This document shows positions 1 to 37,655 of a stretch of DNA of 37,655 nt, in pieces. The stretch's first letter is position 1; every line of letters begins with the position of its first letter. Position numbers and translations under genes: made by a program. The DNA is from Candidatus Omnitrophota bacterium (GTDB lineage Bacteria; Omnitrophota; Omnitrophia; Omnitrophales; JAQTRP01), in NCBI GenBank assembly GCA_028711765.1, contig JAQTRP010000005.1, positions 1 through 37,655 of the forward strand, written 5' to 3'. Below the pieces are notes generated by a model. It was not told the origin of the DNA and searched no databases. It worked only from the letters and a program-made list of their open reading frames with translations.

Positions 1-1
1 T

Positions 2-331
2 CCGAGGAGCGAAGATCCCGAAGCAATCCTTGATGAGATCTGGGAGGGTATACCGTCCTCGGAGCGTTCTAAAGTGGAGCGCGTTCCGGATAGGCGTCAG
101 GCGATTATAAGATCGCTCGATATCGCATGCGAAGGCGATATAGTGTTGATTTTGGGCAAAGGCCATGAGACATATCAGATTATCGGGAATGGGCGTTTCG
201 ATTTTAGCGATCAAGAGGTAGTGCGGTCTTACTGCGCCGAGACAGTCAAAGTAAAAAGTGGAGCCCCGCGGCTTTGCAGCCGCGACCCTTTGACTTACGC
301 TTCGCGGGGCGGAACCGCTCCGAAGCAATGA
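2..331 (+). CDS. murE: MurE, UDP-MurNAc-tripeptide synthetase, C-terminal part only
   Basis: The gene enters from the left edge; only about 109 C-terminal residues are present, in the frame starting at base 2. The enzyme ligates the third amino acid onto UDP-MurNAc-L-Ala-D-Glu in the cytoplasm. Visible family signatures are PRSEDPEAIL at the very start, which is the second half of the substrate-specificity motif, and GKGHETYQ near residue 55. An Arg after the Pro is what meso-diaminopimelate-adding enzymes carry (DNPR), so a DAP-type peptidoglycan is inferred; the Asp-Asn lies outside the window. The homologous part ends around VVRSYCAETV. The last 25 or so residues (rich in Arg, Ser, Gly) are translated from a GC-rich hairpin region and look like a tail acquired by insertion before the TGA at 329-331. 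Confidence 0.93.
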   Translation, partial: PRSEDPEAILDEIWEGIPSSERSKVERVPDRRQAIIRSLDIACEGDIVLILGKGHETYQIIGNGRFDFSDQEVVRSYCAETVKVKSGAPRLCSRDPLTYASRGGTAPKQ

Positions 332-431
332 CTCTGCTTCGCTCAAATACTTTCGTTTTGAGCTTCGCAGCAGTACCCTCCTTCGCATTCAGCCACGGCT
401 CGACAGCCGTGACTTTCTGCGAAGGAGGGTA
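263..431. repeat. Array of three stem-loops between murE and murF
   Basis: Three inverted repeats follow one another. GCCCCGCG at 263-270 pairs with 303-310 and competes with an inner stem CGCGGCT 268-274 with 278-284. GCTCAAA at 341-347 pairs with 357-363. A perfect 14-bp stem joins 374-387 to 418-431 and encloses a 7-bp hairpin at 394-400 with 405-411. None is followed by a T-run, so intrinsic termination is unlikely. The first structure lies inside the murE reading frame. The array could be an inserted repeat unit or an mRNA processing/stability element between two genes of one operon. Confidence 0.75.
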
Positions 432-456
432 AGAATTAGAAAGGCAAAGCCAAGGT

Positions 457-1845
457 ATGTTACTTCTTAGCGAAATCAGTGCGATTACGGGGGGTCTGCC
501 CCTGAGGGCGCAGGCTGATTTTAAAATAAGCGGTATAACGACCGATTCGCGCAACGTGAAGACGGGCGATTGCTTTATTGCCCTGAAAGGCGATAAGCAC
601 GACGGCGCGATGTTCGCCACTGAGGCATCAAAGCGCGGCGCACGGTGTTTCATAGTAGAGAAGGACACGCCCAACAGCCTGCCGAATGTGATAATCGTTA
701 AAGATTCTTACCGTGCTCTTTTAGATCTCGCCTCGGCTTATCGGGTACAATTTTCCGCTAAAACAATCGGCGTGACAGGCAGCTGCGGCAAGACAACGGT
801 CAAAGAGGCAGTCGCTTTCCTGCTCGGTATAAATCACACAGTTTTATCGAACGAAGGCAATCTCAATAATCACATTGGCCTGCCGCTTACGCTTTTTAGG
901 TTGAAGAAAGAACACAAGTTTGTAGTTGCCGAGATGGGGGCGAATCATCGCGGCGAGATCGCGCTTTTGGCTTCCGTTGCGAAGCCCGATGTCGGCGTCA
1001 TCGTAAACGTAAACCCGGTGCATCTCGAAGGATTCGGAGATATCCAGGCAATTTACAGGACAAAGCTCGAGCTCGCTGAATACGTCAATCATCAGGATGG
1101 TATCATCGTTACGAACGGTGATGATGAAATTTTGAGATCGTTGGTTCATTCTTTTAAAGGCCGTGTATTTTTATTCGGGCGCTCCAAGGCCTGCCATATC
1201 CGCCTGACGCAATTTATCGCCGTGGGTGATGAGGCCTTGATGGAAGTAAACAAGAAGTACCGTTTTCCGGTGAGGACGGCCGCGCCTTTCCAGGCGATGA
1301 ATATCCTTTGTGCGCTTACTGTTCTTCACGCGCTGGGAAAGCCAGTTGGTTATTTCGAGCGCGGTCTTTATGATTTTAAGTTTCCTAAAGGGCGTTTTGA
1401 GGCGATCCCGCTTGAAAGTGGTGCCACGATTTATTTTGACGGTTACAATGCCAATCCCGCGGCATTTCGGGCCTCACTCGAGGCATTCCACCACGCGGCT
1501 CCCGAAGGGCGGAAAATTGTACTTTGCGGGGATATGTTGGAATTGGGAGATAGGGCCGAAGAATATCACCGTCAGTTGGGTGAAGGCCTCGCGGAGTACG
1601 ACCTTCAGGGAATTATCGCCGTCGGCCAGTGGCGGGATACGGTCATCGAGGCGGTTCGGGAACGTACGAGGAAACACATTTTCGCGCGCTCGTTCGAACA
1701 TAAGGAAGAAGCCGCCGATTTCCTGCGTTCAATACTTCGTCAGCGCGACCGGATCCTGATCAAGGGATCGCGGCGCCTTCAGCTTGAGAGCGTTATCGAC
1801 GACCTCAAGAAAATACGCCGATTAGGCGCGATGGTTTGTCCATAG
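457..1845 (+). CDS. murF: MurF, UDP-MurNAc-tripeptide:D-Ala-D-Ala ligase
   Basis: Cytoplasmic Mur ligase that adds D-Ala-D-Ala to make UDP-MurNAc-pentapeptide, the substrate of MraY. At 462 residues it has the normal length. The N-terminal domain carries the MurF-like GITTDSRNVKTGDCFIAL. The ATP P-loop is GVTGSCGKTTVK at residues 105-116. EMGANHRGEI at about 159-168 and NANPAAF further on are typical of the central and C-terminal domains. The ATG at 457 gives the expected N-terminus; a short AAGG sits almost against it, while the stronger GGAGGG at 424-429 is part of the upstream hairpin and too far away. mraY follows after 10 bp. Confidence 0.97.
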   Translation: MLLLSEISAITGGLPLRAQADFKISGITTDSRNVKTGDCFIALKGDKHDGAMFATEASKRGARCFIVEKDTPNSLPNVIIVKDSYRALLDLASAYRVQFSAKTIGVTGSCGKTTVKEAVAFLLGINHTVLSNEGNLNNHIGLPLTLFRLKKEHKFVVAEMGANHRGEIALLASVAKPDVGVIVNVNPVHLEGFGDIQAIYRTKLELAEYVNHQDGIIVTNGDDEILRSLVHSFKGRVFLFGRSKACHIRLTQFIAVGDEALMEVNKKYRFPVRTAAPFQAMNILCALTVLHALGKPVGYFERGLYDFKFPKGRFEAIPLESGATIYFDGYNANPAAFRASLEAFHHAAPEGRKIVLCGDMLELGDRAEEYHRQLGEGLAEYDLQGIIAVGQWRDTVIEAVRERTRKHIFARSFEHKEEAADFLRSILRQRDRILIKGSRRLQLESVIDDLKKIRRLGAMVCP

Positions 1846-1855
1846 AATATAGACG

Positions 1856-2944
1856 ATGCTTTATCTTTTTCTCTATCCTTTCAGGGATCACATTTTCTTC
1901 TTCAATCTTTTCCGCTACATCACGTTCCGGGCGATGGCGGCAAGCGTTACGGCCTTTCTCATCTGTATTATATTCGGCCCTATGGTTATGCGTTGGCTTG
2001 TAAGCCTCAGCATTTTTGACAGTCACAACCGCGACCACGCCGAGAAGATCCACCAGTTCTTTGCCCACAAGAAGACGGTCCCCACGATGGGCGGCGTCCT
2101 GATTCTCTTGAGTATCGTTTTGTCAAATCTGTTGTGGGGCAATCTGACCAATCACTTCCTGATTCTTGCCCTCGTCGTGACGGTGTGGTTTGGGACGGTC
2201 GGTTTCATCGACGATTATATAAAGATACGCAAGCGGAATACGACCGGCCTTACGATCGCGACAAAATTCATGGCTCAGGTAATCGCCGGCGTCGCAATCG
2301 GTGTCATTCTTTATTTTAATCCGGAATTCAACGACTCTCTTTACGTGCCTTTCTTCAAGAACGTGGTCTTACGGCTCGGTATTTTTTATATCCCGTTCAT
2401 TGTTCTTGTGCTTGTCGGAAGCTCGAATGCCCTTAATCTTACGGACGGGCTGGACGGACTCGCGATCGGCTGCCTCGTTATGGCCGCGGGCGCCTATACG
2501 ATATTGAGTTACATTTCGGGACACTTTGGTTTCGCCGATTACCTTAAGGTCCCTTTCTTCCGCAGCGCAGGAGAGCTTACTGTCTTTTGCGCATCCCTAG
2601 TCGGTGCCGGAATCGGTTTTCTATGGTTTAATTCTTATCCCGCGAGTGTTTTTATGGGGGATACTGGGTCCTTGGCCTTGGGCGGGGCCTTGGGTGCCGT
2701 CGCGGTTTTTATTAAGAAGGAGTTTCTCCTTCTGATTGTCGGCGGAATATTTGTATGGGAGGCGCTATCCGTTATTCTTCAGGTGTCTTCTTTCAAATGG
2801 ACCGGGAAAAGAATTTTCCTCATGGCCCCTTACCATCATCACCTCCAGCTCAAGGGATGGCCTGAATCGAAGGTGACAGTCAGATTCTGGATTATCGCTT
2901 TTCTTTTGGCTGTTTTAGGTATCAGTACTTTGAAGATACAATAG
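1856..2944 (+). CDS. mraY: MraY, phospho-MurNAc-pentapeptide transferase
   Basis: Integral membrane enzyme that transfers phospho-MurNAc-pentapeptide to undecaprenyl phosphate, giving lipid I. The 362 residues show about ten hydrophobic segments. Diagnostic motifs are KTVPTMGG (73-80), the catalytic DDY (119-121) before IKIRKRNTTGL, NALNLTDGLDGLA (191-203), MGDTGSLALGG, and the HHH loop in PYHHHLQLKGWPE near residues 325-335. The N-terminus beginning MLYLFLYPF and the FRYITFRA segment match the family, supporting the ATG at 1856. The stop codon is followed after one base by the first palindromic element, which separates it from murD. Confidence 0.98.
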   Translation: MLYLFLYPFRDHIFFFNLFRYITFRAMAASVTAFLICIIFGPMVMRWLVSLSIFDSHNRDHAEKIHQFFAHKKTVPTMGGVLILLSIVLSNLLWGNLTNHFLILALVVTVWFGTVGFIDDYIKIRKRNTTGLTIATKFMAQVIAGVAIGVILYFNPEFNDSLYVPFFKNVVLRLGIFYIPFIVLVLVGSSNALNLTDGLDGLAIGCLVMAAGAYTILSYISGHFGFADYLKVPFFRSAGELTVFCASLVGAGIGFLWFNSYPASVFMGDTGSLALGGALGAVAVFIKKEFLLLIVGGIFVWEALSVILQVSSFKWTGKRIFLMAPYHHHLQLKGWPESKVTVRFWIIAFLLAVLGISTLKIQ

Positions 2945-2945
2945 G

Positions 2946-2999
2946 GTCTTTATGTACCTGGTACCGGATTAATGGGCTCGGTACCAGGTACATAAAGAC
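2946..2999. repeat. GTACC palindromic element, copy 1 (mraY-murD)
   Basis: Perfect 21-bp inverted repeat: left arm 2946-2966, loop 2967-2978, right arm 2979-2999. The inner 13 nt of the arms are GTACCTGGTACCG and CGGTACCAGGTAC; the outer 8 nt are GTCTTTAT and ATAAAGAC. The loop GATTAATGGGCT is the reverse complement of the loop in the other three copies with two differences, so this copy is in the opposite orientation. A 5-bp direct repeat ACAAT (2938-2942 and 2998-3002) flanks it, possibly by chance. It starts 2 bp after the mraY stop codon. Confidence 0.93.
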
Positions 3000-3004
3000 A
3001 ATCT

Positions 3005-3029
3005 CCCTGCCTTGCCGGCAGGCAGGCAA
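3005..3029. repeat. CCTGCC-GGCAGG palindromic repeat before murD
   Basis: CCTGCCTTGCCGGCAGGCAGG forms a CCTGCC/GGCAGG stem just downstream of the GTACC element. A related sequence, CCTGCCTACCGGCAGGTAGG, sits in the cobU-cobT gap at 33614-33633. It occupies the murD leader, and the open frame that runs through it from TTG 3012 is a chance N-terminal extension. Confidence 0.65.
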
Positions 3030-3053
3030 CGGGGTGAACAAGGGGAAAAAAGA

Positions 3054-4328
3054 ATGGAAATAAAAGGGAAAAAAGTAATTGTTATAGGTTTGGGGCAGAG
3101 CGGCCTTGACGCTGCTGAGTTCGCGCACAGGAAAGGTGCCCATGTCTTTGTGACCGAAGCCGAGCGCGCACCGCTTTTGGAAGGAAGGGCCCAGGTACTC
3201 CGTAAGGCAGGAATCGAAGTCGAATTAGGTGGGCACAGGAAAGGCCTTTTTGAGAAAGCGGACTGGGCGGTTATTTCCCCCGGGATTTCCCCGCAGAAGG
3301 AAATTTTTCGGGAGGCGTCTCGCGCACTGGGTGATCACCTGATAAGCGAGATCGAACTCGCGTACAGATTTTGCCCCGCCCAGATTATCGCGATTACGGG
3401 GACGAACGGAAAATCCAGCGTTACCAGCTGGACAGCGGCCATCTTCACAAAGCTTGGTCATCCCGCGGTGGCCTGCGGCAACCTTGGCAATACTTTTATC
3501 GGTGAAATATCAAAACTGGATGCGTCGATGAAGGTTGTAATAGAGGTCAGCTCTTTTCAGCTTGAGACCATAAGGGAGTTCAGGCCGTTTATCGGAGTTC
3601 TCCTTAATATCACACCCGATCATTTTAACTGGCATACCGACTGGGATGATTATGTCAGGGCAAAGACACGGCTTTTTATGAATCAGACAAACGGTGATTA
3701 CGCCATCCTGAACTGCAAAGACAGGTCGTCTTCGTTGATTGCCCCGAAGGTTTCTTCCAAGGTTCTCTATTTTAACTGCGGGGAAGTGTTCAATCCGAAT
3801 TGGGATGCCGTTTTGGCTATTACTGATATTTACGGGATAGACCGTCGGCTAGCCGAGGCAGTTTTGGAGAAGTTGCCCGCGCTGCCTCACCGCCTCGAAG
3901 TTGTGTCCACTCAGGACGGCCTTGTTTATATCGACGATTCCAAAGCCACTAATCCCGATTCGCTTACATGGGCGCTCGAGCGGCAGAGGAAAAAGGTCAT
4001 ACTTCTCGCGGGAGGGCGCGCGAAGGGCACGGATTTCGGTTTCCTGAAGCCCTTGCTTGAGAAAAAGGTAAAGCATCTTGTCCTTTTCGGCGAGGCCCGC
4101 AGCGAGATGAAAGAATCGTGGGCAGGCGCAGCGGCTATGAGTGTCGTTGAGACCCTCGAGGAAGCGGTGGACACTGCCCGCGCGAATGCCAACGAAGGCG
4201 ATATCATACTTCTTTCGCCGGCCTGCGCAAGCTTCGACCAGTTTAAAAGTTATAAACACAGGGGCGATGTTTTTAAGGCATACGCCCAGAAAAGGTCTCC
4301 TCTAAAAGTTTCTCGCACCGCGGTGTAA
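3054..4328 (+). CDS. murD: MurD, UDP-MurNAc-L-Ala:D-glutamate ligase
   Basis: Cytoplasmic Mur ligase that adds D-Glu to UDP-MurNAc-L-Ala. I start it at ATG 3054, giving 424 residues beginning MEIKGKKVIVIGLGQSG, the usual MurD N-terminal Rossmann segment, preceded by AAGGGGAAAAAAGA. The frame is open back to TTG 3012 but that part is repeat sequence. The ATP P-loop is GTNGKSSVTSW from residue 116. NITPDHFNWH in the centre and YIDDSKATNPDSL in the C-terminal domain are family signatures. ftsW follows after 7 bp. The GTACC element and a second palindrome separate it from mraY, so mRNA processing upstream is possible. Confidence 0.97.
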   Translation: MEIKGKKVIVIGLGQSGLDAAEFAHRKGAHVFVTEAERAPLLEGRAQVLRKAGIEVELGGHRKGLFEKADWAVISPGISPQKEIFREASRALGDHLISEIELAYRFCPAQIIAITGTNGKSSVTSWTAAIFTKLGHPAVACGNLGNTFIGEISKLDASMKVVIEVSSFQLETIREFRPFIGVLLNITPDHFNWHTDWDDYVRAKTRLFMNQTNGDYAILNCKDRSSSLIAPKVSSKVLYFNCGEVFNPNWDAVLAITDIYGIDRRLAEAVLEKLPALPHRLEVVSTQDGLVYIDDSKATNPDSLTWALERQRKKVILLAGGRAKGTDFGFLKPLLEKKVKHLVLFGEARSEMKESWAGAAAMSVVETLEEAVDTARANANEGDIILLSPACASFDQFKSYKHRGDVFKAYAQKRSPLKVSRTAV

Positions 4329-4335
4329 TGACGCT

Positions 4336-5460
4336 ATGTTTCAGCTTTCCAGGGAAGGTTACCGGATTTTCATTATAGTCTGCGTCCTTATCGCCGTGGG
4401 TGTCGTGATGGTCTACAGCGCGAGCGCCATTTACGCCTACCAATTTTTCAAGAGTTCATCCTATTTCCTTAAACGCCAGCTGCTTTTTGTCCTGCTGGGG
4501 TTTGCCGGTTTTTTCGGGAGTTTCTTTTTGAACCTTGATTTTTTAAGGCGCCACAGCCGTAAGCTCGTTTTAGCAGCGATTTTTCTACTCGTCCTCGTCC
4601 TTTTTATCGGGCGCGCCGCGGGAGGCGCCCAGCGATGGATCGGCCTTGGAAGCCTCAACCTTCAGCCGGTCGAATTCGCGAAGATCGCTTTTTGTATTTT
4701 TCTGGCGGATTATCTCTCGCGCCGGGCGCGCTTTGTGAGGGAAGGGCGCCTCAAGGTTTTCTTCACACCGCTTGCGATTCTTTTTATTGTTTCGGGCCTC
4801 GTATTGGCCCAGCCCGATTTAGGATCTACCGCTTTTCTTTTTATGATTACCTGCATTTTGCTTTTTGTAGCGGGCCTGAGGAAGAGGTGGATCGCGGCCG
4901 CTTTCGGAATGCTTGTGCCGGCCCTTATCCTGCTCATTGTGTTTGAGCCTTACCGCATGAAGCGCCTTGTGGCTTATGCAAACCCGTGGAGCGATCCGCG
5001 GGGCACGGGATACCAGATTATTCAATCTTTCACGGCCTTCGGCGCGGGCGGGCTGAAAGGCGTGGGCCTTGGCGCGGGTACACAAAAGCTGTTTTATCTC
5101 CCGCAGAGTTATTCGGATTTTATATTTTCTATAATAGGCGAGGAGACGGGACTGATAGGTGCGGCGTTTGTTCTCGTTTTGTTCGCTCTTTTCGTTTACG
5201 AGGGGATTACCATCGCGCGCAGGGCGGCAAACCGGTTCTACCGGCTCTTGGCTTTTTCCCTTACTCTTCTCGTGGGTTTGCAGGCGCTTCTTAATATTTC
5301 CGTCACTGTCGGCCTTGTGCCGACGAAAGGGTGCCCTCTTCCTTTTATAAGTTACGGCGGCTCCTCGCTTATTTTCAACATGATTGCCGTAGGGCTTTTA
5401 CTTGCGGTAGACCGCAAGACCAATGTGCACGAGGAAGGGCGGGAACAATTTTTTATCTGA
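4336..5460 (+). CDS. ftsW: FtsW-type SEDS glycosyltransferase
   Basis: Polytopic membrane protein of the SEDS family, which polymerises lipid II into glycan strands together with a class B penicillin-binding protein; the position in the division cluster argues for FtsW rather than RodA. The 374 residues have about ten transmembrane segments. Signatures are VVMVYSASA in the first helix, GAQRWIGLGSLNLQPVEFAK, AQPDLGST, the large extracytoplasmic loop GTGYQIIQSFTAFGAGGLKG continuing to SDFIFSIIGEETG, and the C-terminal PLPFISYGGSS. It lies between murD (7 bp) and murG (3 bp), so all are probably co-transcribed. Confidence 0.96.
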   Translation: MFQLSREGYRIFIIVCVLIAVGVVMVYSASAIYAYQFFKSSSYFLKRQLLFVLLGFAGFFGSFFLNLDFLRRHSRKLVLAAIFLLVLVLFIGRAAGGAQRWIGLGSLNLQPVEFAKIAFCIFLADYLSRRARFVREGRLKVFFTPLAILFIVSGLVLAQPDLGSTAFLFMITCILLFVAGLRKRWIAAAFGMLVPALILLIVFEPYRMKRLVAYANPWSDPRGTGYQIIQSFTAFGAGGLKGVGLGAGTQKLFYLPQSYSDFIFSIIGEETGLIGAAFVLVLFALFVYEGITIARRAANRFYRLLAFSLTLLVGLQALLNISVTVGLVPTKGCPLPFISYGGSSLIFNMIAVGLLLAVDRKTNVHEEGREQFFI

Positions 5461-5463
5461 GCG

Positions 5464-6570
5464 ATGAATCCCAGCAAGGCTAAAACCATTATCATATTTT
5501 CCGGCCATACCGGCGGCCATTTATTTCCAGCATTGAGTTTTGCGGATGAATTTAAGCACCGTCATCCGGAGTTTGAAATAATCTTCGTAGGTGGCAGGAG
5601 CGAGGCGGCCTTGCCTTTTGGCTGGCAGGCATTTCCTTATAAATATCGTGTGATTGATATGGCTCCATGGAAGGGCGGCCTCCTCAAGCGCTTTCGTTTT
5701 CAATTAAGCTTTCTCGGCGCGTGGCGGGATGTGTTACGGCTTTTCCGCGAAGTTAATCCGTCTTTAGTCGTTGGTTTTGGAGCGCTCGTTTCTGTGCCGG
5801 GTGTCCTTGCCGCGCGCTTTAGGAAGATTCCAACCTTGATTCATGAACAAAACCTGAAGTTTGGGAAAGCCAATAAGCTCCTGTGCAGTTTTGCGGAGCT
5901 CGTTGCCGTCAGTTTTAAAGAAACCCTCTCCGGCCTGCCGGAGGCTAAAGGGGTCTGGACAGGTTACCCGTTAAGGCAGAGTTTCTTTAAGGCCAGGATT
6001 CCGGGGCGCGGCAATTCAAGGTTTAACCTCCTTATTCTGGGCGGCTCCCAGGGGGCGAAGCGGCTTAACTGTATTGTCGTTCGGGCGTTGCGCGGACTTA
6101 GCGATGAAGAAAGAGAGAAAATTGCCGTTATTCATATAACAGGCCGGAACAATCTGGAAGAAGCGGAGTCTTTTTATTCCGGCCTCGCGATCGACCGCAA
6201 GCTCATCGGTTTTACTGATGAGATTGAAGAGTTTTACACCCAGAGCGATTTTGTGGTCGGCCGCGCGGGTGCCGGCACTATTTTTGAGGCGGCTTACTTT
6301 GGCCTCGCGGCATTATTTATTCCGTATCCTGGAGCGGGCAATCACCAGAAGGATAACGCGGGCTTCATTGCCGCTCACGGTGCCGGCATGGTGATTACGG
6401 AAGATAAATTAAGCGAAGAAGCTTTGATTTCTCTTTTGAGATCTGCTATAAATAATCCTTCGGGTTTAAATGCGATGAAGGAAAGCGCGAGAAAGCTCTT
6501 TCACCATGATTCCGGCGAGCGGCTTACGAATGCCGCGGAAAGATTGTTGAAAACCTCATGCGTTTCTTAG
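5464..6570 (+). CDS. murG: MurG, UDP-GlcNAc:lipid I GlcNAc transferase
   Basis: Peripheral inner-membrane GT28 glycosyltransferase that converts lipid I into lipid II. The 368 residues carry the N-terminal glycine loop as SGHTGGHLFPAL (the family usually has GGTGGHxxPA). LILGGSQGAKRLN opens the C-terminal Rossmann domain, and the UDP-GlcNAc binding region is RAGAGTIFEAAYFGLAALFIP followed by GNHQKDNA. The last 13 bp overlap the start of murC, which suggests translational coupling. Confidence 0.96.
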   Translation: MNPSKAKTIIIFSGHTGGHLFPALSFADEFKHRHPEFEIIFVGGRSEAALPFGWQAFPYKYRVIDMAPWKGGLLKRFRFQLSFLGAWRDVLRLFREVNPSLVVGFGALVSVPGVLAARFRKIPTLIHEQNLKFGKANKLLCSFAELVAVSFKETLSGLPEAKGVWTGYPLRQSFFKARIPGRGNSRFNLLILGGSQGAKRLNCIVVRALRGLSDEEREKIAVIHITGRNNLEEAESFYSGLAIDRKLIGFTDEIEEFYTQSDFVVGRAGAGTIFEAAYFGLAALFIPYPGAGNHQKDNAGFIAAHGAGMVITEDKLSEEALISLLRSAINNPSGLNAMKESARKLFHHDSGERLTNAAERLLKTSCVS

Positions 6571-7937
6571 AGGGGAAAAAGAGAGTTCATTTTGTCGGCA
6601 TCGGCGGCGTGGGGATGAGCGCCCTCGCGAAAACGCTCCTTTATTGGGGATATAGTGTTACAGGTTCCGACCTGAAGGAAAATAAGTGGGTCCATTCCTT
6701 AAGGTCGGGCGGCGCTAAGATTTCACTCGGCCATAACGGCGCTACGGTCCGGAATGCGGATCTCGTTGTTTATTCATCCGCGATTTGCCGCGATAATCCC
6801 GAACTTAGCGAAGCGAAACGTCGAGGAATTCCAGCCTGCCACAGGGCGGAGCTCCTCTCGGATCTTGTTTCCACGGGGGTATTGGTCGCCGTAAGCGGTA
6901 CGCACGGAAAGACGACGACCACCTCGATGATCTCACAGCTTTTATCCACGCAGGGTTATAATCCCACTTGTTTTGTAGGCGGCCGCATGGTCAACGCAGA
7001 AGATAATGTCATTCGCGGATGCCGGGAGCTTTTTGTCGCGGAGATTGACGAGAGCGACCGCTCGCAGTCGAACTTCCACCCCGATTATCTTGTCCTGACC
7101 AATATCGAGGCCGAACACCTTGATGTCTATAGCGACCTCAACGATATTAAGCGGGCTTTTTCAAGCTATGTCGGGAGTGCTAAAGCCTGCGGCAAGGTAA
7201 TCTTTTCGGCGGAATGCCCGAATGTTTGCGAGATTATGAAAAATTTTCCGGGGCATGTGTCGTTCGGCCTAAGTCCGAAGGCGGATTATTACGCCGGGGA
7301 TATTTCTCTCTCGAGCCGGGGGGCAAAATTTTCTGTTTATCATGACTCTAAATTTCTCGGGCTTATGGAGCTCAGGCTTTTGGGCTTGCATAACGTCCTC
7401 AACAGCCTTGCGACGGTTGCGTTTGCCGGGGTTTTTGGTATAAACTTTGAAGCCGCGCGCGAAGCGCTTTATCAGTTCCGCGGCGTCGGTCGCCGCCTTG
7501 AGATTAAACTCGACTCCGATGATTTAATGGTGATCGACGACTACGCGCATCATCCGACGGAAATAAAAGCGGGGCTTGAGGCGCTGGGGCTTTTGGCGAG
7601 GCCCGTGACGGTGGTTTTTCAGCCGCACCGCTTCAGCCGCACGCTTCGTCTCGCCCGCGAGTTTGGGCCTGCTTTCCGCAAGGCTGGCCGCGTCATACTT
7701 ACCGACATTTACAGCGCGGGCGAGAAACCGGAGGCGGGCGTAAGCTCAGACCTTATTTATAAAGTCGTGAAAGAGGACGGCCATCCCGATGTCTGCTTCG
7801 TCGGCCGTTCCGGGATTATAGATTATCTTAAGCATAACGCGCGCAGGGGGGAGATCATAGCCTTCGTGGGCGCCGGAGATATTTCCGAACTTGCCAATGA
7901 GTACGTCAGTCAATATCAGTCTTTCGCTCAAGTCTAA
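6558..7937 (+). CDS. murC: MurC, UDP-MurNAc:L-alanine ligase
   Basis: First Mur ligase of the pathway, adding L-Ala to UDP-MurNAc in the cytoplasm. The 459 residues begin with HFVGIGGVGMSALAKTL, the nucleotide-fold signature of MurC. The ATP P-loop is GTHGKTTTTSM from residue 114, and the C-terminal domain has DDYAHHPTEIKAGLEA and QPHRFSRT. The start ATG lies inside the murG end and the 3' end overlaps murB by about 41 bp, so three genes are tightly coupled. Confidence 0.97.
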   Translation: MRFLEGKKRVHFVGIGGVGMSALAKTLLYWGYSVTGSDLKENKWVHSLRSGGAKISLGHNGATVRNADLVVYSSAICRDNPELSEAKRRGIPACHRAELLSDLVSTGVLVAVSGTHGKTTTTSMISQLLSTQGYNPTCFVGGRMVNAEDNVIRGCRELFVAEIDESDRSQSNFHPDYLVLTNIEAEHLDVYSDLNDIKRAFSSYVGSAKACGKVIFSAECPNVCEIMKNFPGHVSFGLSPKADYYAGDISLSSRGAKFSVYHDSKFLGLMELRLLGLHNVLNSLATVAFAGVFGINFEAAREALYQFRGVGRRLEIKLDSDDLMVIDDYAHHPTEIKAGLEALGLLARPVTVVFQPHRFSRTLRLAREFGPAFRKAGRVILTDIYSAGEKPEAGVSSDLIYKVVKEDGHPDVCFVGRSGIIDYLKHNARRGEIIAFVGAGDISELANEYVSQYQSFAQV

Positions 7938-8802
7938 CGAGCCGCTTTCGGCGCATACGAGTTTCCAGATAGGCGGGCCCGCCCTTTTCTTCGCGGAGCC
8001 CGGGAAGCGCGAAGAGCTCGCAGGACTAATTTCATTCTCAAACGACGAGGGTCTCGCGCGGCTTGTTATCGGACGGGGGAGCAACCTGCTTTTTTCTGAC
8101 GAGGGTTTCCCGGGACTTGTAATCTCCACTCTGCGTCTAGACTCACAACATATTGAATTTAAAGGGGATACGTTAAAGGTTTCCTGCGGAATGGATTTAC
8201 CTGTCTTGGTTCACAGGTGCGTCGAGAAGGGGTTTGGAGGGCTTGAATTTTTAGCCGGCATCCCCGGCACTGTTGGCGGCGCTTTAGTACAAAATGCGGG
8301 AGTTTCTCACAACGCCGAAAAACCAAACGAGATCAGTGAATGCGTTCTCTCTATCGAGGCGCTCGACCAACATGGCAATCCCGTTTTTCTAAGCCGCGAC
8401 GAGCTTTCCTTCGGATATCGAAGTTCTATTTTCAAGGGGAGCGGTCTTGTCCTTATTTCGTGCGAACTTAAAGGATGCCACCGCCCTAAAGAGGCGATCG
8501 CGGCAAAGGTAAAGCAGAATCTTGATTATAGAAAATCGCGGCACGACCTTTCTCATCCGAGCGCAGGGTCGGTTTTTAAAAATCCCGAAGGTGTCTCAAA
8601 ACGGGCAGGAGAGTTGATTGATGCCGCCGGTTTTAAGGGCTTGAGAGTGGGGGATGCCGAGGTTTCTATGAGGCATGCGAATTTCATCGTGAATCGCGGC
8701 GAGGCGTCGTCATATGATGTGCTTAAAATTATCGAGCGCATCCGGCGGGTAGTGAAGGAAAAGTTTGGGGTGGAGTTAGAGCTTGAAATAGAAGTTATTT
8801 GA
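7897..8802 (+). CDS. murB: MurB, UDP-N-acetylenolpyruvylglucosamine reductase
   Basis: FAD- and NADPH-dependent reductase making UDP-MurNAc. I choose ATG 7897 (301 residues); an in-frame TTG at 7891 adds two residues. Motifs are SFQIGGPA at the N-terminus, GRGSNLLFSDEGFPG (59-73) and GLEFLAGIPGTVGGAL (115-130) for FAD binding, FGYRSSIFK (172-180), and PSAGSVFKNP (221-230) with the serine that protonates the substrate. The C-terminal MRHANFIVNRGEAS is also typical. Length and layout fit the shorter type II form. It overlaps murC. Confidence 0.96.
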   Translation: MSTSVNISLSLKSNEPLSAHTSFQIGGPALFFAEPGKREELAGLISFSNDEGLARLVIGRGSNLLFSDEGFPGLVISTLRLDSQHIEFKGDTLKVSCGMDLPVLVHRCVEKGFGGLEFLAGIPGTVGGALVQNAGVSHNAEKPNEISECVLSIEALDQHGNPVFLSRDELSFGYRSSIFKGSGLVLISCELKGCHRPKEAIAAKVKQNLDYRKSRHDLSHPSAGSVFKNPEGVSKRAGELIDAAGFKGLRVGDAEVSMRHANFIVNRGEASSYDVLKIIERIRRVVKEKFGVELELEIEVI

Positions 8803-8823
8803 GGAAAGAGAGGAGATGAGCAA

Positions 8824-9780
8824 GTGAGGAGAGTAGGTGTACTTTTAGGCGGGGATTCGAGCGAGCGCGAGATTTCCGTGAGATCAGGACGGGCTATTGC
8901 TTGCGCGCTTGCGGGTGTTGGAGTCGATGTCGTGGAAATTGATACCAAATCTTCTCCTAGAGAGGAAATCAGGAAGCACGACATCGAAATCGCTTTCATC
9001 GCCCTGCACGGCAAGGGCGGCGAGGACGGGCGGATACAAAAAATTTTGGAAGAACTCGGCATTCCGTACACGGGTTCGGACGCCGTCTCAAGCGAGCAGG
9101 CCTTCGATAAGGGCGAAACTAAAAAGATATTTATGATGAAAGGCGTTCCGACGCCTAATTTCTGCGTCGTAAGCAAAAATGACTGGCAGGAAAAAATACA
9201 GTCGCTCAGGTTTCCGGTTTTTGTGAAGCCCTTGAGAGACGGTTCGAGCATTGGAGTATTTATGGTTGAGGAGCCGGGCGGTCTTGAGGCCTCGCTTGAG
9301 CTTGAGTTCGCGAAGTACTCGCGGCTTCTTATCGAGGAGCGCATATCGGGGCGCGAGCTTACGGTCGGCATCCTCGGCGAGGACGCCCTTCCCGTGATTG
9401 AGCTTTTACCTAAGCGCCCGTTTTACGATTATGAGGCTAAATACACGAAGGGCCTGACCGAATATGTCGTTCCGGCACGGCTCGGCCGTTATTACGGAGA
9501 CCTTGTCCGGGAAATAGCCTTGAGGGCGCACCGCGCGCTCGCGCTCCGTGATTTCTCGCGCGTTGACATTTTCCTGGATTCGGCCGGCCAACCGTATGTG
9601 CTCGAGGCGAATTCTATACCGGGTTTTACCGAGACAAGCCTATTACCCAAGGCCGCGCGTGCCTCAGGAATTGATTTTCCAAATCTGTGTCTTACGATTC
9701 TCGATTTGTGCTGGCGCAGAACGAAAGGGGCGCCGTTTAGCCCCGCTTACGCGGAAGCGGCCTCCGGTGTTCAAACGTAG
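8824..9780 (+). CDS. ddl: D-alanine--D-alanine ligase
   Basis: ATP-grasp enzyme joining two D-Ala for MurF. The GTG start at 8824 has AGAGGAGATGA just upstream and gives the expected N-terminus RRVGVLLGGDSSEREISVRSG. Other signatures are FIALHGKGGEDGRIQ, GIPYTGSDAVSS, FVKPLRDGSSIGV and the metal/nucleotide region VLEANSIPGFTETSLLPKAA. The protein has 318 residues. The last 20 or so, after LDLCWRR, are rich in Ala, Gly and Pro and come from two small hairpins (9727-9744 and 9743-9760), so the tail looks like an added sequence, much as in murE. ftsQ starts 6 bp downstream. Confidence 0.95.
   Translation: MRRVGVLLGGDSSEREISVRSGRAIACALAGVGVDVVEIDTKSSPREEIRKHDIEIAFIALHGKGGEDGRIQKILEELGIPYTGSDAVSSEQAFDKGETKKIFMMKGVPTPNFCVVSKNDWQEKIQSLRFPVFVKPLRDGSSIGVFMVEEPGGLEASLELEFAKYSRLLIEERISGRELTVGILGEDALPVIELLPKRPFYDYEAKYTKGLTEYVVPARLGRYYGDLVREIALRAHRALALRDFSRVDIFLDSAGQPYVLEANSIPGFTETSLLPKAARASGIDFPNLCLTILDLCWRRTKGAPFSPAYAEAASGVQT
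9727..9760. repeat. Two small hairpins within the ddl 3' end
   Basis: GGGGC (9727-9731) pairs with GCCCC (9740-9744), and CCGCTT (9743-9748) pairs with AAGCGG (9755-9760). They are translated as the C-terminal tail of Ddl beyond the family-conserved region. The sequence has the same flavour (GCCCCGC, TTACGC) as the murE tail hairpins at 263-310. Confidence 0.5.
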
Positions 9781-9786
9781 CCGGCT

Positions 9787-10608
9787 ATGACGCGCAAAAG
9801 AAGGAATAAAAGTTTTAGGGGTTCTTTCAAAACTGCCGGGCTTATGAACGCGGCAAGGGGCTGGGTTAAGCCCGTTTTGGTATTTGCCGTGCTCGTCGCT
9901 GTCTTACTGGCTTTAGTTTGCGGGATATTTACATATGTCTGCCACGACCGCCAGTTCAATATTGCTTTGATAGAGATTCGCTCTGACGGCGAACTTACAC
10001 CTCAGGCGATCAGGAAGGCGGCGGGTGTTTCGGAAGGCATGAATTTGCTAGGACTTAACATCAGGGCTGTGGCGCGCAGACTTGAGGCCAATCCGCACGT
10101 CCAGCGCGCTATAGTGCGTAGAGTTCTGCCTAACCGTCTCAGGATAGAAGTCAGGGAGCGCCACCCTATTTTGCAGTTGCATATTAGGAGGCTGAATAAG
10201 TATTATCTATTGGATCGGGAGGGGGTAGTTCTTCCTTCTATTCAAAGGCCTCCCCTAGAAGGTGTGGTTGTCCTTGAGTGTTCTTTTGCGAAGACGGGGC
10301 TTGATGTCGGCCAGCGTTTTGAGAAAAAGTTGGTCGGCCTGATAGACGAAGTGCTTAGGTACTGGCGGAAGAACCCGCGATTATCGAAGCAGCCTATCCG
10401 CGCGGTGGAAGTCGATGACGCGAGGGCCTCGACTTTGGTTTTGGATAATAATGTAAAAATTATGCTTGGAACGGATCCTTTAAAGAATCTGGAATTAGGC
10501 GAGGAAGAACTCGGTCTCCTCTTGGCGCCGGATACTTGGAAGGACATAAATTATATCGACTGCCGCTATAAGGATGTTACGGTAAAATCGCACCACGAAG
10601 GCAAATAA
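9787..10608 (+). CDS. ftsQ: FtsQ/DivIB-type cell division protein
   Basis: Single-pass membrane protein of the divisome that links early cytoplasmic and late periplasmic division proteins. The 273 residues have a basic cytoplasmic N-terminus, one hydrophobic helix at about 28-52 (VLVFAVLVAVLLALVCGIF), a POTRA domain from about residue 58 (the IEIRSDGELTPQAIRKAAGV segment), and the FtsQ domain with PNRLRIEVRERHPI and YYLLDREGVVLP. Sequence conservation in this family is low; order between ddl and ftsA is the classical one and supports the name. Confidence 0.9.
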   Translation: MTRKRRNKSFRGSFKTAGLMNAARGWVKPVLVFAVLVAVLLALVCGIFTYVCHDRQFNIALIEIRSDGELTPQAIRKAAGVSEGMNLLGLNIRAVARRLEANPHVQRAIVRRVLPNRLRIEVRERHPILQLHIRRLNKYYLLDREGVVLPSIQRPPLEGVVVLECSFAKTGLDVGQRFEKKLVGLIDEVLRYWRKNPRLSKQPIRAVEVDDARASTLVLDNNVKIMLGTDPLKNLELGEEELGLLLAPDTWKDINYIDCRYKDVTVKSHHEGK

Positions 10609-10613
10609 GAAAC

Positions 10614-11852
10614 ATGAAACCGTGCAGTGTTTTTCTTTTCAGGATTGGCGAGGACAAACTGCAGATTGCGAAAACACTCTACAGTTATCCCGATAGGATT
10701 GTAATTAAGTCTTTCCACGAGTGCGAGACGACGGGTTTCCGCGGAGGCGTTGTTTCGGATCTTGAAGCAGCCGGCGAAGAAGTAGAAGACCTCTTCCGTC
10801 GCGCCGAGATGAGCCTTGAACACTTTGAGCCGCCGCTTTACGTTGTAGTCGATGAGTTGCCACTTAGGACGTATGTCCACCAGAGCGCCATATCGATTTC
10901 AAGGTCGGGCAGGACAATCGGCCACCTTGACACAAGGCGCGTAGTTGAGCTTACAAGGAAGACCGCCATGATACCGCTTGACCAGACTATTATCTTCACA
11001 GTTCCGGAGGAATACAGGGTCGACGATATGGGCGAGATCCTTAATCCTTTCGGGCTCGAAGGCAGACGGCTCGGCGCGAAACTCTTTCTCTATACCCTTG
11101 AACACACGGCCTTTCAGAACCTCCGCAAGGTTTTCTATAGGAGCGGCCTCGAGTCGATAGAACTTCTCCCCGCAAGCTGGATGGTCGCCCAGGGTATCTT
11201 GCGAGAGAGTGAAATGCGCGGGAAGACGCTCCTCATAGATTTGGAAGGCAATCATACGGCGATTTCTTTAGTCAACAGGTTCGCGCCGATAATGTTTAAT
11301 CTTATTCCCCAGGGGAGCGATCGCATTTTGCAGCAGTTGGCCGATGATTACGATTTATCTTTAGGCGAGGCCAAGCGGCTTGGGGAGCGTTTCGGGACTC
11401 TTGAGCTCCAGAGCGGTTTCGACGCTGGCAAGGTGCCTCTGCCTACGCGGCGGGGGGAGGCGGTTAAGACCGTCGAACTCGAGCATTTTCAAAAGAAGAT
11501 CCACGAGTCGTCTGTTCAACTGCTTAAAACCCTGAAATCGGAAATCGACAAAATTCTAGCTATCCATCCAGACGTCGCGTCTTTTGTCGTGACAGGCCAA
11601 GTCTTCGCAATGCATGGGTTTCTTGAGTTGGCGCAAAGCGAGTGGTCTTTGCAGGCCCCGGTCCGTTTTGGTCTTGCCACCGGTGTAGAAGGCGACAAGG
11701 ATATAGTTACCCATCCGGCGCGGACGGCACTTATGGGGGCTGCGCGCTGGATTGCGTCCGAGAAGACGCGGCATATTGCGGAATTGGAAGAACGGGGCCT
11801 TTTTCACAGGCAGTTTGAGAGGGTAAAAATATGGATACAAAGGTATTTATAA
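10614..11852 (+). CDS. ftsA: Divergent FtsA-like actin-fold division protein
   Basis: FtsA tethers FtsZ to the membrane and recruits divisome proteins. The 412-residue protein has the FtsA-specific 1C-type region (GVVSDLEAAGEEVEDLFRRA, RRVVELTRKTAMIPLDQTI) and PEEYRVDDMGEILNPFGLEG, close to the family's DQxGIxDPxGMxG. It ends in an amphipathic helix (FERVKIWIQRYL) like the FtsA membrane-targeting sequence. The nucleotide motifs are unusual: the phosphate-1 loop reads LFRIGEDKLQIAKT without the DIG aspartate, and the phosphate-2 loop reads LIDLEGNHTAISL instead of DIGGGTTD. ATP binding may therefore be weak or lost. PilM is a related alternative, but the position after ftsQ favours FtsA. The 3' end overlaps the PilT-like gene by 22 bp. 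Confidence 0.85.
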   Translation: MKPCSVFLFRIGEDKLQIAKTLYSYPDRIVIKSFHECETTGFRGGVVSDLEAAGEEVEDLFRRAEMSLEHFEPPLYVVVDELPLRTYVHQSAISISRSGRTIGHLDTRRVVELTRKTAMIPLDQTIIFTVPEEYRVDDMGEILNPFGLEGRRLGAKLFLYTLEHTAFQNLRKVFYRSGLESIELLPASWMVAQGILRESEMRGKTLLIDLEGNHTAISLVNRFAPIMFNLIPQGSDRILQQLADDYDLSLGEAKRLGERFGTLELQSGFDAGKVPLPTRRGEAVKTVELEHFQKKIHESSVQLLKTLKSEIDKILAIHPDVASFVVTGQVFAMHGFLELAQSEWSLQAPVRFGLATGVEGDKDIVTHPARTALMGAARWIASEKTRHIAELEERGLFHRQFERVKIWIQRYL

Positions 11853-12943
11853 AGAACGCCCTGGAGACGTTGGTTAACCGCGGTGCCTCGGATCTCCACT
11901 TGAAAGCGGGAATGCCGCCGCGCTTAAGGGTTGAAGGCGAGCTTATCCAGACAAAACTCGAAGCCCCCAAGAACGAACTACTACTTGACCTTGCCCGCTC
12001 TCTTATGAACGAGGGCCAATGGAAACGCTTTACCGAAGAGGGCGATGTGGATCTTGCGTTTGATTTTGAGAGTTTCGGGCGTTTCCGGATGAACGCATAC
12101 ACCCAGAGAGGGAAGGTGTCTCTAGCGATCCGCCTGATAAAAGACAAGATTCCCTCGTTTGAGGAGCTTCGCATTCCGCCCGTCGTTAAGAAACTCGCCC
12201 TTCTCCAAAGAGGCCTTATCCTTATCGCGGGCGCGGCCTCTTCGGGCAAGAGCACGACTATCTCTGCGATGGTGGACCGTATAAATGAGAACGAGGCAAA
12301 ACATATTATAATGATTGAGGACCCTACCGAGTACGTCCATTACGATAAAAAGTCTCTTATAGAGCAGCGCGAGGTAGGCGAGGATACGGTTTCTTTTTCG
12401 AGGGCGCTACATTTTGTAGTAAGAGAAGATCCCGACGTGATTGTTATAGGGGAAATCCGGAGCGCTGAGACTTTTAATTCCGCCCTGACGGCGGCCGAGA
12501 CCGGTCACCTTGTGATTGCGACGGTTCATGCGCGGAATGTTTTGCATGTGTTTGAGCGCATTACGGGGTTTTTTGAGCGCGGCAAAGCGCCGGATTTGAT
12601 GAACCGGCTCTCGTACAATCTCTACGCGATTATGGTGCAACGGCTTTTGCGTGCCGAAAAGATGAAGATACAGGTGCCGGCCTTTGAAATCCTTATTTCG
12701 AACCCGTCGGTCAGAAAACTCATCTTTGAAGGGCGGCTTGAGAAACTCATTCAGGCAATTCAGTCCGGCCGAGGCGACGGGATGTGCAGTTTCAACCAGT
12801 CCCTGCTCGAACTTTACCAGCAGGGCCTTGTCGATAAGGACACCTTACTTGCGGCAAGCGATAATCCCCACGCCCTAGAAATGAATATGAAAGGTATTTT
12901 CCTCGACGAATCCAGTGGCGGAATCCTCGGCGATAACGCGTAA
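11831..12943 (+). CDS. PilT/PilU-like secretion-type ATPase
   Basis: Hexameric RecA-like motor ATPase of the type IV pilus retraction (PilT/PilU) family. In 370 residues the order is: N-terminal domain with SDLHLKAGMPPRLRVEGEL (20-38), the AIRLI segment (about 99-103), Walker A GAASSGKST (134-142), Asp box MIEDPTEYVH, Walker B VIVIGEIRSAET (193-204), and His box GHLVIATVHARN (215-226). The Walker A and His boxes depart from the PilT consensus (GPTGSGKST; GHLVFGTLHT), closer to a PilU-like paralogue. No other pilus gene is nearby. It overlaps ftsA by 22 bp and the radical SAM gene by 29 bp, so translation is probably coupled. Confidence 0.88.
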   Translation: MDTKVFIKNALETLVNRGASDLHLKAGMPPRLRVEGELIQTKLEAPKNELLLDLARSLMNEGQWKRFTEEGDVDLAFDFESFGRFRMNAYTQRGKVSLAIRLIKDKIPSFEELRIPPVVKKLALLQRGLILIAGAASSGKSTTISAMVDRINENEAKHIIMIEDPTEYVHYDKKSLIEQREVGEDTVSFSRALHFVVREDPDVIVIGEIRSAETFNSALTAAETGHLVIATVHARNVLHVFERITGFFERGKAPDLMNRLSYNLYAIMVQRLLRAEKMKIQVPAFEILISNPSVRKLIFEGRLEKLIQAIQSGRGDGMCSFNQSLLELYQQGLVDKDTLLAASDNPHALEMNMKGIFLDESSGGILGDNA

Positions 12944-14330
12944 GCGTCTTCTCGAACGTGAACAGGGAACCTTCTTCAAAATAGGGGCCGATGTCAATAT
13001 CGGCCTTATCTATCCGAATACCTACCATGTGGCAATGAGCAATCTGGGTTTTCAGACTGCCTATGCCCGGTTTAACAACGAAGAGTCCTGTTCCTGCGAG
13101 CGTTTTTTCCTTACCGATCCCATCAAGCCGCGCAGTCTTGAGCACGACCGTTTCTTGGGAGATTTTCCGTTCTTGGGCGCATCTATCGCGTACGAGCTTG
13201 ATTATATCCCGTTTCTTAAAATGCTCAAAGCGGGCGGGATACCCATATTCCGCGAAGAACGCGACGATAGGCATCCTATAATATTTGTTGGCGGTTTTGT
13301 CACTTTCTTTAATTTCAGGCCGCTTATCCCTTTCGTCGATTTCTTTGTAACGGGGGAAGCGGACGAGCTCTTTGGCGAGCTTTTCCGTATATTTAGACGC
13401 TGGTTGTCGCACCCGGCATCAAGCCGCAAGAAGAAAGTTCTTCTCGAAGAATTGGCGGGACTCGCCGGCATTTTTGTTCCGGGTCTTTCGAAAAAACCGG
13501 CCATTCTCCACGTAAACAACCTTGACCGTTTCGAGACAAGTTCCGTTGTGGTTACGCCGGATACGGAATTCAGCAATATGTTTCTTATCGAGATAGGGCG
13601 GGGGTGCAGGCGTAAGTGCAGCTTTTGCGTGACGGGTTCGTCGTGCGGCGTACTACGCGCGAGGAGTTTAGACTCGATCGCCGGAACGATCGGAAAAGGC
13701 CTTAAAAGGGCGCGGCGCATCGGCCTCATAGCCCCTTCTCCGGCGGATCATCCCGATATTGAAGCGATTGCCGAAATGCTCGTTCGGGAGAAGGCCTATT
13801 TTTCGCTTTCGAGCCTGCGCATAGACTCTTTGTCGGACCGGCTGCTTGATTATCTGGCGCAGGGAGGCGAGGAACAAATCACACTCGCTCCGGAATCGGG
13901 TTCGCGCAAGCTCCGCCGCTTAATCCATAAAGATTTTGACGAGGCTTCCCTCGGGAGGGTTTTAAGGAAAGCGAGAGACGCCGGGATAAAAAGGGTTAAA
14001 CTTTATCTTATGACCGGTTTTCCCGGCGAAGACGAGGTAGATCTCAAGGATACGATCGAAATGGTTAAAGAAGCGGCTTCCTTTGTCGAGATCAGGGCTA
14101 GCGTCAATCCTTTTATCGCCAAACCCGGGACGCCGCTTGAGAAGGAAAACGTAGAGGATAAAAAATCACTCGAAAAGAAAATTAATTTCCTCCGTCGCGG
14201 CCTCTCGGGGCTTCCTCATATCCGCGCGCGTTTTGAGGGCGTGCGTGAGGCGTTCCTACAGCAGCGCCTGGCGAAGGGTGATTCGGACGAACTTTTGGAT
14301 CTAGCCCGCCGTTTGTCAGATCAGCGATAA
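12915..14330 (+). CDS. Radical SAM protein with cobalamin-binding-type N-terminal domain
   Basis: The 471-residue protein has an N-terminal region like the B12-binding domain of many radical SAM enzymes (NIGLIYPNTYHVAMSNLGFQ, then CERFFLTD). The radical SAM core carries the 4Fe-4S cluster motif CRRKCSFC at residues 231-238 within IEIGRGCRRKCSFCVTG. TLAPESGSRKLRR and KLYLMTGFPGEDEVDLKDT are typical of this family. The start is GTG 12915. The closest families I recognise are uncharacterised, so the reaction is unknown. A B12 riboswitch and B12 synthesis genes later in the window show that this organism uses cobalamin. It ends the first operon; a 250-bp gap follows. Confidence 0.85.
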   Translation: MAESSAITRKRLLEREQGTFFKIGADVNIGLIYPNTYHVAMSNLGFQTAYARFNNEESCSCERFFLTDPIKPRSLEHDRFLGDFPFLGASIAYELDYIPFLKMLKAGGIPIFREERDDRHPIIFVGGFVTFFNFRPLIPFVDFFVTGEADELFGELFRIFRRWLSHPASSRKKKVLLEELAGLAGIFVPGLSKKPAILHVNNLDRFETSSVVVTPDTEFSNMFLIEIGRGCRRKCSFCVTGSSCGVLRARSLDSIAGTIGKGLKRARRIGLIAPSPADHPDIEAIAEMLVREKAYFSLSSLRIDSLSDRLLDYLAQGGEEQITLAPESGSRKLRRLIHKDFDEASLGRVLRKARDAGIKRVKLYLMTGFPGEDEVDLKDTIEMVKEAASFVEIRASVNPFIAKPGTPLEKENVEDKKSLEKKINFLRRGLSGLPHIRARFEGVREAFLQQRLAKGDSDELLDLARRLSDQR

Positions 14331-14446
14331 TCGGTCTTCCATGATCGTAAATTGAGAGTTTAAATCGAAAAATGCAAAGCCAAAGTTTGAAATTCAGAAT
14401 GAGTAGAGGATACACAATCGTAAAGATTTTGAATTTTTAGTTTTGG

Positions 14447-14482
14447 TTTACATTTTACGCTTTTCGCTTTACATTTTCCCGC
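14447..14482. repeat. AT-rich direct repeat in the gap before gcvT
   Basis: TTTACATTTTACGC at 14447-14460 is repeated as TTTACATTTTCCCGC at 14468-14482, joined by TTTTCG. The gap 14331-14581 is clearly more AT-rich than its surroundings, contains no supportable gene, and ends in the gcv promoter. Its role is unknown. Confidence 0.4.
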
Positions 14483-14526
14483 TATCCAATTTCATCCTAA
14501 GTATGCGCCTTGTCTTGGTTTAATCA

Positions 14527-14554
14527 TTGCATTTTTGGTTCATTTGAATATAAT
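14527..14554 (+). promoter_or_regulatory. Sigma-70-type promoter of the gcv operon
   Basis: A perfect TATAAT at 14549-14554 lies 16 bp after TTGCAT (14527-14532), at the end of the only long gap in this part of the window and about 27 bp before the first gcvT start codon. Transcription would begin near 14561. No glycine riboswitch was recognised between it and gcvT. Confidence 0.6.
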
Positions 14555-14581
14555 TGAGAAATATTACCGCAGCATTAGAGA

Positions 14582-15697
14582 ATGCCTATGGAGGTTTTTA
14601 AAGAGGTGCAAACGCGTTTTCTTCCCCTTCATGACTATAATAAGAGCTTAGGCGCCAAGTTTATCGAATTCAGCGGATGGGAAGTCCCCGCCTATTTCAC
14701 GAGCATAATCGAGGAGCACGAGGCGGTGCGCCGCGGCGCCGGCTTCTTTGACATCTCGCATATGGGCGAAGTTCACGTGCGCGGCGAGAAGGCGCTTGAT
14801 TTTCTGCAGTCCGTCGTGTGCAATGACGTATCGAAGCTCAAAGAGGGCGAAGTGCTTTATACGCCCCTTATGCTGGCCTCAGGCGGAGTCGTGGACGATA
14901 TTCTCATTTATTACGTCAAGCCCGCGCACTATTTTCTAATCGTTAACGCGGCGAATATCGATAAGGATTTTAAGTGGTTTCTCACTCATAATTCCTTCGG
15001 TGTCGAGGTCGAGAATGTAAGCCCGAGGCGCGGGATATTTGCCATACAAGGTCCCAAGAGTATCGAGCTCATAAAGTCTATTTTCGGCGGCGATGTAGAA
15101 AAGATCGCTTACTACCATTTCGCGAATCGGCAATTTTTGGGTAAAGAAATAGTTCTATCCCGCACGGGCTATACCGGAGAGGCGGGGTTTGAGGTCTTTT
15201 TCGATATTGAAATGGCCTGCGAGCTGCACGAGATTATAGTTGAAAAGGGCAGTTCTTTCGGCCTTAAGCCGATCGGTTTCGGGGCGCGCGACACACTCAG
15301 GCTCGATGTCTGCTTTCCTTTGTACGGTCACGAGCTTACCGAGGATACGACGCCCCTTGAGGCCGGCCTCAGTTGGACGGTTCATCTTGATAAAGGTCCT
15401 TTCTTGGGGAGAGATGTTCTTCTTGCCCAGAAGAAGAACGGGATCAAGAAGACGCTGGTTGGGTTTGAGATGGTCGGGCGCGGCCTCGCGCGCGGCGGTT
15501 ATGCAGTTTTCCATAACGGGGCGAAGGCCGGCCATGTGACAAGCGGCGGGTTTTCGCCTAGCCTTAAGAAAAATATAGGGCTTGCCTATGTCCCCGTGGA
15601 GGCCGGAACGGTTGGGGCGTCTATCGACATAGAAATCCGCGGTGAACATGTTGAAGCCCGGATAGTAAAAACACCTTTTTATAAGAAGCGGAGGTAG
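14582..15697 (+). CDS. gcvT: GcvT, glycine cleavage system aminomethyltransferase
   Basis: T-protein: transfers the methylene group from aminomethyl-lipoyl GcvH to tetrahydrofolate and releases ammonia. At up to 371 residues it is of normal size. Signatures are LGAKFIEFSGWEVPAYF, GFFDISHMGEVHVRG, LSRTGYTGEAGFEVFF, GFGARDTLRLDVCFPLYGHE and the C-terminal VTSGGFSPSLKKNIGLAYV. The start is uncertain: ATG 14582, ATG 14588 and GTG 14606 are in frame. GGAGG at 14590-14594 would serve GTG 14606, which also best matches the family N-terminus. It begins the gcvT-gcvH-gcvPA-gcvPB operon. Confidence 0.97.
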   Translation: MPMEVFKEVQTRFLPLHDYNKSLGAKFIEFSGWEVPAYFTSIIEEHEAVRRGAGFFDISHMGEVHVRGEKALDFLQSVVCNDVSKLKEGEVLYTPLMLASGGVVDDILIYYVKPAHYFLIVNAANIDKDFKWFLTHNSFGVEVENVSPRRGIFAIQGPKSIELIKSIFGGDVEKIAYYHFANRQFLGKEIVLSRTGYTGEAGFEVFFDIEMACELHEIIVEKGSSFGLKPIGFGARDTLRLDVCFPLYGHELTEDTTPLEAGLSWTVHLDKGPFLGRDVLLAQKKNGIKKTLVGFEMVGRGLARGGYAVFHNGAKAGHVTSGGFSPSLKKNIGLAYVPVEAGTVGASIDIEIRGEHVEARIVKTPFYKKRR

Positions 15698-15702
15698 TGA
15701 AA

Positions 15703-16089
15703 ATGGATATTCCAAGAGACCTGAAGTACACAAAAACGCATGAGTGGATCAAGAGAGACGGCACGCGCATCCGCATAGGGATAACCGAATATGCCCAGAA
15801 GGAATTGTCCGATGTCGTTTTTGTGGAGTTGCCGAAGCTCGGCCAGGATGTTTTGCAGGGCCGTGCCGCCTGCGTTGTCGAGTCAGTCAAAGCGGCGTCG
15901 GATATTTATTCACCCCTTTCGGGCAAAGTAGTCGCGGTCAATAAGGATTTGGAGCTTGACCCTGCCCTTGTAAATAAAGATCCGTACGGCAGGGGGTGGA
16001 TTTTTGATATATCGCTTTCTAAGCAGGAAGAGATAAACTCGCTCCTCGACGCCAATCAATACGACACGCTTATACATCAGAAGGCCTGA
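15703..16089 (+). CDS. gcvH: GcvH, lipoyl carrier protein of glycine cleavage
   Basis: Small carrier whose lipoyl-lysine shuttles the aminomethyl group between P-, T- and L-proteins. I choose ATG 15703 (128 residues, MDIPRDLKYTKTHEW), with GGAGG 8 bp upstream inside the gcvT end; a GTG at 15697 overlaps the gcvT stop. The lipoylation site is Lys63 in CVVESVKAASDIYSPLSG, followed by the usual GKVVAVN and NKDPYGRGWIF. The likely modifying enzyme is encoded downstream at 18993. Confidence 0.97.
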   Translation: MDIPRDLKYTKTHEWIKRDGTRIRIGITEYAQKELSDVVFVELPKLGQDVLQGRAACVVESVKAASDIYSPLSGKVVAVNKDLELDPALVNKDPYGRGWIFDISLSKQEEINSLLDANQYDTLIHQKA

Positions 16090-16092
16090 TAA

Positions 16093-17433
16093 ATGAGTTA
16101 CCTTCCGCTCACCTCTAGTGATCGCGGGGCAATGCTCGCCTCGCTCGGTCTTAAGGACATAGAGGAACTTTTCCGTTCAATTCCCAAATCTATCCGTTCA
16201 AAGGAATACGATTTGCCTTTACCGGCAAGCGAGCTTGAGCTTGTGAATGAGCTTGAGGCACTCGCGGCCCAAAACCGAACATCAAAGACAACACTTTCTT
16301 TCCTCGGCGCAGGCTGTTACGATCATTATGTACCCGCCATCATACCCCACCTCATTTCGCGGGGGGAGTTTCTCACGGCATATACCCCTTACCAGCCGGA
16401 GGCCTCGCAGGGTTTACTCCAGACTATTTACGAATACCAAAGTCTCATCACGGCCCTGACCGGAATGGATGTTTCCAACGCGTCACACTATGACGGGGCG
16501 ACGAGCGTCGCGGAGGCCGTTTTGGTGTCGATCCATCACACGCAAAGGAAGAAGGTGCTCCTTGCGCGGACTTTGCATCCCGATTACCGCCAAGTGATCG
16601 CGACCTATCTCAAAGGCGGCGACGGCGAAATAAAGGAAATCCCTTTCGATAAAGCGACGGGCTCGATTGACACGGCCGCGCTTTATAAGGAGCTCTCCAA
16701 TGATGTGGCGGCCGTCGTTGTTTCTACACCCAATTTCTTCGGCGTAATGGAAGATTTGGAAGGCCTCGCGGAACGCGTCCATGAAAGCGGCGCGCTTTTT
16801 ATTGTCTCATCCCATCCGCTTTCACTTGGCCTCTTCAGGACGCCGCGCGAGTGGGGCGCGGATTTTGCCTGCGGAGAAGGGCAGCCCTTGGGATTGGGGC
16901 TTAATTTCGGCGGACCTCTATTGGGTTACTTCGCGGCGACAAACGAGTTTATGAGAAAAATTCCGGGGCGCATCGTCGGCCTGACTAAAGATAACCGGGG
17001 ACAGCGTGCCTTTGTCCTTACGCTACAGACGCGGGAACAGCACATCCGCCGGGAACGTGCCGCATCGAATATCTGTTCAAACGAGGCGCTCTGCGCGCTC
17101 ACGGCTTCGATTTATCTCTCGGCGCTGGGGAAGTGCGGTCTTGAGCGTATCGCCAGGCTTAACCTTGAAAGGGTTCAATATCTCAAGGAGAAGATTAAGA
17201 AGCTGAAACATTTCAGCTTTTATTTTTCATCGACGAATTTTAACGAATGCCTGATCAAATGCCCGACTGGGCCAAAGAAGATCCTCGATGCTTTGCGTGG
17301 GCAAGGGATTATAGGCGGGCTGGATGTAAGTTCTTATTATCCCGAATTTCCGGACGGTTTACTTGTTTGCGTTACGGAGACTAAGACCAAAGGAGACATC
17401 GATAAATTTGTAGATCTTTTGTCTAAGGTTTAA
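16093..17433 (+). CDS. gcvPA: GcvPA, glycine decarboxylase subunit 1
   Basis: One of two subunits of the split P-protein, the PLP-dependent glycine decarboxylase; this half corresponds to the N-terminal part and has no PLP lysine. The 446 residues are the normal size. [24 protein letters not shown] is split across the N-terminal region, and [39 protein letters not shown] and [21 protein letters not shown] are strong signatures. It starts 3 bp after gcvH. Its stop codon is followed 4 bp later by the second GTACC palindrome, which separates it from gcvPB. Confidence 0.97.
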
Positions 17434-17437
17434 ATCA

Positions 17438-17495
17438 TGCAAATTCTGTACCTGGTACCGGTCCCATTAATCCGGTACCAGGTACAGAATTTGCA
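17438..17495. repeat. GTACC palindromic element, copy 2 (gcvPA-gcvPB)
   Basis: Perfect 23-bp inverted repeat: arms 17438-17460 and 17473-17495, loop GTCCCATTAATC at 17461-17472. The inner 13 nt match copy 1; the outer 10 nt (TGCAAATTCT and AGAATTTGCA) are unrelated to copy 1 but complementary to each other. A 7-bp direct repeat AATCATG (17433-17439 and 17495-17501) brackets it like a target-site duplication. A solitary half-arm GTACCAGGTGC follows at 17501-17511. Confidence 0.94.
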
Positions 17496-17528
17496 ATCAT
17501 GTACCAGGTGCCTACACAAAGTCTTACT

Positions 17529-18983
17529 ATGGACGAGAAATTAATTTTTGAAAAATCTAAGCCGGGAAAAGAAGGCTGTTCGCTGCCTCGCGAAGGGATG
17601 GTGTCTTCGGGCCTCGAGAGCGGGATACCACCGTCTCTTAAGAGGACAGCCCCGCCGGTCCTTCCCGAGGTGAGCGAACCCGAGATCGTGCGCCATTTTA
17701 CGAACCTTTCAAGGTGCAACATGGGCGTCGACACGAATTTTTATCCTCTCGGAAGCTGCACGATGAAATATAACCCGCGCGTGAACGAGACGATAGCGCA
17801 GCTTTCGGGCTTTCGCGATATCCATCCGCTTCAGCCGGCCGATACGACCCAAGGCATGTTAAAACTGCTTTATGAGCTTGAGAGGCACCTTTCCTTAATC
17901 TGCGGTATGGAGCGCTTCACGCTTCAGCCTGCCGCGGGGGCACACGGCGAATTATGCGGGATGATGCTCGTAAGGGCTTATCATAAAAAACACGGTAACG
18001 GCAAGCGCAAAAAAGTGATCGTGCCGGATTCAAGCCACGGCACAAATCCCGCGAGCGCCGCCCTCTTCGGATTTGAAGTGGTCGTAGTCCCGTCTAATGA
18101 GCGGGGCCGTGTCGACCGGGGCACTCTGGATAGGGTGCTCAACGACGAGACGGCCTGCCTTATGATGACCAATCCGAACACGTTGGGTCTTTTTGAGGAT
18201 GAGATTGTTCCGATAGCGAAGCTCACTCACGAGCGCGGCGGACTCCTATATTATGACGGCGCGAATCTCAATGCCTGCTTGGGCAAGGTCAGGCCCGGCG
18301 ATATGGGTTTTGATATAGTGCACCTCAATCTCCACAAGACTTTTTCGACGCCGCACGGGGGAGGCGGTCCCGGCTCGGGGCCCGTCGGCGTCTCAAAGGA
18401 AATCGTCAGGTTTCTTCCTTCTCCTCTCATCGCGTTTAACAAAGGGTGCTATACACTCGAAGACAGCTCTCCTGATTCGATAGGGCGCCTCAAGCTCTTT
18501 CACGGAAATATAGGCGTTCTCGTGAGGGCGTATGCCTATATCCGCTCGATGGGGAGCGCGGGCCTCGCGCAGGCGAGCGAGGACGCGGTTCTTAGCGCCA
18601 ACTACCTTAGAAATAAGATAAGCAAGGCCTATGACGTGCCCTATAACGATTTTTGCATGCACGAGTTTGTCGCATCAGCGGCAAGACAGAACCTGAAAGG
18701 GGTGCACGCCGGCGACATCGCGAAGCGCCTCATCGATTATGGATTTCATCCGCCGACGGTTTATTTTCCTCTTATCGTTAAAGAGGCCCTTATGATTGAG
18801 CCGACGGAGACGGAGCCCAAAGAGACGCTCGAGCGGTTTATCGAGGCTATGCTCGCAATCGCGAAAGAAGCCGAAGAGAATCCCGATATAGTAAAAAAAG
18901 CTCCTCACACAACTGTGGTAGGGCGCTGCGACGAGGTCTTGGCCGCGCGCGAACCCACGTTGTGTTATCAGGCTCCAAAATAG
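17529..18983 (+). CDS. gcvPB: GcvPB, glycine decarboxylase subunit 2
   Basis: PLP-carrying subunit of the two-part P-protein. I start it at ATG 17529 (484 residues, [16 protein letters not shown]), which matches the family; the frame is open to ATG 17499, but those ten codons come from the palindromic element and a stray half-arm. PLP binds Lys270 in [18 protein letters not shown]. Other signatures are [25 protein letters not shown] and [12 protein letters not shown]. There is no good Shine-Dalgarno, probably because the element replaced the original leader. The lipoylation gene follows after 9 bp. Confidence 0.97.
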
Positions 18984-18992
18984 ATAGCTTGT

Positions 18993-19739
18993 ATGATTTG
19001 GTCTCTTATCGATCATAATTGGTTTGACGGCGGATGGAATATGGCCGTTGACGAGGCCTTGCTCGGCGCGGCATCCGAAAGCGCCTCGCGCGAGCCTGTT
19101 TTGAGGCTTTATGGTTTTGAGAGACCGACTATCACTGCAGGCTACGGCAAACTCGATATAGGGCGGTGGAAAGAAAATGGCGTAGCGGTTTATCGCCGCC
19201 TGACAGGGGGCGGGGCGGTTTTTCACGGCAGCGACCTGACGTATTCGGTTGTAGCGCCTGTCGATATTTATGATTCTTTCCGGAGCGTCTCGTCGTCGTA
19301 CAAGGTTTTGCACGAAGTTATAAAGCGGGCGTTTATGGAGGCGGGTTACGGGCTCGATCTATGCGGAGAGCGCAGACTTCCTACGGACTATCCCGATGAA
19401 TGTTTCCGTTCACCCGTCCGCTACGATCTTTTATACAAAGCGAAGAAGGTTGCCGGCGCGGCCCAGCGGAGAGTCGGCGGGTATTTTCTGCATCAGGGCT
19501 CGATCGATCTTGAGCCTTTTCTCCGAAACGGTTCGGATTATCCTTCTTTTTTCAACCTTATGAAGGGTTTTTTTGCGCGGAGCCTTAAGTCTTATTTAGG
19601 TTGTGAAATAGAAAGCCGTGGATTAAACATCAGCGAGGAACTCAAAGCCCGCAGGCTTTATGAGGATAAATATTCACGGGCAGATTGGAACGAATCATGG
19701 AAGAAATCCAGAAACTCCTTGGCAAACTGCACTCTATAA
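18993..19739 (+). CDS. LipM/LplA-type octanoyltransferase or lipoate-protein ligase
   Basis: Cofactor transferase of the biotin/lipoate ligase fold, expected to octanoylate or lipoylate GcvH encoded in the same operon. In 248 residues it has RRLTGGGAVFHGSDLTYS (68-85), CFRSPVRYDLL with Cys137, and KVAGAAQRR with Lys152 followed by LHQGSIDL. The Cys and its spacing to the Lys resemble the active-site Cys of Bacillus LipM (octanoyl-ACP:GcvH octanoyltransferase), so LipM is my preferred reading. A lipoate-scavenging LplA remains possible, since the Cys alone does not decide. No LipA, LipL or separate LplA C-terminal domain is seen. The 3' end overlaps the next gene by about 43 bp. Confidence 0.82.
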   Translation: MIWSLIDHNWFDGGWNMAVDEALLGAASESASREPVLRLYGFERPTITAGYGKLDIGRWKENGVAVYRRLTGGGAVFHGSDLTYSVVAPVDIYDSFRSVSSSYKVLHEVIKRAFMEAGYGLDLCGERRLPTDYPDECFRSPVRYDLLYKAKKVAGAAQRRVGGYFLHQGSIDLEPFLRNGSDYPSFFNLMKGFFARSLKSYLGCEIESRGLNISEELKARRLYEDKYSRADWNESWKKSRNSLANCTL

Positions 19740-20077
19740 TCGAGTCGGATTCGAAATATAAACTCGAGGCCTACACTTTTATTTTGGGCGCCCTTGAAGA
19801 TACGATGCGCAGGCTCGATAAGCCGCGCCATGTCACGGGTAAAGAGCTTTGCGAGGGCATACGCCGCTACGGTCTTGAGCAGTTCGGGCCCCTCGCGAGG
19901 ACCGTTTTTGAACACTGGGGCGTGCGCGAAACAATGGATTTCGGCCATATTGTTTTCTCTCTCGTTGATGCCGGCCTTATGAGCAAGAACGAGAACGATT
20001 CCATTAATGATTTCAAGGACATCTTCAGTTTTGACGAGGCGTTTGACCGCGAAAGGTATCTGGATTCAAAGGACTAA
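19697..20077 (+). CDS. Minf_1886-family conserved protein, unknown function
   Basis: The 126-residue protein matches what I recall of the Minf_1886 family, common in PVC-group and related bacteria: YKLEAYTFILGALEDTMRRL, RHVTGKELCEGIRRYGLEQFGPLARTVFEHWGVRETMDFGHIVF is the conserved core (split here from about residue 17 to 90), then LVDAGLMSKNENDS. It is predicted soluble and mostly helical, with no catalytic motif visible. ATG 19697 is preferred over TTG 19685. The start lies inside the lipM/lplA end, so it is translated with the glycine cleavage operon, although no functional link is known. Confidence 0.82.
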   Translation: MEEIQKLLGKLHSIIESDSKYKLEAYTFILGALEDTMRRLDKPRHVTGKELCEGIRRYGLEQFGPLARTVFEHWGVRETMDFGHIVFSLVDAGLMSKNENDSINDFKDIFSFDEAFDRERYLDSKD

Positions 20078-20084
20078 GGTAATA

Positions 20085-20218
20085 GTCGTCAGTTGTCAGA
20101 CGTCAATGATCAGTGATTTCTGCTTTCCTTTGTTGATCCGCATATAATGTCATTCAAAAACGTGTATTTGTTATCCGCTTTTTCCAATTCTGACGACCGA
20201 TGACTGACAACTGACAAC
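20085..20218. repeat. 15-bp imperfect inverted repeat around the pcrA promoter region
   Basis: GTCGTCAGTTGTCAG at 20085-20099 is the reverse complement of 20204-20218 with one mismatch, enclosing about 104 bp. Further GTCA/TGAC steps continue on both inner sides (CTGACGACCGATGAC at 20190-20204). The interval contains a TATAAT at 20143-20148 without a convincing -35 box. It could be a miniature element remnant or a spacer repeat that carries the helicase gene's promoter. No gene is present in the gap. Confidence 0.55.
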
Positions 20219-20227
20219 TTAATTTCT

Positions 20228-22222
20228 ATGCACGCCGAAGAATTTCTCAAACAACTTAACCCTGCGCAAAAGGAGGCCGTGGCCTGCCCGGACGGGCCCA
20301 CCTTGATACTTGCCGGCGCCGGCAGCGGAAAGACCCGCGCGCTGACTTATCGTATCGCCTATCTCATAGCAAAGGGGGTGCCGCCGTTCCACATCTTGGG
20401 CGTGACGTTTACGAATAAAGCCGCTAACGAGATGCGCCAGCGCGTCAGAAGGCTTGTGCGGCACGATGTCTGGATAAGCACTTTTCATTCTACCTGCCTC
20501 CGCATATTGAGGATGGAACACGAAGCGGCGCACCTTAAGCGCAACTTCACGATCTACGATGAACACGATGAGCTTGTTCTCATCAAAGAATGCCTCAAGG
20601 AGCTCGATCATGACGAGCGTCTCATATCGCCCAAGTCTGTCCGCGAGGCCATTGACCGGGCAAAGGATTATTTAAAGCCGCCCCAGAAGCTCAAAGAGGA
20701 GGCGATGGACCGCGTGGATGAGACTATAGCCGAGGTCTACGAACGTTACGAAGAGAAACTGAAAAAGGGGAGCGCTATTGATTTTGGCGGTCTCATAATG
20801 AATACCGTTCGGCTTTTTGACGAGCACCCCGCAATCCTCAAGAAATACCAGGAGCGCTTTCGTTATGTCCTGATCGATGAATATCAAGACACGAACCACG
20901 CCCAGTACCGCCTCGTTAAACAGCTCGCGGCCTTCTATAAAAACATTACGGTGGTAGGCGATCCCGATCAATCCATTTATGCCTGGCGCGGAGCCGATAT
21001 CAGCAATATCCTTAATTTCGAGAAGGACTATCCCAACGCACGGCTTATCCGCATGGAGCAGAACTATCGCTCCGTATCGAACGTGCTGGATGCTGCAAAC
21101 GCACTCATTCGGCATAACCATCAGAGAAAGCATAAGGATCTCTGGTCGGAAAACGGGAGAGGTGAGAAAATCGTCCTTCATGAAGCTGCCGACGAGAAAG
21201 AAGAGGCCCGTATCGTGACCGGCGAGGTTGCAGCTTATCTCGATAGGGGGATTGCGCTTAAAGACATGGTTGTGTTTTACCGCGTTCACGCGCAGTCGCG
21301 CGTTCTGGAGGAGGCGCTCAGGAAGAGGAAGCTGCCTTATAGGATAATCGGCGGTGTGCGTTTTTATGACCGCAAGGAAATCAAAGATCTCATCGCCTAC
21401 CTCAGGGTGATTGCTTTTCCCAATGACGATATGAGCCTCAGGCGGATTTTAAATGTGCCGTCACGCGGTATCGGGGCTAAATCGATCGAGGCACTCGAGG
21501 CCTTCGCACCGCAAGGCCGTTTTAGCCTGAATGAAACAATCGCGAAGGCCGCCAAGATCGAAGGCTTGGGAAAACATGTGCGCCAGAGCCTTGTGAATTT
21601 TTCTTTGTTCCTTGATTCCATGCGCCGCAAGTCTAAGGAGGCTTCCGTAAGCGATATGCTGAAGCGCGTCGTTGAGTACACGGGTTATATCCGCTTGCTC
21701 GAGGAAGAAAGAACTATTGAGGCTAAATCCCGCGTGGAAAACATCAAGGAATTCTTCACCGCCGTTTATGAATTCGAGGAGAGCTTTACATCCGATAACG
21801 CCGCAACCCAGCTCGAGGCTTTTATAGAAAGTATCACGCTCGAGTCCGACGTCGATCAACTGCGCGATCAGGATAACGTGCTTAATTTAATGACCCTGCA
21901 CTCGGCAAAGGGGCTTGAATTTAAAGTTGTGTTTATGGTCGGGATGGAAGAAGAGGTTTTTCCTCACGCGAATGTGATAAACGGCGGGGATACCGCCTTA
22001 GAGGAAGAGAGACGCCTTTGCTATGTCGGTATAACTCGGGCCAAAGAGCGGCTCCATCTTAGTTACGCCGACTGCCGCAGGCTTTACGGTTACAGGGGCT
22101 TTAATCTACCTTCGAGATTCTTAGGTGAGATCCCTTCCAATCTTTATACGTACGCTTCGGATACCATGGCCGAAAGCTGCGAGCTCACGGAAGACGACGA
22201 AGTTTTTGTGAAAGAGTTATGA
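20228..22222 (+). CDS. UvrD/PcrA/Rep-type superfamily 1 DNA helicase
   Basis: 3'-5' SF1A DNA helicase for repair and replication restart. The 664 residues carry the helicase motifs in order: Q-motif LNPAQKEAV, I LAGAGSGKTR (29-37), Ia TFTNKAANEM, Ib ISTFHSTCLRILR, II DEYQDTNHAQ (about 217-226), III VVGDPDQSIYAWRGAD, IV MEQNYRS, V NLMTLHSAKGLEFKVVF, VI EEERRLCYVGITRAKERL. It is shorter than typical PcrA/UvrD (about 720-750) and lacks their long C-terminal extension, ending soon after LYTYASDTMAES. The 3' end overlaps mazG by 4 bp (ATGA). Confidence 0.95.
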   Translation: MHAEEFLKQLNPAQKEAVACPDGPTLILAGAGSGKTRALTYRIAYLIAKGVPPFHILGVTFTNKAANEMRQRVRRLVRHDVWISTFHSTCLRILRMEHEAAHLKRNFTIYDEHDELVLIKECLKELDHDERLISPKSVREAIDRAKDYLKPPQKLKEEAMDRVDETIAEVYERYEEKLKKGSAIDFGGLIMNTVRLFDEHPAILKKYQERFRYVLIDEYQDTNHAQYRLVKQLAAFYKNITVVGDPDQSIYAWRGADISNILNFEKDYPNARLIRMEQNYRSVSNVLDAANALIRHNHQRKHKDLWSENGRGEKIVLHEAADEKEEARIVTGEVAAYLDRGIALKDMVVFYRVHAQSRVLEEALRKRKLPYRIIGGVRFYDRKEIKDLIAYLRVIAFPNDDMSLRRILNVPSRGIGAKSIEALEAFAPQGRFSLNETIAKAAKIEGLGKHVRQSLVNFSLFLDSMRRKSKEASVSDMLKRVVEYTGYIRLLEEERTIEAKSRVENIKEFFTAVYEFEESFTSDNAATQLEAFIESITLESDVDQLRDQDNVLNLMTLHSAKGLEFKVVFMVGMEEEVFPHANVINGGDTALEEERRLCYVGITRAKERLHLSYADCRRLYGYRGFNLPSRFLGEIPSNLYTYASDTMAESCELTEDDEVFVKEL

Positions 22223-23001
22223 AAGATTCACTTCAGCAGTTGATATCGATCATACGGCACCTGAGGGGTCCCCGTGGTTGTCCATGGGATAGGCGGCAGA
22301 GTCTTCGTTCTATGTGCGGCCCCCTTATCGAAGAGGCCTACGAGATTATTGAGGCGATCCGTGACCGTAAGCGAAAGTTGTTAGCCGAGGAATTGGGTGA
22401 TCTTGTTTGTGTCGCACTTATGATGATAACGATAGGGGAGGAGAAATCGTTCTGGAAGCGCGGCGCTGTATTCGAGCGCGCCGCCGCCAAGATGCGGCGC
22501 CGCCATCCCCATGTGTTTGGCACGAAACGCGCGAAGTCCGCGAATGAAGCCCTGCGCGTATGGCACAGGGCGAAATTGAGCGAGAAATCGGCAGGTAAGC
22601 CTAGTATTCTTCATGGCCGGGGCCTCAGGCGGTCGTTTCCCGCGATGCTCGAGGCCGAAAAGATTCAGTCTATCGTCTCGCGCGAGGGTTTCGAGTGGGA
22701 TAATCTCTATGACGCCCTCGATAAAGCGGAAGAAGAGCTTCGTGAGCTTCGGCGCGAATGCCGTCAAGCGCGCCGCGATCGGATAGAGTCGGAAATAGGA
22801 GATCTGCTTTTTGCCATAGTTAGTTTCGCTCGTAAGGTGGGCCTATCGCCGGAGTTTGCCCTCCACCGCGCGAACGATAAATTTTGCAGGCGCTTTAAAA
22901 TTATGGAAGAGGATTTGGAGCGTCGCGGGAAGTCGCTCGCCTCGATGAGACTTCCGGAACTTGTTCGTTTCTGGGAAAAGACCAAGCGGAGGGAGAAATG
23001 A
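22219..23001 (+). CDS. mazG: MazG-type nucleoside triphosphate pyrophosphohydrolase
   Basis: All-alpha NTP pyrophosphohydrolase that removes non-canonical or excess NTPs. The 260-residue protein has the two MazG repeats. The first has CPWDRRQSLRSMCGPLIEEAYE, then EELGDLVCVALMM (the metal-binding EExxE/EExxD set) and KMRRRHPHVFG. The second has GFEWDNLYDALDKAEEEL and EIGDLLFAIVSFARK. It is coupled by ATGA overlaps to the helicase upstream and the hydrolase-like gene downstream. Residues are unusually rich in Arg. Confidence 0.93.
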   Translation: MKDSLQQLISIIRHLRGPRGCPWDRRQSLRSMCGPLIEEAYEIIEAIRDRKRKLLAEELGDLVCVALMMITIGEEKSFWKRGAVFERAAAKMRRRHPHVFGTKRAKSANEALRVWHRAKLSEKSAGKPSILHGRGLRRSFPAMLEAEKIQSIVSREGFEWDNLYDALDKAEEELRELRRECRQARRDRIESEIGDLLFAIVSFARKVGLSPEFALHRANDKFCRRFKIMEEDLERRGKSLASMRLPELVRFWEKTKRREK

Positions 23002-23864
23002 ACCGTTTGTTTATTGCAACTTTGGTTTTTGTAAGTTTAGGGTTTCTTTTACCGGTGTCTTTATTTGCGGGGGAATCTGTTCTATTCACGACGAAGGACG
23101 ACGTTGAGATACACGGCGTTCTTGAGCGAGCTGCCTCGCCGAAAGGGACGATTGTTTTGCTTCATGTCTTAGACGGGAAAAAGGAGGATTGCGCGGACCT
23201 TGCCGGTTTTCTCTGCCAAAACGGATGGAATACGCTGTGTTTCGATTTCCGCGGCCACGGCGAGAGCCTGAGGAGGGGCAAAGAGCTGGTAGGCTGGCGA
23301 GAATTTTCGGACAAAGATTACCGTTCTATGGTGCTTGATGTCGAGGCGGCGTGCCAGTTTCTCAAAGACAAGGGTCTCCCGGTTTCTATTTTGATCGGCA
23401 ACGGTATCGGCGCGAATCTCGCGGCGAATTATGCCGCGAATGACCCGTTTATCCGGGGCGTCGTGCTTTTCTCACCGGGGCTTTCTTACCGCGGCGTACG
23501 GTGCGAGCGCGCCATTTATTACTACGGTGACCGCAATCTCTTTATCGTCGCCCCCAAGGATGATGAGTCTCTTAAGAGCACGGCCCAGTATTTCGCGAGA
23601 ATCGGAAAAGGGCCTGCCGAAGTAAGGGAATCGCTGCGCCGGGGTACGAAAGAAGAACTGGCTGAAGCCGAGAAGGAGCTGAGGCAGGATCTTGCCGATT
23701 GGCTTGATATAGTAATGGGCCTTAAAAAACCTCCCACCGAGGAAGAACTACGAGCCAGGGCAAAAGAAAAGGAAAAAGAGAAAGCGTCCCGCCCTGTGCC
23801 GTTTAGCGAAAAAGACCAGGCGCACATGGATAAAATGAAGTCGCAGATAAACCTGGAGTCGTAA
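22998..23864 (+). CDS. Secreted alpha/beta-hydrolase-fold protein lacking the nucleophile serine
   Basis: A signal peptide (about residues 1-24, ending SLFAG) precedes an alpha/beta-hydrolase domain: GTIVLLHVLDG, WNTLCFDFRGHGES and ILIGNGIGANLAANYAA. The nucleophile elbow, normally GxSxG, reads GNGIG with Gly136 where the Ser should be. The region after FIVAPKDDESLKS also lacks the GxxHG-type His segment. It therefore looks like a non-catalytic exported member of the fold. The C-terminus (about 243-288) is a charged, probably helical tail rich in Lys and Glu. It overlaps mazG by 4 bp; DUF4416 follows after 16 bp. Confidence 0.8.
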   Translation: MNRLFIATLVFVSLGFLLPVSLFAGESVLFTTKDDVEIHGVLERAASPKGTIVLLHVLDGKKEDCADLAGFLCQNGWNTLCFDFRGHGESLRRGKELVGWREFSDKDYRSMVLDVEAACQFLKDKGLPVSILIGNGIGANLAANYAANDPFIRGVVLFSPGLSYRGVRCERAIYYYGDRNLFIVAPKDDESLKSTAQYFARIGKGPAEVRESLRRGTKEELAEAEKELRQDLADWLDIVMGLKKPPTEEELRARAKEKEKEKASRPVPFSEKDQAHMDKMKSQINLES

Positions 23865-23880
23865 AACAAACCGGAGTTAT

Positions 23881-24423
23881 ATGCGAAACGACACTACTTG
23901 TAAACAGGCAAAGGAAAAGGCCATTATTTTCTGCGCCGTTATGTTTCGTGAGGCGGGGTTATACAATAAGGTGAGGGATGCGCTCTTCGGTAAGTGGGGA
24001 GAGCCGCTTTTAGCAGGTCCTGTCTTTGATTTTCATTATACCGACTATTACCGTGGGGAAATGGGCGATGGCCTAAAGAAAGTTTTTCTTGTTTTCGGCA
24101 GGTTTGTTTCACCCGACCGTATCTACTCCTGGAAGCGTTGGACTAATCGGATCGAGAGGCGTCTTTCTAAGGCCGGCATGCGCTGTGTGAACATAGACCC
24201 CGGTTATCTCACGCTTTCTAAGCTTGTGCTCGCGAGCACTAAGAACTATTTTCACCGTATCTATATCCGCAAGGATATTTACGCCGAGGTGACATTGAGG
24301 TACATCAAGGATTCTTACGAGGGTTTTGAGTGGACTTATCCCGATTACAAGGATACCCCCTCGATAAAATTTTTCAATGAAGCGCGTCACTTGCTCACCG
24401 AGAGGGTAAGAGAGTCGAGATGA
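23881..24423 (+). CDS. DUF4416-family protein
   Basis: A 180-residue soluble protein that I recognise as DUF4416 from KAIIFCAVMFREAGLYNKV, GPVFDFHYTDYYRGEMG, FVSPDRIYSWKRWTNRIE, CVNIDPGYLTLSKLVLASTKN and RIYIRKDIYAEVTLRYI. The function of the family is unknown and no catalytic motif is evident, although several Asp, Tyr and His positions are strongly conserved. It shares an ATGA overlap with the M48 protease gene, so the two are co-translated. Confidence 0.85.
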   Translation: MRNDTTCKQAKEKAIIFCAVMFREAGLYNKVRDALFGKWGEPLLAGPVFDFHYTDYYRGEMGDGLKKVFLVFGRFVSPDRIYSWKRWTNRIERRLSKAGMRCVNIDPGYLTLSKLVLASTKNYFHRIYIRKDIYAEVTLRYIKDSYEGFEWTYPDYKDTPSIKFFNEARHLLTERVRESR

Positions 24424-25547
24424 ACGAAAATATTTCAACTGCCAAGGCTTATCAGCGCAAAAAGAACTGGCTTTTTCTTTTCAACATCGTTATGACGTTT
24501 GTTCTCCTTGTCATTGTTCTTGTGACGGGGCTGTCGGGTTTTATGAGAGATATGGCCCTATCGGTTTCAACGGTATTTGTTGCCGCGATCTTCTTCTATT
24601 TTGTGTTTTTGTCTTTGTTCTTTTTTGTTTTTGACGTGGCGATTGATTTTTACGGCGGCTATATTCTCGAACATCAATTCGGGCTTTCTAATCAGCGCCT
24701 TACAGGATGGGTATGGGAGTCTTTAAAGCGCTATGTCCTGACGTTTGTCGTGGCGCTCGTCCTTGTTGAGGCGTTATATCTTTTAATACGTTTTTCCCCC
24801 CAGGCGTGGTGGTTTCTCGCATGGGTCTTGTGGATTCTTTTCTCCTTAGTATTGGGGAAATTATTTCCTGTCCTTATCGTGCCTATTTTCTATAAATACT
24901 CCCCCGTCGCCGATGAAGTTTTAAGGGAGCGGATTCTTGGCATGGCGCGGGAAAACGGCCTCCATGCGCGGAATGTTTATTCCCTGAATCTTAGCAAGAC
25001 AACGAAGAAGGCGAACGCGGCTTTTTGCGGTTTCGGCAAGACCCGGCGCGTTATCCTTTCCGATTCGTTAATCGGGAATTTTTCTCACGACGAGATCCTG
25101 AGTGTTGTAGCGCATGAGATAGGGCATTATAAAAAGAGGCATCTCTGGAAACACGCGGGGTTCAGCGCTTGTACAAGCCTTGTGTCTTTTTATATTATTT
25201 TTTACTGTGTCTCTAGGGCCGCGGGCTCGTGGGGCATTAAGGGAGCGGATGATTTCGCGAATCTTCCCCTGCTCGGCCTTCTATCCTTTCTGGCTGGGCT
25301 TGTGCTTATGCCGCTCGGCAACCTTTATTCGCGCCATATGGAGCGCGAGGCCGATTGCTTCGCCTTAAAGAAGACGGGAGATAAAGCATCTTTTATTTCC
25401 ACAATGCGAAAACTAGCGGCGATGAATTTAGCCGATCCCAATCCGAATCCCTTGATCGAGTTTTTCCTCTATTCGCATCCGTCGATAAAGAAGCGTATCG
25501 AATTTGCTGAGAGTACACAGATGATCACAGATGGGATACACAGATGA
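24420..25547 (+). CDS. M48-family membrane metalloprotease (Ste24/CAAX protease-like)
   Basis: Integral membrane zinc protease of 375 residues with N-terminal helices at about 16-40, 46-75, 105-125 and 130-155, an ILEHQFGLSNQ segment typical of Ste24-type enzymes, the zinc motif HEIGH at 232-236, two further helices, and the third ligand in SRHMEREADCFAL. YSHPSIKKRIEF closes the conserved part. The last dozen residues (STQMITDGIHR) are read from a tandem repeat that begins at 25515, so the original C-terminus was probably slightly different. In eukaryotes Ste24 processes prenylated proteins; in bacteria a quality-control role is usually inferred. Confidence 0.93.
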   Translation: MNENISTAKAYQRKKNWLFLFNIVMTFVLLVIVLVTGLSGFMRDMALSVSTVFVAAIFFYFVFLSLFFFVFDVAIDFYGGYILEHQFGLSNQRLTGWVWESLKRYVLTFVVALVLVEALYLLIRFSPQAWWFLAWVLWILFSLVLGKLFPVLIVPIFYKYSPVADEVLRERILGMARENGLHARNVYSLNLSKTTKKANAAFCGFGKTRRVILSDSLIGNFSHDEILSVVAHEIGHYKKRHLWKHAGFSACTSLVSFYIIFYCVSRAAGSWGIKGADDFANLPLLGLLSFLAGLVLMPLGNLYSRHMEREADCFALKKTGDKASFISTMRKLAAMNLADPNPNPLIEFFLYSHPSIKKRIEFAESTQMITDGIHR

Positions 25548-25560
25548 TCGCAGATGGGAA
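25515..25560. repeat. 23-nt tandem repeat at the M48 gene 3' end
   Basis: ACACAGATGATCACAGATGG (first 20 of 23 nt, 25515-25537) is repeated at 25538-25560 with two substitutions; a third partial CACAGAT follows at 25564. Each unit is itself built of CACAGATG-type subunits. The M48 stop codon (25545-25547) lies inside the second unit. Confidence 0.8.
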
Positions 25561-25581
25561 TCTCACAGATAAAAAAGAGAG

Positions 25582-25639
25582 TTGCCTATATGTACCTGGT
25601 ACCGGTCCCATTAATCCGGTACCAGGTACATATAGGCAA
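25582..25639. repeat. GTACC palindromic element, copy 3 (M48 protease-TPR gene)
   Basis: Perfect 23-bp inverted repeat: arms 25582-25604 and 25617-25639, loop GTCCCATTAATC at 25605-25616, identical to copy 2. The outer 10 nt are TTGCCTATAT and ATATAGGCAA; pairing continues with a G-T and an A-T pair outward. It lies 34 bp after the M48 stop codon and 49 bp before the next start. Confidence 0.94.
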
Positions 25640-25688
25640 TTTCTGTTTGCCGACGCAGAAAATCGCACACGGCTTTAGAGAATAGAAA

Positions 25689-27089
25689 ATGTATACTGAA
25701 GTTGTAAACTTGGCAAATTGCGTCGCAAGGGGATTTGCTATCATTTTTATTGTTTTTAGTACCATGATTTTTTTAAGCGGCGCGCGGAGCTTGTCGGAGG
25801 GAGAGAAAAAGCTGCGTGAGCGGATTTTCAGTCTTGAAGAAGAGAGTAAGAAAAGCCCACAGGATGCCAAGCTGCGTGCTAACCTTGCCGGGGAATACTG
25901 CGATTACGGTTTGGAGTTAATCCGCCAAGGGGATATGAAAGAGGCGAAGGTGTATCTCGAACGGGCGGCAGAGCTCGCGCCCCAGAACGATTATATAACA
26001 AGCAATCTTGCCGCCGTGTATTTCAAGATGGGCGATGAGGCGTTGCGTGATAAGAAGCGTATCGACGAGGCGAAGACGGCTTATAAGCTCGCCGTCTTCC
26101 ACGGTGGGGATAACGATCTCCTCAAGCGGAACGTAGGGATTTCTCTGTATAACAAGGCCGTCGGATATTTCGAGAAGAATGATTACGAGACTGCCAAGGG
26201 GCTACTACTTGACTCCCTCAATTATGATTCCCATAATGAGTACGCGTTTGAGCTTCTCGGAGATATTGCCTATTACAATCAGGAGCTTGGGGAAGCCGAA
26301 GAAAATTGGAAGCAGGCCTTTAAACTCGCCCGTGCGGATCGCATAGCCAAGAAGCTTGAGAAACTTAAACGGGAGCGGCCCGTAGAGGCTAAACTCGAAG
26401 ACTATCCGTCGGAACATTTTATTATCCGTTACGAGGGCGATAAGAAGGAGCTCGAGGGTTACGATATACGCGAGCTTTTGCGTGAGGCATACCGCGTAAT
26501 CAGCCAGGATCTCAGCTATTATTTTAAGAGAAAAATAGCTGTCCTGCTTTACACCGAGGCGGACTATAACCGCGTAACCGAGGTTCCGTATTGGTCGGCG
26601 GGCCTTTACGACGGCAAACTTCGTGTGCCGGCTTATAAAAGAAGCCTCCGCGAGGCGGATCTTACAAAGATAATCCGGCATGAGTTAACGCACGCTTTCG
26701 TATTTGAGTTGAGTGCGGGTAAGGCGCCGGTATGGCTCAATGAAGGGCTCGCGGAGTTTGAGGCTAATAAGGTTTCTCCCGTCGATACGAGTTTCTTCAA
26801 TAAGGCCCTGAAGAATGACGTCCTCTTGGTTTTTGAGGAATTTTTCAAGGATCCAAAAGAGCTGAAAGACCCGGCATCGATTTCTTTGTTTTATCAGCAG
26901 TCTTTTATGCTGACCTCCTATCTCATAGAGCGGTATCGCATGTACAAAGTTAAGGAGCTGCTCCAGGAATTAGCCAAGGGCACTCGCTTTGACGAGGCCT
27001 TCGATAAGGTGTTGCATATTTCGTATGAGAAGCTGGAAAAAGATTGGCTTGAGTCGCTGAAAGGCTATGGTGAAAAGAAAGCAGCCTGA
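25689..27089 (+). CDS. TPR protein with a C-terminal HExxH peptidase-MA-like domain
   Basis: The 466-residue protein begins with a hydrophobic signal/anchor segment (about 15-32). TPR-type repeats follow from about 55 to 225 (LERAAELAPQNDYITSNLAAVYFKMGD, partly, then AVGYFEKNDYETAKGLLLDSL and ELLGDIAYYNQELGEAEENW). The C-terminal domain has the gluzincin zinc motif HELTH at 331-335 and WLNEGLAEFEAN about 20 residues later, the arrangement of peptidase-MA/DUF1570 proteins. It is probably an exported or membrane-anchored metalloprotease or scaffold; substrates are unknown. It overlaps the ParB-like gene by 23 bp. Confidence 0.85.
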   Translation: MYTEVVNLANCVARGFAIIFIVFSTMIFLSGARSLSEGEKKLRERIFSLEEESKKSPQDAKLRANLAGEYCDYGLELIRQGDMKEAKVYLERAAELAPQNDYITSNLAAVYFKMGDEALRDKKRIDEAKTAYKLAVFHGGDNDLLKRNVGISLYNKAVGYFEKNDYETAKGLLLDSLNYDSHNEYAFELLGDIAYYNQELGEAEENWKQAFKLARADRIAKKLEKLKRERPVEAKLEDYPSEHFIIRYEGDKKELEGYDIRELLREAYRVISQDLSYYFKRKIAVLLYTEADYNRVTEVPYWSAGLYDGKLRVPAYKRSLREADLTKIIRHELTHAFVFELSAGKAPVWLNEGLAEFEANKVSPVDTSFFNKALKNDVLLVFEEFFKDPKELKDPASISLFYQQSFMLTSYLIERYRMYKVKELLQELAKGTRFDEAFDKVLHISYEKLEKDWLESLKGYGEKKAA

Positions 27090-28053
27090 ACAATTCGAGA
27101 TTGTTTCTCTGGATAAAATAGCGCCTTCAAGCGGTAGATTTTCGATCCGCTTTAGTTTGGACGATCCGCCTCTTCGGGATTCTATCAAGCGCGAGGGACT
27201 TCTCGTGCCGCTTACGATATTTTATCATGGTGGGGAGCTTATACTTCTTTCGGGATTCCGCCGGCGCGAGGCACTCGGCCGGTGCGGGATAAAACGCTCG
27301 GCCGCTTTTATCCTCGCCGGAGGGCGCCTGAGCGATAAAGCGCTTTTCCTGAAGGCCCTTGATTCAAACCTGAGTTCTTCGATCTCCGATTTGGATAAGG
27401 CGCTGGCGCTTGATAAGGCTAAGAATATTTTTAAGTTTTCGGAAAAGGAGCTTGAGGAGAATATCCTGCCGCGGTTCGGCATACCGCCGTCCCTTAAATG
27501 GGTAAAGCGGTATCTCGGTCTTCTCGAACTCGAACGTTCCACCAAGGAGAATATAGCACGGGGCAGGCTTTCGCTTAAATCGGCCTTTGCACTTGGAATG
27601 CTGACAAAGGAGGAGCAAAAGTTTATTTTAGGCCGCGTGCTTACGCGGTGTATTCTATCGAGTTCCGAGATTTCTGAATTGTGCGAGCTTCTCCGTGAGA
27701 TTGGGATCCGGGATTCGGTGAGTCCGCTTAAGTTGTTACAGTGTAAAGAGATATCACTAATTCTGAATAAGCACTTAGACTCTAAAAATAGGGCGGGGCT
27801 TCTGCTTGAAAAATTCCGTTCTATGCGTTATCCCCATCTTGTTAAATGGGAAAAGGCCTTCAGGAAAACGCTGGATTCCGCCGGCTTCGGAAAGGGTATC
27901 CGGCTTGAGCATCCGGAGGGTTTCGAAGAAGGGCGCTGCACTTTATCGTTAAAATGGAATTCAATCGGCGAGTTGGACCGCTTAATGGAAGAAGTGCGCG
28001 GCCAGCGTAAAGTTCTTGAAAAGATAGCGCAGATCAGCCCCGTTGGCAAATAA
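27067..28053 (+). CDS. Stand-alone ParB/Srx-fold domain protein
   Basis: The first 90 or so residues resemble a ParB N-terminal nuclease/CTPase-fold domain: FEIVSLDKIAP, RDSIKREGLLVPLTIFYHGGELILLSGFRRREALGRCG. A helical middle part (about 120-200, with IPPSLKWVKRYLGLLEL and GRLSLKSAFALGMLTKEEQ) fits the ParB/KorB helix-turn-helix region. The C-terminal third is not recognised. The usual box GERRxRA is changed to GFRRREA. There is no ParA, parS-like array or origin gene nearby, so chromosome partitioning is not implied; a DNA-binding regulator is as likely. The start overlaps the protease-like gene, and the stop is 5 bp before palindrome copy 4. Confidence 0.75.
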   Translation: MVKRKQPEQFEIVSLDKIAPSSGRFSIRFSLDDPPLRDSIKREGLLVPLTIFYHGGELILLSGFRRREALGRCGIKRSAAFILAGGRLSDKALFLKALDSNLSSSISDLDKALALDKAKNIFKFSEKELEENILPRFGIPPSLKWVKRYLGLLELERSTKENIARGRLSLKSAFALGMLTKEEQKFILGRVLTRCILSSSEISELCELLREIGIRDSVSPLKLLQCKEISLILNKHLDSKNRAGLLLEKFRSMRYPHLVKWEKAFRKTLDSAGFGKGIRLEHPEGFEEGRCTLSLKWNSIGELDRLMEEVRGQRKVLEKIAQISPVGK

Positions 28054-28058
28054 TTACT

Positions 28059-28112
28059 GCCTTTAGGTACCTGGTACCGGTCCCGTTAATCCGGTACCAG
28101 GTACCTAAAGGC
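28059..28112. repeat. GTACC palindromic element, copy 4 (ParB-DUF362)
   Basis: Perfect 21-bp inverted repeat: arms 28059-28079 and 28092-28112, loop GTCCCGTTAATC at 28080-28091, one base different from copies 2 and 3. Outer 8 nt are GCCTTTAG and CTAAAGGC. It lies 5 bp after the ParB-like stop codon and 16 bp before the DUF362 start. Confidence 0.94.
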
Positions 28113-28128
28113 GCCAGGATTTTGGATT

Positions 28129-29205
28129 ATGACATCAAAAAGTAAAGTTTTTATGGTTTCTTTAAGCGGCGGGCTTTCCGAGAGGGATGCCCTCGGCCGT
28201 TTCGAGCGCTTAATTGATAGCTCCGGCGCGCTTTCGTCCTTTAAGCCCGATGAATTTGTCGCGATAAAAATTCATTTTGGCGAAAAGGGCAACACCGGTC
28301 ATGTCGACCCGGCGTTTGTTAGAATCCTCGCGCGTTCTATCACCCGCTCGAAGGGCAAACCGTTTCTTACGGATACGAATACCTTGTATAAAGGTGAAAG
28401 GATGAACGCGGTTGATCACCTCAGGCTGGCCGAGCAGCATGGTTTCTCGCTGGCCAAGATAGGGTGCCCCCTGATTATCGGCGGCGGACTCTTGAGTCGC
28501 GATGTTAAAGTTGTTCCGATTAACGGCCGTCACTTCAAGGAGGCAAAGCTTGCTTCTATTGTTCAGGACTGCGACGTGATTTTCGCTGTTTCCCATCTCA
28601 CGGGCCATATGGTAACGGGAATGGGCGCGGCGATTAAGAACCTCGGCATGGGGCTTGCTAATCGCGCGGGCAAACTTCTCCAGCATTCTTCGGTGAAGCC
28701 TTCCGTTATTGACAGCAAGTGCGTTTTCTGCCGCGCCTGTTTTGATGTCTGTCCGGTCAAGGCGATCTCAGAAAAAGGCAAGAAAGCCTGGATCGATCCA
28801 TCGGTCTGTATCGGCTGCGCCGACTGCCTTGTGGCATGCCGTTTTGACGCCATCAATATCGACTGGTCCGAGGCGGGCCGCGCGGTTTCCGAGCGGATGG
28901 TGGAATACGCGGAGGCGGTCATCGCCGCCAAAAAGAAAAGGGTGGTTTATTTCAACTTTTTGAATAAAATAACGGCGGAATGCGATTGCCTCGCGAAGGA
29001 TGATCCGAGGATTGTCTCAGATATCGGCATATTGGCATCTGGCGACCCTGTGGCTATAGACCAGGCATCCTGCGATCTCGCGTTTAAAGAAGCGGGCCGC
29101 GATATTTTTAAGGAGGAGCACCCCCAGATTGGATGGGAAGACCAGCTTAGGTATGCCGAGGAGCGAGGTCTCGGAAGCCGTGGATATGAATTGCTTGAGG
29201 TTTAA
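28129..29205 (+). CDS. DUF362 protein with two 4Fe-4S ferredoxin clusters
   Basis: The 358-residue protein has a DUF362 domain (KIHFGEKGNTGHVDPAFVR is in the first 70 residues; LTGHMVTGMGAAIKNLGMG around 165-185) with an inserted bacterial ferredoxin domain. Cluster cysteines are C198, C201, C204, C208 (CVFCRACFDVCP) and C227, C230, C233, C237 (CIGCADCLVACRFDA); the last lacks the usual Pro. The C-terminal DUF362 part resumes with DIGILASGDPVAIDQASCDL. It is probably a cytoplasmic redox protein of unknown reaction. BatD follows 10 bp downstream. Confidence 0.9.
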   Translation: MTSKSKVFMVSLSGGLSERDALGRFERLIDSSGALSSFKPDEFVAIKIHFGEKGNTGHVDPAFVRILARSITRSKGKPFLTDTNTLYKGERMNAVDHLRLAEQHGFSLAKIGCPLIIGGGLLSRDVKVVPINGRHFKEAKLASIVQDCDVIFAVSHLTGHMVTGMGAAIKNLGMGLANRAGKLLQHSSVKPSVIDSKCVFCRACFDVCPVKAISEKGKKAWIDPSVCIGCADCLVACRFDAINIDWSEAGRAVSERMVEYAEAVIAAKKKRVVYFNFLNKITAECDCLAKDDPRIVSDIGILASGDPVAIDQASCDLAFKEAGRDIFKEEHPQIGWEDQLRYAEERGLGSRGYELLEV

Positions 29206-29215
29206 AGGAATGGAT

Positions 29216-31162
29216 ATGGTGAGAAGTTTTAAAACCGCGATTCTCGCGCTCTTCGTTTTGTCGGTTTTGGGGACGGTCGCCTCGGCCAAAGACGACGATG
29301 TCCAGGTCGCGACGTCATTCGACCGCCGCAGCGCCGAGGTAAACGAGCAGATCAATATGGTGATCAGCATAAAGGGCGCGAACACCAACGTGATGCATCC
29401 CCGCATTCCTGCGCTGAAGGCATTTGAAACCTACTATACCGGCCGAGCCAGCAACTTTACCTTTATAAACGGGCGTTCCGAGTCGATGACCACCTTTAGT
29501 TATGTGTTTGTGCCCAAGGTTCCCGGCAAATTTACAATTCCTCCGGTTGAAGTCGAGGTTAACGGGAAACTGTTCCGTTCGGTACCCATTGAAATTGAGG
29601 TCTTCGGCGAACCCAGCCAGCAGCAGCCTGTTTCACAGCCTCAGATTCCGCAGCCTACTCAGCCAGCCGCGCCGGTTTCTGCGCCTTATGGTCCAGCTGC
29701 CGCAAGCCCTCAGCCTCAGTCCGCGGATTCCGTTCCGGTATCTACCGAAGGGAATGATCCTAATATTTTTATCCGGGTGACGGCTGACAAACGCGAAGTT
29801 TATCCTAACGAGCAGATTCTTCTTACCTATAATCTTTATACTCGTTATGACACCCGTTACGAAGGGTTCGAAGAAGAACCTTCCACGAGCGGTTTCTGGG
29901 TAGAAGAGTTTCCTTTGGGCAAGGAGTTGGAGAAGTCGGTGGTTCAGGTGGGGGGCAGGCGTTATATTTCGGCGACTATCAGGAGGGTCGCTATTTTTCC
30001 GACAGCAGCGGGAAGTTATGATATTACCCCCGGATCGGTCAGGGCGACGGTGAAGGAAGACCGCAGCACACGCAGTATGTTTGATGATTTCTTCGAGGAC
30101 AGTTTCTTTTCGGGAAGCGACTTCTTTGCCCAAAGGTTAGAGAAGCGCCTCAGCGCTCCGTCTCTGCATATTACGGTAAAACCTCTTCCCAAAGAGGGTG
30201 AGCCCCTCGCTTTCAGCGGTCTTGTGGGGAATTTTACTATTAAGTCGTCGCTTGATAAGCGCACCGTAAAGCAGAACGAGCCTATCACTATGACTATTGT
30301 TGTTGAAGGAGACGGCAACATCGAAACCCTCGAGAGGCCGGGGCTCGCGGAGCTTCCTAAATTTAAGGTGCGCGATTCGGGAGCCTCCACCCAGCTTCTT
30401 CCTTCCAAAAATGTTGTGAGGGGGAGGAAGACCTTCGAGGTTATTTTGATTCCGCAGGAACCGGGGGACTTTACTATCCCACCTGTGAGTTTTAACTTTT
30501 TTAACCCGGCGACGCGCCGCTATATCGAGCAGAAAACGGGACAATTCACCATTAAAGTTGAGCCGGGACCCGTAGGGCCTTCCGTCGCGGCTATGTATCC
30601 TCAGCGCGAAGAGACGAAGAAGGGCGTTAAGATCGAGAGCCGCGATATATATTTCATAAAGGAGACATTTACGCCGAGAAGCCTTTTCGAGACGGAGGTT
30701 TTCCTGGCTAAAATTTTGGGGGCGCTCGCTTTCTTAGGCACAGTCGTCTGGCTTGTGTTTTTTGCCATGAGGCGGAGGGAACAGGTGCTGGATAAGGATA
30801 TTGCTCTGAAGCGCAGGATAATGGCTCCTCGTAAACTCCGCAAGGGCCTCCGCGACATCAAGCGCTGTCTCGCATCCGGCAAGGAAGACAGCGAAAAACG
30901 GTTTTTCGAAGGTGTGAGACGCACCCTTGACCAGTATTTCTCCGACAAGTTCAACCTTTCGCCCCAAGGTTTGACCCGCACCATAGTCGAAGAACACCTT
31001 AATCATACGGGCATGCCGCAGGACATAATTGACAGGATGCACAAATTATATGAGCAGTGCGATCTTGTTCATTTTACGCAGTCTAAGGTTTCGAAGGAGA
31101 CAATGACCGAGACATGGAATGTCCTTACCGAACTTATTCAGGATTTGGAGAGGAAACGATGA
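29216..31162 (+). CDS. batD: BatD-family ('oxygen tolerance') membrane-anchored protein
   Basis: I start at ATG 29216 because AAAGGA lies 6 bp upstream and the product then begins with a clean signal peptide (MVRSFKTAILALFVLSVLG, cleavage after VASA); the frame is open further upstream inside the DUF362 gene. The 648 residues contain repeated Ig-like beta domains typical of BatD (NEQINMVISIKG, FTINGRSE-like segments, YVFVPKVPGKFTIPPVEVEV, IPQEPGDFTIPPVSFNF), a Pro/Gln-rich linker at about 133-173, a transmembrane helix near residue 505-525 (LGALAFLGTVVWLVFFAM) and a cytoplasmic C-terminal helical domain. Bat proteins act with MoxR ATPases and VWA proteins at the envelope; those partners are not in this window. 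Confidence 0.88.
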   Translation: MVRSFKTAILALFVLSVLGTVASAKDDDVQVATSFDRRSAEVNEQINMVISIKGANTNVMHPRIPALKAFETYYTGRASNFTFINGRSESMTTFSYVFVPKVPGKFTIPPVEVEVNGKLFRSVPIEIEVFGEPSQQQPVSQPQIPQPTQPAAPVSAPYGPAAASPQPQSADSVPVSTEGNDPNIFIRVTADKREVYPNEQILLTYNLYTRYDTRYEGFEEEPSTSGFWVEEFPLGKELEKSVVQVGGRRYISATIRRVAIFPTAAGSYDITPGSVRATVKEDRSTRSMFDDFFEDSFFSGSDFFAQRLEKRLSAPSLHITVKPLPKEGEPLAFSGLVGNFTIKSSLDKRTVKQNEPITMTIVVEGDGNIETLERPGLAELPKFKVRDSGASTQLLPSKNVVRGRKTFEVILIPQEPGDFTIPPVSFNFFNPATRRYIEQKTGQFTIKVEPGPVGPSVAAMYPQREETKKGVKIESRDIYFIKETFTPRSLFETEVFLAKILGALAFLGTVVWLVFFAMRRREQVLDKDIALKRRIMAPRKLRKGLRDIKRCLASGKEDSEKRFFEGVRRTLDQYFSDKFNLSPQGLTRTIVEEHLNHTGMPQDIIDRMHKLYEQCDLVHFTQSKVSKETMTETWNVLTELIQDLERKR

Positions 31163-31953
31163 AGCGCTTGTCTTTGTTTATTCTCGCTTTATTCTTGTTA
31201 TTCGCCGCTGCCGGCATCGCAATCTCGGCGAATCCCGCAGAGACATTCAAGAAGGCCAACGATCTCTACCGGAACGGAAACTGGGAAGAGGCGGCGAAGT
31301 TTTACGAGACGCTTACTGCCGAGAAACCTTTATCGGCCGAGCTTTATTACAATCTCGGCAATGCCTATTATAAGATGAACAATATAGGTAAGGCGCGCCT
31401 TAACTACGAACGGGCGCGTTATCTCGATCCGCGCGATAATGATACGAGGAAAAATATAGCGTTTATGAAGGGACTGATTGAATACAAGGTGGAAGACAAG
31501 AGAAACTGGTATCTGAGGAAGCTGAATGAGGCCTTAAGCTGGCTGACGTTTCAAGAACTGCTTCTCTTATGCCTTTTTTCGTACCTTTTGCTGCTTACTG
31601 TCTTGTTTGTTAAACTACTTTTCAGGCGTCCCCTTTTAGGGCGCCTGTCAATAGGCCTCATTGCATTCTTTGCCGCCGCCGTTTTATGCGGTTTGTTTAA
31701 ATATAATCTTTCGCCGGATAAGAAACTCGCCATAGTAACCGCGGCAAGTACCGAAGCGCGCTATGGACCGTCGAAGGAGGATAAAACAGTTTTTCGTCTC
31801 GTGGAGGGCATGAAACTTTCTATCGTGAAGAAAAGCGAAGGGTGGTGCCTTGTTAAGCTGCTCAACGGGGAAAGCGGTTGGGTACCCGCCGGGGACATTG
31901 AGGCCATCGTGGCTTTTGAGCGGCCAGGATTTTCGCTTGACCTTAAGGTATAG
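31159..31953 (+). CDS. batE: BatE-like protein: TPR, two membrane helices, SH3 domain
   Basis: ATG 31159 overlaps the batD stop as ATGA; the open frame extends further up but without a ribosome site. The 264 residues begin with a signal peptide (MKRLSLFILALFLLFAAAG). TPR repeats follow at about 28-110 (FKKANDLYRNGNWEEAAKFY, AELYYNLGNAYYKMNNIGKA), then two transmembrane helices (about 133-155 and 163-183) and a C-terminal SH3-like domain (ARYGPSKEDKTVFRLVEGMK, GWCLVKLLNGESGWVP). This is the common BatE architecture. The promoter of the B12 operon overlaps its last codons. Confidence 0.86.
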   Translation: MKRLSLFILALFLLFAAAGIAISANPAETFKKANDLYRNGNWEEAAKFYETLTAEKPLSAELYYNLGNAYYKMNNIGKARLNYERARYLDPRDNDTRKNIAFMKGLIEYKVEDKRNWYLRKLNEALSWLTFQELLLLCLFSYLLLLTVLFVKLLFRRPLLGRLSIGLIAFFAAAVLCGLFKYNLSPDKKLAIVTAASTEARYGPSKEDKTVFRLVEGMKLSIVKKSEGWCLVKLLNGESGWVPAGDIEAIVAFERPGFSLDLKV

Positions 31954-31964
31954 AGCTTTATAAT
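31937..31964 (+). promoter_or_regulatory. Sigma-70-type promoter of the B12 operon
   Basis: TTGACC (31937-31942), a 16-bp spacer and TATAAT (31959-31964) form a near-consensus promoter straddling the batE stop codon. Transcription would start about 31971, just in front of the cobalamin riboswitch, which fits well. Confidence 0.75.
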
Positions 31965-31979
31965 ATGCAGTTGTGACAG

Positions 31980-32168
31980 TTGTTTTCGTTCTTTTATTAG
32001 TCAGGGAAGTTGGGTGACTCGCCGATGGTTTTTGGCGGGGATTCCCACGCGGTCGCGCCACTGTGATCGGTGATGAAACGGTTCATTAAGCCACTGTCCT
32101 TTATGAAGCGGATGGGAAGGCGAACCAGAGTAAACAGATCCGTAAGCCAGGACACCTAAAGCGACAAG
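31980..32168 (+). ncRNA. Cobalamin (AdoCbl-type) riboswitch aptamer
   Basis: The conserved B12-element blocks occur in order: AGGGAAGTTGGGTGA (about 32003-32017), the GCCACTGTGA block at 32057-32066, a second GCCACTGT at 32090-32097, GATGGGAAGG at 32111-32120, and the B12 box AGCCAGGACACCT at 32145-32157. TTGT at about 31980 and ACAA at about 32164 can close the P1 helix. A GC-rich side stem (CGCC/GGCG, about 32020-32038) is an additional peripheral hairpin. It is directly upstream of cob genes and followed by a terminator, so B12 should switch the operon off. Exact ends are approximate. Confidence 0.93.
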
Positions 32169-32210
32169 CTCCTCCGCGTAAGAGGTTTTCACAATTGATT
32201 AATTTGTTTC

Positions 32211-32245
32211 AGCCCTAATCTCTATTTGGAGGTTAGGGCTTTTTT
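32211..32245 (+). terminator. Intrinsic terminator of the riboswitch expression platform
   Basis: A perfect 8-bp stem AGCCCTAA/TTAGGGCT (32211-32218 with 32233-32240) is followed by a run of T to 32245. It lies 43 bp after the aptamer and before the first cob start codon, as expected for transcriptional attenuation. The segment between contains CCTC/GAGG (about 32171-32185), which may belong to an alternative antiterminator. Confidence 0.88.
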
Positions 32246-32252
32246 ATTCCCT

Positions 32253-32295
32253 CCTCCGCCCATATGTGGTGGACCCAAGAGGCAGGCTACGGAGG
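32253..32295. repeat. Stem-loop in the cobC leader after the terminator
   Basis: CCTCCG (32253-32258) pairs with CGGAGG (32290-32295), enclosing CCCATATGTGG with its CATATG palindrome. It lies between the terminator and the cobC start (32345). The rest of the leader to 32344 shows no gene and no clear ribosome binding site. It may be an inserted palindrome or a second, translational control element. Confidence 0.45.
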
Positions 32296-32344
32296 ATAAA
32301 CCGAAGCTCATCTTGCGAGTGGACATTGGGTAGATGGATTAAAG

Positions 32345-32968
32345 ATGACACGTTTAATTTTAGTAAGGCATGGCGAGACGGATTGTAATTCAAAGCGTGT
32401 TTACTGCGGCGCGAGCGATCCGTCCCTGAATGAGAAAGGGGTATGGCAGGCCCAAAGGTTGGCGGCGAGACTGAAGGATGCGAGGCCGGACGGGGTCTAT
32501 TCTAGCGACCTTAAGAGGGCTTACGAGACGGCGGGGATAGTTTTTGGAAGTAATCGGGTTGGGAAACTAAAAGATTTCCGCGAAATGGATTTCGGTGTCT
32601 TTCAGGGCCTGCGGTATGACGATATTATGGAGAAATACCCTGCACTGTACACGGAATGGATAAACAATGTAGCGGGAGTAAATATTCCCGGCGGCGAAAG
32701 TTTCGAAAGACTGCGTGAAAGAGTGAGTAAGGGGCTTGTTTCTATCCTTTCCCGGCATGGGGAGGGGACCGTAGCTCTCGTCAGCCATGGGGGGCCGATA
32801 AGAATTATTTTGTGCGAGGCGTTAGGGTTTGGTTTGGAAAAATTTTGGGAGATCAAGCAGGATTCCTGCGCTTTAAATATCATAGATTACTCGAAAGGCT
32901 CTGCGCCAAAGGTGGTCAAACTTAACGATATTTCTCATTTGTCTCGAGGGGAGGCGGCTGCTTCATGA
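32345..32968 (+). CDS. cobC: CobC-type alpha-ribazole-5'-phosphate phosphatase
   Basis: Histidine phosphatase of 207 residues. The phosphohistidine motif is RHGETDCN at 8-15, with REMDFGVFQG and VSHGGPIRII giving the remaining catalytic Glu, His and Arg positions. The wider family includes phosphoglycerate mutases, but position directly after a B12 riboswitch and an ATGA overlap with cobU support the alpha-ribazole phosphatase (removal of the 5' phosphate from alpha-ribazole phosphate or adenosylcobalamin 5'-phosphate). Confidence 0.88.
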   Translation: MTRLILVRHGETDCNSKRVYCGASDPSLNEKGVWQAQRLAARLKDARPDGVYSSDLKRAYETAGIVFGSNRVGKLKDFREMDFGVFQGLRYDDIMEKYPALYTEWINNVAGVNIPGGESFERLRERVSKGLVSILSRHGEGTVALVSHGGPIRIILCEALGFGLEKFWEIKQDSCALNIIDYSKGSAPKVVKLNDISHLSRGEAAAS

Positions 32969-33483
32969 AAAAGTTCATTCTTGTCTTAGGCGGCGCGAGG
33001 AGCGGGAAGAGCGCTTACGCCGTCAGGCTGGCAAAGAACCTTAAGAAGAAAGTGGTTTTTATCGCGACTGCCGCTCCGTCTGATAGTGAAATGCAAGAAA
33101 GGATAAAGTTACACAAGGCCTCCCGCCCGCGTGATTGGGGGCTTATCGAAGAGGCTAAAGACATTGAGACAGCCTTGTCAAAATTAGACGGGAAATACGG
33201 GGTGGTCCTGATCGATTGCCTGGGGCTTGCGGTCTCCAATCTCATGGCGGGTGATTTAAAGGATAAGGAGATAGGGAAGAGAATAGGAAGCCTCATAAGC
33301 GCTGTCCGGAAGACTAAGCGTACCGTAATCTTGGTTTCGAATGACGTCGGGAGCGGCATAGTTCCCGCGAACCCTATGGCAAGAAGGTTTCGGGATCTTC
33401 TCGGACTCGCGAACCAGCTTGCGGCTAAGTTGGCCGATGAGGTTATTTTAATGCAGGCAGGCATTCCGGTAATGATCAAATGA
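32965..33483 (+). CDS. cobU: CobU, adenosylcobinamide kinase/guanylyltransferase
   Basis: Bifunctional enzyme that phosphorylates adenosylcobinamide and transfers GMP to give AdoCbi-GDP. The 172 residues have the P-loop GGARSGKSAYA (9-19), the guanylylation His50 in the HKASRPRDW segment, the LIDCLGLAVSNLM Walker-B region, and the signature SNDVGSGIVPANPMARRFRD. It overlaps cobC as ATGA. The 184-bp gap downstream is filled with three stem-loops. Confidence 0.96.
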   Translation: MKKFILVLGGARSGKSAYAVRLAKNLKKKVVFIATAAPSDSEMQERIKLHKASRPRDWGLIEEAKDIETALSKLDGKYGVVLIDCLGLAVSNLMAGDLKDKEIGKRIGSLISAVRKTKRTVILVSNDVGSGIVPANPMARRFRDLLGLANQLAAKLADEVILMQAGIPVMIK

Positions 33484-33485
33484 AG

Positions 33486-33650
33486 ACACGGCTTACGGAA
33501 CGCAGTGAACGTAAGCCGTGTGTCTGAATTTGACCCTTGACATTTTTCTACGGTAAATACGTTCCGAAAAATGTCAAGGGTTTAATTCGCGCATATCACT
33601 TAGCTTCACTTCGCCTGCCTACCGGCAGGTAGGTTCGCTAAGTGATGCGC
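33486..33650. repeat. Three consecutive stem-loops filling the cobU-cobT gap
   Basis: (a) ACACGGCTTACG 33486-33497 pairs with 33510-33521. (b) A perfect 16-bp stem ACCCTTGACATTTTTC 33533-33548 pairs with 33566-33581, with an inner ACG/CGT. (c) ATCACTTAGC 33595-33604 pairs with 33637-33646, extended by GCGC 33589-33592 with 33647-33650 across a 2-nt bulge, and encloses a CCTGCC/GGCAGG palindrome like that before murD. None has a T-run. They begin 2 bp after the cobU stop and end about 17 bp before cobT, leaving only the AAAGGAG ribosome site free. Confidence 0.85.
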
Positions 33651-33667
33651 TCATTAAAGGAGATAAT

Positions 33668-34741
33668 ATGAGTAAATTAAGCGAGACAGTAAGCAAAATT
33701 AAGAAGATCGATTACTCCCTCGCGGAGAAGACGCAGAAACGGCTCGATAATCTTACCAAGCCGCAGGGGAGCCTCGGCCGCTTGGAGGAGTTCGCGAAAC
33801 AAATGGTAGAAATTACCGGAGCGGAGAGTCCTTCGCTCAAGAACAAGGTTATTTTTACTATGGCGGCTGATCACGGAGTTGTCGATGAGGGTGTGAGCGC
33901 CTTCCCCAAAGAAGTGACCGCGCAGATGGTCTACAATTTCTTAAGGGGCGGCGCCGGCATAAATGTTTTGGCGAACCATGTGGGCGCCAGGGTTGTTGTC
34001 GTCGACATGGGAGTAGCGGAGGAAATTCAAAAGTCAAAAGTCAAAAATCAAAACTTTAAAGACAAGAAGATAAACCTTGGGACGAAAAATTTTGTTAAAG
34101 GGCCGGCCATGACAAAGGATGAGGCGATAAAATCAATCGAGGCCGGCATAGAAGTATTCGAGGAAGAGTTGCGGAAGGGTATTGATATAGTCGGAACGGG
34201 AGACATGGGCATAGGAAACACCACTCCCTCAAGCGCCATAGCGGCTGTTGTGACAGGCAGGGCCGTGGAGGAGGTGACGGGCAGGGGGACAGGTGTCGAT
34301 GATAAAACGCTTTCCAACAAAATCAGGGTCATCAAGAAAGCCATTGAAGTAAACAGGTCGGATCCCAAGGACGGAATAGACGTTCTCTCTAAAGTCGGCG
34401 GGTTTGAGATAGGAGGGCTTGCCGGAATAATTTTAGGCGCCGCTTCAAAAAGAATACCTGTGGTTATAGACGGTTTCATCTCGGGAGCGGCGGCTCTTGT
34501 GGCTTACTCTATTGAGCCGAAGACAAAAGATTACATGATTGCTGCTCATTGTTCAGTGGAGAGGGGCCATAGGATAGTGCTGAATTACATAGGTCTTAAA
34601 CCGGTGTTGGATTTAGACTTACGTCTTGGCGAGGGTACCGGAGCGGCGTTAGCGATGAGTATTGTAGAAGCGGGAGTTAAGATCTTGACTCAAATGGCTA
34701 CTTTCGAAGGCGCGGGCGTTTCCGAGCGGAGAGGCACATGA
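33668..34741 (+). CDS. cobT: CobT, nicotinate-nucleotide:dimethylbenzimidazole phosphoribosyltransferase
   Basis: Makes alpha-ribazole phosphate from the lower-ligand base and nicotinate mononucleotide. AAAGGAG lies 8 bp before ATG 33668. The 357 residues show LDNLTKPQGSLGRLE, MAADHGVVDEGVSAFP, GTGDMGIGNTTPSSAI, DGFISGAAAL and the catalytic Glu322 in LGEGTGAALAM. The loop at residues 121-131 (QKSKVKNQNFK) is encoded by four 7-nt TCAAAAN repeats and stands where relatives carry a Pro/His-rich segment. It overlaps cobS as ATGA. Confidence 0.97.
   Translation: MSKLSETVSKIKKIDYSLAEKTQKRLDNLTKPQGSLGRLEEFAKQMVEITGAESPSLKNKVIFTMAADHGVVDEGVSAFPKEVTAQMVYNFLRGGAGINVLANHVGARVVVVDMGVAEEIQKSKVKNQNFKDKKINLGTKNFVKGPAMTKDEAIKSIEAGIEVFEEELRKGIDIVGTGDMGIGNTTPSSAIAAVVTGRAVEEVTGRGTGVDDKTLSNKIRVIKKAIEVNRSDPKDGIDVLSKVGGFEIGGLAGIILGAASKRIPVVIDGFISGAAALVAYSIEPKTKDYMIAAHCSVERGHRIVLNYIGLKPVLDLDLRLGEGTGAALAMSIVEAGVKILTQMATFEGAGVSERRGT
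34027..34054. repeat. 4 x 7-nt TCAAAAN repeat inside cobT
   Basis: Four consecutive heptamers TCAAAAG, TCAAAAG, TCAAAAA, TCAAAAC run from 34027 to 34054, within the cobT frame. Their total length (28 nt) is not a multiple of three, so frame is kept only together with flanking sequence. Such AT-rich heptamers are unlike the surrounding coding sequence. Confidence 0.85.
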
Positions 34742-35484
34742 AAAGTTTTCTTATCGCACTGCAATTTCTGACTACTCTTCCAATAAAGATAACCGGAGTA
34801 AAAGGGAAGGATTTCGGCCGATCGCTCGCGTATTTTCCTATCGTCGGCGCCCTGATCGGCCTTATGCTCGCTCTTAGTTTATTTATTTTTAGTTTTCTAC
34901 CTTCTTTAGTTATGGCGGCACTGATTGTGGCGATCTCGGTTTTTATCACGGGTGGTCTTCATTTGGACGGTCTCGCCGATACCTGTGACGGTTTCTACGG
35001 CTCCAAGCCGAAAGAAAAAGTCCTCGAGATAATGCGTGACAGCCGCCTCGGCGCGATGGGGGCAATTGGCATAGCCTGCGTCTTGCTTTTAAAATTCGCT
35101 TTGATAGCGAGCATTCCGCCGGATTCACTTTGGAAATTTTTAATCTTGGCGCCTGTTTTCTCAAGGTGGTCCCAGGTCACGGCCTGTTTTATGTCTGATT
35201 ACGCACGCGAAGAGGGACGCGCGAAACATTTTATCAGTTCGGCGAGCAAGGCCGGATTTATTGCCGCGAGCCTTTTTACCGTGATTTTGTTTTTTTTATT
35301 GATGAAGACAGGTGGGGTCTTCTTACTCGCCGCTTCTTCGTTTGCGGTATTTTTGTTTATCAACTACGTTAAGAAAAGAATCGGCGGCATGACCGGCGAT
35401 ACAATCGGCGCTACGAATGAAATTGCGGAAGTCGCGGTCCTTTTCTTCGCGCTCGTCTACCTCGAGGGGCAATGTCTTTATTAG
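34738..35484 (+). CDS. cobS: CobS, cobalamin (5'-phosphate) synthase
   Basis: Integral membrane enzyme that joins AdoCbi-GDP and alpha-ribazole (phosphate). The 248 residues have six or so hydrophobic helices and the hallmark GGLHLDGLADTCDGFYG followed by IMRDSRLGAMGAIGI, with FLTTLPI near the N-terminus and GGMTGDTIGATNEIAE near the C-terminus. The start overlaps the cobT stop as ATGA and the 3' end overlaps cbiB by 13 bp. Confidence 0.97.
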   Translation: MKSFLIALQFLTTLPIKITGVKGKDFGRSLAYFPIVGALIGLMLALSLFIFSFLPSLVMAALIVAISVFITGGLHLDGLADTCDGFYGSKPKEKVLEIMRDSRLGAMGAIGIACVLLLKFALIASIPPDSLWKFLILAPVFSRWSQVTACFMSDYAREEGRAKHFISSASKAGFIAASLFTVILFFLLMKTGGVFLLAASSFAVFLFINYVKKRIGGMTGDTIGATNEIAEVAVLFFALVYLEGQCLY

Positions 35485-36410
35485 TCTATTCTTACGTTGC
35501 TGATCTGATTTTTGGCGACCCGCGTCGGTTCCCACATCCTGTGAAAGGGATCGGGAGGCTTATTGTCTTTTTAGAGAATAAGCTGAGGGGGAATGAGACC
35601 AAGTGGCGGGAACGCGTAAAGGGGGTCATCCTTGTTTTAGCTGTGGTGGGGGCAAGTACCCTTTTCGCATATTTAGTGCTTTATTTATGCGGCAGGATAA
35701 ATCCTCTCCTTGGAAAAGCCGCCTGGGTTTTTCTGGCGTATACAACCCTCTCCGTAAAAGATCTTATTCTTCACGCTGAGGCGGTTGCGCGCAGCCTCAA
35801 GGGAAATGACATTACCGAGGCCCGCGTGAGACTCAGCCGCATAGTCGGCAGGGATACGCGGAATTTGTCTAAAGAAGAAATCGTTAAGGCGGCACTTGAG
35901 AGCGTTGCCGAAAGTACCAATGACGGGATTGTGGCCCCTTTATTCTATCTCATCCTCGGCGGGCCGGTACTGGCCGTAGCCTATAAAGCGGTGAATACGC
36001 TTGACTCGATGGTAGGGCATAAGGATGAAAGGTTTGTTCACTTTGGATGGTTTTCCGCAAAGATAGATGATGCGCTTAATTTTGTACCGGCGCGCGTAAG
36101 CGGTTTTTTAATCGCCGCTTCCTCCTTTTTCCTCGGCGGTAATTTTGCGGATTCTTTTAAGGTAATGACGCGCGATGGCCGGAAGCATCCTTCGCCAAAT
36201 AGCGGTGTGCCGGAAGCGGCTATGGCGGGCGCTTTGGGAATAAGATTAGGAGGGCCTTCCGTCTACGAGGGTGAAGTTGTGGAAAAGCCTTACCTTGGGG
36301 AGGATAAAAAAACAGTCGAGGTTTCGATGATCGATAAAGCCTTGGCTATAAGTTTTATGGCGTCTTTACTCGCGCTTTCATCGGGGGTGTTGCTCAAATG
36401 GATTATTTAG
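35472..36410 (+). CDS. cbiB: CbiB/CobD-type adenosylcobinamide-phosphate synthase
   Basis: Membrane enzyme that attaches aminopropanol or its phosphate to adenosylcobyric acid. The 312 residues start with LVYSYVADLIFGDPRRFPHPVKGIG (split by the hydrophobic start), and contain RLSRIVGRDTRNLSKEEIVKAALESVAEST, DGIVAPLFYLILGGP, AYKAVNTLDSMVGHKDERF and PNSGVPEAAMAGALGIRLGG in that order. It overlaps cobS and the aminotransferase gene by 13 bp each. Confidence 0.96.
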   Translation: MSLLVYSYVADLIFGDPRRFPHPVKGIGRLIVFLENKLRGNETKWRERVKGVILVLAVVGASTLFAYLVLYLCGRINPLLGKAAWVFLAYTTLSVKDLILHAEAVARSLKGNDITEARVRLSRIVGRDTRNLSKEEIVKAALESVAESTNDGIVAPLFYLILGGPVLAVAYKAVNTLDSMVGHKDERFVHFGWFSAKIDDALNFVPARVSGFLIAASSFFLGGNFADSFKVMTRDGRKHPSPNSGVPEAAMAGALGIRLGGPSVYEGEVVEKPYLGEDKKTVEVSMIDKALAISFMASLLALSSGVLLKWII

Positions 36411-37450
36411 ATTTCCTGCACGGCGGGGATATTTATGAGGCCGAGGCAAGGTGCGGCCGGAAAATAATAGACTTCAGCGCGAATATCAATCCTTTGGGCC
36501 TGCCGCCGAGGGTGAAACAGGCTATTTTAAAGAGCTTCGATAGGATCCTTCATTATCCGGATCCCAATCCCAAAGCCCTTATTAGAAAGATTGCCGAGTG
36601 TTGGGATATATCCGAAGGAAATGTCCTTTTAGGCAACGGTTCCATCGAGCTCATTTATCTCGTTGTGTCTGTCTTAAGGCCAAAGAGTACGCTCATACCG
36701 GTTCCTACCTTTTCCGAATATGAACGCGCGGCAAGAAGCGTAGGAAGCAAGATTCGGTTTTTTACGCTCAGAGAGAGTGAAGATTTCAGGTTAAATTTGC
36801 CGCGCGCAATAAGAGAAGATATTCTATTTTTATGCAATCCCAATAATCCCACCGGTAATCTTATCACTCGGGATTCCAAAGCGCTTAGGCAAATACGCCG
36901 TAAGCTGTTGCTTGTTGATGAGGCGTTTATGGATTTTGTGCCGGATGAGAAGAAACACACCCTCATCTGGAAGGCCGCTAGAAGCAAGAGAATAATCGTG
37001 CTCCGGACCTTCACAAAATTTTTTGCCATACCGGGATTAAGGGCAGGCTATCTTGTTGCCCATAGAGACATGATCGACAGGTTGAAGCGGCACCAGCCTC
37101 CGTGGAGCATGAATTCTTTAGCCCAAACGGCGGCGAAATTGTTTTTTGGCGAGAAGGGATATATTGCCGACACGCGTAGATTGATAGAAGGAGAGAGGGA
37201 CTTTTTGTTCAATGAGTTATCGGGGATTGAGAAATTGAAGCCTTATCCTTCAGCGGCAAATTTTATTTTGATAAAAATAGAAGACAAAAATCTCACATCT
37301 TCACTTTTAGCGAGAAAACTTATCCGGAAAGGAATTTTTATAAGGGATTGCGCAAATTTCAGAGGGCTGGGAAATAAGTTTATTCGTGTGGCCGTGCGTT
37401 CGCGTGGAGAAAGTCTTAAGCTTATAGGCGCACTGCGAAGATTGCTGTAA
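36398..37450 (+). CDS. cobD: CobD-type threonine-phosphate decarboxylase (PLP)
   Basis: Fold-type I PLP enzyme of the histidinol-phosphate aminotransferase family; beside cbiB it is read as L-threonine-O-3-phosphate decarboxylase, which makes the aminopropanol phosphate used by CbiB. In 350 residues: HGGDIYEA and DFSANINPLGLPP at the N-terminus, YPDPNPKAL, LLGNGSIELIYL, FLCNPNNPTGN, VDEAFMDFV, and the PLP lysine Lys207 in TFTKFFAIPGLRAGY. A HisC function is possible from sequence alone, but the NINPLG start and operon context favour CobD. It is the last cob gene. Confidence 0.94.
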   Translation: MDYLDFLHGGDIYEAEARCGRKIIDFSANINPLGLPPRVKQAILKSFDRILHYPDPNPKALIRKIAECWDISEGNVLLGNGSIELIYLVVSVLRPKSTLIPVPTFSEYERAARSVGSKIRFFTLRESEDFRLNLPRAIREDILFLCNPNNPTGNLITRDSKALRQIRRKLLLVDEAFMDFVPDEKKHTLIWKAARSKRIIVLRTFTKFFAIPGLRAGYLVAHRDMIDRLKRHQPPWSMNSLAQTAAKLFFGEKGYIADTRRLIEGERDFLFNELSGIEKLKPYPSAANFILIKIEDKNLTSSLLARKLIRKGIFIRDCANFRGLGNKFIRVAVRSRGESLKLIGALRRLL

Positions 37451-37501
37451 AGTTGTTAGAATAAAAAGTCAATTAATTGGTACGGAAAGGAGGCGGCACA
37501 A

Positions 37502-37609
37502 ATGAAGGAAAGAAAAGCTAAGATGCGGAAAGACGTTATTGCCTGTCGTAAAAGGTGCAAGGCAAATGGTACGGGCCTCGCCCATTACGTCCTTACGGAC
37601 AAGAAGTGA
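37502..37609 (+). CDS. 35-residue basic small protein, unknown
   Basis: A short ORF begins ATG 37502 with AAAGGAGG at 37486-37493, an excellent ribosome binding site at 8-nt spacing, and ends at TGA 37607-37609. The peptide is highly basic (starts MKERKAKMRKDV, ends AHYVLTDKK) with two Cys in ACRKRCK. I do not recognise a family. It follows the B12 operon by 51 bp on the same strand. The quality of the ribosome site is the main reason to believe it. The 46 bp after it carry a GCCTT/AAGGC hairpin (37624-37635) and no gene up to the window end. Confidence 0.55.
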   Translation: MKERKAKMRKDVIACRKRCKANGTGLAHYVLTDKK

Positions 37610-37655
37610 TTTAGAACGCCGTACTGCCTTGAAAGGCCAGCTAAATCCCGGGGCC

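Follow-up and report, generated by a model that had tools for sequence, protein, structure and literature searches.

Small palindromic repeats crowd the genomes of many uncultured bacteria, often without an assigned driver. Respective to the points of comparison considered here, BOX elements exhibit a boxA-boxB-boxC layout, and the GIY-YIG fold includes enzymes acting on branched DNA, Slx1 being structure-specific and I-TevI a homing endonuclease. In the portions of text available, REPINs are described as inverted REP doublets tied to REP-associated tyrosine transposases (RAYTs) (PMC3116915), and the GTAG and CGTC repeats as carrying tags, with GIY not mentioned there (PMC3733652). In Streptococcus pneumoniae, the BOX elements are presented in the abstract as folded dispersed repeats, some large ones with open reading frames (ORFs) (PMC3049150). 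In CPR bacteria, some insertions in rRNA genes encode GIY-YIG proteins within sequences unlike group I or group II introns, and these proteins seem to stand outside spread by homing; most of the ORF-less insertions of unknown kind are below 200 bp (PMC11270868, in the part of the text available). The latter report hints that insertions other than introns can carry GIY-YIG genes, although it deals with insertions lying inside rRNA genes and in other phyla, and the words palindrom, intergenic and Omnitroph are absent from the available text. Among the matches listed from the open-licence literature, the titles and abstract openings describe no palindromic GIY-YIG element like the one reported below.

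The window, i.e., the whole stretch of DNA analysed, is 37,655 nt long and originates from a Candidatus Omnitrophota bacterium. In the gap between its cobU and cobT genes, an earlier note made from the letters alone had described three hairpins with stems of 12 bp, 16 bp and 10+4 bp, the last enclosing a further palindrome, and this description is borne out by the stem coordinates (H1, H2 and H3; Table 1) and by 2,000 dinucleotide shuffles, of which 13 present at least one perfect stem of at least 10 bp and none presents two, vs. three in the real gap. Folded as single-stranded DNA, the region reaches -54.0 kcal/mol vs. -20.6 ± 3.3 kcal/mol in 200 shuffles (z -9.99), the predicted fold being a three-leaf clover made of the three hairpins and closed by pairing of the outer ends (ATGA/TCAT). 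Over the whole window, 12 stems of at least 10 bp with loops of at most 60 nt are found, vs. 0-3 in five mononucleotide shuffles. A known structured RNA in the gap was rejected, as all matches there are below the gathering score of the respective Rfam family models, the one riboswitch lying elsewhere in the window (Table 1). The reading favoured here, with a probability of about 0.68, is that the gap is occupied by a single copy of a miniature mobile element of modular build, non-autonomous in the window, for which a GIY-YIG nuclease encoded in relatives would be the driver.

Table 1. Positions of the features of the cobU-cobT region and of other elements in the window
Feature	Position	Strand	Description
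cobU	32965..33483	+	ORF; gene name from the sequence-only first reading; stop at 33483
H1 stem	33486-33497/33510-33521		12 bp, perfect
H1 outer prolongation	33476-33481/33528-33533		TCAAAT/ATTTGA
Module A (H1), left end	33476..33533	-	R1 match, 60.6 bits, E 8.8e-12; layout TCAAATGA-[AGAC ACGGCTTACG..CGTAAGCCGT GT GTCT]-GAATTTGA
H2 stem	33533-33548/33566-33581		16 bp, perfect
Middle stem M (H2)	33533..33581	.	ACCCTTGACATTTTTC / GAAAAATGTCAAGGGT, 17-nt loop
H3 stem	33595-33604/33637-33646		10 bp, with GCGC/GCGC outside; encloses the nested palindrome
H3 outer prolongation	33581-33586/33653-33658		TTTAAT/ATTAAA
Module C (H3), right end	33581..33658	+	R1 match, 62.0 bits, E 3.6e-12; covariation; layout TTTAAT-TC-[GCGC AT ATCACTTAGC .. 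GCTAAGTGAT GCGC]-TC-ATTAAA
Nested palindrome	33614..33633	.	CCTGCCTACCGGCAGGTAGG; in module C loop; separate dispersed family
cobT	33668..34741	+	ORF; orthologues in 10 relatives, junction read in nine
Cobalamin riboswitch	32003-32157		68.7 bits; 5' of the cob genes
GGTACC palindromes	2945-2999, 17437-17495, 25581-25639, 28058-28112		
Hairpin 5' of murF-like ORF	373-431		14-bp stem ACCCTCCTTCGC../..GCGAAGGAGGGT, 30-nt loop
23-bp tandem repeat	25514-25559		two copies

Structurally, the three hairpins form a composite unit. The H1 and H3 stems are each prolonged outwards through a conserved 2x2 internal loop, and both hairpins belong to one module family of about 60 nt, lying in opposite orientations around H2. 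The consensus of the module reads NNNAAT-TC-[4-bp stem, 2-nt bulge, ~10-bp stem, loop]-TC-ATTNNN, with a conserved foot, seen by eye in the alignments, of AATGA(G) / (C)TCATT. A covariance model, R1, was built from 20 copies of H3 type, the window copy being left out of the 21 aligned at first, and is matched not only by H3 but also by the minus strand of H1 (Table 1). As such, three unrelated palindromes were rejected as a description of the gap; the earlier note was mistaken in holding the hairpin sequences to be unrelated as far as H1 and H3 are concerned. The window exhibits the full layout (A-M-C), namely the inverted modules A and C flanking a middle stem of 15-16 bp. At the left end, the outer arm of module A overlaps the last codons of cobU and shares bases with its 3' end (ATC AAA TGA); at the right end, a GGAG directly 3' of module C is the likely ribosome-binding site of cobT, the start codon of which is located 9 nt downstream of the module end.

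The unit recurs in the genome to which the window belongs (1.91 Mb in 145 contigs, 91.6% complete). A search with the whole block gave partial matches at many sites, and the recurrent module was recognised from twenty stretches around them. With R1, 56 rows were obtained, corresponding to 49 sites once opposite-strand duplicates were merged, and one further module is present at C78 beyond these 49. Eleven module pairs are less than 300 bp apart, ten of which are inverted and facing (C62, C73, C115, C122, C108, C136, C90, C113, C4 and C78, the exception being C138), and a CCCTTGACATTTT-type middle stem as in the window lies between the paired modules at C73, C115, C122, C108 and C78. Many modules occur singly, adjoining other hairpins. 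When the 28 nt at the inner edge of the 49 modules are considered, the adjoining hairpin is of CCGCCTTCG type at 21 sites, of CCCTTGACA type at nine and of CCCGCCCTCTA type at seven, the rarer types being CCTGAGG (three), TGCCCTCCGAAG (three) and others (six). The window C module, nested palindrome included, shares 95% identity over 81 nt with a copy at C4, where the adjacent middle stem is of another type and another gene lies downstream. The unit is thus modular, with middle stems of differing sequence exchanged between sites.

This modularity bears on the view put forward in the earlier note, i.e., several independent palindromic repeats gathered at one permissive intergenic site, which is now considered unlikely. 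In line with such a gathering, at least five sequence types of middle stem adjoin the same module, and at C73, C115 and C122 an extra hairpin lies between A and M, ahead of the CCCTTGACATTTT-type stem. The innermost palindrome also behaves as a dispersed family of its own: its core pattern CTGCCTRCCGGYAGG gives 40 genome matches per strand, most sites being matched on both, vs. none for the reversed control, and an otherwise matching module loop at C86 is without it, from which it follows that the palindrome is a repeat in its own right, nested within the loop of H3. On the contrary, H1 and H3 are inverted members of one family, the relative orientation is the same in 10 of the 11 close pairs, and the A-M-C order is found at unrelated sites as well as in further Omnitrophota genomes, many copies having no spacer between the parts. 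The idea of independent families is therefore largely refuted for H1, H2 and H3, and stands for the nested palindrome. The outcome that the earlier note had set against its own view, namely the whole block recurring as a single unit, is largely what is encountered, inasmuch as the succession of inverted module, middle stem and module recurs, the nested palindrome being independent.

Within the phylum, the module is widespread. Among 47 genomes of the order, including that of the window, 26 have an R1 match at E <= 0.01. At E <= 1e-4, R1 is matched in 189 of the 285 Omnitrophota genomes sampled, scoring being limited to 19 candidates for each genome; the other 96 of the 285 present no R1 match at E <= 1e-4.

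The ends of the element fit gene boundaries. At 33 of the 49 sites, the start codon of an ORF of at least 50 codons, preceded by a short purine-rich site, is found within 28 nt of the outer end, at a distance of 9-15 nt in 28 cases, when 423 of 4,000 random window points (10.6%) pass a slightly wider version of this start-codon test. At nine of the 49 sites (raw count), an ORF of at least 60 codons has its stop codon at the outer end, and seven of the 49 satisfy neither description, one of them (C73:7884) lying beside a tRNA. Since A follows stop codons and C precedes start codons, the two modules are not oriented alike with respect to transcription. At the module ahead of a gene resembling, by eye, that of an ATP synthase c subunit (L012, C78:24170-24254), the bulge holds a further hairpin, GCCCTTGACG..CGTCAAGGGC, which brings TTGACG to 16 nt from TATAAT, an arrangement that is promoter-like by eye.

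cobT was searched for in the window's genome and in 38 order-level relatives, and 11 of these 39 genomes have the gene. Of the ten relatives among these, one has a partial cobT at a contig end, so that nine junctions were read. In eight of the nine, the best cobT start overlaps or directly adjoins cobU, and in the ninth (L085), where the start codon of cobT is uncertain, it lies at most 19 nt after cobU; the junction of these relatives leaves no room for the element. As this junction is overlapping, abutting or so short in the relatives, the gap in the window probably arose by insertion. The notion of a permissive site was partly apt in that the element fits between a stop codon and a ribosome-binding site, and less so in that eight of the nine relatives have cobU and cobT overlapping or abutting. 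By eye, the flanks of the module loci in relatives exhibit no target-site duplication. At the rpsD-rpoA junction (genes recognised by eye), an A-M-C element is present in each of three congeneric genomes, and the middle stem in L141 differs from that in L142 and L144; these differences may reflect separate insertions or an exchange of parts. In the same three genomes, the lower stems look swapped between the two ends of the element, which may be inverted in one of them.

Stem positions in the module change in pairs. In the 21 own-genome copies, 413 of 420 cells are paired, with 61 two-sided and five one-sided changes. In 68 matches from other genomes, none of which served in model building although the alignment itself was fitted to the model, 1,319 of 1,359 cells are paired, with 299 two-sided and nine one-sided changes, and the covariation score is 0.604 vs. 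0.170 in shuffles. The near-absence of one-sided changes as a sign of constraint at the DNA level is weakened by a control, i.e., the acceptor stems of 70 tRNAs from the same loci, which behave alike (234 two-sided and nine one-sided changes of 490), and for this reason the ratio of one- to two-sided changes does not separate DNA from RNA constraint. The module has a lower share of G-U pairs (6/413 and 15/1,319) than the tRNA acceptor stems (20/488), and this rarity alone still points to constraint at the DNA level. The paired changes themselves could be caused by selection on the fold, by template-switch repair between the arms or by copying during mobility.

Strong covariation, a location just 5' of ribosome-binding site and start codon at 33 of 49 sites, and the presence of the element at the same gene junction in three congeneric genomes would all suit an RNA structure acting in cis from the leader of the gene downstream, controlling translation or processing and maintained by selection on the RNA fold. 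This explanation is nonetheless held to be improbable: the module occurs in both orientations to transcription, so that the internal loop would read as GA/GA or as TC/TC depending on the transcript, the downstream genes look unrelated by eye, no Rfam family fits the gap, G-U pairs are few and the ratio of one- to two-sided changes does not discriminate. Effects of the hairpins on the cobU-cobT transcript are likely, but secondary.

The link to a nuclease comes from the relatives, where four of the 15 module pairs read (L143, L140, L158 and L135) enclose a single ORF of 75-78 codons, PF01541 (GIY-YIG) exceeding its cut-off in all four; NCBIfam provides no name for the three of these ORFs that were tried. 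In 21 nuclease sequences, M1, Y5, Y16, G18, H30, E42 and E54, among others, are invariant, and Y17 and R26 are conserved in at least 90%, the conserved Y, Y, R, H and E being presumably the catalytic positions of GIY-YIG enzymes. By domain and conserved residues, the ORF is thus predicted to encode a GIY-YIG nuclease. An AlphaFold model of it has a mean pLDDT of 93 and a pTM of 0.71. The nearest solved chains are, by sequence, the UPF0213 protein 1zg2 (E 1.1e-4) and Slx1 7cq2 (E 0.0064), and by fold, in Foldseek, again 1zg2 (E 1.3e-3) and Slx1 7cq4 (TM 0.73 over 68 columns, E 0.27), followed by I-TevI 1ln0 (E 0.43), none of the Foldseek matches to the model having an E of 0.001 or better. Like I-TevI, Slx1 and UPF0213, which provide these chains, the protein has the catalytic domain PF01541; unlike them, it has no second DNA-binding domain in its 75-78 residues, no intron or intein is seen around the gene, and the gene sits in a palindrome loop between inverted hairpin modules.

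Searching genome contigs with an alignment of the four enclosed ORFs gave 101 relatives, and the best 80 of these 101 loci were analysed. Nineteen of the 80 carry an Omnitrophota label, including the four query loci, all with modules on both sides. In the 15 others, modules are present (i) on both sides at eight loci (L204, L207, L209, L211, L213, L217, L226 and L259, the right-hand matches of L204 and L259 being weak, at 27.8 and 29.8 bits, respectively), (ii) on one side at four (L203, L210, L215 and L216, the match of L210 being weak at 24.6 bits), and (iii) on neither side at three (L257, L274 and L281, with 35-37% identity). The 61 loci of the best 80 without Omnitrophota label exhibit no module at E <= 0.01, several of them still having a middle stem around the ORF; the nuclease and the modules are thus no obligate pair, given that the ORF is found at these loci without modules. 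At 35 generic PF01541 loci of the window's genome and its order, no module is found at E <= 0.1. In the ORF-bearing relatives, the GIY-YIG gene sits in the loop of the stem corresponding to M, this middle stem being of 12-19 bp in 10 of 12 ORF-bearing pairs when one mismatch is allowed; for the remaining two, L204 and L259, the boundaries from the module matches did not fit the stem measurement, the stem of L204 being visible by eye. The window's genome (91.6% complete) holds no strong member of the nuclease subfamily, the best hit being at C112 (E 8.7e-12), and the GIY-YIG gene at C112 has no module near; an active driver is therefore not seen in this genome. Two small GIY-YIG genes of one genome (L169 at C76 and L170 at C60) lie just 3' of hairpins of CCTTCG..CTACGG type and near apparent tRNA genes, and could perhaps be further pairs of palindrome and nuclease. 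Hairpins of this type, a motif picked after viewing two of the loci, occur in 4 of 33 upstream regions of generic GIY-YIG genes vs. 29 of 1,020 random stretches, a weak signal.

In its form, the element is close to REPINs and BIMEs, as these are depicted in the parts of the reports available (PMC3116915, PMC3733652): a pair of short imperfect palindromes, inverted and separated by a spacer, extragenic, dispersed and non-autonomous, folding as a hairpin or a clover, with a driver gene flanked by the palindromes. Compared to that depiction, however, no GTAG or CGTC tag is seen by eye at the foot of the palindromes, the modules enclose a gene for a single-domain GIY-YIG nuclease rather than for a tyrosine transposase, the stems vary widely and covary, and the ends fit stop codons and ribosome-binding sites. 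A classical REPIN mobilised by a RAYT of the genome is considered very improbable. Pairs of inverted bulged hairpins are indeed REPIN-like, and the genome has two Y1 transposase matches, at C3 and C118, but GTACC palindromes, i.e., another family, flank the Y1 gene at C3, different sequence surrounds that at C118, neither contig has a match in the genome-wide search for modules, and the gene between the modules of relatives is GIY-YIG, not Y1; the two transposases were rejected as the driver on present evidence.

With MITEs, the element shares a short size (~180 nt), inverted ends and the lack of a gene, larger elements with the same ends carrying one; relatives contain such ORF-bearing elements with these modules, to which the nuclease may give mobility. 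It differs in that each end is an entire hairpin whose stem varies, instead of a constant terminal repeat, and in that neither a target-site duplication, by eye, nor a classical transposase partner is seen. The element would work like a REPIN or an MITE, without the RAYT and the tag expected of a REPIN. The BOX elements, as far as the abstract goes (PMC3049150), are alike in strong folding, dispersal and the presence of ORFs in some large copies, and unlike in sequence and layout, a GIY-YIG gene not being mentioned there.

Under the favoured reading of a modular mobile element, the bulged hairpin module is present twice, inverted as A and C, and the parts abut end to end around M. The window copy is called non-autonomous because the loop of its M is just 17 nt and without the GIY-YIG ORF, and it would be a REPIN- or MITE-like derivative of an element encoding the nuclease. 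In its single-stranded form, the unit would fold into three leaves, the extruded hairpins of which the GIY-YIG nuclease would recognise, nicking or cutting at the foot of the module; the element would then be copied to, or inserted at, a new junction, presumably also that of cobU and cobT in the window, and the insertions that survive would be those fitting in between a stop codon and a ribosome-binding site. ORF-less copies would use the nuclease in trans or be relics. Mobilisation by the nuclease is suggested by the position of its gene and by the resemblance of its fold to Slx1 and I-TevI, no excision or insertion event being observed in the sequences compared. More tentatively, and with somewhat less than even confidence, the element could represent a new class of bacterial mobile element, in which inverted bulged hairpins around a middle stem form a clover-leaf, spread through the Omnitrophota by a minimal one-domain GIY-YIG nuclease acting on folded DNA and located where a stop codon meets a ribosome-binding site, the paired changes in the stems arising as one arm is copied from the other during mobility or repair; if true, this would be a GIY-YIG counterpart of the REP/RAYT system. 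A repeat family that is abundant and widespread is linked here, through its location, to one particular small nuclease gene, which provides a testable driver outside RAYT, and a folded element can occupy a tight operon, between two cobalamin genes, without breaking either of them.

Other repeats are present in the window. The GGTACC palindromes (Table 1) have a constant core, whereas their outer 7-10 bp vary between copies with complementarity kept; the genome contains 192 pattern matches per strand, overlapping ones being counted, and the Y1 (RAYT-like) gene at C3 (L031) has such palindromes on its flanks. The hairpin near the left end of the window ends 26 nt 5' of a murF-like ORF starting at position 457, and the 23-bp tandem repeat spans the end of the ORF at 24420-25547.
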